Shown piece by piece: positions 1 through 64,000 of a stretch of DNA of 64,000 nt. Location of the stretch: IMG/VR virus record IMGVR_UViG_3300010413_000014, positions 1 to 64,000 of that record. One strand, written 5' to 3'. Source of the stretch: a virus. Within the stretch, counting starts at the first letter, position 1; the number at the start of each line of letters is the position of its first letter. The notes below the pieces were generated by a model. It saw only the letters and a list, made by a program, of their open reading frames with translations. It searched no databases and was not told the DNA's origin. Position numbers and translations under genes: made by a program.

Positions 1-503
1 ATTGAATCTACTTGAATACCATTATCAAATACAATCATAGATTCCCCATCACCAATGAATTTATAAAAATGAAATTCATTATCTGTTGAAAATGTGTAAT
101 CACTTATAGCTATATTTGCTGTACTTACTATAAAAGACCTCAATGCAGATCCTACAACTCCAATATATACCCCCGTATTGCCAACATTAACTGCGGTTGA
201 AAATATTGCAGCTGCTGGAGAATAAGATTGTAATTTAGCTTCAAATGATACCTCAAATATTCCTGTTTGGTGTATAAAATTTGTTAATAATTTCGATCCT
301 ATATCTACATAAGCACTTCCATCCCCTTTATAACACCATCCATTTTTAGGTTCTCTTTCAGTACCAAGATTAGCAGACAGGTTCCCCCCGTCTGCTTTAG
401 TTCTTGCCTCTGTCATCGCAATAGGAATACTGTTTGAATCACGCACTATCTTATTCAGAACTCCTACCGGATTTTTATGTCTTTTCCCTTGATTTAATCC
501 CAT
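1..503 (-). CDS. Phage structural protein, LamG-like (partial)
   Basis: The gene starts at ATG 501-503 and runs off the low end of the window. It begins two bases after the stop of the preceding fibre gene, so the two are co-transcribed. The visible part (about 167 residues) has an N-terminal segment typical of virion proteins, then text such as NGWCYKGDGSAYVDIG and FHFYKFIGDGESMIVFD, which reads like a concanavalin/LamG-type beta-sandwich used by phage tail or adhesion proteins. The LamG assignment is pattern recognition only. A tail-tip or adsorption role is inferred from position. Its true length and C-terminus are unknown. Confidence 0.6.
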   Translation of the reverse strand, partial: MGLNQGKRHKNPVGVLNKIVRDSNSIPIAMTEARTKADGGNLSANLGTEREPKNGWCYKGDGSAYVDIGSKLLTNFIHQTGIFEVSFEAKLQSYSPAAAIFSTAVNVGNTGVYIGVVGSALRSFIVSTANIAISDYTFSTDNEFHFYKFIGDGESMIVFDNGIQVDS

Positions 504-505
504 AA

Positions 506-3500
506 CTAATCTTCAACATCTGTTAATGCTTTTACAAGAGTGTTACTTCGATTTCTCACTTCAATCTCCACTATTGCGCCAGCAGCTATACTATTAATTG
601 GGTCACCTACTGACCAAGCCCAAGTTCCACCTATATAAGAGATCGACTCTATGGCTGATGAGTTTCCTGAATTATCAATCACTAAGTAAGTAGTCCTTGA
701 GACAGTTGCAGAGTCATCTTGGAAGTCTAATCCGACGATTAATGTAGTGACTGCATTATTTACTGTTTTTGTGTACTGTTTACCATCTAGTGGTAAATTG
801 TATTGACTACCATCCCACGATGTTGGTGCTACGATCTCTCTTTCAGCAGCGCCACCTCCACCGCCTACGAGATTAATAACCTTCCATTCTCCAGCTAATG
901 CATTATAAACAAATTCATATACACCTCCATTCGCATCAGCTCCTGCTATGAATGTTGATGATCCTTCAATATTCTTACCATTACCATTGAAAGTTACACT
1001 GAAGGTTGCTGTTGAATCAAAGTAAGCCCTAAATCTCACACCTGTAGTTGGTGCCGCTGGCATTGAAACAGCAAATGCTGCAATTGCATTAAAAGTATAA
1101 GACTTTCCTGAAGTTAGGATTAATCCGTTATTTGCATTTGTTAGTGGAGTGTAATTTTGGATACCTAAATCAGCTAAATGTGCTAGTGTTCCACTCTTAT
1201 CTTGCATCGTATAAGTTCTATCTGCCGTTAAGGAAGATAGATTAAAACCCATTTGATACAGATTCAAATAGTCGTATATGCGAAAAGTGTCATTAGCAAA
1301 TACAGTACTAGCTGGAATTAATCCTCCACCAGCTCCAACATTAGCTACTTTTCCTCTCAGATCAATTACTTGCTGACCTAAAACACTTGCAGCTAAATTA
1401 GTATAAGTTCCATTATTGAGAGTCCTATGTCTAAAGGGAAGTCTTGCATTCAACAACCCAACACCTCTGAAACTTTTTGGAATAGTGGTGACTGCTGTAT
1501 TGTTAGGATCAGCAATAGCATCTGCATCTGATCCATAACTACCATTCGGTAAAGCTAGATATAACTTGCATTCATCTGTAGTTTTATTTACAGCAACCCA
1601 AATAACCCAATTAAACCAGCGACCAGAAAGACTCTCTCCGCTTGCTGTCTGTAAGGCTTCAGGATCATTCAGATTATTGATCTTGATATATGGATCGGTT
1701 GGATGGTTGATGATATAAATTCCATCAACACTAACCTTCAAAGCAGGAGTGTTTTGTAAATGTTTTTGCCAGGCTTTTCCTGATGTAAATTCAAAATCCA
1801 CACTATCTGGATCAGGAAGAGTTGTTACTGTCACAGTTTGAAGCATTCCTTCCTCAAACTCAGCAGGCAGTACTCTTAATCGTTCACTAGATCTTTGTAC
1901 GGCTGAGCGTCCATCAAACGATTTAGCATCAGTAAACTCCTGGCTCTTATATGCGCCTGTCGTTAGAAAGGTTGTTGCATCTGGAACGAGATAGTTCCCA
2001 ATATATGCAAATTGTCCAGTTGGTCTAGTTGTTGAGGATTGAAGAATAGCTACATCTCCAGACCTAATCACATAAACATAATTATCAACAGGAGCCTTTG
2101 AGCTTGCTCCAGCAGTCAAGGCTACCCTAGCCTTTCCATCTACACCAGCTCCAGTTCTACAATCCAATACATATTCTCTTTGACCAAATACATAGATCAT
2201 ATCACCTCCACCTAATCTTTCAACATCAACATAGATAACTCCACCTGTAGATAGTAGGGTAGTATTTTGTTTATCGTAACTTAATCCATTTATTAATTCA
2301 ACTGATTCGCCATATCGAGAATACTCAGTAACAGGAGAAACTCCTTTAATCCCCAGCATCGTTGGCTTTATGAACTTGGCTTGTTCTTGGTTCGATAGAT
2401 CTGTTGCTCCTGCTTCGAACGCAAGTACCCCCATTAATGCAACTTCTCTCAATTGAGGTACCACATTATAATCTTCAAACTGCCAACTTTGAACAGCTTT
2501 CTTTAAACTGTCGTATAAAAATTGTCCGTAATGAACAAAAGTTAAGCCGGTTGTTGGGCTATAGAAGATTCCATGAGTAGTACAATATCCTGTGGGAATT
2601 GGAACTAATACTCCTAATCCACCTGGATCATAATAGCTTGTATCGATATCGTTAGTTGGAGTTAATGTTGAACCTCCTTTTACAGCTAAAAATGTTAAGT
2701 CATCCTCTGCTTCTGATGTGAGATAGTTAGGAGTCTTAGTATCATTAACTCGATTATGGTTTAATGATAAAGAGACACCTTCCGTTCTACTTATCTTTAA
2801 TCCTCCATTAGAGAAGAATCGATTTCCTGAAACAGATGTTGTACCAAAAGCATTGAAGATATCATTAATCTTCAGATCAACATCTGCACTCCAATTTGAC
2901 AATGATCCAACTTTTGATATGCTGGTGTTATTTTCATGAACTATAACACCTATTTGAACTTTATCTCTAGTTTCTGAGGAAGATATCAAATCTGAATCTT
3001 GATTAAAAATAACCCCACCATTCCCATCATATTCCATAGATATAAAGGTGACGGGTTCGGTTGCGAGATTTTCAATAGTTACAGATTCTTGCTTTTCCCA
3101 AACTGCTATTCGATAAGTAGGATTTGCTTGATCAGAATATGCATTAATAAAATGCGCCTCTCCAGCTTCGATATCAAACTTTGAATTATCGAGTGGATTG
3201 ATAGTTAATGTTCCACCCCACACTATTCCTGTTGAAGTATTTTCTTTTCGAAAGGCTTCACCTGGACTCATAAACAATGAACTTAGATAATGTCCATTAA
3301 TAAAGATTTCGCCTGTACTACTTCGAAAGTTTACTGGAATAGAGTAAATGTTTCCATTTAAAGAGTATTCTGAAGCAACCTGAAAAACTACAGATTGAGT
3401 TGGATAATTAGTATCATAAAGCTCAATAGCTGCACCAACTGTGAGTTGAGATATGAAATCAGATAAATCTAATCCATTCAAATTCAGCTTATTGATCTTT

Positions 3501-3976
3501 ATGGTGGCGGTGTCTTCGTATGTAGCTGCATCAAAGCTCAAATAGCCCTGATTAGGATCTATTCCTGGCGATCCATTAAATTTATAGTCAGAAAATAAGG
3601 ACAGGGGAACTGGTACACCTTCTGATCCAGCACTTCCTGTTATATCATTTTGAAACAAGATAGTTCCACGATAAATGGTCCGCGTATCTTCTCCTTCAAT
3701 CTCTTGCTCTACATCAAAAAACCATTTGCCAGCTATTGCTGAGACTAATTCAGTTGGATTAATCTCGTCATAATAATCGCTAGCCTTTTCTTTTGAAAGA
3801 TATAGATACCTTCCGTCTTGCACCTCAAATTCTCTATACTCGAGATCATTTGGGTCGCGTTTCATCCAAGCTGTCAAGATTCCCTCGAAAGTCTTTCCGA
3901 GATCAATCTTGAGAGACTCTCCCCTCTGCGCCTTTATTGTGCGTACATTGGGAATACTATTTGATCTATAACTCAT
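506..3976 (-). CDS. Tail fibre / receptor-binding protein
   Basis: This 1156-residue beta-rich protein at the end of the structural block probably forms the tail fibre or distal baseplate. Residues 1-105 (for example REFEVQDGRYLYLSKEKASD) resemble the small N-terminal domain of siphovirus upper-baseplate proteins that anchor to the tail. Near residue 930 is LTADRTYTMQDKSGTLA, a motif common in phage trimeric fibres, followed by a Gly- and Ser-rich C-terminal part expected to bind the host surface. It ends in TAG at 506-508, showing TAG is a true stop here. The next gene starts two bases later. Function is inferred from motif style, size and position. Confidence 0.7.
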   Translation of the reverse strand: MSYRSNSIPNVRTIKAQRGESLKIDLGKTFEGILTAWMKRDPNDLEYREFEVQDGRYLYLSKEKASDYYDEINPTELVSAIAGKWFFDVEQEIEGEDTRTIYRGTILFQNDITGSAGSEGVPVPLSLFSDYKFNGSPGIDPNQGYLSFDAATYEDTATIKINKLNLNGLDLSDFISQLTVGAAIELYDTNYPTQSVVFQVASEYSLNGNIYSIPVNFRSSTGEIFINGHYLSSLFMSPGEAFRKENTSTGIVWGGTLTINPLDNSKFDIEAGEAHFINAYSDQANPTYRIAVWEKQESVTIENLATEPVTFISMEYDGNGGVIFNQDSDLISSSETRDKVQIGVIVHENNTSISKVGSLSNWSADVDLKINDIFNAFGTTSVSGNRFFSNGGLKISRTEGVSLSLNHNRVNDTKTPNYLTSEAEDDLTFLAVKGGSTLTPTNDIDTSYYDPGGLGVLVPIPTGYCTTHGIFYSPTTGLTFVHYGQFLYDSLKKAVQSWQFEDYNVVPQLREVALMGVLAFEAGATDLSNQEQAKFIKPTMLGIKGVSPVTEYSRYGESVELINGLSYDKQNTTLLSTGGVIYVDVERLGGGDMIYVFGQREYVLDCRTGAGVDGKARVALTAGASSKAPVDNYVYVIRSGDVAILQSSTTRPTGQFAYIGNYLVPDATTFLTTGAYKSQEFTDAKSFDGRSAVQRSSERLRVLPAEFEEGMLQTVTVTTLPDPDSVDFEFTSGKAWQKHLQNTPALKVSVDGIYIINHPTDPYIKINNLNDPEALQTASGESLSGRWFNWVIWVAVNKTTDECKLYLALPNGSYGSDADAIADPNNTAVTTIPKSFRGVGLLNARLPFRHRTLNNGTYTNLAASVLGQQVIDLRGKVANVGAGGGLIPASTVFANDTFRIYDYLNLYQMGFNLSSLTADRTYTMQDKSGTLAHLADLGIQNYTPLTNANNGLILTSGKSYTFNAIAAFAVSMPAAPTTGVRFRAYFDSTATFSVTFNGNGKNIEGSSTFIAGADANGGVYEFVYNALAGEWKVINLVGGGGGAAEREIVAPTSWDGSQYNLPLDGKQYTKTVNNAVTTLIVGLDFQDDSATVSRTTYLVIDNSGNSSAIESISYIGGTWAWSVGDPINSIAAGAIVEIEVRNRSNTLVKALTDVED

Positions 3977-4054
3977 ATTATTAAATTAATAAGTGACCAG
4001 CTGTTTACTCTAGCTGACGATTAGTTGGATTTGATTTATTTTGAATATGGGTTT

Positions 4055-4083
4055 AGTAGATAGGTTTTTGTAACCTATCTACT
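4055..4083. other. Strong intergenic hairpin
   Basis: A perfect 12-base inverted repeat (AGTAGATAGGTT, loop TTTGT, AACCTATCTACT) sits between the tail gene ending at 4090 and the fibre gene starting at 3976. No T-run follows on either strand, so it does not look like a standard intrinsic terminator. It may be an mRNA processing or stability element of the late transcript. Confidence 0.6.
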
Positions 4084-4089
4084 GAATCC

Positions 4090-5151
4090 TTATGCTATCG
4101 AATATAGTTCACTATACTTCCCTTCTGTTATAAGCTCATAAGTAGAGTCATATAGATTAATAGTGATTGGTGATGAGAATAGTCGGAATCTAACTCTATG
4201 AGTTGATCCCTCTGGAGCCACATCAACAATAAACCCTGAAACTCCAGACTTATCTTCCCAAGAGATTCCTCCACCTAAAATAAACTGTAGATTTTCACCT
4301 AATGTTTTACTTACAAGTATTTCTTCAACAGATCCACAAGTCACCTTAAAAGTAAGTGGTTCGTTATACCCTACTGTAAGTATTGGATTACCTTCACTTA
4401 TGATTGTTTTAGCGAATCCGTACCAGTTATTGATTGTAAGTGTATTATAGCTTGCACCAGAAGATGCATGAATTATCATTCTAATGATATCTCCAGGATT
4501 AGTTGTAAAGTTAACAGTCTTAGAGACATTTCCTTCCAAAGAATCATGATCTCTCAACACTATATCCTGTGTGACATTATAAACGCTAAAAGTGAGACCT
4601 GTCGCTGTATTAGAAGTGATTCCTATATCGCCACTAGTTATCTCATCAACATCAAAATCTACAGTATAAGATTGCAAGGCAACAATTTGTGGAGGAATTG
4701 ATTCCCGAGCTTCTCTGTGGTAATGTTGACATGTTATTGCTGTGTACTCTGACTCTTGACCATAATAGAGATTTGTTGCCAATACCTTAGCTCCAGCTTC
4801 TGGAAACATAGTCATTATCTCACCGCTCTCAAGTTCAAGTTCTATGATGAGTGGGATATTTGTCCATTTAGCTAATGATAGAGCAACATCATCAGACATA
4901 TTCTTAACACTAAAAGATAGCTTGTGTATATAAACAGTCAGATTATCCTCCCTCACTTCTGGAGTTGATTCTGGTTTAATAGAAGTAGGATTCGCTTCTA
5001 TGGATACTGTATCCAAATAACTACTATCTGGATTAAAACTGTTAAAACCTCGCCAATCTTTTATCGTTATATTGCCAGTGAAGCCCCGAAGAATATTCTG
5101 GGGGCATTTCACTTTAGCAATATCTCCAAGGAGTTTATCTGAACAAAACAT
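4090..5151 (-). CDS. Tail structural protein, tail-tube related (putative)
   Basis: A 353-residue beta-rich protein directly downstream of the tail-tube candidate (two bases between genes). Its start, with early cysteines and a pattern of Cys, Asp, Gly, Lys and Cys over the first 20 residues, resembles the start of the 190-residue protein at 5154-5726, hinting at a paralogous tail-tube-type fold with a C-terminal extension. The second half contains repeated strand-turn-strand text such as GDIGITSNTATGLTFSVYN. I do not recognise a named family. A virion role is inferred from position between the capsid or tube genes and the fibre. Confidence 0.5.
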   Translation of the reverse strand: MFCSDKLLGDIAKVKCPQNILRGFTGNITIKDWRGFNSFNPDSSYLDTVSIEANPTSIKPESTPEVREDNLTVYIHKLSFSVKNMSDDVALSLAKWTNIPLIIELELESGEIMTMFPEAGAKVLATNLYYGQESEYTAITCQHYHREARESIPPQIVALQSYTVDFDVDEITSGDIGITSNTATGLTFSVYNVTQDIVLRDHDSLEGNVSKTVNFTTNPGDIIRMIIHASSGASYNTLTINNWYGFAKTIISEGNPILTVGYNEPLTFKVTCGSVEEILVSKTLGENLQFILGGGISWEDKSGVSGFIVDVAPEGSTHRVRFRLFSSPITINLYDSTYELITEGKYSELYSIA

Positions 5152-5153
5152 AA

Positions 5154-5726
5154 TTAAGCAGCTACCTCTACACTTACTGCTAATTCAGCAATTTGCGATT
5201 CTCTCACTACAGCTACATCCGGCGTCTGAATAGTGATGCTATAGAAATTCGAATTCTGAGCACCGGTATATACACGCTCCAGAGCACCCATCTTCAATCC
5301 TTGTTCTGCGCCGAATAATTCGTACAATCCAGTTGAACGATCAACTGCGATAGCAATTACTTTTGATGCAGCAAGATCTTCTAATACCTTACGATCAGCC
5401 GCTTTCTTTGAATACACAGTAAAAGCAATACTATGTACAAACCAAGAGTCACCATCATCTTTCACCTCTCCAGTTACCGTTGGAATGACTGAATAATCAG
5501 TTCCTTCGAAAGTGTATTGGGATGCTCCAGTCTTCAACTTTATGGCGGTGAGTCCACCTATGTTATTGTTGGTGTCATCAGCTTCTCGGTTAGCAGCGTC
5601 AAAAGTTGCTGCGAAATCAAAGTCTTCATAATTGACCAAGATTAAATCTTTTTCTACCCCAACAGGAGCAGCAATAGTGGTACAGTCTTTCAAGATACCT
5701 CCACTAATCACATCATTACAGCTCAT
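5154..5726 (-). CDS. Major tail tube protein (putative)
   Basis: A 190-residue protein of the size and beta-rich, Ala/Gly/Thr-rich composition usual for siphovirus major tail proteins, with segments such as FDFAATFDAANREADDTNN and GLYELFGAEQGLKMG. It follows the capsid gene after an intrinsic terminator (5761-5793), which would let capsid and tail transcripts be set at different levels. It is followed after two bases by a longer gene with a similar N-terminus. Placing the tube gene downstream of the capsid rather than before the tape measure is unusual. Assignment rests on size, composition and context. Confidence 0.5.
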   Translation of the reverse strand: MSCNDVISGGILKDCTTIAAPVGVEKDLILVNYEDFDFAATFDAANREADDTNNNIGGLTAIKLKTGASQYTFEGTDYSVIPTVTGEVKDDGDSWFVHSIAFTVYSKKAADRKVLEDLAASKVIAIAVDRSTGLYELFGAEQGLKMGALERVYTGAQNSNFYSITIQTPDVAVVRESQIAELAVSVEVAA

Positions 5727-5760
5727 ATAGCAATTTTATTTTATCGGTTTCAAAAATCTT

Positions 5761-5793
5761 AAAAAAAAGGGACTCTGTATTAGAGTCCCTTTC
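5761..5793 (-). terminator. Intrinsic terminator after capsid gene
   Basis: On the minus strand an eight-base stem (GGGACTCT with AGAGTCCC, loop of five) is followed by eight T residues. It lies 30 bases after the capsid stop codon and before the tail-tube gene, so it is placed to end or attenuate the capsid transcript. It is one of the few clear intrinsic terminators in the structural region. Confidence 0.85.
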
Positions 5794-5826
5794 CGGTTAG
5801 TTTAATTTATTCTTAGTTTGATGCAA

Positions 5827-7176
5827 TTACGCGATCACATTGGTGGTGTAATAGCAACACTCTTCCGGACGAACCACAAAGATATCCAATGCAAAGGTCA
5901 AACACATACCCCACTGACGGTTGAACTCATTCAAACGAGCAACTGCCAAATTGTTGAAATCAGAGCTGCGAGAAGTGCCAAGCTGGATAGCATCAGTCTT
6001 CATATCACCTGTCATAGAGCAGAACAAGATAGTATTGTCTGGGAATGATGGGTTGGCAATAATATCGTAACCAGCATATCTTGCGATACCTTCTTCAGTT
6101 ACATCCACACCTTTGAAGTTCAACTGCAGACGTTGTGCTTCCATCACTAAATCGCGAGTTGCATTGGAAACCATAAACTTGCGACCTGGACGACGACGCA
6201 TAGCGCGAGTCTGACGCTTGATCAATAGTTCCAATTTATCGAAGATGTTGCTAGTGGTCAGAATTTCACCATAAGCTTCTCCGGTACCGCCACCGTGCGC
6301 ACGGAATGCGATGGTAGTATTATTTACCACCTGAGTAGGAGTAGCATCAGTAACTGAAGCCTCAACTCCATCTTCCAAAGTAGCAGCAGAAACAGCAAGA
6401 CGAGTTCCATTAGAACTTGCTAAATCAATACCGTTTCCAACAACACCTAAAGTGGAAGCTGTGATAGTAACTACTCCTAAAGCACTAACTGCAGTCACAT
6501 CAACAGATGGAACAGTTACTCCTGGACGAGCATCATTCAAGATTGAATCAGCCAAGTCAGCAGCAGCAGCGGTATCAGAAGTATCAATACTAAACTGAGT
6601 GTTATTTGCTTTTGCTCCAGAAACTGCAGTATAAACCAAACCATTAACAGTAACGGTATCGTCAGCTACAGCAGATGCACAAGTTACAGTTCCACTAGCT
6701 GCAACGGCAGGAGATGTTAATGAGGTTAATGAAGTAGATTCCAATTGAGGAATCAAACCGGTGATCGCAGGATCTGCGCTACCATTAGTTAAGATATCTT
6801 CAACGGCTTCAGCAGATGTTCCTAAGAACAATTCCTCCAAAGTAGCTTGCACTTCAGCAGGAAGACCTTCCCATTGGAAATCACCTTCTGGCTGATACTC
6901 TCTCCAATGAGTATGATAATCAACCGGATCAAAAGTTTCGAAAGATTCAACTACTACTAGGTTTCTTTTGAACGCCTGCTTTTGACTAGTGTTTGATACA
7001 CTAGCAGAAGGATCTGTAGAACGGGCACGAAGCACGTTCTTGATATCGTGCTTATAAGCATTGTATCCGTCGCGATCGCCCTCATTCATGAAAGCCAGAT
7101 CCATCTCTACAAAAATGTTATCAGTTAGTGCTCTCGCTAAAATTCCTTGGGGAGCTGCGCCTACATTAAATGCCAT
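5827..7176 (-). CDS. Major capsid protein with inserted domain
   Basis: A 449-residue protein read as the HK97-type major capsid protein. The N-terminal part (1-150) and C-terminal part (285-449) carry capsid-like text (AMRRRPGRKFMVSNATRDLV, RYAGYDIIANPSFPDNTILF) ending in a beta-rich tail. Residues about 155-272 are Ala/Thr/Val-rich, beginning SGTVTCASAVADDTVTVNG, and look like a compact beta domain found as an add-on in many phage structural proteins. It was probably inserted into a surface loop as a built-in decoration. The gene follows the protease-scaffold gene and precedes a strong terminator, which suits very high expression. No separate decoration protein is evident. Confidence 0.8.
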   Translation of the reverse strand: MAFNVGAAPQGILARALTDNIFVEMDLAFMNEGDRDGYNAYKHDIKNVLRARSTDPSASVSNTSQKQAFKRNLVVVESFETFDPVDYHTHWREYQPEGDFQWEGLPAEVQATLEELFLGTSAEAVEDILTNGSADPAITGLIPQLESTSLTSLTSPAVAASGTVTCASAVADDTVTVNGLVYTAVSGAKANNTQFSIDTSDTAAAADLADSILNDARPGVTVPSVDVTAVSALGVVTITASTLGVVGNGIDLASSNGTRLAVSAATLEDGVEASVTDATPTQVVNNTTIAFRAHGGGTGEAYGEILTTSNIFDKLELLIKRQTRAMRRRPGRKFMVSNATRDLVMEAQRLQLNFKGVDVTEEGIARYAGYDIIANPSFPDNTILFCSMTGDMKTDAIQLGTSRSSDFNNLAVARLNEFNRQWGMCLTFALDIFVVRPEECCYYTTNVIA

Positions 7177-7243
7177 AATAATAAAGTGTTAAAATTTTAA
7201 TTTCTTGTTGTTGTTATTTTATTCGCTTGCTTTATGAGAGTGC

Positions 7244-9085
7244 TTATTTGTTGTTGCTCTTTCCTTCCAGCATTCTAGCCTTCGCTTGTTGAAAGATAGA
7301 TTTTCCTGAATATGGATTAGCTTTAGCTACTACTCTGGGCTTAGTATCCCATACAGATTGAGTGTGAGTAGCCACCATCTCGATTGCCTCTGCCGCTATC
7401 TCGCCTGACTCTTCAAGTTTACTGATCTTTTGAGATATTGCTGCCATCTGAGATCCAAACTCTTCCATTCTGGAATTGATTTTCTCAGCCTCCAATTCAT
7501 TCACTTGCTTTTGTAGCTTCGCAATCTCATCAGAAAGAGCTTTGATTGTTCCGAGCATTTCTTTCCGAATCATCTCTTCTTCTTGTTTAGCTTTCAAGTC
7601 GGCAGCCATCTTCTCTTCTTCTGTCATAGGAGTTGCTGCAGTAGGCTTCATAGGTTCTTGTGGAGCTGGTCCTTCATTAAATTCTGCTGCAGGTTCTGTA
7701 GGCATTGCAGGTTCTGCAGGTTCTGCTGGCTCTGCAGGTTCTGCTGGCTCTGCTGGTTCAATCACCGGTTTGATATCAGTGATAACCCAATCTTCAATAA
7801 CTAGAGTCATTCCATCAGCCAATTTTACTTCACCTTGCTCAAAATTCGTGCGATCTCCGATCGCATATTGAGAAGGATCGTTTTGATAGATCTCAACCTC
7901 CCCCCCTTCTGAAGTACTATAGAGTTGATTGATGACATCTTTGTACTGAAGCATCGCTATCACTCTACTCAGAATGTTTAATGTTTTCTTCATATTACTT
8001 AACTTGTGTTTGGTGGCAACTGCTGCCGTTACATATTCTTTTTTCTCGAAATCGATTACCTCGTCAGCAAAGCCTAATTTTACAGCTTCTTCTGGCTTAA
8101 TAAAGGTTTCTTTTTCCATCAATTGCTTGATCGTATCTTCTGGTAATCCTGTGAAAGCCATATACAACTCTCGCATATGAGCTTCAAGCTCTCGCAATTG
8201 ACTTGCATACTCCTCTAACTCATTCGCATTCACGTATTCCAGATTAGGAACCATCGGATCATGAACCATCACTTCACCATACTTTGATATTAGCCGCTTA
8301 TTTGCAACTAACATGATCATCGAAGCAATACTATAAGCATTTGCTGTAACGATCGTTATAACGAATTTTCCCTTCATAGAAAGCTCATTTAACCATCGCA
8401 TGATCTTCATTCCTTCATCAACACTTCCTCCTGGGCTACCGATCTCGAGTCTTAGAATATCAAAACTATCAATATCTCCTGCTTGCTCTTGAAGATTCTT
8501 TAAAGTTACATCCTCAATCACCTCACACTCCATCTTAATGGTAATTGCTCTTGGTTGTGCTACATTCACTGGTTTCGATTTATTCTTAAAACGGTTGAAT
8601 GGATGTCTGGTCATTTTAGAGTTATATAACCATAATCGAAACACTTCTACTTGCACTTCGCTTATGTATCCACATCCAGACCACCCTTCTTCATAATTAC
8701 TTAAATATGCCTGCTTTGCTTCATCGATCGAGCTAAACCCAAACATAACCTTATGTTCATCGAATGCTCTTGTTGTTGGGTTTACTTGATCAATCACATA
8801 GAGATTATCGTTCGAAAAATCAGTACCTAAAAAGACATCGATTGGATCTCCATCTTTACCAACAGTTCCACAAAAGAAGCCATAAGAATGCTGCATTTGT
8901 GTTTCCCAAGATTTGCCATCTAGATCAACACCTCTCCTGATTGAGCCTAATGGATTCTCGATTGCAATCTTAAATCCATTAATTGTAACCTTTCCTTTGG
9001 AATAGTTACCAAACTCTTTCTGCTTTTCTGTTGGATTGATATTCGTTCGCTCTTCTGCAGCTTTAATTCTCTCTTCTAGTTTCAT
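7244..9085 (-). CDS. Prohead protease (ClpP-type) fused to InPase-like and scaffold domains
   Basis: A 613-residue head-maturation protease with three parts. Residues 25-160 match the pyrophosphatase-like domain of phage polyvalent proteins (GKDGDPIDVFLG, FDEHKVMFGFSSIDEA, LSNYEEGWSGCGYI). Residues 175-345 are a ClpP/S49-type serine protease with IGSPGGSVDEGM, the likely nucleophile S252 in NAYSIASM and H275 in VMVHDP. The C-terminal third has a run of Pro-Ala-Glu triplets (about 455-480) and a long coiled coil, as expected of a scaffold that is cleaved off during maturation. Its stop overlaps the tape-measure stop region by one base at 9085, and the capsid gene follows 67 bases later. Protease and scaffold roles are well supported. 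The role of the InPase-like part is unknown. Confidence 0.85.
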   Translation of the reverse strand: MKLEERIKAAEERTNINPTEKQKEFGNYSKGKVTINGFKIAIENPLGSIRRGVDLDGKSWETQMQHSYGFFCGTVGKDGDPIDVFLGTDFSNDNLYVIDQVNPTTRAFDEHKVMFGFSSIDEAKQAYLSNYEEGWSGCGYISEVQVEVFRLWLYNSKMTRHPFNRFKNKSKPVNVAQPRAITIKMECEVIEDVTLKNLQEQAGDIDSFDILRLEIGSPGGSVDEGMKIMRWLNELSMKGKFVITIVTANAYSIASMIMLVANKRLISKYGEVMVHDPMVPNLEYVNANELEEYASQLRELEAHMRELYMAFTGLPEDTIKQLMEKETFIKPEEAVKLGFADEVIDFEKKEYVTAAVATKHKLSNMKKTLNILSRVIAMLQYKDVINQLYSTSEGGEVEIYQNDPSQYAIGDRTNFEQGEVKLADGMTLVIEDWVITDIKPVIEPAEPAEPAEPAEPAEPAMPTEPAAEFNEGPAPQEPMKPTAATPMTEEEKMAADLKAKQEEEMIRKEMLGTIKALSDEIAKLQKQVNELEAEKINSRMEEFGSQMAAISQKISKLEESGEIAAEAIEMVATHTQSVWDTKPRVVAKANPYSGKSIFQQAKARMLEGKSNNK

Positions 9086-11214
9086 TAGAAAGTTGTTTTA
9101 TCTTCTTTAAATTGTACCTGATTTTTGAAATCTCGATAATTATCTTCAGAGAATACAACTTCCCCTCTCACTCCTCCTTGAACGCTAGCAGAAGCGATTT
9201 GTGTTGATGCTTGCGTCAAACTGGGATCTTGAGCTAGTCGTGCTGCATTATTGGCACCTATATCAGTAACGGCTGCGATAGCAGGTGGTGACTTTATTGC
9301 TGCATTAACATTAGGAGCTGTTCCTCCACTACTCGGCGGCGCTCCCTTTACTTTAGCTTTTTTGATATCAGATATTCCTTTGATGATTGGAATAACTGTG
9401 CCAGCAGCACCTGCTGCACCCATTGCTAATGATAATGGAAAAGGATATGTCTCAGCTGCCTTTGCAAATGAGCTTCCAATCGCTTTTGGAGCAGCCATGA
9501 TCATTTCAGCTAAAGCTAATTGTTGAGACATACCAAAGACCTCTGCAGCAGCTCCTAAAGCACTTTTTGTATACTGTTTATCTGAAGCTATCTTCGCCTC
9601 ATCAGCCTTTTGCTTGAGATTGGTTTCTTGTAACTTATACCGCTCTATGATAGCTGTTCGTTCACTTTCTAATAACTCAGTATTAGAAAGCTCTTGCTCC
9701 ATCTTACGATTCAAAAGCTCAAGTTCAAGATTCAATACATTCTCACCCTTCTGCCTTCGTCTTTCTAAATCAATCTCATCAATCTCAAGCTGAGTTTTAT
9801 ATTCTCGCTGAGCAAGCTCTTTATCTTTTGCTAACTTCTCCTCTTTTCGCTTTTCCTCTTCATCGATCGCCTTTTGTTTTTCAGCTTGAAGCTTTGCTTC
9901 TGCACCAAGCTGTTCACTTATCAAAGTTTTGCGAGCTTTGATAATCTCTCTTTCCTTATCAGCGATTAGTGCATCTAGATTAATTCGCTCTATGAGGAGG
10001 TTGTTGTACTTTTCTTCATCCTCCTTTGTATTGCCTCCAAGACCTCGTCTTCGTTCTAATAAGGCAATCTCATCATCAAGAACTTTCTTAGCATTTGCAT
10101 TGCGCTCAGCTTCTAAGGCTGCATAATCTTGCAAAGCCTTTGTTCGTCTTTCAAACGATAACTCAAAATCCTTCGAATCTCGCAAAGCGTTCTTCGCTTG
10201 AACATTTAGCTCAGCATCAAGCTTTTGTTGCTCTCTTTTTGATTTGTTGAGAGTATTTTGAGCGAGCTCAATTTGAGCAGCAGATGATATGAGAGATGTA
10301 GCGGCTCCGTCAGCTTCTGTAAATGCTTTTGTTGTTTCTTCGAATGCTTCAACCGCGACTTGCCCAACCTCCTTAAAAGAATCAACCATCGACTCAGCAG
10401 CTTCGACTGTCGAGTTCGTAAAATCGATCATCACCTGCTTTGCTCCTGCAAAGTCACCTTCCAGAGCTAATGCTGCCGCTTGTACTCCAGCAATTATCGC
10501 TTTGATTGGAGTAAGCATTAGATTCACAACATCCAACCAAGCTTTAAATCCAGCTATCACTACATCAACCGCTCCACCTAAAGCAACGAACACCGGATTC
10601 AAATATTTGGACAAAGCATCAACTAACCAATCTAAGATAGGTTGCAATGCATCTGAAAGAATCGTTACGATATTTGTGAATACCTGACCAAGTGCTCCTG
10701 TTATAGCAGCGAGCTTAGCTTGACCATCCTCTGTACTATTGATAGCTTTCTTGAATAATGTAAAGAGTCCAACTAAAGCTGTAATCACAACTCCGATTGG
10801 ATTTGCAATGAAGGCTTGCATCTTTCCAAGCAAACCTCCTGTTGCACTATCCAACTGCTTGATCGGATTTCTAGAATCCTTGTAGGCTTCTGTTAGTTTT
10901 CTTTGAGCCTTATCATTATTCTCGGTTGTACGAGTTTGTTTTATGCGCTCACCATTAAGCTTCTTCTTTGCTTTTTCGATATCCTTCTCAGTAGCACCGG
11001 TCGCCTCTAGAAGCTTAACTTCCTCTTCATACAGCTCAATGGTTTGCTCCATGAGTTGATTCTGGATCTTTACAGCTTCATTCTTTGCTACTAATCTCTC
11101 TTTTAGACTTTTTGTTGAATCTGTAGCTGCAGCATTCAACCTTATGATCTCTTGTTGAGCTTGAGTAACATCTAACTCGACTCTCGTCTTAATTGTATTT
11201 TGTGTATCTGCCAT
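9085..11214 (-). CDS. Tail tape-measure protein
   Basis: A 709-residue protein with the expected tape-measure layout: coiled-coil N-terminus, a hydrophobic stretch near residues 135-250 (FIANPIGVVITALVGLFTLF and following), long Lys/Glu-rich helices near 320-560, and an Ala/Gly-rich hydrophobic segment near 570-620. Such proteins set tail length and help pass DNA across the envelope. By the usual 1.5 angstrom per residue rule the tail would be about 100 nm, but that is only an estimate. It ends where the protease gene begins (shared base 9085). Tape measure lying upstream of protease and capsid is not the common order. Confidence 0.8.
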   Translation of the reverse strand: MADTQNTIKTRVELDVTQAQQEIIRLNAAATDSTKSLKERLVAKNEAVKIQNQLMEQTIELYEEEVKLLEATGATEKDIEKAKKKLNGERIKQTRTTENNDKAQRKLTEAYKDSRNPIKQLDSATGGLLGKMQAFIANPIGVVITALVGLFTLFKKAINSTEDGQAKLAAITGALGQVFTNIVTILSDALQPILDWLVDALSKYLNPVFVALGGAVDVVIAGFKAWLDVVNLMLTPIKAIIAGVQAAALALEGDFAGAKQVMIDFTNSTVEAAESMVDSFKEVGQVAVEAFEETTKAFTEADGAATSLISSAAQIELAQNTLNKSKREQQKLDAELNVQAKNALRDSKDFELSFERRTKALQDYAALEAERNANAKKVLDDEIALLERRRGLGGNTKEDEEKYNNLLIERINLDALIADKEREIIKARKTLISEQLGAEAKLQAEKQKAIDEEEKRKEEKLAKDKELAQREYKTQLEIDEIDLERRRQKGENVLNLELELLNRKMEQELSNTELLESERTAIIERYKLQETNLKQKADEAKIASDKQYTKSALGAAAEVFGMSQQLALAEMIMAAPKAIGSSFAKAAETYPFPLSLAMGAAGAAGTVIPIIKGISDIKKAKVKGAPPSSGGTAPNVNAAIKSPPAIAAVTDIGANNAARLAQDPSLTQASTQIASASVQGGVRGEVVFSEDNYRDFKNQVQFKEDKTTF

Positions 11215-11219
11215 AATTG

Positions 11220-13634
11220 TTAAGGATGAAAGGGTCCCATTTCTACTAAATCATAAACATCTCCGATCGATCCAGACCAATATACAACAAGACCACTTGA
11301 CGCAACAATTTGAATGTTATTTGTGAGAGAATAATAATCCACAGGAGGTCTTGGAATCCTAGAATTATCAATATCACCTACCGATCCAGGCACTGCATTT
11401 GCAGTAGCTGTTCCATTTACGTAATACTTACCTGTATCTGCATCATATAAGATTGAGAATCCAGCTGTTGTCTGATATGAGTAATATCTTGAGCTTAATG
11501 ACGGAGCTCTTAATAAATACAAATCTACCGGTACAGTAGAATTAATATACTCTTTGACTTCTTCTATTATACAGAACCCTAATAGATCATTCACATATAC
11601 AGGCTTCTTGATATCGAGTGTCTTTATGGTGGATTCTGGGATTGTGAATTGAACCTTAACTCGAAGTCCTATATCAATTAGATTATACCACTCCTCTATT
11701 CCGCGAGGAAGGGATAAATAATTGATATTCTGCACATGAGCATAATTATTAGAACTTCCTTCTGTTCCGTTTGCTCTGGTTGGAATTAATCCATTGATAT
11801 CATACTCCGAATTCACTAACCCTAATCCTAGATTCTTATACTCGAAATAAGGATGAGATCCTAGAAAATTAACAGATTGTACGGCAGATATGTCTTTGAA
11901 TTCTTTTGAATAGTATTCAACCAAAGAATCTAATTTACTCTCAATTCCTCCGGTTGTTAGTACTCTATCGTAAGAGTTTCCACGATAAGGCTCCTTGAGA
12001 CCGATTCTATTAATCTTTCCATAATTCAATCCAAAATCTGTATCATAGACCGCCAATCTCTCACTAACTAGATGATTGCTCCAGTCATAAAAATCTCCAA
12101 CTGCAATCTTTCGAGAATATGTTCCATATGTAAAGAAAACGACCTCCTTATTTTTTTCATCGATATCACAAAGAAGACCTTGTTGAGATAAGATTCCTAC
12201 TAGTAGAGTACTGATCGAATTCTTGGGGAATTCGCTTGTTAAATTTACAGTTGTGTTTATGAAGTATTCATCATTCTCATTGTACACGATCTCTTCTGCT
12301 GCTGGATTAATATATGTTTCTACTATATAGGAATCTAGCAGCTGTTGATCAAAGGCATTGATTCCACCTTTACTCTTAACATCAACAAAGATACCAAGAA
12401 AAGTTCCTCCTCCTGCGGGAGGAATCTCCATCTCTGCCTTATCTACTTCGCAATCAATACTTGTAATCTCTGCATAGACAGAGAGGTCGGGATCAGTTGT
12501 TAAGGTTTTGAAAACCACATTACCTCCAGGAGTTACATTCTCATAAGCTGCAAATACACTCACTCGAGCATTCAATGGTTCAAGAGCTGCTCCATATGGA
12601 GATACGATTGCTAAATTGCCATGAATATTGATCGTTCCTACATACCCCTTACTTACATCCGGCATATACCCACAAGTTCGAAGTCTATACGAATAGTCCG
12701 GATACATATCAGCAGGTTTACCCCAGTTTGGAATATCGATTGGTCTAAAATACGGCCCAATCCCCACAAACTCCATCACATTATAACAATAGTTTGTGGG
12801 AGGTGGAGTTGAAAAAGATGTTCCATATGGATTGCTTGATGCATTGGTGTCTGAGGTAAATTGCAACAATGAATTCTTTGCTTCATTATTATTTTTACCT
12901 TTATCTGAGACGATATAGGATACAGATAGATCATTGATATCGACCTCTTTCTCATATATTGGCATGTATCCATATGCATAGCAAATTGAATCCAAAAAAG
13001 CCTTAACATTTAATAGAGGTCTTGTTTGCCAGGGATTGATTCTATCAGGAGGAACTCGCTCATCAGTATCTAGCTTGTTGAATTTGTCGCCTATCGAATT
13101 TAAGGTATTAGGAAAGAGGGATAATGGATAAGTCTTCCCTGAAATTGTCGATAATCTTGCTAAATCGCCTGAAGTGATATTGTACGATGTCATCTCATCA
13201 ACTACACTCTGATAAGTAATCGGGAGATTTGAGTAAAGCTCACTTGTATTAAAAAGATTGTATAAGTTATCCTTTTTCCACAAATCAATTAAAGCTAGCG
13301 CTCCATCTATATAATTTACATTTATCTGGCCACCATCTGTATTATTGATGACCAAATAACCTTTCAATATACTATCATCATCAATCAACACCTTGCACTC
13401 CCACTTCTTATTCAATTGATTTGATAAAGAGGTATGATTAAATCGATTCAACTCCAATGCAGCTATATTGTAACTAGTGTACGGTAAACTAAGTGTATTG
13501 CTGTGCTTTATTTCTCTTGAATAAGGGTTACCTATTCGATTGACTACAGCATTATACTTCACACTCTCTCTATCAAATGTTTCTAGAGCTATCCAACTAG
13601 TGTTTTTCTTTATGTAGAGTTCTTGCTTGATCAT
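11220..13634 (-). CDS. Tail-tip / baseplate hub protein (putative)
   Basis: An 804-residue protein whose start codon overlaps the previous stop (ATGA, 13631-13634), so the two are translationally coupled. The N-terminus (NRIGNPYSREIKHSNTLSLP) and a later GTYSRKIAVGDFYDWSNH region are of the kind seen in tail-associated hub proteins of Bacteroidota siphoviruses, where about 200 N-terminal residues form a ring-like hub and the remainder reaches toward the tip. I see no catalytic peptidase or glycosidase motif. The assignment comes from style, length and position next to the tape measure. Confidence 0.55.
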   Translation of the reverse strand: MIKQELYIKKNTSWIALETFDRESVKYNAVVNRIGNPYSREIKHSNTLSLPYTSYNIAALELNRFNHTSLSNQLNKKWECKVLIDDDSILKGYLVINNTDGGQINVNYIDGALALIDLWKKDNLYNLFNTSELYSNLPITYQSVVDEMTSYNITSGDLARLSTISGKTYPLSLFPNTLNSIGDKFNKLDTDERVPPDRINPWQTRPLLNVKAFLDSICYAYGYMPIYEKEVDINDLSVSYIVSDKGKNNNEAKNSLLQFTSDTNASSNPYGTSFSTPPPTNYCYNVMEFVGIGPYFRPIDIPNWGKPADMYPDYSYRLRTCGYMPDVSKGYVGTINIHGNLAIVSPYGAALEPLNARVSVFAAYENVTPGGNVVFKTLTTDPDLSVYAEITSIDCEVDKAEMEIPPAGGGTFLGIFVDVKSKGGINAFDQQLLDSYIVETYINPAAEEIVYNENDEYFINTTVNLTSEFPKNSISTLLVGILSQQGLLCDIDEKNKEVVFFTYGTYSRKIAVGDFYDWSNHLVSERLAVYDTDFGLNYGKINRIGLKEPYRGNSYDRVLTTGGIESKLDSLVEYYSKEFKDISAVQSVNFLGSHPYFEYKNLGLGLVNSEYDINGLIPTRANGTEGSSNNYAHVQNINYLSLPRGIEEWYNLIDIGLRVKVQFTIPESTIKTLDIKKPVYVNDLLGFCIIEEVKEYINSTVPVDLYLLRAPSLSSRYYSYQTTAGFSILYDADTGKYYVNGTATANAVPGSVGDIDNSRIPRPPVDYYSLTNNIQIVASSGLVVYWSGSIGDVYDLVEMGPFHP

Positions 13635-14611
13635 CGCACATCCATTTCAGTAGATGATATACTTTCTAGAGATATCGTCACATCTGCACCATTGGTTAGA
13701 TTTGAGGTAGGAATAGCTATCGAACTTACTCTCATTAGCTCTAGGGGAGCTTGTTCGCTTGTCATAAAATATAATGCTGGAGAATAAGCGATACTTTTCA
13801 AAGCCTCTGCTTCTTTCTGAGTGACTCCTATAGAGCGGACAGTGATTGATTCTTTGAAAGCTACTTTCGTATAATTAGTTTCTACGTAAGGACTTCCTCC
13901 TGTTGTAGCTGTACTTTTAAACATATCAACATCCAATGTTTCACTATAAGATTGAGTAGGAGTAACTGTTAAGATATCGAAGCCGTAACTCATCCAACCT
14001 CCATATCGACTCTTCCAAATCAGATATCCTCCACATACAATTCTTCCTTGAGTTGGTTGATCAAAGTATACAGTAGGCCTTGAATCAGTCAAAGTTGGAT
14101 CCTTTAAGGTTATCTCGAAAAATGGATAACTATCAAATTCTGGTTGACTTATTCCTTGAACACTCCATTCATTCAAATGCTGTGTTGAATAGACAGTTGA
14201 TGTAAAGTTTCTGAAGCTTCTTCCTCCTATCAATGGAAGCTTTGCTATTATTGAAGGAGTTGTGGTTACATCTGTCGTGATCAGAAAATCATACTTATAT
14301 TGGGTAACAATTGTTTTCCAATCAATATGTGATCCTGATGCGATCTTATAAACATTTGCTGCGTGATGCTGCCTGGTTAATTTCATAAGATCGATAGTGA
14401 TCTCTCCACTAGCATTTAAATCAGCTTCCAAATAATTGGGCAACGTTTCTATTATCGCATCTGTTTGCATATCTCTTATCCTAAGGTTAACTCGAACAAC
14501 AAAGGATCCTGATTCAATTATTCGTACTCTTAGAGGTTCGTATAGGTAGCAATATGTTCTTGTTGATGTTGCTACTTGCCCTAATATCTCTGGTGTAATT
14601 GTTATAGCCAT
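13631..14611 (-). CDS. Distal tail protein (putative)
   Basis: A 326-residue beta-rich protein upstream of, and overlapping by four bases, the hub gene. Segments such as LRVRIIESGSFVVRVNLRIRD and the closing TNGADVTISLESISSTEMD fit a tail ring or distal-tail protein. In this phage group paired distal-tail and hub genes are usual. No named motif is visible, so function is inferred from position. A stem-loop and a tRNA-like relic lie immediately upstream. Confidence 0.45.
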   Translation of the reverse strand: MAITITPEILGQVATSTRTYCYLYEPLRVRIIESGSFVVRVNLRIRDMQTDAIIETLPNYLEADLNASGEITIDLMKLTRQHHAANVYKIASGSHIDWKTIVTQYKYDFLITTDVTTTPSIIAKLPLIGGRSFRNFTSTVYSTQHLNEWSVQGISQPEFDSYPFFEITLKDPTLTDSRPTVYFDQPTQGRIVCGGYLIWKSRYGGWMSYGFDILTVTPTQSYSETLDVDMFKSTATTGGSPYVETNYTKVAFKESITVRSIGVTQKEAEALKSIAYSPALYFMTSEQAPLELMRVSSIAIPTSNLTNGADVTISLESISSTEMDVR

Positions 14612-14712
14612 TATTTATATGTTTTTGACGTTGTATTTGAAGGATCATTCCTTCTTCTGATATATAACGCCACTTGCATTTAGATCGTGGCTTATTCTCT
14701 TTATTTTTAACA

Positions 14713-14761
14713 AAAGGAAGCTCTCTGCTTTTTCATCATCACTTACAGATAAGCTTCCTTT
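14713..14761 (-). other. Stem-loop upstream of tail genes
   Basis: A ten-base perfect inverted repeat (AAAGGAAGCT and AGCTTCCTTT) spans a 29-base loop. On the minus strand it is followed by only a short T stretch, so it could be a weak terminator or a processing site between the non-coding and tRNA-like region and the tail-tip genes. Confidence 0.45.
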
Positions 14762-14806
14762 CAACCTTGTCGGGATTTTCCGAACTATAACTAAACGTCC
14801 GGTATG

Positions 14807-14878
14807 CGCCTCATCGGAGATTCGAACTCCTTCAATCGGAACTGTGCACAGCTCTACGATTACTAGTCATAAAGAAGC
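14807..14878 (-). pseudogene. tRNA-like relic
   Basis: Read on the minus strand this 72-base stretch keeps several tRNA features: an acceptor stem GCTTCTT pairing with ATGAGGC at six of seven positions, a T arm GGAG-TTCGAAT-CTCC and a GTAGAGC box at the D-stem position. The D-stem partner is mutated (GACT), and the anticodon region is about four bases short with no proper stem. Instead the middle folds into a long hairpin (GAGCTGT-GC-ACAGTTC flanked by AATCG and CGATT). It is best read as a decayed tRNA, though a functional tRNA-like RNA cannot be excluded. The tRNA genes at 16470 and 23025 look intact. Confidence 0.45.
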
Positions 14879-14943
14879 ATTCTATTGATATAGCTAGCTT
14901 ATATCTGAATACTTCCCATCGCCACGATGTAATGACAGAGGCA

Positions 14944-15186
14944 TTATCTTTGTGAATGGTTCTCTTTCAACCACACCTTCGCTATTGTGAATGCATTTGC
15001 TAACATTTCCGTCTTTGCAGCATACATCATCGGAAAGAATGGATCCTTCCTATTTAATCCTCTAAAGGGATTACAGACAATTGTTTGCTGCTTCTTAACC
15101 TCAACATAATGCTCTATCACTCGACACATCTCTTCTATTGAGAATACTTCTGTATCACTTCGGTTAATGATCTCATTTGTATCCAT
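14944..15186 (-). CDS. Small protein of unknown function
   Basis: An 80-residue ORF with normal-looking amino-acid use (RDPFFPMMYAAKTEML-like hydrophobic patch after an acidic N-terminus). It lies alone between the tRNA-like relic and the repeat-rich non-coding region. No family is recognised. Its isolated place in the tail region and lack of a host-type promoter suggest it is transcribed with the late genes. Confidence 0.55.
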   Translation of the reverse strand: MDTNEIINRSDTEVFSIEEMCRVIEHYVEVKKQQTIVCNPFRGLNRKDPFFPMMYAAKTEMLANAFTIAKVWLKENHSQR

Positions 15187-15249
15187 ATTCTAGTTTGCTT
15201 CAATTCTTCGTTTCACTTTGCGCCTTTATGAGGAGTCTTGAATCTCGCA

Positions 15250-15560
15250 TCGATTGTGGATTGGTGATTTTTAGCTCCATTAGCTTCTTAGCTTCTCGTT
15301 TCATTTCTTTTTGCGCTGAAGCTAAATTTTTGAAAGCTGCATTTTCTGCATATCATTTTCAATTAGCTTCTTGCGTCTTTCTCGTTTCGTTTCTTTTGCG
15401 TAAGACGCAAAATGAAAGCTGCATTTTCTGCAGAGTTTTGATTTTAGCTTCCTCTTAGCTTCATCGTTTCGTTTCTTAACTTCCTGAAGTAAATTAAACT
15501 CTGCACTTTTTGCGATACTTTGATTTTAGCTTCTCTTTACTTCGTTGAGTTCGCTTCACT
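15250..15560. repeat. 82-base tandem repeat, about three to four units
   Basis: The core GCTGCATTTTCTGCA occurs at 15336 and 15418, and a diverged form at 15500, giving a constant 82-base period. On the minus strand each unit contains a CTGCA-GAAAA-TGCAG hairpin followed by GAAACGAAACGA-like and GAAGCTAAGA-like words. Because 82 is not a multiple of three, the Lys/Glu/Arg-rich translations of successive units fall in different frames, so I do not call a gene here. A plus-strand ORF over this stretch is likely a by-product. Confidence 0.7.
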
Positions 15561-15649
15561 TCTTCATTGGAGTAGCAAGCAAACCAGACGATGCATCCAT
15601 AGCATGTTGCGAACGGGCAATCTGAACCTACTCTTGAATTTGCTTTCAT

Positions 15650-16470
15650 ATGTCACTTGGCTTGGTGTTTGTTGTTGGTATTTGAGATTCTGAAGCATCC
15701 TTAATCACCTTCAACCTTTCTATCAAAACAAATGACAAATACCACCTACAAACCTAATTAGGTATTTTCTTACACCACTCCTTATTTCTTATCATTGTAG
15801 GATAATTGAGCTTGATTGAGAAAGTTTGATCATTTTCTCAGAAAGGTCTCCAAAATTTGTTTATCTAAGTTTGAAATATTTTTTCTCACACCGAGTGGTA
15901 TTTCTCATACGTTAAGATAGAAATTCCACAAATAAGAAAAATCCTTAATTTGTCAAATTTTTTGCAAGAAGTTAGTTAAACTTTTTAAAGTCAGAATTTC
16001 TCACAAACTTTCTAATTTGTTACTAATTCTATAGAAAATCAATTCTCAAAGGTGCACTATTTGCAGAGAAGCTAGCCTTCATTTTAGAAATCAGAATTTC
16101 TCACAAACCTTGGTATTTCTCATACAAAGATCTACAAATCTTTCAGATAACAAAATCCTCTAATTTCTATAAAAGTTGGACAGAAATTAGACCAACAAAA
16201 CTAATCACCGATTTTCTCACACCAACTGGTATTTGTTATTTATTTGTGAGAAATTCTAAGACGATAGAAAAATCTTAACTTTGTGTCATTATATATGAGA
16301 AACTAGCTTTGGTAATTGTTTGACCATTTTCTCATACGAGCTCTAGTTTCTATCGAATTCGGACACAAAATTCCTCACATGAGAAATCGTCCATCTTTCT
16401 ATTCTCAATAACAAGAAATACGATCTCTAAACTGATCTTTAAATTTCTCACTTGAGAGCTTATTTGTTGC
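15650..16470. repeat. Regularly spaced 26-base motif array (eight units)
   Basis: A motif of the form TTCTCACACC, four variable bases, then GGTATTTCTCAT recurs with its first base at about 15650, 15767, 15883, 15998, 16098, 16214, 16329 and 16445. Intervals are 117, 116, 115, 100, 116, 115 and 116 bases. The roughly 90 bases between motifs are not obviously conserved, except that the same 18-base sequence occurs at 15991 and 16091. The best copies are at 15883, 16098 and 16214; those at 15650, 16329 and 16445 are weak. No ORF crosses the array. A period of 115.5 bases is about eleven helical turns, so sites would face the same side of the DNA. Confidence 0.7.
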
Positions 16471-16554
16471 AGAGAGTGAGAGATTCGAACTCTCGAGACT
16501 TTTACATCTGACGCCTTAGCGGGGCGCTGCTTTCAACCACTCAGCCAACTCTCT
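16470..16554 (-). tRNA. tRNA-Ser (GCU)
   Basis: An 85-base class II tRNA: acceptor AGAGAGT paired with ACTCTCT, D arm GCTGAGTGGTTGAAAGC, anticodon stem GCGCC/GGCGT with loop CCGCTAA (anticodon GCT, serine), a long variable arm, and T arm GAGAG-TTCGAAT-CTCTC. The discriminator is G and no CCA is encoded. Position 33 reads C where almost all tRNAs have T. The gene sits at the edge of the repeat array. Confidence 0.88.
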
Positions 16555-16581
16555 AAAGGCTCACCCTGAGCGCGCTGTTCT

Positions 16582-16818
16582 ATGGGAAGCGGGATGAGCT
16601 CTATGAATGATAGGCTTCCTCAACCTATCGTGTCCCTGAATTTCTCTCCAATGGGCTTCTTTCTCTTTCGAGGCGGAGATGAGGATTATGATAATGTCCG
16701 TTTTATTATTAGAAGCGATGTGGACATCAGTGAACATCTGCTTATTTCAAAGATCGTTTGCCTGATACAGGACTTAGCAATCGAAGCGCTTATGAATGCT
16801 CATCGCTTCGGTAGTTAG
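16582..16818 (+). CDS. Possible plus-strand small gene
   Basis: A 78-residue plus-strand ORF in a stretch where the minus strand has many stops in every frame. The C-terminal half (YDNVRFIIRSDVDISEHLLI and onward) has a plausible amphipathic-helix composition. It converges with, and overlaps by 45 bases, the minus-strand gene ending at 16774. It would be the only plus-strand gene in the window. No promoter or leader was recognised, so this is a candidate only. Confidence 0.35.
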   Translation: MGSGMSSMNDRLPQPIVSLNFSPMGFFLFRGGDEDYDNVRFIIRSDVDISEHLLISKIVCLIQDLAIEALMNAHRFGS

Positions 16819-17223
16819 ATTTGTGATCTGATCATCAATAGCGATTATGAAAGCACGCGACATCTTTTGCTGGTAGTCTTCAAAGTTCTTCTTTAATGAT
16901 TCTTCTAAAGCGTTAGGTGCATTAGGTACCCAATTCTTCGTTCCATTCTTAGCTATGCTTTTAATCACTGCCCAAGCAGTTCCTTTTTCACTTAGATTTC
17001 CGATTCGGACACCTTTTCTTTGAACCCATTCTAATATAGGATCCAATGGTGGTTGCTTTCCTGGACCACGTCCATACCTAGCGAATTGAATATGAGACGG
17101 GGTTAATAAGATAGCTCCTGATTGTGTCGGTTGCACTTCACCCTTTCTTGTTGTATAAGGATCAAGCTCTTCTTTAACCGCCATAAGGAACTCTACCGCG
17201 ATCGCAATCAATTCATCACTCAT
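16774..17223 (-). CDS. Neck / tail-completion protein (putative)
   Basis: A 149-residue protein. I choose the ATG at 17221-17223 because it overlaps the upstream stop as ATGA, giving coupling to the preceding gene. The segment IQFARYGRGPGKQPPLDPIL followed by EWVQRKG is a recurrent signature in small neck or head-tail joining proteins of Bacteroidota phages. It lies in a compact group between the large terminase and the tail genes. The exact neck role (connector or tail completion) cannot be settled from sequence alone. Confidence 0.6.
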   Translation of the reverse strand: MSDELIAIAVEFLMAVKEELDPYTTRKGEVQPTQSGAILLTPSHIQFARYGRGPGKQPPLDPILEWVQRKGVRIGNLSEKGTAWAVIKSIAKNGTKNWVPNAPNALEESLKKNFEDYQQKMSRAFIIAIDDQITNLTTEAMSIHKRFDC

Positions 17224-17675
17224 GAGCAACTTACTTCATGTGGATATCGGAGTGTAAATTTGCCTAAGATACCTGAATGGTGTCCAGAACCATGTTTCGG
17301 AACCAATTGATAATTCACATTGAATACAGCTCGAGTTTCAGAACCTCTTAGCCGGATACGAATTGTGTTGTTGAGATGTTGAAGGAAGTTTATGTATAAA
17401 GTAGCCATCGAAGCTGCTGCTTCCTCCATATCATCCTTCACAGGCTCATCTGTCTTTGTTAACAGTAAACAAACTACATCAAAGGGTGGATCCATTACAA
17501 ATCCATTATTATCAAACTCAACTGTAGCTCTCAGATCCCAACTGATAAGCATAATCGGTAAATCCTCTTCCCGCGTTAGCCGGTTGAGTTGTATATCAAT
17601 CTTCTCATCACTGTTGGTTATAAATGCGCTTATACCTACCGCTTCAGCAGCTTCTTTTAGACTTGCTATAATCAT
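17220..17675 (-). CDS. Tail terminator-like protein (putative)
   Basis: A 151-residue protein whose length, alternating strand and helix pattern, and position (between a neck protein and a presumed tail-assembly protein) fit a tail terminator or tail-completion protein. Segments include IDIQLNRLTREEDLPIMLIS and DPPFDVVCLLLTKTDEP. No diagnostic motif is visible. The stop overlaps the next start (ATGA). Confidence 0.4.
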   Translation of the reverse strand: MIIASLKEAAEAVGISAFITNSDEKIDIQLNRLTREEDLPIMLISWDLRATVEFDNNGFVMDPPFDVVCLLLTKTDEPVKDDMEEAAASMATLYINFLQHLNNTIRIRLRGSETRAVFNVNYQLVPKHGSGHHSGILGKFTLRYPHEVSCS

Positions 17676-17687
17676 ATACCGGTTGAT

Positions 17688-18428
17688 TTATCGTTTTACT
17701 GCTCTCTCTTGACGCATCTTTTTCTCTTTGATCTTGGACATCCTATCTTGGATAGTAGATTTTGTTGCACTTTCCAATGCATTTGTTTGTACAATCAGGT
17801 AAGGAATTTGCCAGGCTCGATAATAGTCAAGATTGAAGTCACTACAAACCATCTTAACTGAATTGATCACATTGAAACGCTCCATCATATGTCCGCCTGC
17901 TTGGAGGTAATCTGGATCGACTGTGTTCACTGGTCTGAATTGCTCTTCCCAATACTTTTGTGATTCCTTTATCGAGGTTTTAATCCAATTAAACACTCCC
18001 ATCACACTCTCTATTGAACTATTCAAGATAACTTCCTTAAACCTTCTAAAATCATTGGTTTCGGAATCAAAATCTCGATTTCGAGTTTGGTGATAACATA
18101 CAGTTGCAACAATTGTAGCTATCTCATCAATTGTGTCACCATTGCCCAGGTTGGTAAGTTGAGCTTCAAGCTCCATACGAGCTATGAAGGGAATGTAATC
18201 GATGGATGGTGGTATGAGGAAGTTGCTATACTTTGGCAACTCTAATTTACTTGGATCAATCCTCACGATCTGCTTTATGAGAAGATCGGCTTCTTTAAAG
18301 GCACGACGGAAGCGGAAGAATTTTAGCAATCCTTTCGCTTCAAAGTTCAGTACCTCTTTCATGATCATTACATGATCCACCGACTTTCTATCAATAAAAT
18401 GCTTTAGATGTCGGAACTGCAATATCAT
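17688..18428 (-). CDS. Unknown late protein, possible tail-assembly factor
   Basis: A 246-residue mostly helical protein starting within the stop of the upstream gene (18425-18428, ATGA). The stretch IDYIPFIARMELEAQLTNLG followed by a helical DTIDEIATIVATVC segment, and the closing QDRMSKIKEKKMRQERAVKR, make a globular domain with a basic tail. In other siphoviruses two overlapping genes before the tape measure encode tail-assembly chaperones. The coupling here is suggestive, but there is no programmed-frameshift site and the family is not recognised. Confidence 0.45.
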   Translation of the reverse strand: MILQFRHLKHFIDRKSVDHVMIMKEVLNFEAKGLLKFFRFRRAFKEADLLIKQIVRIDPSKLELPKYSNFLIPPSIDYIPFIARMELEAQLTNLGNGDTIDEIATIVATVCYHQTRNRDFDSETNDFRRFKEVILNSSIESVMGVFNWIKTSIKESQKYWEEQFRPVNTVDPDYLQAGGHMMERFNVINSVKMVCSDFNLDYYRAWQIPYLIVQTNALESATKSTIQDRMSKIKEKKMRQERAVKR

Positions 18429-18946
18429 TTCAACTTAACCAACTTCGCTTCAAGTTCTCGCTGCTTTTCCAACAAGATCTTCCTCTGCATCTCTGTAGCC
18501 TGAAAGAGATTCAGCTTGATATTTTCAAGTGTCCTTTCGATATCCTCTCGCCTCAATCGAGGCTTAGCTGGCTGCTGGATCTTAGGTCGAACCTTGATCG
18601 GCGCCTTCTTAACGATAGGTGACTGCGGCTTTGGCTCCGGCAACTTTGGAGTCTCCAGCTTTATGATTAATTCCGGACTTCGAGTAGGCTCTTCGATATC
18701 ATCCTCCTGATGGTACTCCGGATCTTCATCATCAAAATCCTCCTCTGATTCCTCCGGCTCTTCGTTCTTTATCTTCATCTTGGCACGCGCTTCCTCTACT
18801 GCCTTAATCCCCTTCTCGATCAACTCGGCTTTCGGACCTCCAGCTTTGAATGCATCGGCCACCTGATACCTCTCAAAGATACCTTTCAACTCGTGATACT
18901 TCGCGGCTTCAAACTCTTCTCTTACTTGCTCAATAGTCTGCTCCAT
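18425..18946 (-). CDS. Unknown protein with acidic disordered middle
   Basis: A 173-residue protein with three parts: a helical N-terminus (1-60), an acidic then proline/lysine-rich middle likely to be disordered (about 62-130, EESEEDFDDEDPEYHQEDD), and a helical coiled-coil C-terminus (LRREDIERTLENIKLNLFQA). It is coupled to the next gene by a four-base overlap. The layout resembles small scaffold or chaperone proteins. No family is recognised. Confidence 0.5.
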   Translation of the reverse strand: MEQTIEQVREEFEAAKYHELKGIFERYQVADAFKAGGPKAELIEKGIKAVEEARAKMKIKNEEPEESEEDFDDEDPEYHQEDDIEEPTRSPELIIKLETPKLPEPKPQSPIVKKAPIKVRPKIQQPAKPRLRREDIERTLENIKLNLFQATEMQRKILLEKQRELEAKLVKLK

Positions 18947-19000
18947 ATTGTTAAAATTTTATAAATAGTTAATGCTCAAGTTACTAAGATTTCACCCTAC

Positions 19001-19056
19001 TCCAAGATACTCTCACAGCTCAATAGCGCTTACTGCCATGTTGATTGTATCTTGGA
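19001..19056. other. Inverted repeat between terminase and next gene
   Basis: TCCAAGATAC at 19001-19010 and its exact complement GTATCTTGGA at 19047-19056 flank 36 bases in the 113-base gap after the large terminase gene. There is no adjoining T-run. As with other late-region hairpins it may be a processing or regulatory structure in a polycistronic message. Confidence 0.4.
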
Positions 19057-19059
19057 TTC

Positions 19060-20298
19060 TTAGATGTATCCTTTCGATCTCACAGCTCTCGCTCCTGGCT
19101 TCACTGGCGCACCATCTGACTTTGTATTCTTGTAGGTTAATCCATATCGTAGTGCTGCTAATGTATCAGGCTCGTGTGGATAGTTATCCTTCTGATCCTT
19201 CTTGAAGGTCATGTATGCGAAATATAGATGTGGGTTATCTCCTATCATCACGATTGGCATATCTTGAACCTTCTTGATGCCTTGATCCTTACTATTCGGA
19301 CCTTTCTTGCAGCCTCGGATCTTTCTAAATCCTGCTTTACGAATCTCGCCTATGAATGCTGGCATTGCTGAGTCAGCTACTATGAGAGCGTTTGATGGGA
19401 CTTGGTGCTGCTTCATCAGTTGGATTGTTTCACTGATTAGCATCTTCGGCCTAGAAAATACTTCGCGCACATAGTATACCTCATCAAAGTAATTGATCTC
19501 TATGAGTGCTGTACTATCCTTTCCTCCGTTTCCAAAGTCTAATCCATACCAGACCTCTCCTTGATCATAGAATATTGGATACTCACCCCACCCATCATAG
19601 ATCCTTCCTTCAACCTCTAATGTCCATTCTGCTAAGATAACGTTCTTGTAGTAGGTTGGATTGGTTCTCTCTAAGTCTCGATACCTCTGTACTGTTGATG
19701 CAGCTAGGTTATCAAGATTATCTAAATAGGTACTATGGATGTAGCATGTATCATGGAATCTCTCTGGATTTGGTTGTCCTTCGATAAACCATTCTTTGTG
19801 AATCCAACTTTTTACGGCTGATCCGGGGTTATAAACAAGAATAATCTTTAAAGGCTTTCCTTTTACTCGAACACCTTCATCGATCTTAGAGAACTCATCA
19901 AAACTCTCGATTTCCTCCGCTTCTTCCATTATTACTATCGTAATTCCGGATAAAGACTTTAACTTTGCGGTTTGGCTTCCTGTTGCTCTAATTCCTTTGA
20001 AAGAAATAGTGCTACCTGTGATCTTATTTGTGTAGAGATTGGTCTTATAGTGAAAATCATCTCTAACTCCCATCATCTTCATGACGAGTTCTACATCTGC
20101 GATCGTCGAATCTTCACTTGAAGTCATCACTTGTCGTAGATATAGAATCTTATGACCAAAATCCGAGTATGTTGCTGTTACTGCAGCTCCTGCTGCAGTG
20201 AAAGACTTTGCAGAACCCCTACCTCCGTAAACTTGATAATACCTCTTATCAGTTAGCTCGTCACTAAACAATGATTCGAAGATAGGTGAAAACTCCAT
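19060..20298 (-). CDS. terL: Terminase large subunit
   Basis: A 412-residue packaging motor and headful nuclease. The ATPase part has Walker A GGRGSAKS near residue 26 and Walker B TIVIMEEAEEIE near residue 120, with the adjacent catalytic glutamate. The C-terminal RNase H-like nuclease shows acidic residues in YGLDFGNGGKDSTA, ALIVADSAMPAF and the final PDTLAALRYG. Length and motifs fit the PBSX/T4-like terminase superfamily. It starts two bases after the small-subunit stop. Terminase genes downstream of the portal and connector genes are an unusual arrangement. Confidence 0.93.
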   Translation of the reverse strand: MEFSPIFESLFSDELTDKRYYQVYGGRGSAKSFTAAGAAVTATYSDFGHKILYLRQVMTSSEDSTIADVELVMKMMGVRDDFHYKTNLYTNKITGSTISFKGIRATGSQTAKLKSLSGITIVIMEEAEEIESFDEFSKIDEGVRVKGKPLKIILVYNPGSAVKSWIHKEWFIEGQPNPERFHDTCYIHSTYLDNLDNLAASTVQRYRDLERTNPTYYKNVILAEWTLEVEGRIYDGWGEYPIFYDQGEVWYGLDFGNGGKDSTALIEINYFDEVYYVREVFSRPKMLISETIQLMKQHQVPSNALIVADSAMPAFIGEIRKAGFRKIRGCKKGPNSKDQGIKKVQDMPIVMIGDNPHLYFAYMTFKKDQKDNYPHEPDTLAALRYGLTYKNTKSDGAPVKPGARAVRSKGYI

Positions 20299-20299
20299 A

Positions 20300-20755
20300 T
20301 TAATCCTCCTTGGTTCGTTTGTTTTGAGGAGAGAATGTGATGTTTATTTTTCGTTTAGATTCCCCTTCTTCTTCGATCGATATACCTGTCGATTCAACTG
20401 CATCATCCTGCTTCTCAAACTCCTCATCAAGCTGTCCTTTATAGTGAGTTGCGAACCACTTTGAAGCTTCATAGTGCTTTGGGTTTGTTGGATCACAAAT
20501 AGCATCAATGATGTTACCTGAGGCTATTAACCTTATCTGAGCTACAGCTCTTCGATACTTCTCATGAAGATCTGGGAAATGTTTGAATAGGTTTTGTATT
20601 TGTTGAATCGATAGCTTAGTAACTGTTCTGATCTTAGTATAAGAAAGAGCTCCTTCTTCGATTGCAATTGAAACTTCATCATATCGTCGCTTCAATTCAT
20701 CTGGTGGCGTATTATGTCCCCTCACTCCTTTTCTCTTTTCTTTTTCGGATCTCAT
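20300..20755 (-). CDS. terS: Terminase small subunit (putative)
   Basis: A 151-residue protein with a helix-turn-helix-like N-terminal domain (KLSIQQIQNLFKHFPDLHEK), a central helical part (HYEASKWFATHYKGQLDEEF) and a charged C-terminal tail that could contact the large subunit. It is directly upstream of the large terminase gene (one base between), which is the main reason for the call. Small subunits recognise the packaging site; here the 15650-16470 array or other repeats could be that site, but nothing shows it directly. Confidence 0.7.
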   Translation of the reverse strand: MRSEKEKRKGVRGHNTPPDELKRRYDEVSIAIEEGALSYTKIRTVTKLSIQQIQNLFKHFPDLHEKYRRAVAQIRLIASGNIIDAICDPTNPKHYEASKWFATHYKGQLDEEFEKQDDAVESTGISIEEEGESKRKINITFSPQNKRTKED

Positions 20756-20921
20756 AATTACTGTTAGTTTCTAAAATGAACTCTTGCTCTATCTGCTCGA
20801 TGAGGAATACTCCTGTGTTAGCAATAATCCTCACACACGCTACTATTGTCTTTGGAATTAATAACAATAGTTTTACAATGATTATTTTTAAAATCAATGC
20901 AAATTGATTAATTACTCTCAT
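20712..20921 (-). CDS. Small membrane peptide (putative)
   Basis: A 69-residue ORF with a strongly hydrophobic N-terminal half (ALILKIIIVKLLLLIPKTIV) followed by a charged tail ending in a Lys/Arg/Glu-rich stretch. It overlaps the start of the small terminase gene by 44 bases in another frame. The composition is convincing for a membrane peptide, but the overlap lowers confidence. A lysis-related role such as a holin is possible but not supported by specific motifs. Confidence 0.45.
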   Translation of the reverse strand: MRVINQFALILKIIIVKLLLLIPKTIVACVRIIANTGVFLIEQIEQEFILETNSNYEIRKRKEKRSEGT

Positions 20922-20969
20922 ACTTGTTTGCTTTCGTTAAACCTTATGATTTTATCCATTTCGGATTAG

Positions 20970-21001
20970 TTATCACATAAGTGTCGAAGCTTATGTGATA
21001 A
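20970..21001. other. Perfect 12-base-pair hairpin
   Basis: TTATCACATAAG, an eight-base loop, then CTTATGTGATAA lie immediately downstream of the connector gene stop (21006). No T-run follows on the minus strand, so it looks like a processing or stability hairpin rather than an intrinsic terminator. Confidence 0.55.
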
Positions 21002-21005
21002 TTTC

Positions 21006-21494
21006 TTAATTGGTGGCGCGATTCTCTTCTCCGCCAAATACTCGTACTCTTGGATTGATATTTTCAGCTGTTACCTCTGTAGCTGGATCTTCCTCTTCCA
21101 AGAATTCAACGACACTTGCTAGATAGACTTCTGCAATCGAACTCATCTCATTCGCAGCCGATTTGGCTGCGTTGCGAGATTCAGCCTCACCTTCAACTAC
21201 ATATCCACCATCTGTCAAAGTACCTTGAAACATTTTCAAACATCTTGCGTAAGTGAAATAACACCAGGCAGGAATAACTAGATCCCTCAACTCTTCATCA
21301 GCCTCTCCATCTGGATTGATGCAGCGATCGAGGTTCTCTTGCTTAATCACCCTCTTGAGATCTAGGTCCTGAGCTACTTTTGCTGCAGATTTGATCTTAG
21401 TTTCATCAATGTCGAGCTGAATTGAACAATGATCAGCCATCAAGCTAACGATATCTGAAGAGATTAGATTATTTTCTAAAGAAGCATTATACAT
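21006..21494 (-). CDS. Head-tail connector protein (putative)
   Basis: A 162-residue mainly helical protein directly after the portal gene. In Bacteroidota siphoviruses this place is held by a helical connector protein of similar size. Segments such as SDIVSLMADHCSIQLDIDE and LVIPAWCYFTYARCLKMFQG fit a helical adaptor. The C-terminus is acidic and ends in PRVRVFGGEEN. Assignment is by position and overall shape. Confidence 0.5.
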   Translation of the reverse strand: MYNASLENNLISSDIVSLMADHCSIQLDIDETKIKSAAKVAQDLDLKRVIKQENLDRCINPDGEADEELRDLVIPAWCYFTYARCLKMFQGTLTDGGYVVEGEAESRNAAKSAANEMSSIAEVYLASVVEFLEEEDPATEVTAENINPRVRVFGGEENRATN

Positions 21495-21506
21495 ATTAGC
21501 TAATTT

Positions 21507-22652
21507 TTAGTTTTGTTTCTCTTCATTATCAAACTTCAGCTTATTGATCTGAAGTTTACCGATATCCTTCTGAAAGATTGAGTGCGATAAGATTCGATTG
21601 TATTGTTGCTCCAGAATATCTCTTCCTTTTTGAGTTATTGCATTAAAAATCTTATATGCATCCTCGAGCTCATCTGTAGACCAACCTGAATTCTGAGCTA
21701 CTCCACCAAGGATCGGCGGAATCAAATATGAGCCAAGAATCACCTCTTTTGATAATTCATAACCATCTCTACATGACTGTATGGTGGTGGCTCTGCCTGC
21801 CGATCCTGATCCGATTTCTTCTAGCAACGTCGCTTGAACCTCATCTGGAGATAATCCTGCAAAAGTAACAATCTTCCCATTTCCTCTTGCTCCTTGAGCG
21901 TTTGTTAATGCTCTCTCTAGAGCTATCAGTGATTCATCTTCACTATCCATCGCTGTCTTTAGTATGTAGCTATTAACGAATCCTGTTGCAGTTTCCTTTC
22001 TGACTAATATACTATTCTCGACATCGCTTAAAACATAGTTGATAGATGATTGAAGTGGAGGAATAGGATAAGAGCTGAATCCTGCATTAGAGTAGTAGAG
22101 TATTTGTCCTGAATAATTTCCAATCTTCTCAGATTTTTCGATTTGCTTGAGGACAGCTTTTGGGTTGAAGCGATCGATCCATTTGATTTTGCCTCGCGTT
22201 GGTGTTTGAATGATAGTCTTTTGAATCTCACTATTCATCCCAAAGTTTGGATGATATCCAAACTTGGAAGCATAATTAATCTCATCTAACTGATTGAATC
22301 GTAGATCAGTAAGACTCATCGGTCGCATACTTACAACCTCTCCTTTGATATTGAAGTTGCAATGAACTGCAAATCCTCCAAATTCAGCCAATTCATCTGC
22401 AGAGTAATCAATGCACTCCTTGATAGTTAATCCTGTTGGATGAACAATTGTATCTTCACCTTCAAAACCTGCACCTTTATAGAATTTGGCTGTCCTTGAA
22501 ACCGCAGGCTTTGCTGAGGGTGATTGCTCAATCAAATTTTTCAGCGTTTGTGGAAACGCATTGTTTGTTCCCCATCTCATTATCCCGAGAGCAGAGTCTT
22601 CGAGTGTAGTGATCTGAGTTAATTCTCGGTAAGTGTTTAAGTAGAACGCCAT
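21507..22652 (-). CDS. Portal protein
   Basis: A 381-residue portal, short for the family but with its typical order: N-terminal wing (residues 1-170), a stem and crown region, and a clip-proximal segment with SKEVILGSYLIPPILGGVAQ, the conserved IPP-x-LGG signature of HK97-type portals. The ring of these subunits is the DNA gate at one capsid vertex and docks the terminase. It starts seven bases after a small ORF and is followed by the connector gene. Portal lying before both terminase genes is noteworthy. Confidence 0.85.
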   Translation of the reverse strand: MAFYLNTYRELTQITTLEDSALGIMRWGTNNAFPQTLKNLIEQSPSAKPAVSRTAKFYKGAGFEGEDTIVHPTGLTIKECIDYSADELAEFGGFAVHCNFNIKGEVVSMRPMSLTDLRFNQLDEINYASKFGYHPNFGMNSEIQKTIIQTPTRGKIKWIDRFNPKAVLKQIEKSEKIGNYSGQILYYSNAGFSSYPIPPLQSSINYVLSDVENSILVRKETATGFVNSYILKTAMDSEDESLIALERALTNAQGARGNGKIVTFAGLSPDEVQATLLEEIGSGSAGRATTIQSCRDGYELSKEVILGSYLIPPILGGVAQNSGWSTDELEDAYKIFNAITQKGRDILEQQYNRILSHSIFQKDIGKLQINKLKFDNEEKQN

Positions 22653-22659
22653 CTCAATC

Positions 22660-22860
22660 TTAATTTAAATCTCTAGGCTCGTAGAATGGATCCTCTAACT
22701 TTCTCAAATAATCAACCGCTGATCTCAATTCAACTCTACGCAATTGTTCATCAGAACATTTACTGTGAGTTTGATATAACTCAAAGATAGCTTTTACGCT
22801 AGGTCGATCAAATGCTGGGCGCCATACATCTACTGCAATAAATCTTGTTCCTGTTCCCAT
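22660..22860 (-). CDS. Small protein of unknown function
   Basis: A 66-residue ORF just upstream of the portal gene, with charged composition and a Trp/Arg/Pro segment (RFIAVDVWRPAFDRPSVKAI). It is the first gene after the tRNA-Ala and terminator region, so it starts the structural operon. No family is recognised. Confidence 0.55.
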   Translation of the reverse strand: MGTGTRFIAVDVWRPAFDRPSVKAIFELYQTHSKCSDEQLRRVELRSAVDYLRKLEDPFYEPRDLN

Positions 22861-22952
22861 TTTATATGTTTAACGGGATTTCTGACACTATTGTCATTGT
22901 GCTTAGTGTAAATATGTACTACATTACAAAAAGCTAAAATAAGCTCATTAAA

Positions 22953-22986
22953 CAAAAGAAAAAGCCTTCATCTTTATGAAGGCTTT
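22953..22986 (-). terminator. Intrinsic terminator after tRNA-Ala
   Basis: Minus strand: a ten-base stem (AAAGCCTTCA with TGAAGGCTTT, loop of six) followed by a T-rich tract. It lies between tRNA-Ala and the first structural ORF, so late transcripts starting upstream must read through it, or it ends a tRNA transcript. Confidence 0.75.
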
Positions 22987-23024
22987 GTTCCAAAGTTATG
23001 AAAACAAACGAGCAATAAAATCTG

Positions 23025-23097
23025 TGGAGTTGAAGGGACTTGAACCCTCATCCTCTTCCTTGCAAAAGAAACGCTCAGCCAATTGAGCTACAACCCC
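23025..23097 (-). tRNA. tRNA-Ala (UGC)
   Basis: A 73-base cloverleaf: acceptor GGGGTTG/CAACTCC, D arm GCTC-AATTGGCT-GAGC, anticodon stem TTTCT/GGAAG with loop TTTGCAA (anticodon TGC, alanine), T arm GAGGG-TTCAAGT-CCCTT, discriminator A. CCA is not encoded. It stands between the RNA polymerase gene and the structural genes. Confidence 0.92.
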
Positions 23098-23310
23098 ATG
23101 GTGAGGATCAGATTTTCTGATCCTCCTTTCTTCAACAAATCGCCTAGCACTATCGATGCTTCCAGCGGCGACTGGCCTCGACTTCTCAATGATCCTATGT
23201 GTGCTTTCCTCTTTATGTTGAAGTTGTGTTCGAACTTAATACAATCTCTTCATCTGAAGTATTTTGTTGGTGGTAGAATTTTCAATCAACTACCTTCTTC
23301 AGGGACGGCC

Positions 23311-23340
23311 GAGTAAAGAGAACTTATTGATAGTGAGATC
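23311..23340 (-). promoter_or_regulatory. Candidate phage RNA polymerase promoter, late
   Basis: In plus-strand letters GAGTAAAGAGAA is followed by four bases and TTGATAGTGAGAT. The same arrangement occurs at 25945-25974, with 24 of 29 positions identical and no gaps. Read on the minus strand it contains CTCACTATCAA, very like the core of T7-family promoters. It lies 110 bases after the phage RNA polymerase gene and ahead of tRNA-Ala and all structural genes. It also forms an inverted repeat with 23383-23397. Confidence 0.5.
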
Positions 23341-23397
23341 ATTATAACGGTGAGATTTTCACGATATCAAAAACATAAATCACTCACTACCAATAAG
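23323..23397. repeat. Inverted repeat around the late-promoter candidate
   Basis: CTCACTATCAATAAG (minus strand, 23323-23337) and CTCACTACCAATAAG (plus strand, 23383-23397) differ at one of 15 positions and face each other across 45 bases. Either two convergent polymerase sites or an operator is possible. The rest of the gap 23098-23452 shows no ORF. Confidence 0.6.
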
Positions 23398-23452
23398 ATA
23401 GATTTTTAAAAATCGCGTGGGGGTACAAACTTCATTACCCTCTGATTTACAA

Positions 23453-25747
23453 TTAACTAAAGAACCATTCACTCTTCATTAAGCAATTTAATCCATTCCT
23501 AAAATGGAATCCTTTCAACTGTGGATACTGAATTTTATTCAGATCTTTTTCGTGAACCTTACATTGACGAGCTTGATGCTTTAATTGCTCATCGAGAGCT
23601 CGCAAAGGTTGATTCCGAATTAATTTAATGAATTCTCTTTTAGTGATATCGAGCATAATGCTAGTATTGTTGGGTGTTGTTCCGAAAGAGTCGTGAATCC
23701 AACTTGTATTCCTTACTCCTCGCCTCTTCATCTGCAAAGCAACATTCCTCAACAACATTGCATCAAGCGAATGAATATAGTTAGGCGAAACAGCACTTCG
23801 CATCTTTCTCGGTGTCACTTTATCAGTGAAAACGATGCGAGAGATTCTTGAAACTCTTCCCTTCAACTTTACTGATATCTGCGATTTCTTTTCTTCATAC
23901 TTCACGTGTTTCACATAGAATCCATCAGGAGTGATCCATTCGATAGATTGCCCCTTTTTTGCGATCACTGTACACATAGCATGAATATATTTCTCAAAAG
24001 CCTTGCCGCCCACCAGCACTCCATTGATCGATTCTCCGATCACTTTAGCCAATTGACTTGCATATTTGCGAGTGATCCATTTCCGATCTAAATCAAGCTC
24101 ACGAAACATGTTGTAGATAATCTCAGTTCGACCTCCAGCAGTTCCTCCATAATTTGAAACCATTACAGGTCTCTTGCAAATCTTTCTACCCTTCTCTAAA
24201 AGAAGATTATAAAAGAAGATCTGAGCTTCATCTTCACACTTCTCTTCTGGCTTTAATGCTTCAACAGTTGTATTTGCGACTTCTAAATAAGCATCCTCTC
24301 GCTTTCCTTCTGGATGAGGGATTACATTAGTAACTTGACATCCTTTAAGATCACCAGTAATTGCTGATGTAAATTGAGATCCTGAATTGCAAGCATCAAG
24401 ATGAATCCGCGTCTTAACTGGATATAAATGATCCTTTTCGTATCTTTGAAGCTCAATCTGATGAGCTAAAAATTGATACGGTTCATCTGCTTCATGATAA
24501 TCTGTATGAAGAAGCTCTTTACCTCGCTTTACTCGCTCTATGAAAGAGATCTTATCATCTCCATAAAGTGAAGCAAGATAGGCATAGCACCAGTTAGCTC
24601 CATCTTCATTCAAAACTTCACCTTCAGCAAACTCCAACAATGCCTTAACTGCATCACTACCTTGAGGTGAGAGTCCAATTGGAATAGGATAAATTCTTCC
24701 TCTAAAGTCATAGTTATGAGGAAAGTAGATATCTTGATCCAAGTAATCGTAAGCAATGTTAATTGCATTCTTGGTTGCTCTCCACTTTCCTACTGCTGAC
24801 TCATAATCGCCAGCTTCAGCATTATAGAGCGCAATTGCTTCATAATACTCCTCCAATACTTCTTCTGAAGCTGATTCAATATGAATCTTCTCTGGAAACT
24901 TAGTTTTCACATAATCTTCCCACTTAGGTTCCTTCAAATCTCGTTCAACCGCCACTAAAACCTCACGATTAACTCTCCACGGAATGCTTTGAATGTAATT
25001 AACAGTATCGAAGATGTTTTGTGAGTAACGTGAATAATCAACATTCGATCCTTTGATCCGAATCAAAGGCTGTTGAAACTCTCGATAACCTCCAACGATT
25101 CCAGCAACATCATCATAAAACCAATCAAGAGGCTTCTCAGTCATTGGAAGAGGATAGAAGGCATATATCTTCTTCATCCACAATATCTCTGACATCTTTT
25201 CATTGATATTGCAAGTATAAATCTGACGAAGCTGAGTTCCTTCATTCCAAGAGAAAGCTTCAAAGTAACGAGAACTATCAACAATCTGCTCAATGCAACG
25301 CCAGGTTCGATCAAACCCCAACTTCTCACCAAACACGTGACGATCAATTGATGAGATCAAGGTGTGTCGGAATTGAGGTTGAAAGCGTTTTGTTTCAATC
25401 TTTTCCCTTAAATTGATCAAATTATCAGTTACTCGAATACTTCCAAACATAAAGAGGATCACAGAAGTTAAGATGTCGATAGTTTCTTCTCGAGTTGAAA
25501 AAATCGCCTGCAAAACCTTTCGATCAGCCTTAGCTGTATCTTCATTAATCCATCTTATGAAATCATCTGCCAATCGATCAGCCTCATCAATAACCAACTG
25601 TTGAGCTAGTTGCATTGAAGCTAACTTATGCTTATTTCCGTGAGAATTAATGAGCTCCTTCTCAATTCGAAGCTCACCTCTCTCTTTCATCTTTTGCTCA
25701 TTTGTCTGATCTTCACTCATTTCATAACAATAATTTTCATTACTCAT
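23453..25747 (-). CDS. Single-subunit (T7-like) RNA polymerase
   Basis: A 764-residue DNA-directed RNA polymerase of the T7 family. In order it shows HNYDFRGRIYPIPIG (T7 DxxGR region), motif A LDACNSGSQF with the first metal-binding Asp, motif B RPVMVSNYGGTAGGR carrying the Tyr-Gly that selects ribonucleotides, and motif C WIHDSFGT with the second catalytic Asp. It is shorter than T7 RNA polymerase (883 residues), mainly in the N-terminal domain that binds promoters. A near-consensus host promoter lies upstream, so it should be made by host polymerase and then read late genes. T7-like polymerases are common in podoviruses and less usual beside siphovirus tail genes. Confidence 0.95.
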   Translation of the reverse strand: MSNENYCYEMSEDQTNEQKMKERGELRIEKELINSHGNKHKLASMQLAQQLVIDEADRLADDFIRWINEDTAKADRKVLQAIFSTREETIDILTSVILFMFGSIRVTDNLINLREKIETKRFQPQFRHTLISSIDRHVFGEKLGFDRTWRCIEQIVDSSRYFEAFSWNEGTQLRQIYTCNINEKMSEILWMKKIYAFYPLPMTEKPLDWFYDDVAGIVGGYREFQQPLIRIKGSNVDYSRYSQNIFDTVNYIQSIPWRVNREVLVAVERDLKEPKWEDYVKTKFPEKIHIESASEEVLEEYYEAIALYNAEAGDYESAVGKWRATKNAINIAYDYLDQDIYFPHNYDFRGRIYPIPIGLSPQGSDAVKALLEFAEGEVLNEDGANWCYAYLASLYGDDKISFIERVKRGKELLHTDYHEADEPYQFLAHQIELQRYEKDHLYPVKTRIHLDACNSGSQFTSAITGDLKGCQVTNVIPHPEGKREDAYLEVANTTVEALKPEEKCEDEAQIFFYNLLLEKGRKICKRPVMVSNYGGTAGGRTEIIYNMFRELDLDRKWITRKYASQLAKVIGESINGVLVGGKAFEKYIHAMCTVIAKKGQSIEWITPDGFYVKHVKYEEKKSQISVKLKGRVSRISRIVFTDKVTPRKMRSAVSPNYIHSLDAMLLRNVALQMKRRGVRNTSWIHDSFGTTPNNTSIMLDITKREFIKLIRNQPLRALDEQLKHQARQCKVHEKDLNKIQYPQLKGFHFRNGLNCLMKSEWFFS

Positions 25748-25792
25748 GCACTTTATGGTGGCTTGAGTTCACCTTTCAAATTTTTCAGATTG

Positions 25793-25824
25793 CAAAGATA
25801 GCTATTCGATCTCAAATTTGCAAA
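25793..25824 (-). promoter_or_regulatory. Consensus host promoter for RNA polymerase gene
   Basis: Minus strand: TTTG (25821-25824), 20 bases, then TATCTTTG (25793-25800), which matches the Bacteroidota sigma factor consensus exactly. It lies 46 bases before the ATG of the RNA polymerase gene. Confidence 0.85.
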
Positions 25825-25944
25825 ATCATCCTCAAAAATCATCCTATCCACCTCACCTATCTATCTACCACCCTAACAAGAGATCCTACCCCTATATATT
25901 ATATAAAAACTACCCTTTCTTTTTTTCTTTCTTCAGATACTAGG

Positions 25945-25975
25945 GAGTAAAGAGAAAGATTTGATAATGAGATAG
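25945..25975 (-). promoter_or_regulatory. Second copy of the phage promoter candidate
   Basis: GAGTAAAGAGAA, four bases, then TTGATAATGAGAT in plus-strand letters. It matches the copy at 23311 at 24 of 29 positions. It lies about 200 bases upstream of the RNA polymerase start, where it could add self-activation to the host promoter. The rest of 25830-26090 is A/T-rich and without an ORF. Confidence 0.45.
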
Positions 25976-26089
25976 TTTGAATGGGTCCAAAAAAAACGGT
26001 AAAATGCGGGGTTGAATATGATTTTTGCGCGATTTTCCGCGTTGGGGTATTTTTTGTATTAATCCTCAAAGTATAAAGTAGATATGAGG

Positions 26090-26267
26090 CTAATATGCAA
26101 AATTATCTGGATCATCATTATCGGATTCATGTTTGAATTTGATAACCAAAATTACCACAATTGCGAATCCATGAATTGAGAAAATACTCGCTTGTTCTAG
26201 ATCTTGTGAATAAGTAGCGAAAATAGTTGTTATTACTATAGCTATTGCAATTTTAATCCATTTCATG
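26090..26267 (-). pseudogene. Small membrane protein, frameshifted in A5/T5 run
   Basis: ATG at 26265-26267 opens MKWIKIAIAIVITTIF and then leaves a protein-like frame at a run of five identical bases (26220-26224). Removing one base restores a 58-residue protein with two hydrophobic helices (the second around HGFAIVVILVIKF) and an acidic C-terminus, ending in TAG at 26090. As it stands the frame stops early, after 42 residues. It is either a decayed gene, a slippage-expressed gene or a base-call error. Confidence 0.4.
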
Positions 26268-26319
26268 ATAAAATACTTTGCGAGGGATTTTGAAGCACAA
26301 ATCCCTCATTAAACATCTA

Positions 26320-26535
26320 TTATTTCAAATTATTATCATACTCGTAATCTTCAATCATGTTATCAAGCAAATCAAGTATTGTTTTTGTTGTTGCTTGTCT
26401 TGTTCTTGCAGCACCACATTCATCTTCCAAAATATACCATTTCTTATCTTCTACACATTTAACTCCTGTTAGAGAATATTCTGTACCATCTACTGCCTTT
26501 TTTGTGATTGTGTAATGTCCTGTTAGAGTTGTCAT
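26320..26535 (-). CDS. Small conserved-looking protein, unknown
   Basis: A 71-residue protein with its own host-type promoter and an upstream terminator. It has one or two cysteines (GVKCVEDKKW, EDECGAARTR) and an acidic C-terminal helix (ILDLLDNMIEDYEYDNN). No family is recognised. It is a single-gene transcription unit in the middle region. Confidence 0.65.
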   Translation of the reverse strand: MTTLTGHYTITKKAVDGTEYSLTGVKCVEDKKWYILEDECGAARTRQATTKTILDLLDNMIEDYEYDNNLK

Positions 26536-26558
26536 ATCGTTTGTTTTTAATTATAATG

Positions 26559-26626
26559 TAAATATAGATGTTTTAACAATGCAAGACAACAAAAAAGAGC
26601 GAAATCTTTATCAGATATCGCTCTTT
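26559..26626 (-). promoter_or_regulatory. Terminator fused to host-type promoter
   Basis: Minus strand: hairpin AAAGAGCG...CGCTCTTT (26594-26626) runs through a T-tract straight into GTTG (26587-26590). After 20 bases comes TATATTTA (26559-26566). It ends the upstream unit and starts the gene at 26535. Confidence 0.75.
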
Positions 26627-26649
26627 ACATTTAATTTAAATAAAGCTGC

Positions 26650-26777
26650 TTATTCCACAATCTTCTTTCCAACTAGGGTACCATCAAGCTTTTCCCAATC
26701 TTTAAAGTAAGATAGAAGTGCATCTTGCTTCGATTAGAGTCATTGACTCTGATTTTAAAATCCTTTAACTCTTTCAT
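26650..26777 (-). pseudogene. Small ORF with probable frameshift
   Basis: ATG at 26775-26777 opens MKELKDFKIRVNDSN. About 15 codons on, the protein-like text moves to another frame (KQDALLSYFKDWEKLDG) that ends in TAA at 26650 without a start codon of its own. The pieces together would make about 43 residues. Each piece has natural composition, so a single broken gene is more likely than chance, but the evidence is only by eye. Confidence 0.3.
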
Positions 26778-26787
26778 TTTCGTATTT

Positions 26788-27120
26788 TTAAATTGTAAAA
26801 TTCAACCAAAACCAACGCTTAATTCTCTTCCACCAACTCTTTGTTTCTTGAGCTCTTGGAGCAGCACAAAAGGTGAATATATCAATATTATCTAACTGGA
26901 TAATCAGAAGACATCCCAGATCATCAATCTTAGCAGGAACTGTATAATCAAGATTACTGTTCTGATGTACAAGTTCATAGTACTCGTGATCGATCGAATT
27001 ATAACCGCTATCTTTACAATATTGAAGATAATCATCATATGACTCAAATACCGGACAAACCGGAATATTTGAAAATGGTTCATACTGAAGAGTAACACTA
27101 AAATCTCTAATAAACTTCAT
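26788..27120 (-). CDS. Unknown protein with basic aromatic tail
   Basis: A 110-residue protein with a Tyr/Asp-rich middle (CPVFESYDDYLQYCKDSGYN) and a C-terminus rich in Trp, Lys and Arg (SWWKRIKRWFWLNFTI), which could touch a membrane or nucleic acid. It follows the gene at 27124 by three bases, so they share a message. No family is recognised. Confidence 0.6.
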   Translation of the reverse strand: MKFIRDFSVTLQYEPFSNIPVCPVFESYDDYLQYCKDSGYNSIDHEYYELVHQNSNLDYTVPAKIDDLGCLLIIQLDNIDIFTFCAAPRAQETKSWWKRIKRWFWLNFTI

Positions 27121-27123
27121 AAC

Positions 27124-27576
27124 TTATTTATTTAACGGTTTTAATTTTCTACCAAGTGATGCAAAACGAGATAAAGTAGCATGCAAACGTTCCTCTGATT
27201 CTCTCTTGAATCGTTCGCGATCCTGAGCAATCTTTTGTTTATGGAACTCATTTATATTCTTCTGGGTATCACTACTTACAATCACACCATTCACCATAGA
27301 GCGAAGATCCAATCGATCAACATTTTTGAACTCATTTACTACTTCATGTTGATCAAATTTAGTGTCGCTCAATTGATATCCAGGAAGATCTAAAATCGAG
27401 CGAAAATTAGCTATCTGCATCGATAAACTGTGAGCCGAAACACCTATCACATACTTTGCGATAACCTCGATCTCTTCAGATAATAACCCGCTTGTTCCAT
27501 AGCAAGCGATATAGTATGCGATCATCAAATCTTCTTTTGACCACATATATCTGTTTTTGAATACTTTCTTAGGCAT
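27124..27576 (-). CDS. Unknown protein, possible DNA-binding N-terminus
   Basis: A 150-residue protein. The N-terminal half (SKEDLMIAYYIACYGTSGLL, then a VSAHSLSMQIANFRSILD helix pair) resembles helical domains that read sequence in phage and restriction-associated proteins. The C-terminal half is a highly charged helix (FHKQKIAQDRERFKRESEER). It lies in an operon with 27599 and 26788. DNA binding is an inference. Confidence 0.5.
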   Translation of the reverse strand: MPKKVFKNRYMWSKEDLMIAYYIACYGTSGLLSEEIEVIAKYVIGVSAHSLSMQIANFRSILDLPGYQLSDTKFDQHEVVNEFKNVDRLDLRSMVNGVIVSSDTQKNINEFHKQKIAQDRERFKRESEERLHATLSRFASLGRKLKPLNK

Positions 27577-27598
27577 GGTTATTGAATTTTGGTTTAAA

Positions 27599-28312
27599 TT
27601 ATCTTAATCTTATCTTATTGATTACCTTCCCCATAGACTCAAAGCTACCTTTAACTTTGCAAGTAAGCTGAATAGTCTCACCCTTTTCACCTAAATCCTT
27701 ACCCTCATATTGAAAAATGTTTCCTTTATCATCCATCAATCTAAAAGTAACTCCATAAAAATTTTCCCACTTAGATAATATCTTGAGCTCTCTCTCAACT
27801 TTCTTTGAGTCAATAGGAAGTGCATCATTACTTTTTGATCTATTCTCTTCAAGGATCAGATCCTTAGCGATCTCACCATACTCAGCTAACTCCATCATTA
27901 ACTTCTTACTTTTACAAGTGAAGTTTCTTGCAGCCCAAAAGATGTATTTATAATCCATATCAAACACATCAGCAACTGTTTTACCTGTATATTTCCCACA
28001 AGGAAAAGTGTTATTTTCTCTCCTTGATCCAAAGGTCTCATCTATATCAACATCAATCCGATAATGACCTAATTTCTTCCTTGCGTTTTGAATAGCATCT
28101 TCAAAATCAATTGCCAAGGTCCCTAGGTAAGTATCCTTAATATAAGGATTCATTTTCAATGGACATGAATATAAAACAAACATCACACCTTTAGATGCAC
28201 TTGATTGACCTATAGTTATAACAAAACGTCTAGTTTCATGTTTTACTCCATCTAAGATAGATAAATCATATTGACCTTCTCTAATATCTTGAATTTGCTT
28301 ATTGATATCCAT
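27599..28312 (-). CDS. DUF3820-like domain protein
   Basis: A 237-residue protein with the segment FPCGKYTGKTVADVFDMDYK followed by IFWAARNF near residues 105-132, the FGKYxGK-type signature of DUF3820-like domains often attached to exonucleases or found alone in phages. The rest has no recognised motif. A C-terminal beta part contains QLTCKVKGSFESMGKV. A host-type promoter and a leader precede it. Confidence 0.55.
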   Translation of the reverse strand: MDINKQIQDIREGQYDLSILDGVKHETRRFVITIGQSSASKGVMFVLYSCPLKMNPYIKDTYLGTLAIDFEDAIQNARKKLGHYRIDVDIDETFGSRRENNTFPCGKYTGKTVADVFDMDYKYIFWAARNFTCKSKKLMMELAEYGEIAKDLILEENRSKSNDALPIDSKKVERELKILSKWENFYGVTFRLMDDKGNIFQYEGKDLGEKGETIQLTCKVKGSFESMGKVINKIRLR

Positions 28313-28339
28313 GACTTGTGTTTTTGTGTTTTAATAGTC

Positions 28340-28406
28340 TAAAGATACAACCCACTTCAACACAATGCAACAAAAATAGGAGAAATCTTTTCAGAAATCT
28401 CCTATT
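28340..28406 (-). promoter_or_regulatory. Terminator fused to host-type promoter
   Basis: Minus strand: stem AATAGGAGA/TCTCCTATT (28375-28406), a T-tract, GTTG (28368-28371), 20 bases, then TATCTTTA (28340-28347). It ends the primase operon and starts 28312. Confidence 0.8.
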
Positions 28407-28430
28407 TACTTAAAAATCAATACAATATTC

Positions 28431-28574
28431 TTAGTCTCTATCCTCCTCTAAAACCACATTTGCTGCTGCATATCTCGCTGCTCCTTCAGAATATCCGCAA
28501 TACCATTGAAAATCTTCAACCATTGCATTAAAATCCTCATTCACTTCAAAAATTTCCTCCAATTTCTCTCTCAT
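28431..28574 (-). CDS. Small acidic protein
   Basis: A 47-residue ORF (ATG 28572-28574, TAA 28431-28433) with text MREKLEEIFEVNEDFNAMVE and a C-terminal WYCGYSEGAARYAAANVV segment. It starts three bases after the primase-helicase stop and ends just before a terminator, so it is the last gene of that operon. No family is recognised. Confidence 0.6.
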   Translation of the reverse strand: MREKLEEIFEVNEDFNAMVEDFQWYCGYSEGAARYAAANVVLEEDRD

Positions 28575-28577
28575 AAT

Positions 28578-30440
28578 TTAACTTTTTGCTTTGTTTAACC
28601 AATCTCTATTGTAATGGTCACCTCTCATTTCATTCAAATCTGCATCAATAGGAATATAGCGACCAGAACTCCTATCATACATAAACCAAACATCTGCTCC
28701 AGCTTCACCTAAGTTATTTTGCTTTACTTTCAAGATACGAACTAAAACTGAATTAGCGCGGCGATAAACAGTGATCCCATGATAACTCATCTCAAAGAAG
28801 GCAGATGATCCTTTCACACTATAAAAGTCAGGAATCTCATATTCACCCGTCTTTTCATCCTTCTTCATCTTGAAGGGGTGAGCAACTAAAATAACCATTA
28901 CACCCATTTGATGAGAAAAATGTGTTAAAAGCCTCAGAATCTCTTCAATCTTTTCATGTCCAAAGAACTTACCTTTAATCGATAGCATGTTAAATGGATC
29001 AATAACGAGATAACGAAAATCGTGCTCAGCTTTAACTTTAGCTGCTAATTTCAATAGCTTTTGAATATTTCCTCCAACGTTACCGGTATTAATATGCTTG
29101 ATCATATTAGTTACATAATCGTGAGCTACTTTGATAGTTTTCAAGTTATCTGGATTAGACCAATATGATTTGCAAGTAATATTGGTCCCAACCATCTTTC
29201 GAATGAGCTTTATGAGATGTTCCTCTGGTGATTGCTCAAACCCTATAACTAGTGATCGCCTACCGTGAAGTCGAGCTAAATCAATCATGATCTGATCAAC
29301 CATCTCCGTCTTTCCGTGCCCTGGAATACCTGTAACTGTTAAGATCCCAGTTCCATCAAAGCGAAATGCATCTGCAAAATTCTTCAGAGATATTTCTTCA
29401 CCAATTCGATCACCTTGATTGATGCGCTGCATTACTCGCTCAATAAGGTTTTCGTAAGATATTAATCCATCCTCATCCTCACCTGAATGCTCTTCAGTAT
29501 TATTTGAATCAGTTGATGTACCCTTTGCATATGCAGTGTAATCGATATCGTCCTCATCCTCATCATCCTCATCTCTAGCTCCCAATCTATAAGGCCACTT
29601 TAATTGAGGTTTATGATTTGCTAATTCAGCAACTTCTGCAAATCGTTGCTCGTTGTCAGCTGACTTCTTGAAATGATATTCTGCTGCATCAATTACAAAA
29701 GAGAGATCTTGTTGTGGATGTTTGAATCCGTATCGAGCTAAATCTAAGACTGAAACCTGGATAAAATGGAAGTTGTTGTTTGTCTTAGCTGCAATATCAT
29801 TCTCTAGCACAGTTTCAAAGAATTCCTGCGGATCATCCCACAATTCTCTCGATTCATCTAATTTCTCAAGCTCACCAACCTCTTCATAATCTTGCGAAAT
29901 CAGTATATATGCAGGCTTAGCTTTCTCATTGATCCTGATATTCGGATCATAAGTCATTATCAAGCAATCGGTTATCGATAAATAATCAACATCACCATAA
30001 AGCTTGAATTGCTGAACTACCTGTTTCCCGATTTGCCTGTAATTATCAGCATTGATTAGATCTGAGTGAACTCGATAGAGCAACTTAATTCCATTTCCAG
30101 AAGGTGATATCATAGCTGCTAATACATGAGGATTCTCGTTCATGATATCCTCTTTCACATCTTCGAGATCATCTTCAACGTCATCGATATCAAGAATAAT
30201 TAATCCACTTGCCTCAATAAAATCAGCTTTCTTTCTGAATCCATCAAAGAGTCCATGGAAAGCAATGGTAGGCAACTTCTTCTTAATATCCTTATTCCCT
30301 GCTCGAACTTTATCAATCTCAGTTTTAAAATCACCGTTTTCAATAAGCTCAAGCGCCTCACCTACTGTTATCGTATCAGAAGCCTCGATTTGATCGGTAG
30401 CGTCAAAATAACTAATCTTTGTCTCTAAAATCATACTCAC
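28578..30440 (-). CDS. Primase-helicase (BT4734-like + DnaB-like)
   Basis: A 620-residue replicative primase-helicase. Residues 1-200 match the BT4734/VirE N-terminal domain (ASGLIILDIDDVEDDLEDVK, HVLAAMISPSGNGIKLLYRV), an archaeo-eukaryotic primase-type fold typical of Bacteroidota elements. Residues 345-620 are a RecA-fold hexameric helicase with Walker A TGIPGHGKTEM and Walker B FRYLVIDPFNML. An acidic linker joins them. It follows the replication-organiser gene directly (30441), as expected for loader and helicase. There is no zinc-binding domain. Confidence 0.88.
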   Translation of the reverse strand: MSMILETKISYFDATDQIEASDTITVGEALELIENGDFKTEIDKVRAGNKDIKKKLPTIAFHGLFDGFRKKADFIEASGLIILDIDDVEDDLEDVKEDIMNENPHVLAAMISPSGNGIKLLYRVHSDLINADNYRQIGKQVVQQFKLYGDVDYLSITDCLIMTYDPNIRINEKAKPAYILISQDYEEVGELEKLDESRELWDDPQEFFETVLENDIAAKTNNNFHFIQVSVLDLARYGFKHPQQDLSFVIDAAEYHFKKSADNEQRFAEVAELANHKPQLKWPYRLGARDEDDEDEDDIDYTAYAKGTSTDSNNTEEHSGEDEDGLISYENLIERVMQRINQGDRIGEEISLKNFADAFRFDGTGILTVTGIPGHGKTEMVDQIMIDLARLHGRRSLVIGFEQSPEEHLIKLIRKMVGTNITCKSYWSNPDNLKTIKVAHDYVTNMIKHINTGNVGGNIQKLLKLAAKVKAEHDFRYLVIDPFNMLSIKGKFFGHEKIEEILRLLTHFSHQMGVMVILVAHPFKMKKDEKTGEYEIPDFYSVKGSSAFFEMSYHGITVYRRANSVLVRILKVKQNNLGEAGADVWFMYDRSSGRYIPIDADLNEMRGDHYNRDWLNKAKS

Positions 30441-31205
30441 TTATTCTGTGGGCCAGTAAATCCACTCATATTCTGAAATAGCCCCTCGGTTTCGAATACT
30501 TTCGGTTATTTTGATGATGGTTTTAACATCTCTCCCATACTTCTTTTCATGAGTTGGTAATCCACTTCTCTCTCCATTGCTATTCAGAGAGTATCTTCTC
30601 AAGGAATAGAGATCATTATCAACAATACCACTAAGATGTTTATTTGTAAGTATATCACCCTTTTTCAATTCAAGCTTTGAAGCCTCAACTCTACTCTTAC
30701 CAATCTTGGTTCTTTGAGCTTCTTCAAGATAAAGAGGAAACTTAGATGCTCTGAATACAGTACTATATCGCAAATACTTTGACATCACTTTATCATCCTG
30801 CCAGAGCGCCCATCGATTACTGATTACGAGCTTGCAATCATCTACTGAACAATCTTTCAAGCGAGCACCAATTGCTTCTGCAGCTAATTTTGAATCAGTC
30901 TTAATATTAGTTCCCCAAACCTCGTTCATAAATTCGATCACCTCAACAATAGCTGGAGTAATGAGATCTTTTTTCAAGGTTTCAGCAGCTTTGTTAGCTC
31001 TATCCCACTGAACAAAGCCTTCATTGTGAAGTTTTAATAAAGAGGCTCTAACCTCCTTATTATACTTAACTTTCACCTTAAATTTGGCTTGCAATAACTT
31101 AGGATCCTTTTCTTTAAGAAGCATCAAGGTGATTAGTACACCCCTATCAAAAAGAGTTAACTTCTCATCCAATAATTGATCTATATTATTGATCGTTAAT
31201 TTCAC
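30441..31205 (-). CDS. Replication organiser / helicase loader
   Basis: A 254-residue protein. The N-terminal 75 residues look like a winged helix (LTLFDRGVLITLMLLKEKD). Residues 85-165 carry the phage replisome-organiser C-terminal signature (Phg_2220_C type): VIEFMNEVWGTNIKTDSKLA, IGARLKDCSVDDCK, WQDDKVMSKYLRYSTVF. Such proteins bind origin DNA and load the helicase. It overlaps the AAA ATPase gene by 20 bases and abuts the primase-helicase gene. Confidence 0.75.
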   Translation of the reverse strand: MKLTINNIDQLLDEKLTLFDRGVLITLMLLKEKDPKLLQAKFKVKVKYNKEVRASLLKLHNEGFVQWDRANKAAETLKKDLITPAIVEVIEFMNEVWGTNIKTDSKLAAEAIGARLKDCSVDDCKLVISNRWALWQDDKVMSKYLRYSTVFRASKFPLYLEEAQRTKIGKSRVEASKLELKKGDILTNKHLSGIVDNDLYSLRRYSLNSNGERSGLPTHEKKYGRDVKTIIKITESIRNRGAISEYEWIYWPTE

Positions 31206-32199
31206 GTAGTTGGAATTTTATCAAATTAATAATCAAATCAACAGATCCTTCTTCACCTTTGTAATAAAAGTATGGAGTACTAGTTCCTCGAATCAAGCTC
31301 AATATAGCTGAATCAAGAAGTATAGCTTCATCTTTTGATTGAAGTCGACCTTCTTGCCGGAACTCTTTCTTCCTTTCTAAAAAGATATCGATGCGATCAG
31401 TGAAGGATTCATGAGCAGCGATAACCTGCTTGTGAAAATCCGCATCACCACTCTCATCATAAAGAATCTGGTTTAAGAGTGGCGAATCAGTAATGATCAC
31501 ATCCACCTTTCCATCTAAAGTTTGCAACTTTCTCAAGGTCTTTATGAAGAGTGGTCTTTGATTTTGCAATCGAGCAGTATCGCCAGCCCACACATAATCT
31601 TTAGCGATCTCTGGAGCCATTTCACATATGATGTTTTGCCACTTCAATCTAGCAAAAAGATTAGCCATCATTGTCGATTTGCCTGTTCCAGGTCCACCAT
31701 ACAAATTCACAAGAAGTGTTCGCTTCTTAGATTGTTTGATTTCCGGTTCAATGAGTTTGATGCGACTTGCATATGATAGATAATCTTTAGCAAGGAATCC
31801 TATCGCTCCAACGATCATGTTAGGATTAGTCTTACAGACAGTTCTACCATACACTGCAAACTTACGTTCATTAATATGAGGGAAAAATTGAAGTATAAGA
31901 CGACCAAAATTATCGGTGTAACATCCCAAATACTCATAATCACCAGCATCATTGATAGTGTAATGAGCACCTTCGATAAGATTTTTGTACTCTTTCCAAT
32001 CAGCTTCGATATACTCAGTAAAGTATTGAAGCCAATTAGAACCATTCATCGAAATAAGGTGATCTTGGTAAGACTCACTTTTAATAAAAGTGATACTGTT
32101 GTCAGAATCTTGTTTCGATTCATAGATTTTCCCGCTTTTGAAGGCAAGTCTCTCATCCTCCATATAGAGATCCCTGCAGCATAACCATTTCTTTTTCAT
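31186..32199 (-). CDS. P-loop AAA ATPase, NadR-like
   Basis: A 337-residue protein with a 150-residue N-terminal part of unknown role and a C-terminal P-loop domain: Walker A NLYGGPGTGKSTMMANLF near 172, then CEMAPEIAKDYVWAGD and VIITDSPLLNQILYDESG, the order found in NadR-type AAA_28 ATPases and nucleotide kinases. It leads the replication operon and may be a helicase-loading ATPase or a small-molecule kinase; context favours the former. A host-type promoter lies just upstream. Confidence 0.7.
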   Translation of the reverse strand: MKKKWLCCRDLYMEDERLAFKSGKIYESKQDSDNSITFIKSESYQDHLISMNGSNWLQYFTEYIEADWKEYKNLIEGAHYTINDAGDYEYLGCYTDNFGRLILQFFPHINERKFAVYGRTVCKTNPNMIVGAIGFLAKDYLSYASRIKLIEPEIKQSKKRTLLVNLYGGPGTGKSTMMANLFARLKWQNIICEMAPEIAKDYVWAGDTARLQNQRPLFIKTLRKLQTLDGKVDVIITDSPLLNQILYDESGDADFHKQVIAAHESFTDRIDIFLERKKEFRQEGRLQSKDEAILLDSAILSLIRGTSTPYFYYKGEEGSVDLIINLIKFQLREINDQ

Positions 32200-32222
32200 A
32201 AGCTCTTTGTTTAAAATGTATC

Positions 32223-32254
32223 TAAAGATAATTCATCATTTTCAAAAATACAAT
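32223..32254 (-). promoter_or_regulatory. Host-type promoter of primase operon
   Basis: Minus strand: ATTG (32251-32254), 20 bases, TATCTTTA (32223-32230), 24 bases before the ATG of the ATPase gene. Confidence 0.65.
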
Positions 32255-32298
32255 ACCAAACCGATTATTTATTCCAAATTTCATCAATTAAAGATAGA

Positions 32299-32484
32299 TT
32301 ATAAGATGGCGTCGATCTGCTTTGCTTGCAATTCAGTAACCTCACCTGTTCCTTTGCAATATGGACATATAATTGTTATGTAGAGTGCTTTTGTTGAGTC
32401 TGGAGCATGTTTAACTCTACCATCGTTACACATATTAGGACATCTAACCATTTTTGATCCATCTTCAGCTTCTATTATTTTCAT
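32299..32484 (-). CDS. Small zinc-binding protein
   Basis: A 61-residue protein with two cysteine pairs: VRCPNMCNDGR near residue 14 and IICPYCKGTGEV near residue 40. The CxxCxGxG form matches DnaJ-type zinc fingers, and a compact zinc ribbon is likely. It is separated from its upstream neighbour 32521 by 36 bases. Function is unknown. Confidence 0.6.
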   Translation of the reverse strand: MKIIEAEDGSKMVRCPNMCNDGRVKHAPDSTKALYITIICPYCKGTGEVTELQAKQIDAIL

Positions 32485-32520
32485 ATTCTTATGATTAATT
32501 GGTAAAAATAGGGTAGGTAA

Positions 32521-32712
32521 TTATTTACCTACCATTCTATTATAAATCTTTACACATTTCTTGCAACAATGTTCTGGATGCTCTTCAAATCTTCTCTCAA
32601 ACTCCTCTACTGTCAAAACTAAACCCTTAACGAAAGGATTGGTAACGCAAGCTAATCTCTTCAACTCGATTCCTTGAACCTGAGTATTTGTCTGTTTTTG
32701 TAAGTGTACCAT
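32521..32712 (-). CDS. Small protein with CCxxC motif
   Basis: A 63-residue protein with an acidic helix (LTVEEFERRFEEHPEHCC) running into CCKKCVKIYNR, plus an earlier Cys at residue 22. This may bind zinc. It is the first gene after a host-type promoter and terminator module. No family is recognised. Confidence 0.55.
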   Translation of the reverse strand: MVHLQKQTNTQVQGIELKRLACVTNPFVKGLVLTVEEFERRFEEHPEHCCKKCVKIYNRMVGK

Positions 32713-32738
32713 TGTGTTTCTGTTTTATTATTATGTTC

Positions 32739-32823
32739 TAAAGATACAATCAAAAGTAGACCTAGACAACAGTTTGATGAAAATAATAACAAAAACCCCT
32801 CATTAAATTAATAATGAGGGGTT
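32739..32823 (-). promoter_or_regulatory. Terminator and host-type promoter
   Basis: Minus strand: stem AACCCCTCATTA/TAATGAGGGGTT (32794-32823) with a T-tract ends the phosphoesterase unit. GTTG (32767-32770), 20 bases and TATCTTTA (32739-32746) then start 32712. Confidence 0.8.
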
Positions 32824-32842
32824 GAACTAGAGCAATAGTTTA

Positions 32843-34081
32843 TTAAATCACAATCTCAAGCACCTTATAACCCTGGTGCAATTTACTGGCAGATTTAGCG
32901 TTATACTCAGCTAATGTACTCTGAATAGGATAACCAGGATAATCATCAACTTGATCTAATTCTACACGGATGTTATTGATATCTCCATCAGCATCGATCA
33001 GATGAATATTTTGAGAGGCTTTGGTAATCAAATTCAAACCAAGGTCCGAATATGTATTGTTTCCCACCAAAGATCCACCTCTCGCATAAAGATCAGTAAT
33101 GTTAGCAAAATGAATATGACCAAAAATCACATAATGAATGTCAATTCCTTTTGCTACATACTTACCGATCACCTGTTGAATTGCTTTTTGAGAATCAGCT
33201 CCGAGCGTTGTTCCATGTATTGCAAGGATGTTTCGACCATTCAAGCTAACGATCATCTCAGAAGGATTACCAACAAGAAACTCAACGTGAGAGTTGCGAT
33301 AAATTCGTCTCAAGATATTGAAGATGATTGAATCATAATTATCAGTTACAACTAGATCAGTAAAACCAAATTCATCAACCCTTGATTCATTACCAGTGAC
33401 ATACATCACTTTCACATTAGGAAAGTCTGCAGCAAAATCATTAATAAAGTATTCAATCAATTGAACAGCTATCATTGTTGCAGACATCCTATTGGTTGCC
33501 ATATTCAGCTTTTCATCTAATCTGCGATCAGAATTGATCATATCGCCTGTCATAGCAATAATCACTGTTTCAACTCCACCTGCTTTCAGGTACATCTTAG
33601 ATTTAGCTGCAAACTTTTGCATCCTTTTTGAAGCTATATCGAAATCATATCGATTATTCTTCAAATCAACCAATTCATTAAAATGAGTATCAGTCAATTG
33701 AATAATAGCGGCATTTCCAACGATATTAACATGAGGACTAATTACTCTTGGAATATCCAAATTAACTTCATCCAATTTGCTCAATACAGCTTCATTCAAA
33801 GCAATTAATGCATTCTCAACTCTTGCATATTCACGAAAAGCCTTTCTCTCAATGCGATTCGCATCTTGAAACCGTTGTTTCTGCTTTGCAAGTCTTACGC
33901 TTTCGATTACAAGCTCCTGATCTCGATCCAACAGAACATCCAAACTCTCATAAAGATCTTTGTAAGATCGAGCAAGATTATTGGAAACTTGCAATAAATC
34001 TTCAATAAATGGAATTGTGATAGCTTTCTCTTTTCCGTGTTCGATCAACAGATCAAGCTTCTCTCTACTTAACTTTGCCAT
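32843..34081 (-). CDS. Calcineurin-like metallophosphoesterase
   Basis: A 412-residue protein. A coiled-coil N-terminus (1-110) precedes a metallophosphoesterase domain with IIQLTDTHFNE, IIAMTGDMINSD, VMYVTGNESRVDE (where GNH would be usual), ILAIHGTTLG and YVIFGHIHFANI. The His-to-Glu change in the third motif is a departure from the standard GNH. Substrates may be nucleic acid or nucleotide; this form occurs in many large phages without a proven role. It is followed by a strong terminator. Confidence 0.8.
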   Translation of the reverse strand: MAKLSREKLDLLIEHGKEKAITIPFIEDLLQVSNNLARSYKDLYESLDVLLDRDQELVIESVRLAKQKQRFQDANRIERKAFREYARVENALIALNEAVLSKLDEVNLDIPRVISPHVNIVGNAAIIQLTDTHFNELVDLKNNRYDFDIASKRMQKFAAKSKMYLKAGGVETVIIAMTGDMINSDRRLDEKLNMATNRMSATMIAVQLIEYFINDFAADFPNVKVMYVTGNESRVDEFGFTDLVVTDNYDSIIFNILRRIYRNSHVEFLVGNPSEMIVSLNGRNILAIHGTTLGADSQKAIQQVIGKYVAKGIDIHYVIFGHIHFANITDLYARGGSLVGNNTYSDLGLNLITKASQNIHLIDADGDINNIRVELDQVDDYPGYPIQSTLAEYNAKSASKLHQGYKVLEIVI

Positions 34082-34108
34082 TAAAAATATTTGAAATAAA
34101 CCACCCTA

Positions 34109-34684
34109 TTAAGGGATCGCTCTATATATATGTTGTTTATAGTATTCTAGAAACTCTTCGTTCAATTGACTCCAATATTCATACTTCTCATAAGTAGCTT
34201 TCCAACGAAATGCTACAAAGATAGAGCGTTCCTTATTCCTCTCAAAGAGATCATCTAAAGATCGTCCAGCTACATGAAGGCCTATTGATTTGAAATTTTT
34301 ATTAAATTTCTTCAAACACTTCTTTTCAGTTAAAAATTTTACAAGTAAATTCTCCGGTTTCTTTATGAGATGTCCATCAGACGTAGCTCCAAGTTTTCGT
34401 TCGATCCACATTGAAATCTTAACACCATAAATCGATCCACTTACACTACCTACACCATATGGAATCATCAACCAATAATCCATATCAGCTAAAACGAGCT
34501 GTCGAAAAGTAAGAAACCAAATCATATTCGAAAAACTGGCTGCAATCAGATGATAACTGATATTGTCGCGATTTCGACTCCTTGATACGATCGAAAAGGA
34601 AACATTTTGAATAAATGCTAATAATAGCACTGTCATCACACTTGCGGCAAATATGCCGATTAAACTGCTTAAAAGATTTGTCAT
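34109..34684 (-). CDS. Membrane protein, unknown
   Basis: A 191-residue protein with three or four membrane helices: LIGIFAASVMTVLLLAFIQN at the N-terminus, then one near YHLIAASFSNMIWFLTFRQL and one near YWLMIPYGVGSVSGSIYGV. The cytoplasmic tail is charged and mixed. It starts three bases after the stop of the interrupted gene at 34687. Similar multi-pass proteins occur in large phages with no known role. Confidence 0.65.
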   Translation of the reverse strand: MTNLLSSLIGIFAASVMTVLLLAFIQNVSFSIVSRSRNRDNISYHLIAASFSNMIWFLTFRQLVLADMDYWLMIPYGVGSVSGSIYGVKISMWIERKLGATSDGHLIKKPENLLVKFLTEKKCLKKFNKNFKSIGLHVAGRSLDDLFERNKERSIFVAFRWKATYEKYEYWSQLNEEFLEYYKQHIYRAIP

Positions 34685-34686
34685 AG

Positions 34687-35220
34687 TTACTGAATTTTAA
34701 TTCCTTGTTTTGATAGTTTGGACTCAATCTCAGCTAAAAATTCCTCAGCTTCTTCAATCGCACCCTCCTGATCACGAATAGCGAGCTTCAAATCATCGAT
34801 ACGGGTCGAGTAGGTACCAATGATATTGCGCGAATTTTCAATGCCACCTTGAGTTGCTTTATAGATTTCAACCAGATCAGCAATCTCAAGAGCAGTTAGA
34901 GCCTTAGAGACTGGCGTTTCAGTTGAAGTATCCTTATTAATTGGAAAAAGGATCTCTATATGATTGCATCCAAAACATTTAAGATCATAAGAATCACTCT
35001 ACAATGCCCAAGAATAGGAAAATCCTTGATAATCACCATCAAATTCACTAATTCCTTTGGCGTGTGGGTGATCAGTTAAGAGAAAATATGCACCTTTCAA
35101 TTGGCTAATAAAACTTCTCTCGTCACCAAAAGCAATTATTCCCTCCATCACTATTTCACCATCTCTCACACGACACTGTCGTCCGATATGATCCTGTGTG
35201 ATCTCAAAGCATCTCTCCAT
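34687..35220 (-). pseudogene. Gene with an in-frame TAG at 34999-35001
   Basis: ATG at 35220 opens a 73-residue ORF ending SYSWAL and TAG (34999-35001). The same frame continues without a gap for 103 codons to TAA at 34687, with protein-like text: a CFGCNHIEILFPI zinc-knuckle-like start and a coiled-coil end (RIDDLKLAIRDQEGAIEEAE). The second part has no ATG or GTG and its first TTG is past mid-length, so it seems to have been one gene of about 177 residues. A nonsense mutation, readthrough or a base error would explain this. The start overlaps the preceding gene by 55 bases. Confidence 0.5.
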
Positions 35221-35432
35221 TCACCAACAACTACATATGCGCCAGGGCACGAGGTACGAAAGTATCCTTCAGAATCTTTAAATAGAATATATCCATCCTC
35301 ATTTTCCTTGATAACATCAAATTGACGCCCGAGGAGTCCTCCATTAGGATATCGGCACTCAGCTGTAACATATCCTACCTCCGCAAATTTATCAGAAGTC
35401 CATTGGGACTTTACAATCTCAACTCTTTTCAT
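35166..35432 (-). CDS. Small protein, unknown
   Basis: An 88-residue protein. I use the ATG at 35432 (MKRVEIVKSQW) rather than a longer reading because the upstream gene ends at 35449. The pattern GLLGRQFDVIKENEDGYILF looks like a small beta barrel, and similar text (HIGRQCRVRDGEIVMEGIIA) occurs at the start of the next gene, suggesting related domains in tandem. It overlaps that gene by 55 bases. Confidence 0.55.
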   Translation of the reverse strand: MKRVEIVKSQWTSDKFAEVGYVTAECRYPNGGLLGRQFDVIKENEDGYILFKDSEGYFRTSCPGAYVVVGEWRDALRSHRIISDDSVV

Positions 35433-35448
35433 GTTTTTAAGTTTTAGT

Positions 35449-35889
35449 TTAATAATGCTTATTATTTTTCTTAGATCTCGATCCACCCGATTCACACTTA
35501 GGACAAAAGAATCCTTCCCAAGATCCATGATCCTTAATTCTAAGTTGACCTCCACAACAACAAATATCACGATCAATTTTTGTTTTATGTTTTCTTTGAT
35601 TTTGTGGTTTTGGATTCTCCTTTCGGCATTGTTCTCTACCTAATCGAACATATCCTGTAGTTTTTTCTGCTGCAGATTTCAGAAGTTTTAATTCATCGAC
35701 TGTTAGTTCAATTGTATTACTTTGATGATTAGCGCACTTCCAAATGATCTCAGCTTCTTCATCTGAAACTTTATTCATATGCCACTTTGTAATTGTAGCG
35801 CAACCTCCTCTTGGAGATGTAATCATTATACAAGCGCTCTCCAATCCCCACATCCATCTATCATCTATAATGCATTTATATGTTTTCAT
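35449..35889 (-). CDS. Zinc-ribbon protein, unknown
   Basis: A 146-residue protein starting at the ATG at 35889, which sits directly after the conserved leader and promoter. It has an N-terminal beta part (MKTYKCIIDDRWMWGLESAC), a helix (LTVDELKLLKSAAEKTTGYV) and a C-terminal zinc ribbon with DICCCGGQLRI and GFFCPKCESGG. DNA or RNA binding is likely; the role is unknown. Confidence 0.6.
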   Translation of the reverse strand: MKTYKCIIDDRWMWGLESACIMITSPRGGCATITKWHMNKVSDEEAEIIWKCANHQSNTIELTVDELKLLKSAAEKTTGYVRLGREQCRKENPKPQNQRKHKTKIDRDICCCGGQLRIKDHGSWEGFFCPKCESGGSRSKKNNKHY

Positions 35890-35916
35890 AGCTTTGTGTT
35901 TTAAATTTTCAATACC

Positions 35917-35990
35917 TAAAGATACGCATTTAAAATAAAACGCCAACTATTTTAAAGAAAAAATCCCTATCAAATTAATGATAGGGATTA
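35917..35990 (-). promoter_or_regulatory. Terminator and host-type promoter
   Basis: Minus strand: hairpin AATCCCTAT...ATAGGGATT (35961-35990) with a T-tract, then GTTG (35944-35947), 19 bases, TATCTTTA (35917-35924). It ends the NrdJ-DUF1353 unit and starts 35889. Confidence 0.78.
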
Positions 35991-36003
35991 AGCTGTTATT
36001 TGA

Positions 36004-36402
36004 TCACCTTACCTTCCACTTACCAAACATCCATCCAAATGCTCGAACTGCAAAATAATACACCTTAGACCAATAAAAATCTTCTTCTTTCAACATCTCG
36101 TAAAAGAGTTTATCAGCCTCTTTTCTCGAGATTGGTACTTCACTCTTATATTGGTAGAGTGCATCATGCACCATTGAAGCATAATAAGTCTTTGGTTTTC
36201 CATGCTTACCAATTGCTCCATCAGGTGTTCCAAAGACCAAATCAAGAAATGTGAATTTTGGTGTACATCCATCCCAGGCATAACCTTTTGGAATGATGAT
36301 TGTGCCTCTTATTGAGATTTCAAGATAATCTGAACAGAAAGATCTTCCACGAAATCTTACTACAAACTTGTAATAATCTTCTTCATTTTTAAACTTATAC
36401 AT
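36004..36402 (-). CDS. DUF1353-like protein
   Basis: A 132-residue protein. The ATG at 36402 lies two bases after the reductase stop and is preferred to an upstream in-frame ATG inside that gene. It shows IPKGYAWDGCTPKF and ASMVHDALYQYKSE, the DxCTP/HDxLY pattern of DUF1353, a phage family of unknown function (in some phages placed near tail or lysis genes). The C-terminal YYFAVRAFGWMFGKWK is hydrophobic. It is co-transcribed with nrdJ. Confidence 0.7.
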   Translation of the reverse strand: MYKFKNEEDYYKFVVRFRGRSFCSDYLEISIRGTIIIPKGYAWDGCTPKFTFLDLVFGTPDGAIGKHGKPKTYYASMVHDALYQYKSEVPISRKEADKLFYEMLKEEDFYWSKVYYFAVRAFGWMFGKWKVR

Positions 36403-36403
36403 A

Positions 36404-38980
36404 TCAACCACATTTTGCGTAACCACAATCTTTACACTTCAAACAGCCTTCGGTCATCAGAATTGAGCCACCACATTCAGGACATCTCTGTTCTCCTTCA
36501 TTCTTCACATATGAATGAATCACCCTTTCGATAACTTTATGAAAGGATGAGATGGTTGCAAACTTCGAGATCACTTCAGCTATATATTTGGGATCAATTC
36601 TATGGCGAAGCATAGCACTTACACTTCGAGTTTCATTTTGCTCTGTTTCAACCATATGAGAACAAAGGTTCTTAATCGTGTTTGAATCTTTTAGACCATC
36701 ACCGGCTTCAAAGTAATATTCACCAGAACCTCTTTTGATGATTTGCCCCTTCTTGATCCGGTGTGAAATGTGTGTTGCATCATTTTCAGGAACAGCAAAG
36801 ATCTCATAAGGCTTACCATCAACAATACCAACGAAGATAATGAAGTTCTCTTTGCGAGCTGATCTAAAAAAGACGTCACACTCAACAACTTTTGGCCTCT
36901 TTAATGCATTGATATATTCAAAGCTTTCTGCATTAGCAACTTTCTTTGATTCAGTTGAAAGTACACCTGCTCGACTTCCATCGCGATAAACAGTAATTCC
37001 TTTGCAGCCACTTCTCCATGCTTCAAAGTACACATCATTTACCATCTTCACATCAACATATGATGGCATATTCACGGTTACTGAGATCGAATGATCAACC
37101 CATTTCTGAACTGCACCTTGCATCCTTACTTTTTCGATGTAATCTACATCTTGAGCAGTTGCTTGATAGTAAGGTGATGCTTCAAAAATCTCTTTAACCT
37201 TCTCTTTTGAAAGATTCTTTAACTGATACTCCGCAATATGAAAGTCAACTTCTCCTTGGATTGCATACCAATCAATAAATGGACGATGAAATACTGGGAA
37301 TTCAACCCACTTGTCACCCATCTCATCTACAAAATCAACATGATCACCCTCTTCGGCTCGCTTCATACGATAATGATAAGGTGAAAATACTGGCTCAATA
37401 CCTGAAGTAGTCTGAGTCATCAAACTGGTGGTTCCTGTTGGAGCAATCGTTAATACACCAATATTTCGACGGCCAGATGCACAATACTCATCAATCCACC
37501 CTCGTGTCATCAGCTCATTTTGCGTAAACATGCGCATAAGAAAATCGCCCGATTCATTTTCTGGGTCATAAGCAGGAAAGGCACCTCTCTCTTTAGCAAG
37601 TAAGATGCTAGCTTGATAAGCTGAAGTTGCGATTAATTGATGCAGCTTTTCGGAGAATTCAGTAGCTTCAGGAGTTCCGTATCTATATCCCAAAGCAGCA
37701 ATCAAATCTGCTTCACCTAAAACTCCTAATCCGGTACGACGACCTTGTTCTGCTGTATGACGTATCTTCTTCCATAAAGCAATCTCAACTTCTCTGAATT
37801 TATTGTTAGCCTCTTTCTTGATACTTGCAAGAATACCATCAATTCGCTCAATCTCAATATCCACGATATCATCCATCAAACGCATGGCTTTAAAAACATG
37901 ATCAATCAAAAGCTCATCTTCAAGTAATGCTTCTTTGGTGAATGGTTTATAAATATATGAATAAAGATTGAGTGACAATAAGCGACATGAATCATAAGGA
38001 GATAATGGGATCTCACCACAAGGATTTGTGCTCACTTCTCTCCACTCTTCTCCATAACCTGATGCAGGTGATTCGCTCAGTATTTTATCCCAAAATAGGA
38101 TACCAGGCTCAGCGGACTTCCAGGCATTATAGACAATTTTATCCCATAGCCTTTTTGCATTGATCTTTTTGAAGTAAGTCTGCACACCATCGATCACTTT
38201 TCCTGGATACAGTTTATCGAATTCGACCTCATCTTCATCATTACGATCATAGTCTTCAGTAACTTCCCAAATGTCAGCTGTAATTGGAAAGCGCTGATAG
38301 AATGGTTGATTGTGCTCCAAACAGTTCATGAAATCATCAATCACCTTAACTGAAACATTTGCTCCAGTAACTTCACCTTCAGTCATCTTTTTATCGATGA
38401 ATTTTTCAGCATCTGGGTGAATCATTGATATCGAGAGCATCAAAGCACCTCTACGTCCATCTTGTTGAACTTCTCGTGTAGTGGAAGAGAATCGATTCAT
38501 ATATAATGGAGCACCGGCATTCGGTCCAAGTGGAGCGCCATTTGCAAATGCACCTGATGGTCGCAAGAAAGAGATGTCTTGACCAACACCCCCTCGACGT
38601 TTCATTAATTGAGCCTGCTCTTCATCTGCTCTCAAGATTCCTCCATAAGAGTCATCGTGACCTCCAATAACAAAACAGTTAGATATGGAGGTATTGACAA
38701 ATGGATTTCCGATTCCAGCCATTGGGCTTCCTTGAGGAATAATGTACCTAAATCCCCTTATTAGCTCAAAAATCTCTGTAGCTGACATCGGATGATCATA
38801 ACGAGCTTCAATCTCTGCAAATTTATGTGCTAATCGAAGATGCATATCATCTGGAGTAAGTTCATAGTACTCTTTTCCATTCTTCAATGCATATTTGTCG
38901 ACGAATACCTTTGCAGCTAGCTCATCACCCTTAAAATACTTCAATGAGGCTTCGTAAGCCTGTTGTTGTGTGTAACTCAT
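36404..38980 (-). CDS. nrdJ: Class II (B12-dependent) ribonucleotide reductase
   Basis: An 858-residue adenosylcobalamin-type reductase that makes deoxynucleotides for phage DNA. Seen in order: SISNCFVIGG (redox Cys), RRGGVGQDISFLRPSGA, the active-site loop STNPCGEIPL with Cys and Glu, and TIAPTGTTSLMTQTTSG. The C-terminus has a zinc ribbon (CPECGGSIL and CLKCKDCGYAKCG) that probably carries the redox-active cysteines. There is no separate small subunit, as expected of class II. It needs B12 but not oxygen, so it suits varied host physiology. The upstream promoter lies inside the RNase H 3' end. Confidence 0.92.
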   Translation of the reverse strand: MSYTQQQAYEASLKYFKGDELAAKVFVDKYALKNGKEYYELTPDDMHLRLAHKFAEIEARYDHPMSATEIFELIRGFRYIIPQGSPMAGIGNPFVNTSISNCFVIGGHDDSYGGILRADEEQAQLMKRRGGVGQDISFLRPSGAFANGAPLGPNAGAPLYMNRFSSTTREVQQDGRRGALMLSISMIHPDAEKFIDKKMTEGEVTGANVSVKVIDDFMNCLEHNQPFYQRFPITADIWEVTEDYDRNDEDEVEFDKLYPGKVIDGVQTYFKKINAKRLWDKIVYNAWKSAEPGILFWDKILSESPASGYGEEWREVSTNPCGEIPLSPYDSCRLLSLNLYSYIYKPFTKEALLEDELLIDHVFKAMRLMDDIVDIEIERIDGILASIKKEANNKFREVEIALWKKIRHTAEQGRRTGLGVLGEADLIAALGYRYGTPEATEFSEKLHQLIATSAYQASILLAKERGAFPAYDPENESGDFLMRMFTQNELMTRGWIDEYCASGRRNIGVLTIAPTGTTSLMTQTTSGIEPVFSPYHYRMKRAEEGDHVDFVDEMGDKWVEFPVFHRPFIDWYAIQGEVDFHIAEYQLKNLSKEKVKEIFEASPYYQATAQDVDYIEKVRMQGAVQKWVDHSISVTVNMPSYVDVKMVNDVYFEAWRSGCKGITVYRDGSRAGVLSTESKKVANAESFEYINALKRPKVVECDVFFRSARKENFIIFVGIVDGKPYEIFAVPENDATHISHRIKKGQIIKRGSGEYYFEAGDGLKDSNTIKNLCSHMVETEQNETRSVSAMLRHRIDPKYIAEVISKFATISSFHKVIERVIHSYVKNEGEQRCPECGGSILMTEGCLKCKDCGYAKCG

Positions 38981-39008
38981 ATAAATTAATTGGTTTTAAA
39001 ATTTGATC

Positions 39009-39039
39009 TAAAGATACAGCTTAATTCAAAGAATCCAAA
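39009..39039 (-). promoter_or_regulatory. Host-type promoter of nrdJ
   Basis: Minus strand: TTTG (39036-39039), 19 bases, TATCTTTA (39009-39016), 29 bases before the nrdJ ATG. The TTTG end lies within the RNase H coding sequence. Confidence 0.65.
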
Positions 39040-39605
39040 TCTTCATGAAGAGTTTGATGTCTTTTGTAATCTGCAAGTCGGTCAGCAATCACATTCCCTT
39101 TGATAATAGGATCATTCAGCAACTGCTTCTTTTTCTCAGGATCTTTCTCTTTATCGAATTGGTGACCCTTAATATGCTTCATGATGAGGTGGAGTTGGGA
39201 TCGGATTCCTAATGCAGATAAAACTTTCTTCCAAAGATCCTGATTTTTAACAGCGCCTGAAGTATTAGTCCAACCATCAAGCTGCCATCGCATCAATCGA
39301 TCATCAGTGAAGGCTTTAACTACATACTCTGAATCTGAATAAACAGTTAATTTGATACCTTCTTCTGCTTCACAATACTTATCATCAGGAATCGCTAAGA
39401 TCGCATAAAGTAAGGCAGTAATCTCCATCCGACCAGTTTTCGTTAATCGATAACCTTTTGAGAATGCCTTAGCTTCTTCGTTATTTTGAGGAGGGAAGTA
39501 AGTTCCAAATCCACCTCTACCAGCATTTTTTCCACGAACTACAGCACTTCCGTCAGTAAATGCTGTAATGTGTATATAGTTTTCAAAATTTCTCGGTTTG
39601 ATCAT
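39021..39605 (-). CDS. rnhA: Ribonuclease HI
   Basis: A 194-residue RNase H. The four acidic catalytic positions are visible: ITAFTDGSAVV (Asp), TGRMEITALLYA (Glu), LTVYSDSEYVV (Asp), and GNVIADRLADY (Asp). Between them is the basic handle KHIKGHQFDKEKDPEK. It would remove RNA primers during replication. It overlaps the preceding gene stop (ATGA type, 39602-39605). Confidence 0.9.
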   Translation of the reverse strand: MIKPRNFENYIHITAFTDGSAVVRGKNAGRGGFGTYFPPQNNEEAKAFSKGYRLTKTGRMEITALLYAILAIPDDKYCEAEEGIKLTVYSDSEYVVKAFTDDRLMRWQLDGWTNTSGAVKNQDLWKKVLSALGIRSQLHLIMKHIKGHQFDKEKDPEKKKQLLNDPIIKGNVIADRLADYKRHQTLHEDLDSLN

Positions 39606-40117
39606 GACTTTACTCCAAATACATTCACATAAAAATTGATCATTCGTCCTCTGAATTCAGCTTGCAGTAAACCTGCTTCTACTAACTTTTCAGCAAGCTC
39701 TCGAGCAGCTATTCCTCTTAGATAATTAGAGGTAATATTAAGTGAGGCAAATGATTCTGGAGATGTCATTTGCTCTAATCTCTCTCCAAAGAGATGAGTT
39801 GGTTCGAATTGCATACCTCTCAGTTCTGGAGCATCTCTTATAAGATCCATTCCTCGAACAGGAAAAGTGATCACATCAAGTTTCTCATTGACAGCAATAC
39901 CTTTGATATCTCTCATTAAAGCTTCCTGATTCATGAACTCAATCTTCTCTTGAAATTCGTTACGGAGTTTAGATTCAATCTCATCCTGCGCAGCTTTAAC
40001 CTGCTTCGCAGTATGATCTTGAATAGCTTGATTAAGAGCTCTTCTCGTAGCTTTAGGCACAAATATCCACGCGATCAGATTTGCCCAATAACCTTTAAAT
40101 TCGATAGTTTTAGTCAT
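39602..40117 (-). CDS. Unknown protein upstream of RNase H
   Basis: A 171-residue protein with a hydrophobic N-terminus (YWANLIAWIFVPKATRRALN), a coiled-coil stretch and a C-terminal helical domain (NYLRGIAARELAEKLVEAGL). It is translationally coupled to RNase H. The N-terminal helix may attach it to the membrane. It has its own host-type promoter. No family is recognised. Confidence 0.6.
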   Translation of the reverse strand: MTKTIEFKGYWANLIAWIFVPKATRRALNQAIQDHTAKQVKAAQDEIESKLRNEFQEKIEFMNQEALMRDIKGIAVNEKLDVITFPVRGMDLIRDAPELRGMQFEPTHLFGERLEQMTSPESFASLNITSNYLRGIAARELAEKLVEAGLLQAEFRGRMINFYVNVFGVKS

Positions 40118-40150
40118 TGTATTTGTCTTGATATATTAGTTTAATTGTTA

Positions 40151-40182
40151 TAAAGATACGTTGAACCGATATACTCAGCAAC
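40151..40182 (-). promoter_or_regulatory. Host-type promoter, divergent to 40210
   Basis: Minus strand: GTTG (40179-40182), 20 bases, TATCTTTA (40151-40158), 34 bases before ATG 40117. Its upstream side is a short palindrome-rich stretch shared with the plus-strand element at 40210. Confidence 0.75.
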
Positions 40183-40209
40183 AATAAAAGATGATTTTAT
40201 CATCAAATC

Positions 40210-40246
40210 GTTGTCTATCTTTATCGGAATGGTGATCTTTCTGGGT
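40210..40246 (+). promoter_or_regulatory. Class-2 promoter-like element, plus orientation
   Basis: GTTG (40210-40213), 19 bases ending ATCGGAATGG, then TGATCTTTC and TGGGTTAAAG. It shares its whole layout with copies at 40288 (plus) and at 41471 and 42250 (minus). It points rightward, away from all nearby genes. Confidence 0.55.
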
Positions 40247-40287
40247 TAAAGTGACTATAAATGATCTAAAAATTTTTTTCGATATCT

Positions 40288-40340
40288 ATTGCATAATAAT
40301 ATCGGAATGGTGACCTTTCTGGGTTCGATCAACCATTCCG
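40288..40340 (+). promoter_or_regulatory. Class-2 promoter-like element, plus orientation
   Basis: ATTG (40288-40291), 19 bases ending ATCGGAATGG, then TGACCTTTC. CGGAATGGT (40303-40311) pairs with ACCATTCCG (40332-40340) as a nine-base inverted repeat across the core, so a hairpin or operator is possible. The sequence beyond leads straight into a strong hairpin at 40355-40378. Confidence 0.55.
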
Positions 40341-40354
40341 CAAGAGAACAAGAG

Positions 40355-40378
40355 AGGAGGAGATCTTCTTCTCCTCCT
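40355..40378. terminator. GC-rich hairpin, possibly bidirectional
   Basis: AGGAGGAG (40355-40362) pairs with CTCCTCCT (40371-40378) across eight bases. T-rich flanks are weak on both strands. It follows the gene ending at 40385 on the minus strand, and would end a short RNA started from the plus-strand elements at 40210 or 40288. Confidence 0.5.
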
Positions 40379-40384
40379 TATTTA

Positions 40385-40719
40385 CTACCAATTAATTCCA
40401 TCTATATGAAGGAGTTTTAAGAGAGCTTCTTCTTTAGTGAAAGCTAAAACAACAGATTTTTCACAATCTGAAGACATAGTAGGTCTTTCGCAAGAAACAT
40501 CCAACATAGCATGGATTATTGCTTCATTATCCTCTAATCCCCAGAAAAATCAGCCAATCGAGGATTTTTTTCAGAGATTTCTTCCATCTCTTCTTCATCA
40601 CCTCTCGTAAAGATAGCAACGAATTCTAGAAATTCCATACGATTTGTTCGTCCTAAATAAGTGTGCACCTCACCTCTTCCAGCGATTTGCTCAACAATGT
40701 AAATTACTTGATTTTTCAT
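40385..40719 (-). pseudogene. Small gene with probable frameshift near 40541
   Basis: ATG at 40719 opens 61 codons (IYIVEQIAGRGEVHTYLGRT) and stops at TAG 40534. Starting just before that stop, another frame gives protein-like text (GLEDNEAIIHAMLDVSCERP, then VVLAFTKEEALLKLLHIDG) to TAG at 40385, with no start codon except an internal ATG at 40505-40507. One extra T in a five-T run near 40545-40550 would join them into a protein of about 111 residues. Alternatives are a short separate 40-residue gene (40385-40507) or minus-one slippage. A host-type promoter is upstream. Confidence 0.45.
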
Positions 40720-40747
40720 GTTCTTGTTTGTTTGAATTAATAATACC

Positions 40748-40803
40748 TAAATATCATCACTATATTTCAATCTAACAACAAAAGAGGGAAAATCCCCCCT
40801 TTT
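40748..40803 (-). promoter_or_regulatory. Terminator fused to host-type promoter
   Basis: Minus strand: G-rich/C-rich stem (40782-40803), TTTT, GTTG (40776-40779), 20 bases, GATATTTA (40748-40755). It ends the gene at 40805 and starts 40719. Confidence 0.7.
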
Positions 40804-40804
40804 T

Positions 40805-41029
40805 TTAACCTTTTGGTTTTTCTCTCTGAATCTCCACCATCATCATAGTGATTGGAATCTCGTCAGCCTCAGTAATGATTTCAAAATTAAAGGAGTATTC
40901 ATCAGGCTGATCACTATATCCACCCATACCAATCACTGAGCAAATAGGTTTAGCTAAATTTTCCTCGCTCATTTCGCTCAATTGAGCAAGTACTTTTTCC
41001 AACTCTTGTTTAAAATCGTTTCCTGTCAT
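40805..41029 (-). CDS. Small acidic protein, unknown
   Basis: A 74-residue protein with an N-terminal helix (FKQELEKVLAQLSEMSEENL) and a C-terminal beta part (YSFNFEIITEADEIPITMMM). It is a single-gene transcription unit between two terminator-promoter modules. No family is recognised. Confidence 0.6.
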   Translation of the reverse strand: MTGNDFKQELEKVLAQLSEMSEENLAKPICSVIGMGGYSDQPDEYSFNFEIITEADEIPITMMMVEIQREKPKG

Positions 41030-41058
41030 GTTTTTGCTTGTTTTAAATTAAACATATC

Positions 41059-41121
41059 TAAAGGTCGACTTTTCTATCGAAGATAGCAACAAAAGAGGGG
41101 AAAAACTTCATTTTCCCCTCT
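41059..41121 (-). promoter_or_regulatory. Terminator fused to host-type promoter
   Basis: Minus strand: stem AGAGGGGAAAA/TTTTTCCCCTCT (41094-41121) flowing into TTTTGTTG (GTTG 41087-41090), 20 bases, GACCTTTA (41059-41066). It serves the gene at 41029. Confidence 0.72.
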
Positions 41122-41127
41122 ATTTTA

Positions 41128-41325
41128 TTAATTATATAATTCTTCACCTGACACATTGATCACCACATCTTCACCCTCAACAATATCTTCACTCTGTTGG
41201 ATTGAAAAATCATAGGAACAACTTCCAGAACCACCTCTTCCACGTTCGATGTAGAATTCGATTCTCACCTTCTTGTCTTGATCAAGCTTTGAAAGCTCTT
41301 CGATCATTTGTCTAACTGTCATCAT
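41128..41325 (-). CDS. Small protein, unknown
   Basis: A 65-residue protein: helical start (MMTVRQMIEELSKLDQDKKV), a Gly/Ser-rich turn and a beta end (VEGEDVVINVSGEELYN). The N-terminal pattern (MTVRQLIEELSKLPQD type) is common in small phage proteins of unknown role. It is a single-gene unit. Confidence 0.6.
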   Translation of the reverse strand: MMTVRQMIEELSKLDQDKKVRIEFYIERGRGGSGSCSYDFSIQQSEDIVEGEDVVINVSGEELYN

Positions 41326-41348
41326 ATCTCTGTGTTTTAATTACATTA

Positions 41349-41406
41349 TAAAGATCACCACAGTAGACCAATAAAACAATGAAAAAGGGGATTTTTTCAA
41401 ATCCCC
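41349..41406 (-). promoter_or_regulatory. Terminator and host-type promoter
   Basis: Minus strand: stem GGGGATTT/AAATCCCC (41387-41406) with a T-tract, ATTG (41377-41380), 20 bases, GATCTTTA (41349-41356), serving 41325. Confidence 0.65.
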
Positions 41407-41470
41407 TCTCTTCTTTATTTGATGAAAAGTTTAAAATATTTTTGGACATAGAAAATCCACTCGAACCTGG

Positions 41471-41530
41471 AAAGGTTACCCTTCCGGATCAAGTGGACAA
41501 CAAAAGAGGAGGAATTTTTGGTCCTCCTCT
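41471..41530 (-). promoter_or_regulatory. Terminator plus class-2 promoter-like element
   Basis: Minus strand: stem AGAGGAGGA/TCCTCCTCT (41505-41530) runs into GTTG (41498-41501). After 19 bases ending in ATCCGGAAGGG come TAACCTTTC (41470-41478) and CAGGTTCGAG. The layout equals the other three class-2 copies. An imperfect inverted repeat covers the element. It would read toward a second terminator and the 41325 gene. Confidence 0.55.
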
Positions 41531-41543
41531 CTATTTAGATTCA

Positions 41544-42125
41544 TTACATATAGAGATCAATCACTCGTTTCACTTGAGAGTAATATACATTCATCTCCTT
41601 TTGGATTTGACTAGATTTTTGACCTTTCTTTAATCGAGTTAAGATCTCTTCTGTTTTAGATCCAGATTTCGGAGCTTTTTCAGCAGTTTTTTCAATCTTC
41701 TTTTCTTCGCTTTTGTTTTCGTTTTTCTTGGAAGTAACTTTCTTTAATGTGATAACTATATCGATCGAGATATGACCTTTTTCTCCATATTCAATATGAC
41801 TCTCTTTCAAATTGAATCCACGTCTAGCTAAGGCTTCTTTCATCTTAACAACTTCTGGCTTCCATCTTTTTTCAGCAGCTTTCTGCAATCTTTGTACTTG
41901 TGAATGATCCATCCAACCATCACCATCTTCACCACCACCGTGATCTGTTCTTGGACCTCTTTCTCCTGTGTAGATAGATAACTGAATACCTTTTCTAGTA
42001 TTGATTTCGATCTGCTTTTGCTCTTCTCTCTTGCCAGCCCAAGTGCATTCATTTACTGTTTCAATACTTTCTAATCTTGATACTGAACGAAGAATTGATC
42101 TGATTTCTGATAATTGAATTTTCAT
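41544..42125 (-). CDS. Protein with shared C-terminal HTH-like module
   Basis: A 193-residue protein. Residues 1-120 form an unknown domain (GERGPRTDHGGGEDGDGWMD turn region), followed by a Lys/Glu-rich linker. The last 40 residues (EEILTRLKKGQKSSQIQKEM, VYYSQVKRVIDLY) are nearly the same as the C-terminus of the protein at 57588-58097 and probably a helix-turn-helix. This suggests a sequence-specific DNA-binding role with different partner domains. Promoter and leader are of the common type. Confidence 0.6.
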   Translation of the reverse strand: MKIQLSEIRSILRSVSRLESIETVNECTWAGKREEQKQIEINTRKGIQLSIYTGERGPRTDHGGGEDGDGWMDHSQVQRLQKAAEKRWKPEVVKMKEALARRGFNLKESHIEYGEKGHISIDIVITLKKVTSKKNENKSEEKKIEKTAEKAPKSGSKTEEILTRLKKGQKSSQIQKEMNVYYSQVKRVIDLYM

Positions 42126-42160
42126 AACTCTGTGTTTTTATTTGTTTGTTTTCAATGCTC

Positions 42161-42226
42161 TAAAGATACGACCAGTAGACCAAAGTAGCAACAAAAAAGC
42201 AGAAAACTTTTCAGAATTCTGCTTTT
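42161..42226 (-). promoter_or_regulatory. Terminator fused to host-type promoter
   Basis: Minus strand: stem AAAGCAGAA...TTCTGCTTT (42197-42226), six T, GTTG (42189-42192), 20 bases, TATCTTTA (42161-42168), serving 42125. Confidence 0.8.
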
Positions 42227-42249
42227 TAAAATTAGTCACTTTAACCTGG

Positions 42250-42280
42250 AAAGGTCACTATTCCGGTTTAATTAGACAAC
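42250..42280 (-). promoter_or_regulatory. Class-2 promoter-like element
   Basis: Minus strand: GTTG (42277-42280), 19 bases ending AACCGGAATAG, TGACCTTTC, then CAGGTTAAAGTGACTA. The flanks match the plus-strand copy at 40210 (AATCGTTGTCTA before and GGTTAAAGTGACTA after). It precedes the terminator at 42197-42226. Confidence 0.55.
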
Positions 42281-42293
42281 GATTTGATAAAAA

Positions 42294-42461
42294 TTATTTG
42301 TCACTCAATCGATTTTTCAAATCCTCTAAGCGACGTGATCGTTCGATTGCTCTACCTTGCTTTTCAGCATTCTCCTTAGCATTAGGACCTACATAACAGG
42401 TACCTTCATCGCCCCATTTCCATCCTAATTTTTTGTCCTTTTGGCATCGTTTTAATGGCAT
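42294..42461 (-). CDS. Small conserved phage protein
   Basis: A 55-residue protein beginning MPLKRCQKDKKLGWKWGDEG and continuing TCYVGPNAKENAEKQGRAIE, a recognisable small phage family of unknown function with a Lys/Cys-rich zinc-finger-like start. I use the ATG at 42461 because it directly follows the helicase stop (42463) with a one-base gap. Confidence 0.65.
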   Translation of the reverse strand: MPLKRCQKDKKLGWKWGDEGTCYVGPNAKENAEKQGRAIERSRRLEDLKNRLSDK

Positions 42462-42462
42462 A

Positions 42463-44172
42463 TCAATTCCTATTAGAGTTAACAATTCTCTTTAAAACTG
42501 CTTTAAGTCCACTATCACTCTTCAAGATATCTTTCCCTTTATTGATCGCTTCAGTTATAGCTTCCTTCTCTTGAAGCATCAAATACATATCCCAATCAAT
42601 CGTCTCATCATTCAACATAAATGTTGCTGTCATAGACGACTTTTGTCCAGATCTTTCAATTCGACCAATTGCTTGAGCTAAATCTGAGGGACGCCAGGGT
42701 AATTCGAGAATCAATTCATTTGAACAAACCTCTTGCAATCCATCAACTCCTGTACCAGCCGACTGCATATTTGCAAAAAGAAAGATGTCGTCAGATTCAA
42801 TGAATTCGCGAACTATTTTCTGCTTTTTCTTAGGAGCGACTCCACCAGCAATCAACGGACTTTTGAAGTGTGCTGAAAGCTCTTCTAAGGGAGCAGTATG
42901 AAGTGCAAAGATGAGTAACTTTCCTTTATCCGCTTCCTTCCAATCTTTCAGATACTGCTTGATAGCTTTCATCTTTCCTTCGATTGCTAGAGTTCGCAAA
43001 ACATTCATCATAACCAGATGCTCTGCTTCCATTGCCTTCTCAGCTTTATCATCACCCTTCGTTTGTCTAACGAACTCAATCAGATCATTTGTTGCTGCTT
43101 GGTATGCCTTTTTGTTGGAGATTGGAACCTTAATCACTTGTTTTGTGATCTCAGGCAACTCATCCATCACATCACGTTTTTCTCGACGGATATAACAAGT
43201 TTCTCGAAGCTTTTTGTTGAGTTCAAATATATTCGTCGCTCCACTTGTAACCCATCCAAACTTCCCTTTATATCCACCGCAATAACGCATCACAAATTGC
43301 TTCCAATCGTTAGCTATCAACTTCTCCTTACCAATCAACACTAAGAGATTCCAAAGCTCAATAGGCTTGTTCATGATAGCAGTTCCAGTCAACAGTTGAA
43401 TTCGATCAATCTTCTTGACGATTTTTGCTGCAGCCTTTGCTCTTTGAGATTTCTTTTCCTTCAAAAAATGAGCTTCATCGAAGATGACCATCTTCCAATC
43501 AATATCGGCCAATTCAGAGAAATTCACAGTAGCTCCAGTTCCCTGCTTTTTAGCAATGATATCGTAGTTGATGATGATGATATCAGCTGACCAATCGTTC
43601 TGTTTATTTGACTCTATGACTGAGATTGATCGCTTGTTTTTGGTAATCTCAGCCCACTTTTCTGCCCAGTTATATTTCACTGATCCAGGCTCAATAACTA
43701 AGCATGGAAAAGAATTCGTAACCTCAGCATAAAGTATCGATTCAAAGGTTTTTCCGAGTCCAACATCATCTCCATTAATCAAACACTTTTTCTCAAGAGC
43801 AAAGGCTAATGCTTCAAGTTGATATCTTCGAGGAGTATATGCAAAATCCTTCGAATCACACAAGCCTTTTAAATAAGCATAATCAACCTCTGTTCTTTGA
43901 TAATCGTATTCAACCTCTTTAATCTCAGCTTTAACTTTTTGTTGAAAATTATTAGCTTTAATTAGTTGAATGATCCTCGCTTTACTGTAACTATTAACAG
44001 GAATTATCCACGTTTTTAACTCAGGATTCCATCGTGCATTGTAATCACAGTTCTTGATCTGTTTGATGATATCCTCATCATAATCAAAGAAGAGGTTGAT
44101 TGACTTATTTATCGCATCTACTTCATAGAGCCTCAAGCTACCAGAATTTAATGAAGTTAACAAATCTCTCAC
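42463..44172 (-). CDS. SNF2-family helicase (SMARCAL1-like)
   Basis: A 569-residue superfamily 2 DNA translocase. Residues 1-90 resemble a HARP-type annealing domain (ARWNPELKTWIIPV). The motor has Walker A NGDDVGLGKTFES near 138, Walker B/DEAH MVIFDEAHFLKE, motif III LLTGTAIMNKP, and motifs V-VI SAGTGVDGLQ and QAIGRIERSGQK. Such proteins anneal or remodel forks and may aid replication or recombination-dependent repair. The gene overlaps its upstream neighbour by 35 bases. Confidence 0.88.
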   Translation of the reverse strand: MRDLLTSLNSGSLRLYEVDAINKSINLFFDYDEDIIKQIKNCDYNARWNPELKTWIIPVNSYSKARIIQLIKANNFQQKVKAEIKEVEYDYQRTEVDYAYLKGLCDSKDFAYTPRRYQLEALAFALEKKCLINGDDVGLGKTFESILYAEVTNSFPCLVIEPGSVKYNWAEKWAEITKNKRSISVIESNKQNDWSADIIIINYDIIAKKQGTGATVNFSELADIDWKMVIFDEAHFLKEKKSQRAKAAAKIVKKIDRIQLLTGTAIMNKPIELWNLLVLIGKEKLIANDWKQFVMRYCGGYKGKFGWVTSGATNIFELNKKLRETCYIRREKRDVMDELPEITKQVIKVPISNKKAYQAATNDLIEFVRQTKGDDKAEKAMEAEHLVMMNVLRTLAIEGKMKAIKQYLKDWKEADKGKLLIFALHTAPLEELSAHFKSPLIAGGVAPKKKQKIVREFIESDDIFLFANMQSAGTGVDGLQEVCSNELILELPWRPSDLAQAIGRIERSGQKSSMTATFMLNDETIDWDMYLMLQEKEAITEAINKGKDILKSDSGLKAVLKRIVNSNRN

Positions 44173-44377
44173 GCCAAGTAAGAATTCTTACCTCACTTGC
44201 GAAAAAATAAAGAGCTGTATGTTTCTTCTTAGAACTCTTCACAAAGAATCCAGGATGATGCCAAGCTGCTGGATGAATCTCTCCAACTTTAAATGTATCA
44301 TAATCACTCTTGAGAATCTCTATTCTTAATGGATATCGTCTCTTATACCCATACAAACGTTGTTTTGATCGTTTCAT
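44138..44377 (-). CDS. Small basic protein, unknown
   Basis: A 79-residue protein read from ATG 44377 (MKRSKQRLYGYKRRYPLRIE), just after the ThyX-like stop (44379). It is rich in Arg, Lys and aromatic residues and ends FVNFIKFW. The final 35 bases overlap the helicase start in another frame. It may bind nucleic acid; the family is unknown. Confidence 0.5.
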   Translation of the reverse strand: MKRSKQRLYGYKRRYPLRIEILKSDYDTFKVGEIHPAAWHHPGFFVKSSKKKHTALYFFASEVRILTWRERFVNFIKFW

Positions 44378-44378
44378 A

Positions 44379-45071
44379 TTATTGCTTATTAAATTGATTT
44401 TGAGAAAAATTTGCAAGATAGACCTCCAATTCTCTTTTGAATTTTAAGGTACGATTAAATCCGCAAGGTTGAGATTCTCCACAAATCCCATTACGATATA
44501 TACACGAGCGCACTAGCATATTGGCTAGTTCTAGATCAATCTCTCCAACCTCATCTTTAATTCTATTAAAAATCTTTCGAGTGTGATCGGAAGCCTTGTG
44601 ACACAATCTCGATTTAGCCATATCTATTAATGATTGTGCATTAATCAAAAGACTGAGATTAGTTGGAGTGTTGCGACCGCCTCTTGTTTCGATTGCATTA
44701 ATCAATTGATCAAGATCATGATGAAGAGCGATTTCATCATCACTATCTTTTTCTATATGCGATAGATCCTTAATCATATCGCGCAACTCTCTCGCTACCT
44801 CTTCAAGGTTTAAGCCGCCTCCATTACGATCAACTCTATGAGTGAGAGCGAAGGGTTGTGATCCTACATGATGTCTCAATAAATGAGTACTTACATAGAG
44901 CGGAATATTGATACATTCAATCCAAAAGAGTTGAGTGCGAGTTGGTGAATGTTCACTTTTATACATAGATAATAGTGATTGATTACTGCGACCAGCAAAT
45001 GTTGATTCACAAGCTTTGAGCATTAATTCTCTAGTTGTAATCTTAGTTACTTTAACTTCTTCTATATTCAT
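44379..45071 (-). CDS. thyX: ThyX-like flavin-dependent thymidylate synthase
   Basis: A 230-residue protein with the fold marks of ThyX: FWIECINIPLYVSTHLLRHH then VGSQPFALTHRVDR, where the signature RHRxxS reads RHHVGS. NTPTNLSLLINAQSLIDMAK follows, and the C-terminal VRSCIYRNGICGES is typical. Thymidylate synthesis fits with the phage NrdJ. The altered signature (His for Arg) and the inserted HRVDRNGGG segment make catalytic activity uncertain. A related non-catalytic or modified-base role is possible. Confidence 0.65.
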   Translation of the reverse strand: MNIEEVKVTKITTRELMLKACESTFAGRSNQSLLSMYKSEHSPTRTQLFWIECINIPLYVSTHLLRHHVGSQPFALTHRVDRNGGGLNLEEVARELRDMIKDLSHIEKDSDDEIALHHDLDQLINAIETRGGRNTPTNLSLLINAQSLIDMAKSRLCHKASDHTRKIFNRIKDEVGEIDLELANMLVRSCIYRNGICGESQPCGFNRTLKFKRELEVYLANFSQNQFNKQ

Positions 45072-45082
45072 AATCTCTAATT

Positions 45083-45682
45083 TTAGTCTAATCCAAAATA
45101 TAATGCATTACTCAAATCGTTTGTATTTGCATTCTGAAGCTCTTCAATCAAGATTGCTTTAGATTCTTTACAAAGACCGTATCCATATCGAGTATATCGA
45201 TAAGATCGCTCGAATGTTGAAACTGGAAGCACTAAGGGTTTCTCTAGCACTAACTTCTTCAGATGCAAATGCTCAAAGAATAGTGGATGGTATAAACATT
45301 TGTACTCATAACCTCCTTCCTGATTCTCCACTTTGATATATGCGAACTTAGTGATCGAGAAATCAAACTTCTTCAATATCTCTTCAGGTTCTCCGTAAGT
45401 ATTCCGAATCAATTCAACACGAACCTTAGTCTTTGTGTTTAAAAAAGCTTTGGTATTCATATTCTCGTAACTGAATTCGTAGTCATCATGATCCTCATAA
45501 TACTTGACAGCTTCATCAAAATGATCCTCACTCTTGAAGAAGATATCAATATCTTTCATCTTCTCTTGGTTGAAAATATTTTTGAAGCAACCGCCTGCTA
45601 TAAATCCATCATGACCTACCATATAAGTATCTAAGAATCTTATTTGAACGATCTCTAATGGTGACTTTTCAATGAAATCCAT
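45083..45682 (-). CDS. Nucleotidyltransferase-like protein
   Basis: A 199-residue protein with the pol-beta-type signature GFIAGGCFKNIFNQEKMKDI followed by DIFF: a GG helix, then a DxD metal-binding pair, and a later third acidic position (KVRVELIRNTYG). This matches a nucleotidyltransferase family common in phages. Its substrate (tRNA, protein or metabolite) is unknown. It ends 11 bases before the ThyX-like gene. Confidence 0.72.
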   Translation of the reverse strand: MDFIEKSPLEIVQIRFLDTYMVGHDGFIAGGCFKNIFNQEKMKDIDIFFKSEDHFDEAVKYYEDHDDYEFSYENMNTKAFLNTKTKVRVELIRNTYGEPEEILKKFDFSITKFAYIKVENQEGGYEYKCLYHPLFFEHLHLKKLVLEKPLVLPVSTFERSYRYTRYGYGLCKESKAILIEELQNANTNDLSNALYFGLD

Positions 45683-45877
45683 TTATATGCTCATAAAATG
45701 ATTAATAATCCATGCAACCTCAATCTCAAATTCTTTCCAGGTAATTGGAGTTATAATAGCACTCCAAATGAGCGCCACGATAGATAAGATCAGAATTAAA
45801 CTGATCCCCATTATAACTGATATTACCCAAGGAACAAGAAACACTGCATACAACTTTATACTTTCGAGCTTTTTCAT
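45683..45877 (-). CDS. Small membrane protein
   Basis: A 64-residue protein that is nearly all hydrophobic, with two helices (LYAVFLVPWVISVIMGISLI and LILSIVALIWSAIITPI) and an amphipathic end (FEIEVAWIINHFMSI). It lies between the lytic transglycosylase region and other metabolic genes. A holin role is possible from size and location one gene away from the lysozyme-like gene, but nothing specific proves it. Confidence 0.6.
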   Translation of the reverse strand: MKKLESIKLYAVFLVPWVISVIMGISLILILSIVALIWSAIITPITWKEFEIEVAWIINHFMSI

Positions 45878-45902
45878 AGCTAGGTTTGATTTTATGTTAA
45901 TA

Positions 45903-46280
45903 TTAAATTAATTTAAGAGCTTTATATAATCCTTCTTCCAATGCTTCTTCATAAGTATCCCAATGTCCACCTTCATTCGGGCCACTATAATCTGACCAAC
46001 AAATATGAGTTCCTCCACTTATCGTATCTTTTGTATGAGCTTTATTCAACTCCCACATCCACCCAGAAGCATTACAATATACCAGTACTTCAATTTTATA
46101 TATTTCTCGCAATATTTTTTGAAGAAGTGGCTGCTTACATATCCAAGCATAATCATTATCATCAACGCTTCTTATATTAGCCTTATCTATTATTACCCCA
46201 GAACTACTAAACTCTTTTAAACTAATACCTTTCTCTCCAGCTAATCTTGCTGTCTTAAATGAGATTGAAGTCTCTTGCAT
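45903..46280 (-). CDS. Conserved phage protein, unknown
   Basis: A 125-residue protein with text typical of a small family widespread in Bacteroidota phages: DYAWICKQPLLQKILREIYK, a GWMWELNKAH middle and a C-terminal DTYEEALEEGLYKALKLI helix. No enzymatic motif is visible. It lies between the lytic gene and a membrane peptide. Confidence 0.6.
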   Translation of the reverse strand: MQETSISFKTARLAGEKGISLKEFSSSGVIIDKANIRSVDDNDYAWICKQPLLQKILREIYKIEVLVYCNASGWMWELNKAHTKDTISGGTHICWSDYSGPNEGGHWDTYEEALEEGLYKALKLI

Positions 46281-46290
46281 AATCTTAATA

Positions 46291-46794
46291 TTAAATCCTG
46301 AAAGTCGGTATCTCAGGAAGATTGTTTAAATTGCTCTTCACCTTACTCCAATAGATCAATGTTGAGAATTTTCGATCACCATAATAGCCTCCATTCCAAC
46401 AACGAGCTGCTTTTTCAAAATTCCACGAAGGATTGATTGCATTCTGATAATCAATAAACATCTGAACAGACCGATCACAATCCCACCGATCCTTCATAGA
46501 GTACTTTTGATATCCAAGTAATCGATTGACCTCTCTAACCATAATAGGTCTAATTTGCAATTGGCCTGCAGCCTCTTCTGAACTATTGTAAGCAATACAA
46601 CTTCCATTACTCTCAACTTGAATTATGGCCTCTATGAGGAGTTATCGTCGTTGTGATTCGATTCTCCAAGCTCGATCCTCAATAACTTTTCTAAGCTGTT
46701 GAATTGATGTGGTCATATTATTAACATGATCATTAACGACAGCTCTTATGGGGATCAATATGACCAATGCAGCCATAAGCATCAACTTCTTCAT
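46291..46794 (-). pseudogene. Lytic transglycosylase-like gene with in-frame TAA
   Basis: ATG 46792-46794 opens a 50-residue ORF with an N-terminal membrane or signal segment (MKKLMLMAALVILIPIRAVV) and a helix, ending at TAA 46642-46644. The same frame continues as a complete lysozyme-fold domain: LLIEAIIQVESNGSCIAYNS with the likely catalytic Glu, EEAAGQLQIRPIMVREVNRL, and AARCWNGGYYGDRKFSTLIY. No ATG or GTG opens the second part; the first in-frame TTG (46558) lies inside the conserved domain. The intact form would be about 171 residues, a membrane-tethered cell-wall enzyme. Nonsense mutation, readthrough or base error are all possible. Confidence 0.6.
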
Positions 46795-46818
46795 CTTTAT
46801 TAGTTTGAATTATGACTG

Positions 46819-46855
46819 TAAAAATACGAAAGGCTTACCAAATTAGCAAGCCTTT
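46819..46855 (-). promoter_or_regulatory. Terminator and weak host-type promoter
   Basis: Minus strand: stem AAAGGCTTG/TAAGCCTTT-like (46829-46855) downstream of the RuvC-like gene, with CTTG (46847-46850), 20 bases, TATTTTTA (46819-46826) leading to ATG 46794. The hairpin overlaps the promoter. Confidence 0.55.
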
Positions 46856-46879
46856 CATCAATTATTTTCAAAAATATTA

Positions 46880-47461
46880 TCAATATCTATAACTTCGCCT
46901 CAGATATTCACAAATCAACAAACTGTCAACCTTATTATCATCAGGAATAGAGCTTCGTTTACTAGTAGGATCTTTTCTTAAATCAATCCCTGGGAATAGT
47001 GACTGCGCTACTTTTAGTGACGTTGCTTTTGCATCATTCACCATAGTTTTTCCTGTTGACGATGGCACTTTTACGATATCATGTCCACGATAAATTGCAG
47101 ATTGCCACTTTTGTGGACGCACCATTACAATCTCAGCATTCAACATAACTGCAACCATCTTCTGCATACCTGCTGTATATCCAAATGAAAAGTTGTTTTG
47201 AGCAGACCACCCCTCTCGACCATGCACATCCTCAATAGCAGCGACAAATTGGCGTCCCTTATATTTAGAATTGATCTTAAATACTAGATCACGCAGTCCA
47301 GATTCTGAGAATTGAGTCTTCATTTTTGGTTTACCGGTCTTCGAGAGCTCTCCAGTTTCAATCTTCTCTTGAGGCATCGGATAAAAGTCCCAATTTCCAT
47401 CATGATAGATTGTTATGAATCCTTTGGATCCAGGATCAATACCCATTAACACTTTATTCAT
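46880..47461 (-). CDS. RuvC-like Holliday junction resolvase
   Basis: A 193-residue RNase H-fold nuclease. Catalytic acidic positions appear in LMGIDPGSKGFITI (Asp), AAIEDVHGREGWSA (Glu) and IPDDNKVDSLLICEY (Asp pair). It would resolve branched DNA before packaging or after recombination. It starts one base from the SbcC-like gene and is followed by a terminator, so it ends the recombination operon. Confidence 0.85.
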   Translation of the reverse strand: MNKVLMGIDPGSKGFITIYHDGNWDFYPMPQEKIETGELSKTGKPKMKTQFSESGLRDLVFKINSKYKGRQFVAAIEDVHGREGWSAQNNFSFGYTAGMQKMVAVMLNAEIVMVRPQKWQSAIYRGHDIVKVPSSTGKTMVNDAKATSLKVAQSLFPGIDLRKDPTSKRSSIPDDNKVDSLLICEYLRRSYRY

Positions 47462-47462
47462 A

Positions 47463-49460
47463 TCATTGATTTAAGATGAAGCTCATATCATTCTCTTTAA
47501 CGATCTTCAAGACATCACTCCTTACTTCTTCATCTGTGACATGAGTGATAAGTAGTACTGTAAGATCAAAATCAGCGATTGATTTCATCAAGTTTTTCAA
47601 TCCTAATGAATCAACCCCCTCAAATACTTCATCGATACCTAAGAAATTAAGGCCACCATAAGGATGAGTGAGATCAATCATATACTTATTCGCAAGAATA
47701 GATGCAAATAAGATTCGACCACGCTCTCCTCCAGAGAATGAGTTGAAAGATCGCTCTACACCATTACGAATGATACGCGGAGTAATCTCTTCTTTAATAC
47801 TTCCGTCAGCCTTTTGCTTGAATCCTTCGATCTTAATACGGATGTCGCTTTGCATTCTTTCTAATGAGCTGTTACAATGGTACTCAATCGCTCCAAGTGA
47901 TTTGTTTGCAATATACATCTTGAATCGTTTGAAGTTTTCTTTCCATTGGTTCGCTTTATAGATCTCATCGCTCGCGATTCTCACATTTTCTTCATCACTT
48001 GCGATCTCAAGATCTAATTCCTCAATCTCTTCTTCAAGCTCTTTAATGCGGTCATCGTTAGGTTGGACACTTGGTTTCTTTATTGCTTCTTCATCTTCCT
48101 TGATTCTCGCATTCTTGCGCTCAATTAACCTATCGAGCTCAAGCATATCAGATTCATAGTCCTTAATCTCCTTTTTAATTTCCTCAATACCGTCGAGTAC
48201 AGTTTGTTTAGCTCTTTTTAATTCGCGTTGCTTGATATCTTGATCAGATTCTTTTTTAGAGATAGCTCTGGCTTCAGATTCTAAGGTCTTTAGTATGGTA
48301 TTAAGTGTGTTTTTTTCAGCCTTTTCATTCTTCAGCTGCAATTCATATACGGGAAGAAGATCTTTTGCTTTAGCTAATTTTTCCAATCTTTCCTCTCGAG
48401 ATATATCATCATTCTGAATAAACTCATGCTTGCATTTTGGGCACTCAATCGAACCGGCGAGCTTGTTTGAGTGTGTGCGAATAGCGAGATTGATAGTATC
48501 TATTCCACTTTGAGTCTTTTTGATCTTTTCTTCGATCTTTTCAATCTCTTCTTCTTTGCTTTTTATCGCTTTTAGTGACTCTTTGCGCTCCTTATTAAAG
48601 TCAATCACCTCAAAATTTGCCAGATTTTCCTCTGCAGTCTTGAGGGTTTCTTTTAATTTCAATAAATCCTTTTCACTTTCTCTGATCTCGGCGCGCACTT
48701 CCTCCTTGTCACTTTCAGCTTCCTGAATTGCAGATTGATATTCAGCAATGTTATCTTTGATCTGCTTAATAGCCTTCTCCTGCTCTTCACCAATATTGCG
48801 AGCTCTCTCATAAAGCAGAGTTTTTTCTACATTTTCCTTTGTTGCTTTATGAGAAGTGAGATCCTCTTTATAGGTTTCAAGCTTTGCTTCCCAATCTTTG
48901 ATGTCGATCTCATCAATCTTATCGATGATACTGGCATCTGAAAAGCGATTGATCAACTCAACCTTTTCGCGATTACTTGACTTGAAGAAAGATTTAAACT
49001 TTTCTGCACTAATAAAGTAGTAATTGTAAAGATCTTCCTTAGCAATTGCAAACCAACTGTCGATGAAGCGCTTCTTGTCATCAACATTAGAGACTTCAAC
49101 ATCTTTAAATTCATCAGAATCATAGCTACGAGTCTTAATCTCAAGACCATTGCTGCTTTTTCGTTTTAGAATCCAATGAATCCAAAGTATCTCTTTACGA
49201 ATGTCGCAAGAAGCGAATACTTGAATATGCGCTTCATCGTGATTGAAGTTAATTAGCTCTTTATCTAGAACACCCTTGCTGTTAGATGCAGTGATTGCTC
49301 TCTCAACAGCTGTTAATATTCCAGATTTTCCAACTCCATTGGTCTTCTGATCATCATCTGTTCGATTCTCACCCTGTATTTGAAGCGGTTTACGAACAAA
49401 AGTATAATCAAGATCAATGAAGGTCATAAAATTCTTCAAGATTACTCGATCAATTCTCAT
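47463..49460 (-). CDS. sbcC: SbcC/Rad50-like (T4 gp46-type) ATPase
   Basis: A 665-residue SMC-like ATPase. It has a Walker A in the segment KTNGVGKSGILTAVE, long coiled coils with a zinc hook SIECPKCKHEFIQ near residue 345, signature FSGGERGRILFASI and Walker B LNFLGIDEVFEGVDS. With the SbcD-like nuclease it processes DNA ends for recombination. It starts within an ATGA overlap with a 46-residue ORF. Length fits T4 gp46 and phage SbcC proteins. Confidence 0.92.
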   Translation of the reverse strand: MRIDRVILKNFMTFIDLDYTFVRKPLQIQGENRTDDDQKTNGVGKSGILTAVERAITASNSKGVLDKELINFNHDEAHIQVFASCDIRKEILWIHWILKRKSSNGLEIKTRSYDSDEFKDVEVSNVDDKKRFIDSWFAIAKEDLYNYYFISAEKFKSFFKSSNREKVELINRFSDASIIDKIDEIDIKDWEAKLETYKEDLTSHKATKENVEKTLLYERARNIGEEQEKAIKQIKDNIAEYQSAIQEAESDKEEVRAEIRESEKDLLKLKETLKTAEENLANFEVIDFNKERKESLKAIKSKEEEIEKIEEKIKKTQSGIDTINLAIRTHSNKLAGSIECPKCKHEFIQNDDISREERLEKLAKAKDLLPVYELQLKNEKAEKNTLNTILKTLESEARAISKKESDQDIKQRELKRAKQTVLDGIEEIKKEIKDYESDMLELDRLIERKNARIKEDEEAIKKPSVQPNDDRIKELEEEIEELDLEIASDEENVRIASDEIYKANQWKENFKRFKMYIANKSLGAIEYHCNSSLERMQSDIRIKIEGFKQKADGSIKEEITPRIIRNGVERSFNSFSGGERGRILFASILANKYMIDLTHPYGGLNFLGIDEVFEGVDSLGLKNLMKSIADFDLTVLLITHVTDEEVRSDVLKIVKENDMSFILNQ

Positions 49461-49597
49461 ATCATATATGCTTGTTTATATAAAATTTCAACAGTATCAT
49501 AAGCCTCCTGCATCAAAGCTGAGTTAGGGGCTTTGGGATTGGTTTTTCTAAGACCATTATAGATCCGCATAACTTGTCTTCTCCATAGATCTTTCAT
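49457..49597 (-). CDS. Small protein, unknown
   Basis: A 46-residue ORF (MKDLWRRQVMRIYNGLRKTN start) coupled to the SbcC gene by an ATGA overlap. It is basic and helical. No family is recognised. Its tight coupling supports it being a real gene. Confidence 0.55.
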   Translation of the reverse strand: MKDLWRRQVMRIYNGLRKTNPKAPNSALMQEAYDTVEILYKQAYMI

Positions 49598-49615
49598 AGG
49601 TTTGGTTTTTGATGA

Positions 49616-49795
49616 TTATATAATATCTTTGATATTGATAATCGGCTTCATACCATTGATTCCTCCGAAAGCAACTCTATCCTTAATAGAAGGTTTTATC
49701 TGTATTTGATCGTCATCGATACTTAGGATAATTCCAGAGTGAATGTTTCCTGAAAATCTGAATCTAACCTTGATGCCTTTTTTAAGAGTTTTCAT
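49616..49795 (-). CDS. Small KOW/SH3-like protein
   Basis: A 59-residue ORF beginning MKTLKKGIKVRFRFSGNIHS and with GIILSIDDDQIQIKP, a beta-barrel style found in small nucleic acid-binding proteins. ATG 49793-49795 follows the common leader AAAACACAAAGTT. It is the first gene of the SbcC-RuvC operon. Confidence 0.6.
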   Translation of the reverse strand: MKTLKKGIKVRFRFSGNIHSGIILSIDDDQIQIKPSIKDRVAFGGINGMKPIINIKDII

Positions 49796-49816
49796 AACTT
49801 TGTGTTTTTAATGATC

Positions 49817-49891
49817 TAAAGATACGGCTAAAACCTCATTCAGTGCAACTATTTATAAAGAAAAATCCCAATTAAATTAATAATTGGGATT
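49817..49891 (-). promoter_or_regulatory. Terminator and host-type promoter
   Basis: Minus strand: stem AATCCCAATTA/TAATTGGGATT (49864-49891) with a T-tract ends the recA unit. GTTG (49846-49849), 21 bases, TATCTTTA (49817-49824) starts the SbcC operon. Confidence 0.8.
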
Positions 49892-49912
49892 CCTCAGCTA
49901 TATTAAGCGATA

Positions 49913-50890
49913 TTATTTCTTGGATACTTTCTCCACTTTTGCTTTGATCTCTTCAACAAGCTCCGGATTATCCTCTAAAAGCACCCTTAGCTTCGCTGCA
50001 CCTTGAGCAAGATTCTCTCCTTCATATGCGATCCAGGATCCCTTCTTTTGAAAAACTCCAAGTTGTACAGCCACTTCAAATAACACCCCAAGCTCATCAA
50101 TCCCTTTACCATAAACAATATCGTTATCGATGGTTTTAAAAGGAACTCCGATCTTATTTTTAACGATCTTAACATGCTGCTTGAAACCGATCACCTGTTC
50201 ACCTTCACGGATCCACCCCTTACTCTTTATCTCTGCTCTTTGTGAAGCATAGAATTTAAGAGCCTTTCCTCCGGAGGTTATTTTTGTTGGTACGTGAGCG
50301 TTGATTACTTCGCGCAACTGGTTAATGAAGATTACTGTGCATTTATTGTCATTAGCGGGACCAGCAATCAACTTCATTCCTTTTGACATCATGCGAGCTT
50401 GCATAGCCATCTTGGTTTCACCAATCTCACCTTCAAGCTCTGCAAGAGGTACCATAGCTGAGACTGAATCTACGACAATCAGATTCACTTCACCGGTATT
50501 AATCAGAGCTCTGATTGTTTCAAATGCTTGTTCGCCATCTGATGGTTGAGAAATGTACAATTCATCAATATCAACACCTATCTGCTCCGCATACTCTGTA
50601 TTTAAAGCATGTTCTGCATCAATGATCGCTGCAGTTCCTCCTGCTTTTTGAATTGATGCAATTGCTTCCAATGCAAGACCAGTCTTTCCGCAACCAGATT
50701 CAGCATAAAGTTCGATAATCTTACCGACACCCCAACCTCCACCGAGAGCTTCATCCAGGTCCAATCTACCAGAACTGAATGTTTCAGCATTCGTGTGAGC
50801 GTCGCTCATCTTCATTACAACTGGTTCTTTGTAACGTTTTTCTAATGCAGCCATAGCTGCTTCAATTGCTTTGTTTGTTTTCTTTGCCAT
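49913..50890 (-). CDS. recA: RecA recombinase
   Basis: A 325-residue bacterial-type RecA: Walker A ELYAESGCGKTGLALEA near residue 62, AAIIDAEHALNTEYAEQIGV, Walker B NLIVVDSVSAMVPLAELEGE and the loop CTVIFINQLREVI. The usual acidic C-terminal tail is shortened to a Glu/Lys helix. It would catalyse strand exchange in recombination-dependent replication and repair. It starts one base after the SbcD-like gene, in one operon with SbcC-related genes nearby. Confidence 0.95.
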   Translation of the reverse strand: MAKKTNKAIEAAMAALEKRYKEPVVMKMSDAHTNAETFSSGRLDLDEALGGGWGVGKIIELYAESGCGKTGLALEAIASIQKAGGTAAIIDAEHALNTEYAEQIGVDIDELYISQPSDGEQAFETIRALINTGEVNLIVVDSVSAMVPLAELEGEIGETKMAMQARMMSKGMKLIAGPANDNKCTVIFINQLREVINAHVPTKITSGGKALKFYASQRAEIKSKGWIREGEQVIGFKQHVKIVKNKIGVPFKTIDNDIVYGKGIDELGVLFEVAVQLGVFQKKGSWIAYEGENLAQGAAKLRVLLEDNPELVEEIKAKVEKVSKK

Positions 50891-50891
50891 C

Positions 50892-51950
50892 TTACTTCTT
50901 CTTTAAAAAATCGTTCAAATATTGCAATCCTTGCTCATAATTCAGATCCTTCTCCTTACAATAAGCTTTGAAATCTTCTCGAATGGTCGCTTCAGTGTGC
51001 TCCTTTATGACGATGGGCGCAACTTGATATCCTTCAACTGTTGATGAGGAGGCTTGTTCGAATACTTTATCGTATTTTACCTTCACATCAATACCGGCTT
51101 CAGTAAACATCTTCTTTGAAACTGCTTTCAATTTATCTTCACTACCAGTTAATTCAAAGCGTACTGCATTATCGGAATCTCGATACTTCTCAACTTCCTT
51201 TTTGAGATCCTTGTTTGAAATTTCATCCAGATCAATAGTCACTTTTTCAAACTCACGAAACTTACCTCTAACAATCTCATAAGACAAATCATCATAAAGT
51301 ACTGTAAATCCTTTATTAGCATCCTCTCCAAAGCCATTTTGTCTTAAAGATGGAAGATGAATGATATCTTCAGTTACTTCATGAGTGTTGTGGAAGTGTC
51401 CAAGGTAAACCTTTTTGAATTTCTTTAACATCTTTCGGTCAATAGTTCTTCCCTCACTCACTTTTCCTAAGTAGATCGAACCATTCAATTCGAAGTGACC
51501 AATCAATAGATCTGCAGGAGCAGCTTCTTCGAGCATTTGAGCTTGAATCTTATCCTCAAAGAAAGGCATCATAAGAATATCAATACCTTTCAAGTGACCA
51601 TAAGTCGGTTTCTTAAAATATCTCATTGCTGGATGTCCATCAAAAACCTCAACGAATGACTCTTCTGCTTCATATACCGGTTTGTCGTGATTACCTGGAA
51701 TAAACCAGTACTCCATATCACTTCCCCAAAGCTTATCTAAGATTCGCTTGAAGGTTAACAAGGTCTTCAAGCGTTGCTGGCTTCTTGAGTGAAAGAAATC
51801 ACCCGCACCAATCAAAATCTTAATATCATGCTTCTTTGCGAAGTTGATCATATGATCAATTGACTCGAGCACTTGATCCTCATTTCCACTTTTCAAATGC
51901 CAATCATTACTAACGATAGCGATTGGAGATCTATTTATAGCTGATTTCAT
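50892..51950 (-). CDS. sbcD: SbcD/Mre11-like (T4 gp47-type) nuclease
   Basis: A 352-residue metallophosphoesterase nuclease. I use the ATG at 51950 (MKSAINRSPIAIVSNDWHL), 16 residues inside the longest ORF, since the longer reading runs through the neighbour. Motifs: NDWHLKSGN, LIGAGDFFHSRS, WFIPGNHDKPV, LLIGHFELNG and YLGHFHNTHE, all metal-binding positions conserved. It pairs with the SbcC-like ATPase to trim DNA ends. RecA follows. Confidence 0.88.
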   Translation of the reverse strand: MKSAINRSPIAIVSNDWHLKSGNEDQVLESIDHMINFAKKHDIKILIGAGDFFHSRSQQRLKTLLTFKRILDKLWGSDMEYWFIPGNHDKPVYEAEESFVEVFDGHPAMRYFKKPTYGHLKGIDILMMPFFEDKIQAQMLEEAAPADLLIGHFELNGSIYLGKVSEGRTIDRKMLKKFKKVYLGHFHNTHEVTEDIIHLPSLRQNGFGEDANKGFTVLYDDLSYEIVRGKFREFEKVTIDLDEISNKDLKKEVEKYRDSDNAVRFELTGSEDKLKAVSKKMFTEAGIDVKVKYDKVFEQASSSTVEGYQVAPIVIKEHTEATIREDFKAYCKEKDLNYEQGLQYLNDFLKKK

Positions 51951-52218
51951 GTCCAGACCAGAATTTTCGATAGTTTTGTAACTTATTGCATTGATCAACG
52001 CTCACATGTACATATTCGTCTGCCTGAAATTTCCTAGCAAGTGTTCGAATACTGTTCACATACTTAGCGATGATAGCGCGATCGCCGACCAACATCAAAT
52101 AACATTTACGTTGTTTGAATCCAGGTTGATGTTGCTGAGAGCGATTGTCAAACTCAGTGATGTAGCGAGCCCTTCTGATAATAGATCTCGCTTTCTCAAT
52201 TTTTTGATCCTTTTCCAT
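51931..52218 (-). CDS. Small basic protein, unknown
   Basis: A 95-residue basic protein (KIEKARSIIRRARYITEFDN; KCYLMLVGDRAIIAKYVNSI). It overlaps the next gene by 20 bases and the previous by 23 bases, tight packing typical of this operon. No family is recognised. Confidence 0.55.
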   Translation of the reverse strand: MEKDQKIEKARSIIRRARYITEFDNRSQQHQPGFKQRKCYLMLVGDRAIIAKYVNSIRTLARKFQADEYVHVSVDQCNKLQNYRKFWSGHEISYK

Positions 52219-52462
52219 GATACCACTTTTTGGGTTTATATTTCAATTGGATAATGGCAGTTTTGAGGATTGCTTCAGGAAAGAAGATTTTATCACTCTT
52301 TCTCTTTATCGAGAGATGTCTCAGCTCATCATTAGCCGCTCTTTCGATCCATTCTAACGTTGAATCAAGTTGATCTTGATTGTAGATCTGTTTCGATCCT
52401 TTGAAGGTCCCGTAATCAGTTTGAATTACGAATCTTGATACGTACAATTTTTCTTTACTCAT
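52196..52462 (-). CDS. Small protein, unknown
   Basis: An 88-residue protein read from ATG 52462 (MSKEKLYVSRFVIQTDYGTF), which overlaps the upstream stop, giving coupling. It is rich in Lys and aromatic residues and ends in a basic tail (KYKPKKWYHGKGSKN). Function unknown; the operon suggests DNA metabolism. Confidence 0.55.
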   Translation of the reverse strand: MSKEKLYVSRFVIQTDYGTFKGSKQIYNQDQLDSTLEWIERAANDELRHLSIKRKSDKIFFPEAILKTAIIQLKYKPKKWYHGKGSKN

Positions 52463-52586
52463 CTTGAACAATTAAATAATGAATACCATTCTTAGTTTTC
52501 TTGACCTCTCCGACGATATGATTAATATCCATCTTTAGATCATGATACATGTATTGCAAGGTCACTTGCATAAAAATCTTTTTCAT
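52455..52586 (-). CDS. Small protein, unknown
   Basis: A 43-residue ORF (MKKIFMQVTLQYMYHDLKMD) with ATG 52584-52586 and TAA 52455-52457, overlapping the next start by eight bases. Compact packing and natural composition support it. The N-terminal text resembles those of the two neighbours upstream only loosely. Confidence 0.5.
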   Translation of the reverse strand: MKKIFMQVTLQYMYHDLKMDINHIVGEVKKTKNGIHYLIVQDE

Positions 52587-52589
52587 AGT

Positions 52590-52790
52590 CTATTTGATTT
52601 GTTTATAGATCACTTGTTTTGCAGAATCAACAATTCTCATCGATTCGACAGTATTATCTAATAAACTTTCCGCCATCTCTTCACATTCCTTAAGATTGCT
52701 GAGCGGTTCATTTATATCCCAAGCCTTCATGAAGGATGGATCGCCATTATCTTTAAATCTGATTTGAAGCCACCATCTAAATTGTTTCAT
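52590..52790 (-). CDS. Small protein, unknown
   Basis: A 66-residue protein (MKQFRWWLQIRFKDNGDPSF start, then acidic CEEMAESLLDNTVESMRIVD). Neighbouring genes begin three bases away on each side. Aromatic start and acidic middle; no family recognised. Confidence 0.55.
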   Translation of the reverse strand: MKQFRWWLQIRFKDNGDPSFMKAWDINEPLSNLKECEEMAESLLDNTVESMRIVDSAKQVIYKQIK

Positions 52791-52793
52791 AGT

Positions 52794-52994
52794 CTATTTT
52801 ATAAAATGATACTGTCTTACTCTTGCTCCTGCTGAATTAGTCAACTTCAAAGATATACATCCCATGCTGCGACCAATATTGCGATACTGTTCATAGAGGT
52901 TCATCGCGTTTTGAATTCCTTCCAACTCAATCGTTTCGATTGAACAGTCGCAATGTGTGATAAATAGTCTGAATGATTCATTTTCGCCTCTCAT
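52794..52994 (-). CDS. Small protein, unknown
   Basis: A 66-residue protein (RLFITHCDCSIETIELEGIQ) with a CxC pair. It is the first gene after the promoter at 53023 and leads the group of small genes before sbcD and recA. No family is recognised. Confidence 0.55.
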   Translation of the reverse strand: MRGENESFRLFITHCDCSIETIELEGIQNAMNLYEQYRNIGRSMGCISLKLTNSAGARVRQYHFIK

Positions 52995-53022
52995 GATACT
53001 GTGTTTTTATTTGTTTGTGATC

Positions 53023-53090
53023 TAAAGATACAGCTTTGACTAATTCGAGGCAACAAAAAGAGGAAAAATCTTTTCAGAAATTTCCTCTTT
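53023..53090 (-). promoter_or_regulatory. Terminator fused to host-type promoter
   Basis: Minus strand: stem AAAGAGGAAA...TTTCCTCTTT-like (53057-53090), five T, GTTG (53051-53054), 20 bases, TATCTTTA (53023-53030). It ends the SSB unit and starts the sbcD-recA operon. Confidence 0.82.
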
Positions 53091-53111
53091 TCATCATTCT
53101 TTTAAAAACGA

Positions 53112-53990
53112 CTACAATAGATTGTCCAATTGACTTTCAAGATCACCTGAAGATACCTCAGCGTCACCTAAATCTGATTCCTCAGATTCTTCGGGAAATG
53201 GAAGCTCTTCCATCTGGCGAACCAAATCATACCACTCAAGCACCTGCTCTTTGTTAAGCTTCGGCATCTCTTTATCCGGGTAATTTTCTTTGATGTAGGC
53301 CTGGATCTCCTTTTTCATTTTCAATGGAGTGATCTGAGTAGCTTCCTTCTCTTTTGGAGCTTCAGTTTTTGTCGGCTTTTGAGCTTTGGTTGAAGCTGGA
53401 GGTGTATCACTCTCTTCTTTTTTAAATTGAGAGCAAATCTCATTCTTCACACGCTTCGCCAGGTGTTCCGCAATATCTTCAAAATATCGCTTCATCTCCT
53501 TTTTGCTCGCAGTACCGAACCAAGCAACCTCTTTGTTCAATTCACTCGGAAACTCAACTTCTCTCAGATCAATCTTTTTACCATCCTGACGACACGAAAG
53601 ACCAGCTTTTCGCTTTTTGGATTTATCGATGAAGTCGTACGGCTTTATGAAGAGTGGTTTGGAGAGATCTGCGAGCAATAGAGCTCTCATCAAATCAGTT
53701 GCATTCCGGTTCTCAACTGAGATTGATATGATATCGCGATCACCTTCATCTTCAATCGTCACATTAATGCTTTCACCATACTCATCATGAGTTCTGAATT
53801 GAACATCAACAACCATCCCCATTAAATCTGCGTAACGGGCACCTTTTCTTACTGCAGTACTCTTATCTGCTTTAGTGTACTCTTGTTCTGCATAATCTGG
53901 ATCAGATTCATCTGCTTTACGATTCCAGAAGAAACCACCAGCTACACCCAAGAATGTACCATTGTTGTCATTAACACTACCTTTTGCCAT
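53112..53990 (-). CDS. Single-stranded DNA-binding protein (putative)
   Basis: A 292-residue protein with a beta-rich N-terminal domain of about 170 residues, a Thr/Lys/Pro-rich linker (residues 192-220) and an acidic C-terminal tail (PFPEESEESDLGDAEVSSGD then LESQLDNLL). This plan of core, flexible linker and acidic tip is that of phage and bacterial SSBs. The cysteines that make the T4 gp32 zinc site are not evident. The operon place beside ligase, recA and sbcCD supports the role. No named motif is decisive. Confidence 0.55.
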   Translation of the reverse strand: MAKGSVNDNNGTFLGVAGGFFWNRKADESDPDYAEQEYTKADKSTAVRKGARYADLMGMVVDVQFRTHDEYGESINVTIEDEGDRDIISISVENRNATDLMRALLLADLSKPLFIKPYDFIDKSKKRKAGLSCRQDGKKIDLREVEFPSELNKEVAWFGTASKKEMKRYFEDIAEHLAKRVKNEICSQFKKEESDTPPASTKAQKPTKTEAPKEKEATQITPLKMKKEIQAYIKENYPDKEMPKLNKEQVLEWYDLVRQMEELPFPEESEESDLGDAEVSSGDLESQLDNLL

Positions 53991-54033
53991 AATATAATTT
54001 TAATTGATTATTGATTGGAAAATTACGCTTATT

Positions 54034-54315
54034 TTATCGTGCAAGCAACACCTCTCGCAATTCTTTCAAAGTATTCGCTGAAACCTCTTGATATCTCTCA
54101 AGGAATCCATCCAAATCTTGAACACTCTCATTGTCCGAAAGTCTCTTTTCAATGATGCGCTGCACACATCTCTCTAAAGAAACCCCATAAGCAATAGATC
54201 TTTCAAGTATCTTACCCTTCATCTTCTCTCCTTGCATTACAGTTGTCGAGAAGAGATTGAATTGACCTGACTGTTCACACACTTTAATAATAAATCCGTT
54301 TAGCTTGATCGTCAT
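54034..54315 (-). CDS. Small protein, unknown
   Basis: A 93-residue protein coupled to the upstream gene by TAATG. It has a beta N-terminus (TIKLNGFIIKVCEQSGQFNL) and a helical C-terminus (SVQDLDGFLERYQEVSANTL). It lies between the possible recombination mediator and SSB genes, suggesting a role in recombination. Family not recognised. Confidence 0.5.
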   Translation of the reverse strand: MTIKLNGFIIKVCEQSGQFNLFSTTVMQGEKMKGKILERSIAYGVSLERCVQRIIEKRLSDNESVQDLDGFLERYQEVSANTLKELREVLLAR

Positions 54316-54854
54316 TACTTCTTGATTAAGATTCCGTTTATTTTTCCTTCAATTAACTCCGCCACAAATTCCTCAGGAGTAACTCCACTGGTCAGTCCAT
54401 TCAACTTTCGACACTTATCTTGAGTTGACCAGTGCAATGATGTCAATGCTCCAACATTCCGCTCAGCTTTGATTGTAGCTTTCTTTAATTTAATCCATTC
54501 GGGATCTGCTTCAAAGCAGGTTTCTAATGCTTTTTCAGAGGACTTAACCTTAACCTCCTCACCACCTACCTTTATGATGTAGCATCCGTTATTGGCTGGG
54601 TTAGCTGCCTCTTTTCGACGATCAGCTCTAAATTCAGCTTCGTAGATTTTCAGCTCTAATTTAGCGTCGGCAAGGATCTTTTCAACCTCAGCCTTCAATA
54701 ACCCTATTCGATTTGCAGATGCAGATGCTGTGACAGCCTCTCCAAAAAGATTAGAGGTATTAATGGTTGTCAACTCGTCAACATTGATTGTTGAATCGAT
54801 ATTGTCATGCTCGAGAGCTATCGGCTGATCGCCGATGTGAATTGTGTATTTCAT
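54315..54854 (-). CDS. Possible recombination mediator (UvsY-like)
   Basis: A 179-residue protein from ATG 54854 (MKYTIHIGDQPIALEHDNID). The C-terminal helices, FEADPEWIKLKKATIKAERN and LTSLHWSTQDKCRKLNGL, resemble in spacing the UvsY-type pattern in which a helical domain follows a DxxxLKxxT-like step. With RecA, gp46/47 homologues, SSB and ligase around it, a RecA loader would be expected here. This is inference and needs structural comparison. It might instead be another recombination accessory. Confidence 0.4.
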   Translation of the reverse strand: MKYTIHIGDQPIALEHDNIDSTINVDELTTINTSNLFGEAVTASASANRIGLLKAEVEKILADAKLELKIYEAEFRADRRKEAANPANNGCYIIKVGGEEVKVKSSEKALETCFEADPEWIKLKKATIKAERNVGALTSLHWSTQDKCRKLNGLTSGVTPEEFVAELIEGKINGILIKK

Positions 54855-54865
54855 ACGTTTAGTGA

Positions 54866-55072
54866 TTATATATTCCAAATTTTATTCTTAGACATAATCC
54901 AACCAGATCTCAAATAATATAGAGTAGATCCATCTTCAGAAATATAATGTTCTGATCCTTTCTCTGATATAAAGCGAGTAGCATAAGGTTGCTTCATATA
55001 AATTTCTTTAGCAAGTTTTGCGGAGATTTTCTTTCCTACAAATGATCCGTTTTTAGTCTCTATCGTTTTCAT
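54866..55072 (-). CDS. Small protein, unknown
   Basis: A 68-residue basic protein (MKTIETKNGSFVGKKISAKL start, ending LRSGWIMSKNKIWNI). It follows a host-type promoter with the common leader and leads the operon with the putative mediator and SSB. No family is recognised. Confidence 0.6.
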   Translation of the reverse strand: MKTIETKNGSFVGKKISAKLAKEIYMKQPYATRFISEKGSEHYISEDGSTLYYLRSGWIMSKNKIWNI

Positions 55073-55096
55073 ATCCTTGTGTTTTTAATTATGATC

Positions 55097-55128
55097 TAAA
55101 GATACGGCCAAAGTACATATGATGCAAC
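55097..55128 (-). promoter_or_regulatory. Host-type promoter of SSB operon
   Basis: Minus strand: GTTG (55125-55128), 20 bases, TATCTTTA (55097-55104), 25 bases before ATG 55072. Confidence 0.75.
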
Positions 55129-55130
55129 AG

Positions 55131-55274
55131 TTAGATAAAAATATATGTGACAATTGCTAAAGAAATCACTCCAAGTATCGATATAACTCCAATTAATACA
55201 AGGAATAGTGATTGAGGATATATGCGATCAGGTATAATTTCATGTGTTATACTTTTCTTTATACCTGATCACAT
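55131..55274 (-). pseudogene. Small membrane ORF with TGA right after ATG
   Basis: After the ligase stop, ATG 55272-55274 is followed at once by TGA. The same frame then runs 45 codons, with a strong membrane helix (LFLVLIGVISILGVISLAIV) to TAA 55131. There is no other good start codon. It may be a dead small membrane gene or chance. A 12-base inverted repeat (GATCAGGTATAA at 55226 and TTATACCTGATC at 55259) covers its 5' part. Confidence 0.3.
55226..55270. repeat. 12-base perfect inverted repeat after ligase gene
   Basis: GATCAGGTATAA and TTATACCTGATC with a 21-base loop. It sits just after the ligase stop on the minus strand. No T-run follows, so it is an operator or RNA stem rather than a clear terminator. 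Confidence 0.6.
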
Positions 55275-55278
55275 ATAA

Positions 55279-56337
55279 TTACTTCGTATCTCTCCATGAT
55301 TCAAAGTACACACTGCGCGGAAAATCTTTCACTGGAGGCATCCCCTTATAGCGAAAGTGGCGCCCAATATACTTCTCCTTATTCTGCAGCAGCTCTCGTT
55401 TGGCTTCATTGTCGAATCCACTCAAACCAACCGGAAAAGTACCAACCTCTTCATATTGTACCAGGAATCCTTTTGCTAATCCAGATGGAATTCGATCTGC
55501 CTTCTTTTTCGAGGTTACCGATCGACCAAGTTCATTGGTAGTGCGCTCTACATCATCCTTCACCATATCACCTTCCAATACATCAAGAATCACACCATCA
55601 TACTCAATTGAGTCATCTTTCATTTTTAGTATGGTTCCTACATTATTCGAATTGCGACCAAACTTGTACTGATGGTCTTTATGAACGAGTACAAGACCTT
55701 CATAACCAAGCTCCAAAGCATACTCATAAAGATCCATTAACTCCTGTCGATTCTTAACGTGATGGATTTGCGGAAAGGTAATAAAGCGCTTCAAATCTTC
55801 ATCAGCTTGAGAGATACGTCGCATTATTTCAAAGATACGATCCTCGAAGCGAACCATATCAGGACGATCTAATATCAATCCGTCAAACAACCAAAATTTC
55901 AAATCTTCGTGAAATGTTGTGAGCCATTCTACTGAGCGTCCTGGAAAGAGGTCACTTCCTTTTGCTTTAGCTTTTGTCCATTTTACGACTTCTTTATCGA
56001 TTGTTACATCTTCACACTTCCAGAAGCGCATGATCTCATTGAACTTCATTTCGTGTGAGTAAAATTCTCCGTCGGCTGTGATATTCAATTGAGCACATAG
56101 GTCAGTGAGAGGTTGGAATCGATCGATGATCAATTTGCTCTGTGGTAGCTTCAAAGATCTTCCTAAAACTTGTTGCTTTAGCAATTGTAAGCGAGCACCA
56201 TCCTTCTTAAAGAAGATCATATAATTTTCGATCCCATTAGCTACTGCAATATCAGCAGCAGCTTCAGCAGAATTCTCCGTCACCTTCTTATCGAAGTTAT
56301 CGATGAGATCCGGTTTGAATTTTGTTAAATCAATCAT
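55279..56337 (-). CDS. ATP-dependent DNA ligase
   Basis: A 352-residue ligase. The adenylation motif is FFKKDGARLQLLKQ near residue 43, with the nucleophile Lys in KKDGAR. Also visible are TADGEFYSHEMKF, FWLFDGLILDRP, GYEGLVLVHKDHQYK and TILKMKDDSIEYDG. A C-terminal OB-fold part ends RHFRYKGMPPVKDFPRS. It would seal Okazaki fragments and recombination nicks. The gene lies between a small unknown gene and the SSB operon. Confidence 0.9.
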   Translation of the reverse strand: MIDLTKFKPDLIDNFDKKVTENSAEAAADIAVANGIENYMIFFKKDGARLQLLKQQVLGRSLKLPQSKLIIDRFQPLTDLCAQLNITADGEFYSHEMKFNEIMRFWKCEDVTIDKEVVKWTKAKAKGSDLFPGRSVEWLTTFHEDLKFWLFDGLILDRPDMVRFEDRIFEIMRRISQADEDLKRFITFPQIHHVKNRQELMDLYEYALELGYEGLVLVHKDHQYKFGRNSNNVGTILKMKDDSIEYDGVILDVLEGDMVKDDVERTTNELGRSVTSKKKADRIPSGLAKGFLVQYEEVGTFPVGLSGFDNEAKRELLQNKEKYIGRHFRYKGMPPVKDFPRSVYFESWRDTK

Positions 56338-56353
56338 TCTAGTTTATTTAAGA

Positions 56354-56590
56354 TTATCTAATGTATTTTAAGCCAGCTTTCATCAAACGACCCATATCAG
56401 CCAAACATACAACCCAAACATAACCATCATCTCCTTTGATCATTGCTCTACATCTTTGACGATTCATATAGTCACGAGCACTTTCTTCTCTCGAGAAACG
56501 AGTTGGAGTTCTTTTCAAACCATACTGTTCTTTGATTTGATATTCTCTTGACATTTCTGATTTGATCTGTTGTGCTGTTATCGTTTTCAT
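56354..56590 (-). CDS. Small basic protein, unknown
   Basis: A 78-residue protein (MKTITAQQIKSEMSREYQIK start, Arg-rich middle) after the standard promoter and leader AAAACACAAAGTT. It precedes the ligase gene in the same unit. No family is recognised. Confidence 0.6.
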   Translation of the reverse strand: MKTITAQQIKSEMSREYQIKEQYGLKRTPTRFSREESARDYMNRQRCRAMIKGDDGYVWVVCLADMGRLMKAGLKYIR

Positions 56591-56623
56591 AACTTTGTGT
56601 TTTTATCTGTTATTATTATACCC

Positions 56624-56655
56624 TAAAGATACGATCAAAAGTGGTACCAAGCAAC
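56624..56655 (-). promoter_or_regulatory. Host-type promoter of ligase unit
   Basis: Minus strand: GTTG (56652-56655), 20 bases, TATCTTTA (56624-56631), 34 bases before ATG 56590. Confidence 0.75.
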
Positions 56656-56697
56656 AGCTGATCGATAAAAGTCACTTTTATATCAAAAAATTTAATC

Positions 56698-57441
56698 TTA
56701 TTTCTTTAAGTTTTTAAGTGCGTTATACGCTGGCTGCAAATCTTCTTCAGTATGAATCGCTCCTCCAGTATTCATACCTAGATACCACCTAATAACATCC
56801 TTTGGATCTTCGAGATCGTTCACATTAAAATAAATATCCAGGTTTTCGCGATCACTCCAAGTTAGATCTGAATAGTTTGCTGCAGCAAACACCTCAAACT
56901 CACCCTTCATGAAGGAGATGATGGCATTTAGTCGTTGCTTCCCATCAACTAAAACCATTGGCTCATCAGCGTTACCTTTTCCCCAACCAGGAGCATTAAA
57001 ATAAATCTCACGACCAGTAGTTCCACCTGATAATAAGAATTCGATATAAGCAATCTTTTGCATATCACTCCAAATATACCCTCTTTGAAAATCAGGGTCC
57101 ATATTAAGATTCCATTGTTCCTTATATCTATCTAAATTAGAGATAATCCTTCGATGCTCTATGATGACTCGATAATAACTTTGTCGTTGAACGAAAGCAA
57201 AATCTTGCACTCTGAAGATTGGTGTACGCTCATCTATTTCAAGAAAGACATTTTTCGTCTCAAAGTAGTTGATAATTGTATCCACATACTTATCTAAAAC
57301 CGAAATCTCAATCGGATTACTATATTGATGCCAAGTGAATCCGATCTCTTTCTTAAATTTCAGAGCTCGTCTATCGATTTGCTCTTGTATTTTAGGAGCT
57401 GATTCGGTATTAAAGATTAATCTCGTTGCTTTTGTTTTCAT
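56698..57441 (-). CDS. DUF262-like (ParB/Srx-fold) protein
   Basis: A 247-residue protein. Its core, NMDPDFQRGYIWSDMQKIAY, IEFLLSGGTTGREIYFNAPG and MVLVDGKQRLNAIISFMKGE, is the DUF262 pattern with the DGQQR-like motif as DGKQR. DUF262 domains are the nucleotide-binding half of GmrSD-type restriction enzymes. Here it is a stand-alone short form without an HNH domain, typical of a phage-specific family. The role (DNA binding, nucleotide hydrolysis or anti-defence) is open. Confidence 0.75.
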   Translation of the reverse strand: MKTKATRLIFNTESAPKIQEQIDRRALKFKKEIGFTWHQYSNPIEISVLDKYVDTIINYFETKNVFLEIDERTPIFRVQDFAFVQRQSYYRVIIEHRRIISNLDRYKEQWNLNMDPDFQRGYIWSDMQKIAYIEFLLSGGTTGREIYFNAPGWGKGNADEPMVLVDGKQRLNAIISFMKGEFEVFAAANYSDLTWSDRENLDIYFNVNDLEDPKDVIRWYLGMNTGGAIHTEEDLQPAYNALKNLKK

Positions 57442-57465
57442 AACTTTGTGTTTGAAATTATGTTC

Positions 57466-57541
57466 TAAAGATAGCTCTAATTAAAGCATAAGACAACATC
57501 TAGTAAAAGAAAAGAGCAGAAATCCAAAAATTTCTGCTCTT
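57466..57541 (-). promoter_or_regulatory. Terminator and host-type promoter
   Basis: Minus strand: stem AAGAGCAGAAAT.../...ATTTCTGCTCTT (57512-57541), GTTG (57494-57497), 20 bases, TATCTTTA (57466-57473), serving the DUF262-like gene. Confidence 0.78.
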
Positions 57542-57587
57542 CTAAAAATTAACCGGGAATAATTTATTTTGCTGATTCTTCAGCAGG

Positions 57588-58097
57588 CTACTCATCTGCC
57601 TTCTCCTGATTAAGAGATTCGGGAAGATACCTCTTCATTACAGTTTGAACTTGGGAATAATAAACCTTCATCTCTTTTTGGATTTCACCAGGCTTTTGAC
57701 CTTTTTTCAGGCGCTCAAGGATTTCAGCGGATTTGGACCCCTCACGCGGAACATCTTGAGCCACTCGAACCTTTTCTTTTGGTGATTGAGGTTCTTTAGA
57801 TATCTTCTTTTCTTTGGGTACCTTGGGCTCTTTTTCTTTCTTGGGTTGCTTAGGTGTCTTTTCAAACTTCTCTTTCTTATTGGAAGGGATCTCGGTACTT
57901 CCAAGCTTCTCAAGTAATTCGTGAATCTGGTCACCAATCTCTGATATTCGCTCATCAGCTTGCTCCTGCGTTGCTTGCAATTCTTCACCTTCGTGAGACT
58001 CTGAGTATTCAGCTATCTCTTTTTCAATGATACTCATCTCTGCCTGGAGATCTTTAATTTGGGTTTTAATTTTAGCCTTGGCTGCTACACTTAACAT
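57588..58097 (-). CDS. Coiled-coil protein with shared C-terminal HTH-like module
   Basis: A 169-residue protein from ATG 58097 (a longer reading would use TTG). It has a coiled-coil N-terminus (IKTQIKDLQAEMSIIEKEIA), a long Lys/Pro/Glu-rich linker (residues 70-115), then a module AEILERLKKGQKPGEIQKEM followed by VYYSQVQTVMKRYLP. This module is nearly identical to the end of the protein at 41544-42125. A DNA-binding regulator is inferred. It ends in TAG. Confidence 0.6.
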   Translation of the reverse strand: MLSVAAKAKIKTQIKDLQAEMSIIEKEIAEYSESHEGEELQATQEQADERISEIGDQIHELLEKLGSTEIPSNKKEKFEKTPKQPKKEKEPKVPKEKKISKEPQSPKEKVRVAQDVPREGSKSAEILERLKKGQKPGEIQKEMKVYYSQVQTVMKRYLPESLNQEKADE

Positions 58098-58144
58098 AAT
58101 AATCAATTTTAAATGAATACTATTTTATTAATATTTCAGAGCTC

Positions 58145-58176
58145 TAAAAATAAGTGACAAATTTCGCTTTTGCAAC
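58145..58176 (-). promoter_or_regulatory. Host-type promoter
   Basis: Minus strand: GTTG (58173-58176), 20 bases, TATTTTTA (58145-58152), about 48 bases before ATG 58097, inside the gap after the polymerase C-half gene. Confidence 0.65.
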
Positions 58177-58188
58177 AGTTGAGATAAA

Positions 58189-60234
58189 TTATTTCAAGAT
58201 TTTGATTCTCGATGATTTATTCAAGGTGAATTGATTGCCTTTTGCCCACTTTACATCATAAGCAAGCTCACCATTGAAAAGGATGATTGATCCTTCACAA
58301 TCTTTCAGATCCTTCTTGAATCGAGCATACTCTTCAGACCATATCATTACATTAAAAAGATTATAATTGGCTTCGATTATCAATCGCATGAACTTACCTT
58401 TGGCGCTCGATCTCTCGACAGCTTGAACAATATAACCTCCAAAACTTCTTATTATTCGATTATGTTGAGGTTGCGATGCTATTTCGATTGAGCAAAATTC
58501 AGATGGAATATCAGTCAGCTCTTCGACCATTTGCTTGTAATCAATAAAAACTAATCCAGTTAATTCCTTTTGCTTCATTTGCCACCACCATCGTTCTTCC
58601 ATTGAGCCTACAGTAAATTGATCGCGATCCGGTTTAGTAACCTTAACCTTTTTATATTCTCTGAATTGCTTTATGAGATTGTTTCGCTTTTCTTCTGCTC
58701 CTTCAATATTCATCAATCGATCAAATGCACCACAAGCTATTAATGCTTCATATGTTTGCTTCTTGACTGCTGATCCCTTATAATTGAAACGATCAATAAA
58801 TTCAATCAGATCTTTGAAGGGACCGTTCTCATTGCGCTCTTCGATTATTTGCTTTGCTGTTTCGAGACCAATGCCTTTGATAGAAGATAGTCCCCAATAG
58901 ATTGTTTTCGATTGTAGATCAGAAGACATCTCCATATCTGATCCGTTGATATCAGCTGATACAATCGATATCTCTTTAGTGTTGAAGATTTCAGAAAGAA
59001 ATTTCAATCCTTTTTCTTTCTTAGCATAATCAAGAGCTACAGTCCAATATTCAATCGGATAATGCACCTTCAAATACTGTGAGGCATATCCAGTCTTTGC
59101 GTAAGCTGCAGCGTGACTACGGTTAAAAGAATACTTAGCAAATTCAAGCAATACATTCCAGATTTCATTGAAGGTTTCTTGTGGACATCCACGAGATAAA
59201 AATCCTTCTTCAACTCGATCTCTCCACGCTTTCAACACCTTCTCCTTCTTTTTACCCATCGCTCGACGCACATCATCTGCCTCCATATCTGACAATCCTC
59301 CGATCTGCGAGCAAACCTGCATTATCTGTTCCTGATAACACAAAATTCCATATGTATCTTTCGTGATATTCTCCATGCCCCACAGATACTCAACAGGTCG
59401 TCCTTCATTCTTACATTTTACATAGATCTCGTGATAATGATTCTCCATTGGACCAGGACGACACAATGCAACTGCAGCAATCAAATCTTCAATTGACTTC
59501 GGCTTTAGTGACCGAGTATATCCTACTTGAGTATCTGTTCCGAATTGGAATACATCTCCACTCCATCCATTTGAAAAGTAACGATACACTTCAGGATCTT
59601 CAGGAAGGTTGTAAATATCGGGTTTTTCTTTACCATTCTTCTCAATCAGATTCAAGATATCAGTAAATTTATCCAACTGCTTGATCCCAAGGATATCCTC
59701 CTTTAAGAATCCTGCATCATCCATCTCACCTCCACCCCACTCACTAACAATTAAAGGAGTGCTTTGTCCTTTAGGTCGAACCTTTCGAAGTGGACACCAC
59801 TCTTCACCTTTCAAAGTATCAGGAAAGATGATCATCGCACATGAGTGTATTGATCGGGTTTTTGGTTGCTCTAGAATTGAAGGCATCATACGAAAGATTT
59901 GAGATTGTTGCTTGATATAGCGTTTCAATCTCGGCTCTTTCGCAGCTCTTTTAAAGAGATCTTTCATAGAGATATCTTCATTATCAATGATCGCAGTCAT
60001 TAAATTAGCCATTGCGAAATCATTGTCGAACTGCTTATCGAGATCTTTCAATACACCCTTCAATTGTAGTGTTGTAAAGGTTCCAACACTACATACTTGA
60101 GTTTCGCCAAATCTACGTTCCATATAAGCCTTAACTGCTGGACGATCGCGTCCTGCAAAATCAGTATCAACGTCTGGCAATGTACCGTTAATCAGCTTTT
60201 TACCGACAACTTGTTTGATTTCTAATACTTTCAT
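58189..60234 (-). CDS. dnaE: DNA polymerase III alpha subunit, C-terminal half
   Basis: A 681-residue protein that begins just before the catalytic palm: after 18 leader residues comes LPDVDTDFAGRDRP with the two catalytic aspartates, then VCSVGTFTTLQLKG, IEDLIAAVALCRPGPMENHY (fingers), and AAYAKTGYASQYLKVHYPIE. A helix-hairpin-helix (LSSIKGIGLETAKQIIEERN) and an OB-fold end follow. It needs the N-half at 61117-62742 for the PHP part and the first palm strand. Its start overlaps the PAPS-reductase-like stop (60231-60234). C-terminal tau and beta contacts are not clear. Confidence 0.92.
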   Translation of the reverse strand: MKVLEIKQVVGKKLINGTLPDVDTDFAGRDRPAVKAYMERRFGETQVCSVGTFTTLQLKGVLKDLDKQFDNDFAMANLMTAIIDNEDISMKDLFKRAAKEPRLKRYIKQQSQIFRMMPSILEQPKTRSIHSCAMIIFPDTLKGEEWCPLRKVRPKGQSTPLIVSEWGGGEMDDAGFLKEDILGIKQLDKFTDILNLIEKNGKEKPDIYNLPEDPEVYRYFSNGWSGDVFQFGTDTQVGYTRSLKPKSIEDLIAAVALCRPGPMENHYHEIYVKCKNEGRPVEYLWGMENITKDTYGILCYQEQIMQVCSQIGGLSDMEADDVRRAMGKKKEKVLKAWRDRVEEGFLSRGCPQETFNEIWNVLLEFAKYSFNRSHAAAYAKTGYASQYLKVHYPIEYWTVALDYAKKEKGLKFLSEIFNTKEISIVSADINGSDMEMSSDLQSKTIYWGLSSIKGIGLETAKQIIEERNENGPFKDLIEFIDRFNYKGSAVKKQTYEALIACGAFDRLMNIEGAEEKRNNLIKQFREYKKVKVTKPDRDQFTVGSMEERWWWQMKQKELTGLVFIDYKQMVEELTDIPSEFCSIEIASQPQHNRIIRSFGGYIVQAVERSSAKGKFMRLIIEANYNLFNVMIWSEEYARFKKDLKDCEGSIILFNGELAYDVKWAKGNQFTLNKSSRIKILK

Positions 60235-61115
60235 CTATAATCAACGTTAATATAGTCTAATACAGCTCCACAACCTAATTTATTGATACAGTAATTATAG
60301 AGTGCGGGGTGAGTGATCTTCATTTTTTGAAATTTATTTACTTCTGTCTCTAAATGAATTCCGAACATACAAAAAATACATCCCGTTCGATCATATCCTT
60401 TATCGTATATTGTAGAGTATTGAATACTAAATTTATCAATATATTCCCAAATATCCTCTTCCTTCCAAATTGCTAAAGGATTACTCACCGCCCTCTTTCC
60501 TTCAAATGAATTACACCCCTGTCTCATCCAAGTAGATCGTCGCAAAAAAGATTCTGAAGCCATTGTTCCTATAAAAGGTTTTAGTCCTGTTTCTTTTTCA
60601 TATTTTTTAGCTGGATCTTTTTTGAGATATTGGCAACATTTGTGTGATATAGGAAAAGGGGCTTGAATTAAATATTGCCACTTTTTCGATATTCTGCCTA
60701 AAGAAGAGTTATTAACTCCACTTAAACGTAATTCTCTTAATTTATCGCTATGTGTTGTGCGATACTCATAAATAAATTGAGATTGTTCTTTTGAGATGAC
60801 TGGATAACCATACTTTTCAATAACTTGTTTGAAGTTTTTTTTAGGCTTTAACCAAGTAACATTATCAATAGTTTTGATAAATTCTCTAATCTCAGGAAAC
60901 TCTAATCCTGTATCTACAAATACTGCTGGAATATCAGGATTAATTCTCCTAACTAAATCCAATAAAACCAAACTATCTTTCCCTCCGGAAAAGGAGATAT
61001 ACATTTGATCTTCAAAGTGCGATAACGCTGCACTGATAACATTTAAAGAATGAGCTACTTTATATTCCAAAGATTCATCTTGAAGCTCTTTTAATAATTT
61101 TAAGTTTCGATCCAT
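60231..61115 (-). CDS. PAPS reductase-like (adenine nucleotide alpha-hydrolase fold) protein
   Basis: A 294-residue protein lying between the two polymerase halves. It has the P-loop-like MYISFSGGKDSLVLLDLVRR, then AVFVDTGLEFPEIREFI, HKCCQYLKKDPAKKYEKET, and the cysteine-containing GYDRTGCIFCMFGIH, as in PAPS/DndC-type family members with a possible Fe-S or zinc site. It could act in sulfur transfer to DNA, RNA or nucleotide, but no partner genes (DndD or similar) are in the window. It starts one base after the N-half stop and overlaps the C-half start, so all three are coupled. Confidence 0.85.
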   Translation of the reverse strand: MDRNLKLLKELQDESLEYKVAHSLNVISAALSHFEDQMYISFSGGKDSLVLLDLVRRINPDIPAVFVDTGLEFPEIREFIKTIDNVTWLKPKKNFKQVIEKYGYPVISKEQSQFIYEYRTTHSDKLRELRLSGVNNSSLGRISKKWQYLIQAPFPISHKCCQYLKKDPAKKYEKETGLKPFIGTMASESFLRRSTWMRQGCNSFEGKRAVSNPLAIWKEEDIWEYIDKFSIQYSTIYDKGYDRTGCIFCMFGIHLETEVNKFQKMKITHPALYNYCINKLGCGAVLDYINVDYR

Positions 61116-61116
61116 T

Positions 61117-62742
61117 TCAATATTTTAAAATTTTATCACTCTCTTGTAAATCCTGAATGAAGGTAATCCATTCTTCTCCCTTTCGCAACACCCTTAAAAG
61201 AGATCCTTCATTTAAAATAATCACCTTTTCGTCGGTTACGATCTCATATGCTTTACAATCCACCAGCTCACCCATACGTCCTTCATTCAAGAACCTTGAA
61301 AACAGTAGATCGAACTCAAGTGGATCGATTTGAATCAAGCCTAACAAATACGATACAAGTGATCCTCCTGCAGATCCACGTCCAATACCAGTAAGCAGCT
61401 TCTCTCTTTTTGCAAATCCAATGATATCATGCAGCACTAGAAAGTAATCGATAACATCACCTCGTTTCAATACACTGATCTCAGTCTTTAATCGATCAAC
61501 ATATCTCTGTGGATCTTGAATATTACGTTCTTTGAACCCCTTTTTGATCAGATGTAAGAACAGCTCTTCGTTTGATTTGAACTGCTCCGCTTCTTCTGGT
61601 GTCATCTTGTATTTAGGGAGTCGTCGACTAGTAGTATCATAGACAAAATTACACTCTTGAACTACTTGATCCAAGTTCTGATGAGCTCTTTTGAACAAAG
61701 GAATCCAGCTCTTACAATCATCTTCGAACATCTGAATAAGTTCTTTAGCATATTCATCAGAACTTCGCATGTATTGATTCTTTGACCTAAAGTCAAATGC
61801 CTTCCCAATCTTCCATAATGCTTCTCGAGCCTCCCAATCCGATTGCTCTGGATAGTATGCATCATAGATAGCAATCGGTTCTAAGTTACTCGTAAGGAAT
61901 TGCTCATAATTATTAACGAACTCTTCATCCTTATCAGAACTTTCAAAGCGAACTGTCTCTAGTTGATAGTATGCTCCTGGAATATTCGGTCGATCTTTCC
62001 ACATCATTGTCTTGGGATCATACACAATTACCAGATCTCTAGAGTTTTCAATCAAGAATTCTGGAGATATAGCTACCTCTTCATCCACATTAAGTTTTGT
62101 ACTAAACTTCAGTAGGTTTAACCAACCTTGAAATCCTTTAGCATAGCACTTTATGAGGTAGAATGGTCCATTGTCGATTCGAATTGGAACTGTCATGCCG
62201 ATAATCGACTTAATATCATTAGCTTGACATTGATTCTGAAAATCAATAACGCCTGCTAATGTCGATTTTTCGCAAATTCCAAGTGCTTCGATACCAAGAA
62301 ACTTTGCCTTCTTGATCCAATCTGCATATAATCCCAATCCGTTAAGCAATTCATATCCAGAATGAACACCCAAAAATGCCTTAGTTGGAAGTTTTTGAAC
62401 AGCTTTCCCAATGTTCTTTAGTTCTGTCAATTCAGCTTCCTCTACTTCTTTGTGCTGCAGATACCATCGACCTCCAAATTCATACACCCAACCATCTTCA
62501 GGTATTGAGGTACCTGAATCAACTTCATATTCAAGCATCCTTCCAAATCCTTCAGAGTACTCTCTTTCGACTTTTGGAAGTAAAGATTGAGCTGGCAAAA
62601 AATTGAAATCCTCATCAAATAAAAGACGATCATCTGTTATAATGAGATACTCTTTCTCATCTAAACAGAGCACATCGTCTTTAATAGAGAAGTTGAGCAG
62701 TATTTTTCTACAATACTGTTCTAATTTTTTAATTTGATTCAT
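61117..62742 (-). CDS. dnaE: DNA polymerase III alpha subunit, N-terminal half
   Basis: A 541-residue protein. Residues 120-190 are a PHP-like domain (TKAFLGVHSGYELLNG; LGICEKSTLAGVIDF) in which the TDH-type metal-binding motif has become CEKS, so exonuclease activity is unlikely. Palm text GIGRGSAGGSLVSYLLGLIQ, IDPLEFDLLFSRFLNEGR follows. After residue 491 there is a 50-residue beta-rich tail (VDCKAYEIVTDEKVIILNEG...) that does not belong to a normal palm, and the ORF stops. The catalytic DxD follows only in the gene at 58189-60234. A 150-residue N-terminal extension precedes the PHP part. Confidence 0.88.
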   Translation of the reverse strand: MNQIKKLEQYCRKILLNFSIKDDVLCLDEKEYLIITDDRLLFDEDFNFLPAQSLLPKVEREYSEGFGRMLEYEVDSGTSIPEDGWVYEFGGRWYLQHKEVEEAELTELKNIGKAVQKLPTKAFLGVHSGYELLNGLGLYADWIKKAKFLGIEALGICEKSTLAGVIDFQNQCQANDIKSIIGMTVPIRIDNGPFYLIKCYAKGFQGWLNLLKFSTKLNVDEEVAISPEFLIENSRDLVIVYDPKTMMWKDRPNIPGAYYQLETVRFESSDKDEEFVNNYEQFLTSNLEPIAIYDAYYPEQSDWEAREALWKIGKAFDFRSKNQYMRSSDEYAKELIQMFEDDCKSWIPLFKRAHQNLDQVVQECNFVYDTTSRRLPKYKMTPEEAEQFKSNEELFLHLIKKGFKERNIQDPQRYVDRLKTEISVLKRGDVIDYFLVLHDIIGFAKREKLLTGIGRGSAGGSLVSYLLGLIQIDPLEFDLLFSRFLNEGRMGELVDCKAYEIVTDEKVIILNEGSLLRVLRKGEEWITFIQDLQESDKILKY

Positions 62743-62745
62743 ATT

Positions 62746-62961
62746 TTATCTTTCGATTAATAATCCTTTTTTAACTCGATCAACTAATCCGATAACTAGA
62801 TCCATACTTACATTATGCTTCTTAGAAACCTTATAAGTGTCAGAATCAATCTTCCAAGAATTCCAAATAGCTTGTTGCTTTTCAGACATTCTCTTGGGAG
62901 AGGCACTTTTCTTTTCTTTTCTGATAATCATATTTCTAGTTGAATTGCTCATTGCTCTCAT
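62746..62961 (-). CDS. Small basic HTH-like protein
   Basis: A 71-residue Lys-rich protein with a possible helix-turn-helix (DTYKVSKKHNVSMDLVIGLV). It starts right after the common leader and promoter and ends three bases before the polymerase N-half, as the first gene of that operon. It may regulate or bind near its own promoter; unproven. Confidence 0.55.
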   Translation of the reverse strand: MRAMSNSTRNMIIRKEKKSASPKRMSEKQQAIWNSWKIDSDTYKVSKKHNVSMDLVIGLVDRVKKGLLIER

Positions 62962-62990
62962 AACTTTGTGTTTTATTTGTTTTCAATATT

Positions 62991-63053
62991 TAAAGATACG
63001 GCCATTTGATATATCTAGTAACAGGTAGAGGAAAAATTTCGTTAAATTTTTCC
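62991..63053 (-). promoter_or_regulatory. Terminator and host-type promoter of polymerase operon
   Basis: Minus strand: stem GGAAAAATT/AATTTTTCC (63030-63053) after the gene at 63083, then GTTA (63019-63022), 20 bases, TATCTTTA (62991-62998), leading to ATG 62961. Confidence 0.65.
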
Positions 63054-63082
63054 TTTACCAACAAACAAAAACACAAAAACTA

Positions 63083-63916
63083 TTATTTGACAGCTTTCAA
63101 AGCGTGGCGGATGCATGCATCTGTAAAGCCAAGCGCCTCTTTAATTTCTTTCACTGAAGGTGTTGCCTCAAAGCTCTTGATATACTCCAAGATCTGTTCC
63201 TTTTTGCTTCCCTTCTTCTCAGTGTCATCAGAAGTTTGTTTTTCAGACTTCTGCTTAGGCTTCTTTTCGATGTAGACTTTAGTTGGAGCTTTAGGTTCAA
63301 CGATTGGATCGGGACGATCTCCAAACAAACTATCAATAGCTTGCTCTACATCTGGATTGATATCTTCAACTTCACTCACAGACTCATCAACTTTGATTAA
63401 TGTTTCGAGATCTGGATGAATGAATGTGTTCTTGATAGTAAGGTTGGAGTAAAAAGCTTTCTGATACTCGGTAATGTTAGATGCATTTTGTAATGAATAT
63501 AAAGCAACAATCAACTTAAGCCGATCTTCACACATCAAAAAGAACATCATCTGACCAACAATTGAATCGTAATCTTTGCGATCCAGTTTCATCATCTCTA
63601 CTCTCATCAAAGCTGCATCGTAGATTTGATCTAAAGTGAATTCAGTCTTTTGAGCCTTTGAAGCTTTTGGAGCCTCGTTATCGATAATGAGTGGTCCTGT
63701 TGGAGCTTCAAAGACTACTTCTTTAACTTCTGTCTCCTCAACCTTCGATCCATCACAATTCAAAACTAATGATGCTTTTCCAATAACTTCAATCTTATCA
63801 ACTCCTAACAGAGTGCCAGATAAACTGCATCGTGAACATTTATAAACATCTCCTTCAGGAGATTCTTGTTTTTGGAAAGAGTGACGATTATCACTCAGCT
63901 CGAATACTTTTTTCAT
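63083..63916 (-). CDS. Zinc-finger and HTH-like protein, unknown
   Basis: A 277-residue protein. The N-terminus has a zinc-finger-like YKCSRCSLSGTLLG and later LNCDG. A central helical domain (FTLDQIYDAALMRVEMMKLD) is followed by a Lys/Pro-rich linker. The C-terminus (KKEQILEYIKSFEATPSVKE; ALGFTDACIRHALKAVK) resembles the HTH-like modules at the ends of 41544-42125 and 57588-58097 in place and style. A DNA-binding regulatory protein is inferred. Confidence 0.55.
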   Translation of the reverse strand: MKKVFELSDNRHSFQKQESPEGDVYKCSRCSLSGTLLGVDKIEVIGKASLVLNCDGSKVEETEVKEVVFEAPTGPLIIDNEAPKASKAQKTEFTLDQIYDAALMRVEMMKLDRKDYDSIVGQMMFFLMCEDRLKLIVALYSLQNASNITEYQKAFYSNLTIKNTFIHPDLETLIKVDESVSEVEDINPDVEQAIDSLFGDRPDPIVEPKAPTKVYIEKKPKQKSEKQTSDDTEKKGSKKEQILEYIKSFEATPSVKEIKEALGFTDACIRHALKAVK

Positions 63917-63918
63917 GA

Positions 63919-64000
63919 TTAAATTTCTTCGTATGTAAATTTACATTTAACTTCAAGTTTATTCAACTCATCCTCCAACATCTCTTGCTCCTCATCATCT
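63919..64000 (-). CDS. C-terminal end of an upstream gene (partial)
   Basis: The last 26 codons of a minus-strand ORF (acidic text DDEEQEMLEDELNKLEVKCK, then FTYEEI) ending in TAA at 63919-63921. The rest lies beyond the window. It ends just two bases before the ATG of the gene at 63916. Nothing can be said of function. Confidence 0.55.
   Translation of the reverse strand, partial: DDEEQEMLEDELNKLEVKCKFTYEEI

Follow-up and report, generated by a model that had tools for sequence, protein, structure and literature searches.

The DNA polymerase III alpha of the virus IMGVR_UViG_3300010413_000014 is encoded by two genes that are broken within the palm, and the ends that face the break are probably the worn-down halves of a split intein no longer able to splice. 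In the explanation that we consider likely, a split intein broke the polymerase gene, splicing was subsequently lost, the enzyme came to assemble from two chains and the remnant Hint halves serve as a clamp between them.

Results

The window, the whole stretch of 64,000 nucleotides that was analysed (positions 1-64,000 of the record), carries on its (-) strand an N-terminal half of the polymerase (61117-62742, 541 aa), a PAPS-reductase-like gene (60231-61115, 294 aa) and a C-terminal half (58189-60234, 681 aa). The original prediction had all three ORFs correct to the base, and its account of an N-half that ends after the RFLNEGR palm segment and a C-half that starts 18 residues before LPDVDTDF was borne out, as were both gene junctions. 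The stop codon of the N-half (TGA, 61119-61117) is followed by one A and then by ATG at 61115 (TGA-A-ATG, a one-base gap, 61115-61119), while the stop of the PAPS-reductase-like gene and the start of the C-half share an ATGA overlap (60231-60234) at which the two would be translationally coupled. The N-half is of the DnaE type and comprises a PHP domain and the palm as far as RFLNEGRMG, followed by a beta-rich tail (ELVDCKAYEIVTDEKVIILNEGSLLRVLRKGEEWITFIQDLQESDKILKY, 61120-61269). The C-half opens with a leader (MKVLEIKQVVGKKLING, followed by T; 60181-60234) and continues with the remainder of the palm, beginning at the catalytic motif LPDVDTDF (60157-60180), and with the fingers, HHH and an OB-like domain.

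The two halves match polymerase models in a complementary manner. In the Pfam DNA_pol3_alpha model (PF07733) the N-half covers positions 3-98 and the C-half 100-260, thus the cut passes through the palm immediately before LPDVDTDF, and the record holds no further match to this model. The N-half also matches phrog_13169 up to its last position (463/463), and the C-half phrog_12219 from position 1. Pfam places the PHP domain in the N-half and the finger domain and HHH_6 in the C-half, and with NCBIfam the C-family DnaE domain set (PHP, palm, fingers, HHH) is found across the two chains, with LPDVDTDF kept and the active-site residues conserved in both. A fold search with the full N-half model returned DnaE and PHP structures only, including solved DnaE. 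Each gene encodes one half of a single C-family replicative DNA polymerase, and the two would be active as a pair.

The same break is present at 16 further loci, four of them in cultured phages, and is fixed across a whole clade (clade A) that includes the Cellulophaga phages phiST, phi19:2 and phi13:1 and the Tenacibaculum phage Larrie; it is therefore not an artefact. The 14 sampled clade-A polymerases form one clade in the tree (100/100), and the split recurs in a separate clade of Bacteroides phages (clade B, 100/100). As intact, insert-free polymerases lie between the two in the C-half tree, a single vertical origin for both clades is not favoured. A frameshift, an assembly error or a decaying gene, a reading to which one relative (L007) that runs out of frame just past LPDI might lend some colour, is hardly credible, given that numerous contigs and the genomes of four cultured phages are broken identically, that active-site residues are conserved in both halves and that 35 stops are encountered when the N-half frame is read on into the C-half. 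These stops rule out a frameshift fusion, and no single-base change, as had been considered in the original prediction, can therefore join the halves. A group I or II intron was likewise rejected, since the halves are 2 nt apart or overlapping in several relatives; an Rfam search of positions 57000-64000 gave no match.

Homologues with an unbroken palm show what the break has interrupted. Intact relatives have a palm without insert (L020, RFLNEGRVGK/SLPDID, where the slash marks the boundary; also L012 and L047), while L122 has at the same palm site a contiguous, active-looking intein (RFLSKKKA/CLG...LSHN/SLPDID). Furthermore, the active-looking split inteins of other phage DnaE genes (L117-L121) have a palm site and a cut point identical to those of the window pair, and in L118-L121 they consist of an N-intein CLLPTTYVL...DEFIKML ending at a stop and, beyond an endonuclease-like gene, a C-intein MKIKQINK...DHTFFVSD...LTHN/SFPDID. 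These loci support the earlier proposal of an ancestral inserted domain divided between tail and leader, which in that proposal would now hold the halves together non-covalently; the proposal had left the domain unnamed, and the present analysis identifies it as an intein. A break lacking this domain was looked for among the homologues and did not turn up, for the tail is present in every member whose junction was read and a recognisable leader in nearly all. A natural single-chain version of the dead domain was not found in IMG/VR, although Bacteroides phage DAC23 may be one, and a search of genome contigs gave nothing beyond one bacterial chromosomal DnaE.

Profile and fold comparisons point to the same origin for the tail, as the block-B region of an N-intein remnant. 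A tail HMM built from clade-A tails alone, with no palm residues, and searched against 10,923 ORFs finds the clade-B tails together with the same-site inteins L117 (2.7e-5), L121 (1.7e-4), L120 (3.8e-4), L118 (0.004) and L122 (0.02); nothing else lies below 0.1, and the first unrelated ORF appears at 0.85. When the two chains are joined in silico, the tail-plus-leader profile aligns to the active inteins at 98.8% in hhalign, and against all PDB sequences two inteins come first (5o9j, E=0.0014; 9hth, 0.006), with four more at E 0.8-1.7. Pfam Intein_splicing matches three members (best 7e-4). AlphaFold predicts the tail with high confidence as five strands, and inteins take the top three places among the PDB matches of this model in Foldseek (the leading two with rmsd 1.4 and 1.5 A), although for a 51-residue model the E-values are not significant (best 1.9) and the ranking alone is informative. 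The clade-A leaders are very short and alone carry little intein signal; the assignment of the window leader as a C-intein remnant draws on its alignment to active C-inteins, on the residue census described below and on the less eroded clade-B leaders, which keep the pattern VxD...H(N to G/A)/S.

These weak Foldseek values, together with a tail-only alignment (A9) in which a 24-residue stretch of P-type ATPase actuators reaches E=7e-4 as against 0.06 for the best intein, could be taken to mean that the tail is an unrelated small beta insert, SH3-like or actuator-like, that resembles intein block B by chance. The actuator matches do indicate that so short a sequence motif lacks specificity by itself. 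However, the insertion site and cut point shared with active-looking split inteins, the clade-B leader pattern, the exclusive HMM matches below 0.1 and the three leading fold matches make such a coincidence distinctly improbable. Profile and fold similarity at an intein insertion site thus argue for descent from the Hint/intein superfamily, and on this basis tail and leader are likely to be the non-splicing halves of a split intein. On the polymerase tree the active inteins of this site lie far away, and descent would accordingly have proceeded by horizontal spread of the intein and not vertically.

A census of 22 cases, the window included, shows how far the splicing residues have been lost. 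The terminal C-intein residue is Gly in 21 and Ala in one, with Asn in none (0/22), whereas the +1 residue is Ser or Thr in all 22; in the window leader the terminal Asn is replaced by Gly and the +1 Thr is kept. No TxxH occurs in the block-B region of any of the 22 tails (L050 and L100 do contain the pattern, but within the C-terminal extension), and no conserved nucleophile (Cys/Ser) stands at their start. The first part of the N-intein, including the first catalytic residue, is missing, and an early Cys is seen in five of the 22 tails (the window, L006, L007, L026 and L028), with Arg-Pro in most of clade A. To our knowledge, inteins need cyclisation of a C-terminal Asn, or rarely Gln or Asp. 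With the splicing residues gone throughout, trans-splicing of the window pair is, on sequence grounds, very unlikely. Homology to split inteins, the invariable Ser/Thr at +1 and the early Cys of the five tails might suggest an unorthodox minimal intein that still joins the halves, but the Gly or Ala in place of Asn, the missing TxxH, the Arg in place of the early Cys in most of the clade and the loss of the first N-intein part leave very little room for it.

The slot between the halves varies widely in content: it holds no gene, an ORF of 81-83 aa, a Dda helicase, a methylase with an HNH gene, a GIY-YIG gene, six genes or, in the window, the PAPS-reductase-like gene. An endonuclease-like gene fills the gap in the active-looking split-intein loci L118-L121, and same-site relatives contain GIY-YIG (L130, below the Pfam cut-off) or HNH (L071 and L023), whereas in the window the place of a homing-endonuclease gene is taken by the PAPS-reductase-like one. 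Its product has the PP-loop SGGKDS and CC and GCxFC cysteines and matches PF01507 (E=3.9e-29) and phrog_424, with an NCBIfam CysH score (71.6 bits) far under the cut-off of 165.1. The gene has the lowest GC and GC3 among the 32 window genes, is absent from the slot of all other clade-A loci and has probably arrived recently. A role as polymerase partner was rejected, given that the slot of every relative is without it and that none of five viral loci with PAPS-reductase relatives has polymerase matches; the gene is outside the mechanism, an occupant of the slot in one genome.

Discussion

A split intein like those of 'fractured genes' would have invaded an ancestor of these phages at the conserved palm site before the catalytic aspartates, and a homing-endonuclease gene would have come to lie between the two halves of the host gene. 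In this phage clade the intein, which we take to have changed from active to dead, would have become unable to splice and been reduced to about 50 + 18 residues. As a consequence the two polypeptides would no longer be ligated but would form a two-chain polymerase, in which the remnant Hint halves most likely provide an interlocking beta clamp across the palm, while the former endonuclease slot would take in unrelated genes, here the PAPS-reductase-like one.

The tail may instead be a functionless relic, the halves re-associating via the palm and neighbouring domains with tail and leader as idle remains. Shrinkage of the domain is plain, and most marked in clade A, and there are precedents for assembly that needs no intein: gp43A and 43B of Aeromonas phage 25 purify together and show polymerase activity, and phage Aeh1 has a split NrdA with full function (PMC2988022). 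Nevertheless, every N-half of clades A and B that was seen whole has an untruncated tail, the tail is predicted as a confident five-stranded unit, and its dN/dS in the two closest pairs is far under 1 (about 0.15-0.22, from small counts). This purifying selection suggests that the tail still serves a function, which makes an idle relic rather unlikely, and a non-covalent clamp is the most likely role. We lean slightly towards the broader proposition that a splicing parasite became an obligate polymerase subunit interface in at least two phage lineages, with a selected clamp and a slot that acts as a gene insertion platform.

Split inteins are familiar both as active tools and as parasites, but we found no demonstration, for a replicative polymerase, of the fate of the host protein after splicing dies. 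Several stages stand side by side at a single site of this gene: no intein, a contiguous intein, an active-looking split intein with an endonuclease-like gene, a dead split intein with an endonuclease gene, and a dead and shrunken one with other genes or none. If correct, the clamp reading would make the polymerase an actual example of an obligatory protein interface that a selfish element has left behind. This reading is testable in cultured phages (phiST on Cellulophaga baltica), and would offer heterodimer tags of natural origin that do not splice, as well as a DnaE of two chains with switchable palm assembly. No description of a polymerase broken at a dead split intein was found in the literature searched; the kind of arrangement, that of 'fractured genes' and split polymerases, is known, and the dead split intein in a split replicative polymerase is, as far as we found, new.

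The split DnaE of cyanobacteria (Synechocystis, Npu) belongs to the same enzyme family and likewise bears split intein halves at its ends. There, however, an active intein occupies a more C-terminal site, in contrast to the palm site and apparently dead intein of the window. In phage MIJ3, too, a split intein interrupts a replicative polymerase and a gene, in that case HNH, separates the pieces, yet this is a DNA polymerase B whose intein reportedly retains blocks A, B, F and G (PMC6892783), and not a C-family enzyme with a dead intein. The gp43A/43B and Aeh1 NrdA pairs resemble the window as essential phage enzymes in two chains with an inserted gene, active without ligation, but they belong to other protein families and no intein remnant is described at their ends. 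Fractured genes, as related in PMC6892783 and PMC10448857 after Dassa et al. (2009, doi 10.1093/nar/gkp095), are genes of phages that a split intein has interrupted, an endonuclease gene lying between the halves. The window presents the same layout, with the host gene divided, an intein half at each of the facing ends and a free-standing gene between them, and the best match of the active inteins of this site among all solved structures is the gp41-1 intein (E=1.1e-9). Unlike in fractured genes, the intein of the window and of clades A and B appears unable to splice, so that the gene would stay broken at the protein level, and the slot holds unrelated genes or nothing.

Results and discussion

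Exactly as the original prediction had positioned them, the three minus-strand ORFs are an N-terminal polymerase half (N-half, 61117-62742), a PAPS-reductase-like gene (60231-61115) and a C-terminal half (C-half, 58189-60234), and the tight joints it described, a one-base gap and an ATGA overlap, were verified as TGA-A-ATG and ATGA. Its further claim that the break runs through the active-site domain is borne out by the Pfam DNA_pol3_alpha model, which is shared between both chains (3-98 and 100-260), placing the break within the palm, immediately N-terminal to the catalytic LPDVDTDF. By Pfam the N-half carries the PHP domain and the C-half comprises the fingers, HHH and OB-like domain, while separate PHROGs families (phrog_13169, phrog_12219) end and begin at the break. 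The window belongs to a 75.8 kb virus record that contains no second PF07733 polymerase. The record can be assigned to a Cbastvirus-like phage by its genes for virion proteins, terminase, portal, N4-like RNA polymerase and primase/helicase, and by the phage records nearest to its polymerase, those of Cellulophaga phage phiST and its allies. The polymerase very likely works as two chains.

An identical break occurs in Cellulophaga phages phiST, phi19:2 and phi13:1 and Tenacibaculum phage Larrie, where both halves are labelled 'DNA polymerase III alpha subunit' in those cultured-phage records that were inspected, and in 12 more distinct IMG/VR contigs. In this group (clade A) every whole N-half ends in a tail of roughly 50 residues and all C-halves begin with a short leader, except in contig L044, where the leader is unclear. 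A second group with the break (clade B) comprises Bacteroides phage BS-TP1, the human-gut contig MT835494 and IMG/VR contigs L050, L056, L068, L070, L071, L075, L078, L080, L082 and L100; the leader is more eroded in L023, L068 and L075. The C-half tree recovers clades A (14 rows) and B (5 rows) each as one clade (100/100), with intact, insert-free polymerases falling between them. Examples of intact palm sequences are RFLNEGRVGKSLPDID (L020) and RFLNEGRVQTSLPDID (L012).

Three lines, site, sequence and fold, point to tail and leader being a split intein. A scan for HN[S/T/C]xPDxDxD identified phage DnaE genes with an intein at exactly the palm site of the window, either contiguous, as in locus L122 (RFLSKKKA/CLGEDS...LSHN/SLPDID, slashes marking intein boundaries), or split, as in L118-L121, where an endonuclease-like gene lies between an N-part ending in EVRADEIRETDEFIKML and a stop codon and a C-part reading MKIKQINK...LVDIGVEGDHTFFVSDKPNGNFFLTHN/SFPDID. 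These inteins, termed active for their complete splicing residues as judged from sequence alone, group with the inteins of 'fractured genes' in phages (gp41-1, E=1.1e-9). The window tail ends in ITFIQDLQESDKILKY before its stop codon and the leader starts MKVLEIKQ; these ends correspond to those of the L118-L121 split inteins, so the cut falls at the same point. An HMM built from clade-A tails only, palm residues excluded, was run against 10,923 ORFs; clade-B tails matched from 6e-6, the active N-inteins matched at 2.7e-5 to 0.02, and the next-best ORF stood at 0.85. Inteins also topped a search of all PDB sequences with a tail-plus-leader profile (5o9j, 0.0014; 9hth, 0.006), Pfam Intein_splicing matched in three members, and hhalign to the active inteins gave 98.8%, a figure that includes eight palm residues. 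Structure prediction gives the tail five strands, both within the full N-half and alone, and inteins were the top three of 31 PDB fold matches, at rmsd 1.4, 1.5 and 2.6 Å. In an alignment of the tail only, P-type ATPase actuator fragments score above inteins by sequence, and site and cut point thus carry much of the weight. Intein descent of tail and leader is highly probable.

Splicing itself has very probably been lost. In the 22 split polymerases compared, Gly (21) or Ala (one) stands in place of the terminal Asn, the first nucleophile is not conserved, and TxxH is gone from block B, the pattern matching only in L050 and L100, both within the C-terminal extension. Deletions have removed the DHTFFVSD loop and the beginning of the N-intein. 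Erosion has gone less far in clade B, where VxD...H(G/A)/S is still visible, than in clade A. The +1 residue is Ser/Thr in all 22. Some doubt attaches to an early tail Cys in the window and four relatives, where most of the clade has Arg.

The tail persists without truncation throughout clades A and B, and the two pairs nearest to each other within clade A give it a dN/dS of about 0.15 and 0.22, on few sites, so that it is probably used. Since split intein halves bind each other tightly before splicing, the simplest use, and one we consider reasonably likely, would be to clamp the two halves of the palm to each other non-covalently. There are precedents for broken phage enzymes that work without ligation: split NrdA in phage Aeh1 and gp43A/43B in Aeromonas phage 25 (PMC2988022).

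The slot between the halves holds nothing or a few bases in L003, L004, L006, L014, L026, phi13:1 and Larrie, a short gap in L016, an ORF of 81-83 aa in L013, L028, L038 and L042, and six small genes, some of them MazG-like or HD-domain-like when the sequence is read by eye, in L043 (3931-6979) and L044 (1678-4723). BS-TP1 has a Pif1/Dda helicase there, MT835494 an N6/N4 methylase with HNH-type genes and L071 a NUMOD4/HNH gene. Such variety argues for repeated insertion at this point, as would be expected where an endonuclease gene once lay. Of 32 window genes, the PAPS-reductase-like gene that occupies the slot here is lowest in both GC (31.6%) and GC3, which fits a later arrival, although its codon usage is ordinary for the genome. 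Its product, with best phage relatives in Clostridioides and Ruminococcus phages (44-46%), has a PP-loop SGGKDS and CC and GCxFC cysteines, suggesting an iron-sulphur PP-loop enzyme.

Related loci show other arrangements. In L130 (5-4447), likewise a dead split, the slot still holds a GIY-YIG-like gene (weak, sub-cut-off Pfam match); both halves resemble intact L009, not clade A, and the locus is perhaps a further independent case. The intact single-chain DnaE of Bacteroides phage DAC23 (L021, 6336-6560) has some 50-60 aa inserted at this palm site; the insert ends EGHI/SLPDVD and is possibly a contiguous dead intein remnant. The clade-A relative L007 (5983-11914) has two additional inteins, a palm one that is split at GRG/C and bears an endonuclease-like tail, and a second within the fingers; it also loses frame just past LPDI. 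The DnaE of L088 (652-2702) has two interruptions, one at the same palm position (RFLSSSRAKLP...) and another, by a LAGLIDADG-like ORF, in the fingers; these are perhaps introns. Elsewhere in the window are a GmrSD_N (DUF262) domain gene downstream of the polymerase (56698-57441), possibly linked to defence or counter-defence, a head maturation protease (7244-9085) whose N-terminal part matches DarB-like antirestriction families (PHROGs), and two phage tRNA genes, Ser(GCT) (16469-16554) and Ala(TGC) (23024-23097).

Dassa and co-workers reportedly described fractured genes with active split inteins in 2009. A broken polymerase with an active split intein is also already known (PMC6892783). A literature search of partial coverage turned up no description of a split intein that has lost splicing yet is retained at a replicative polymerase break, an arrangement that is apparently unreported.
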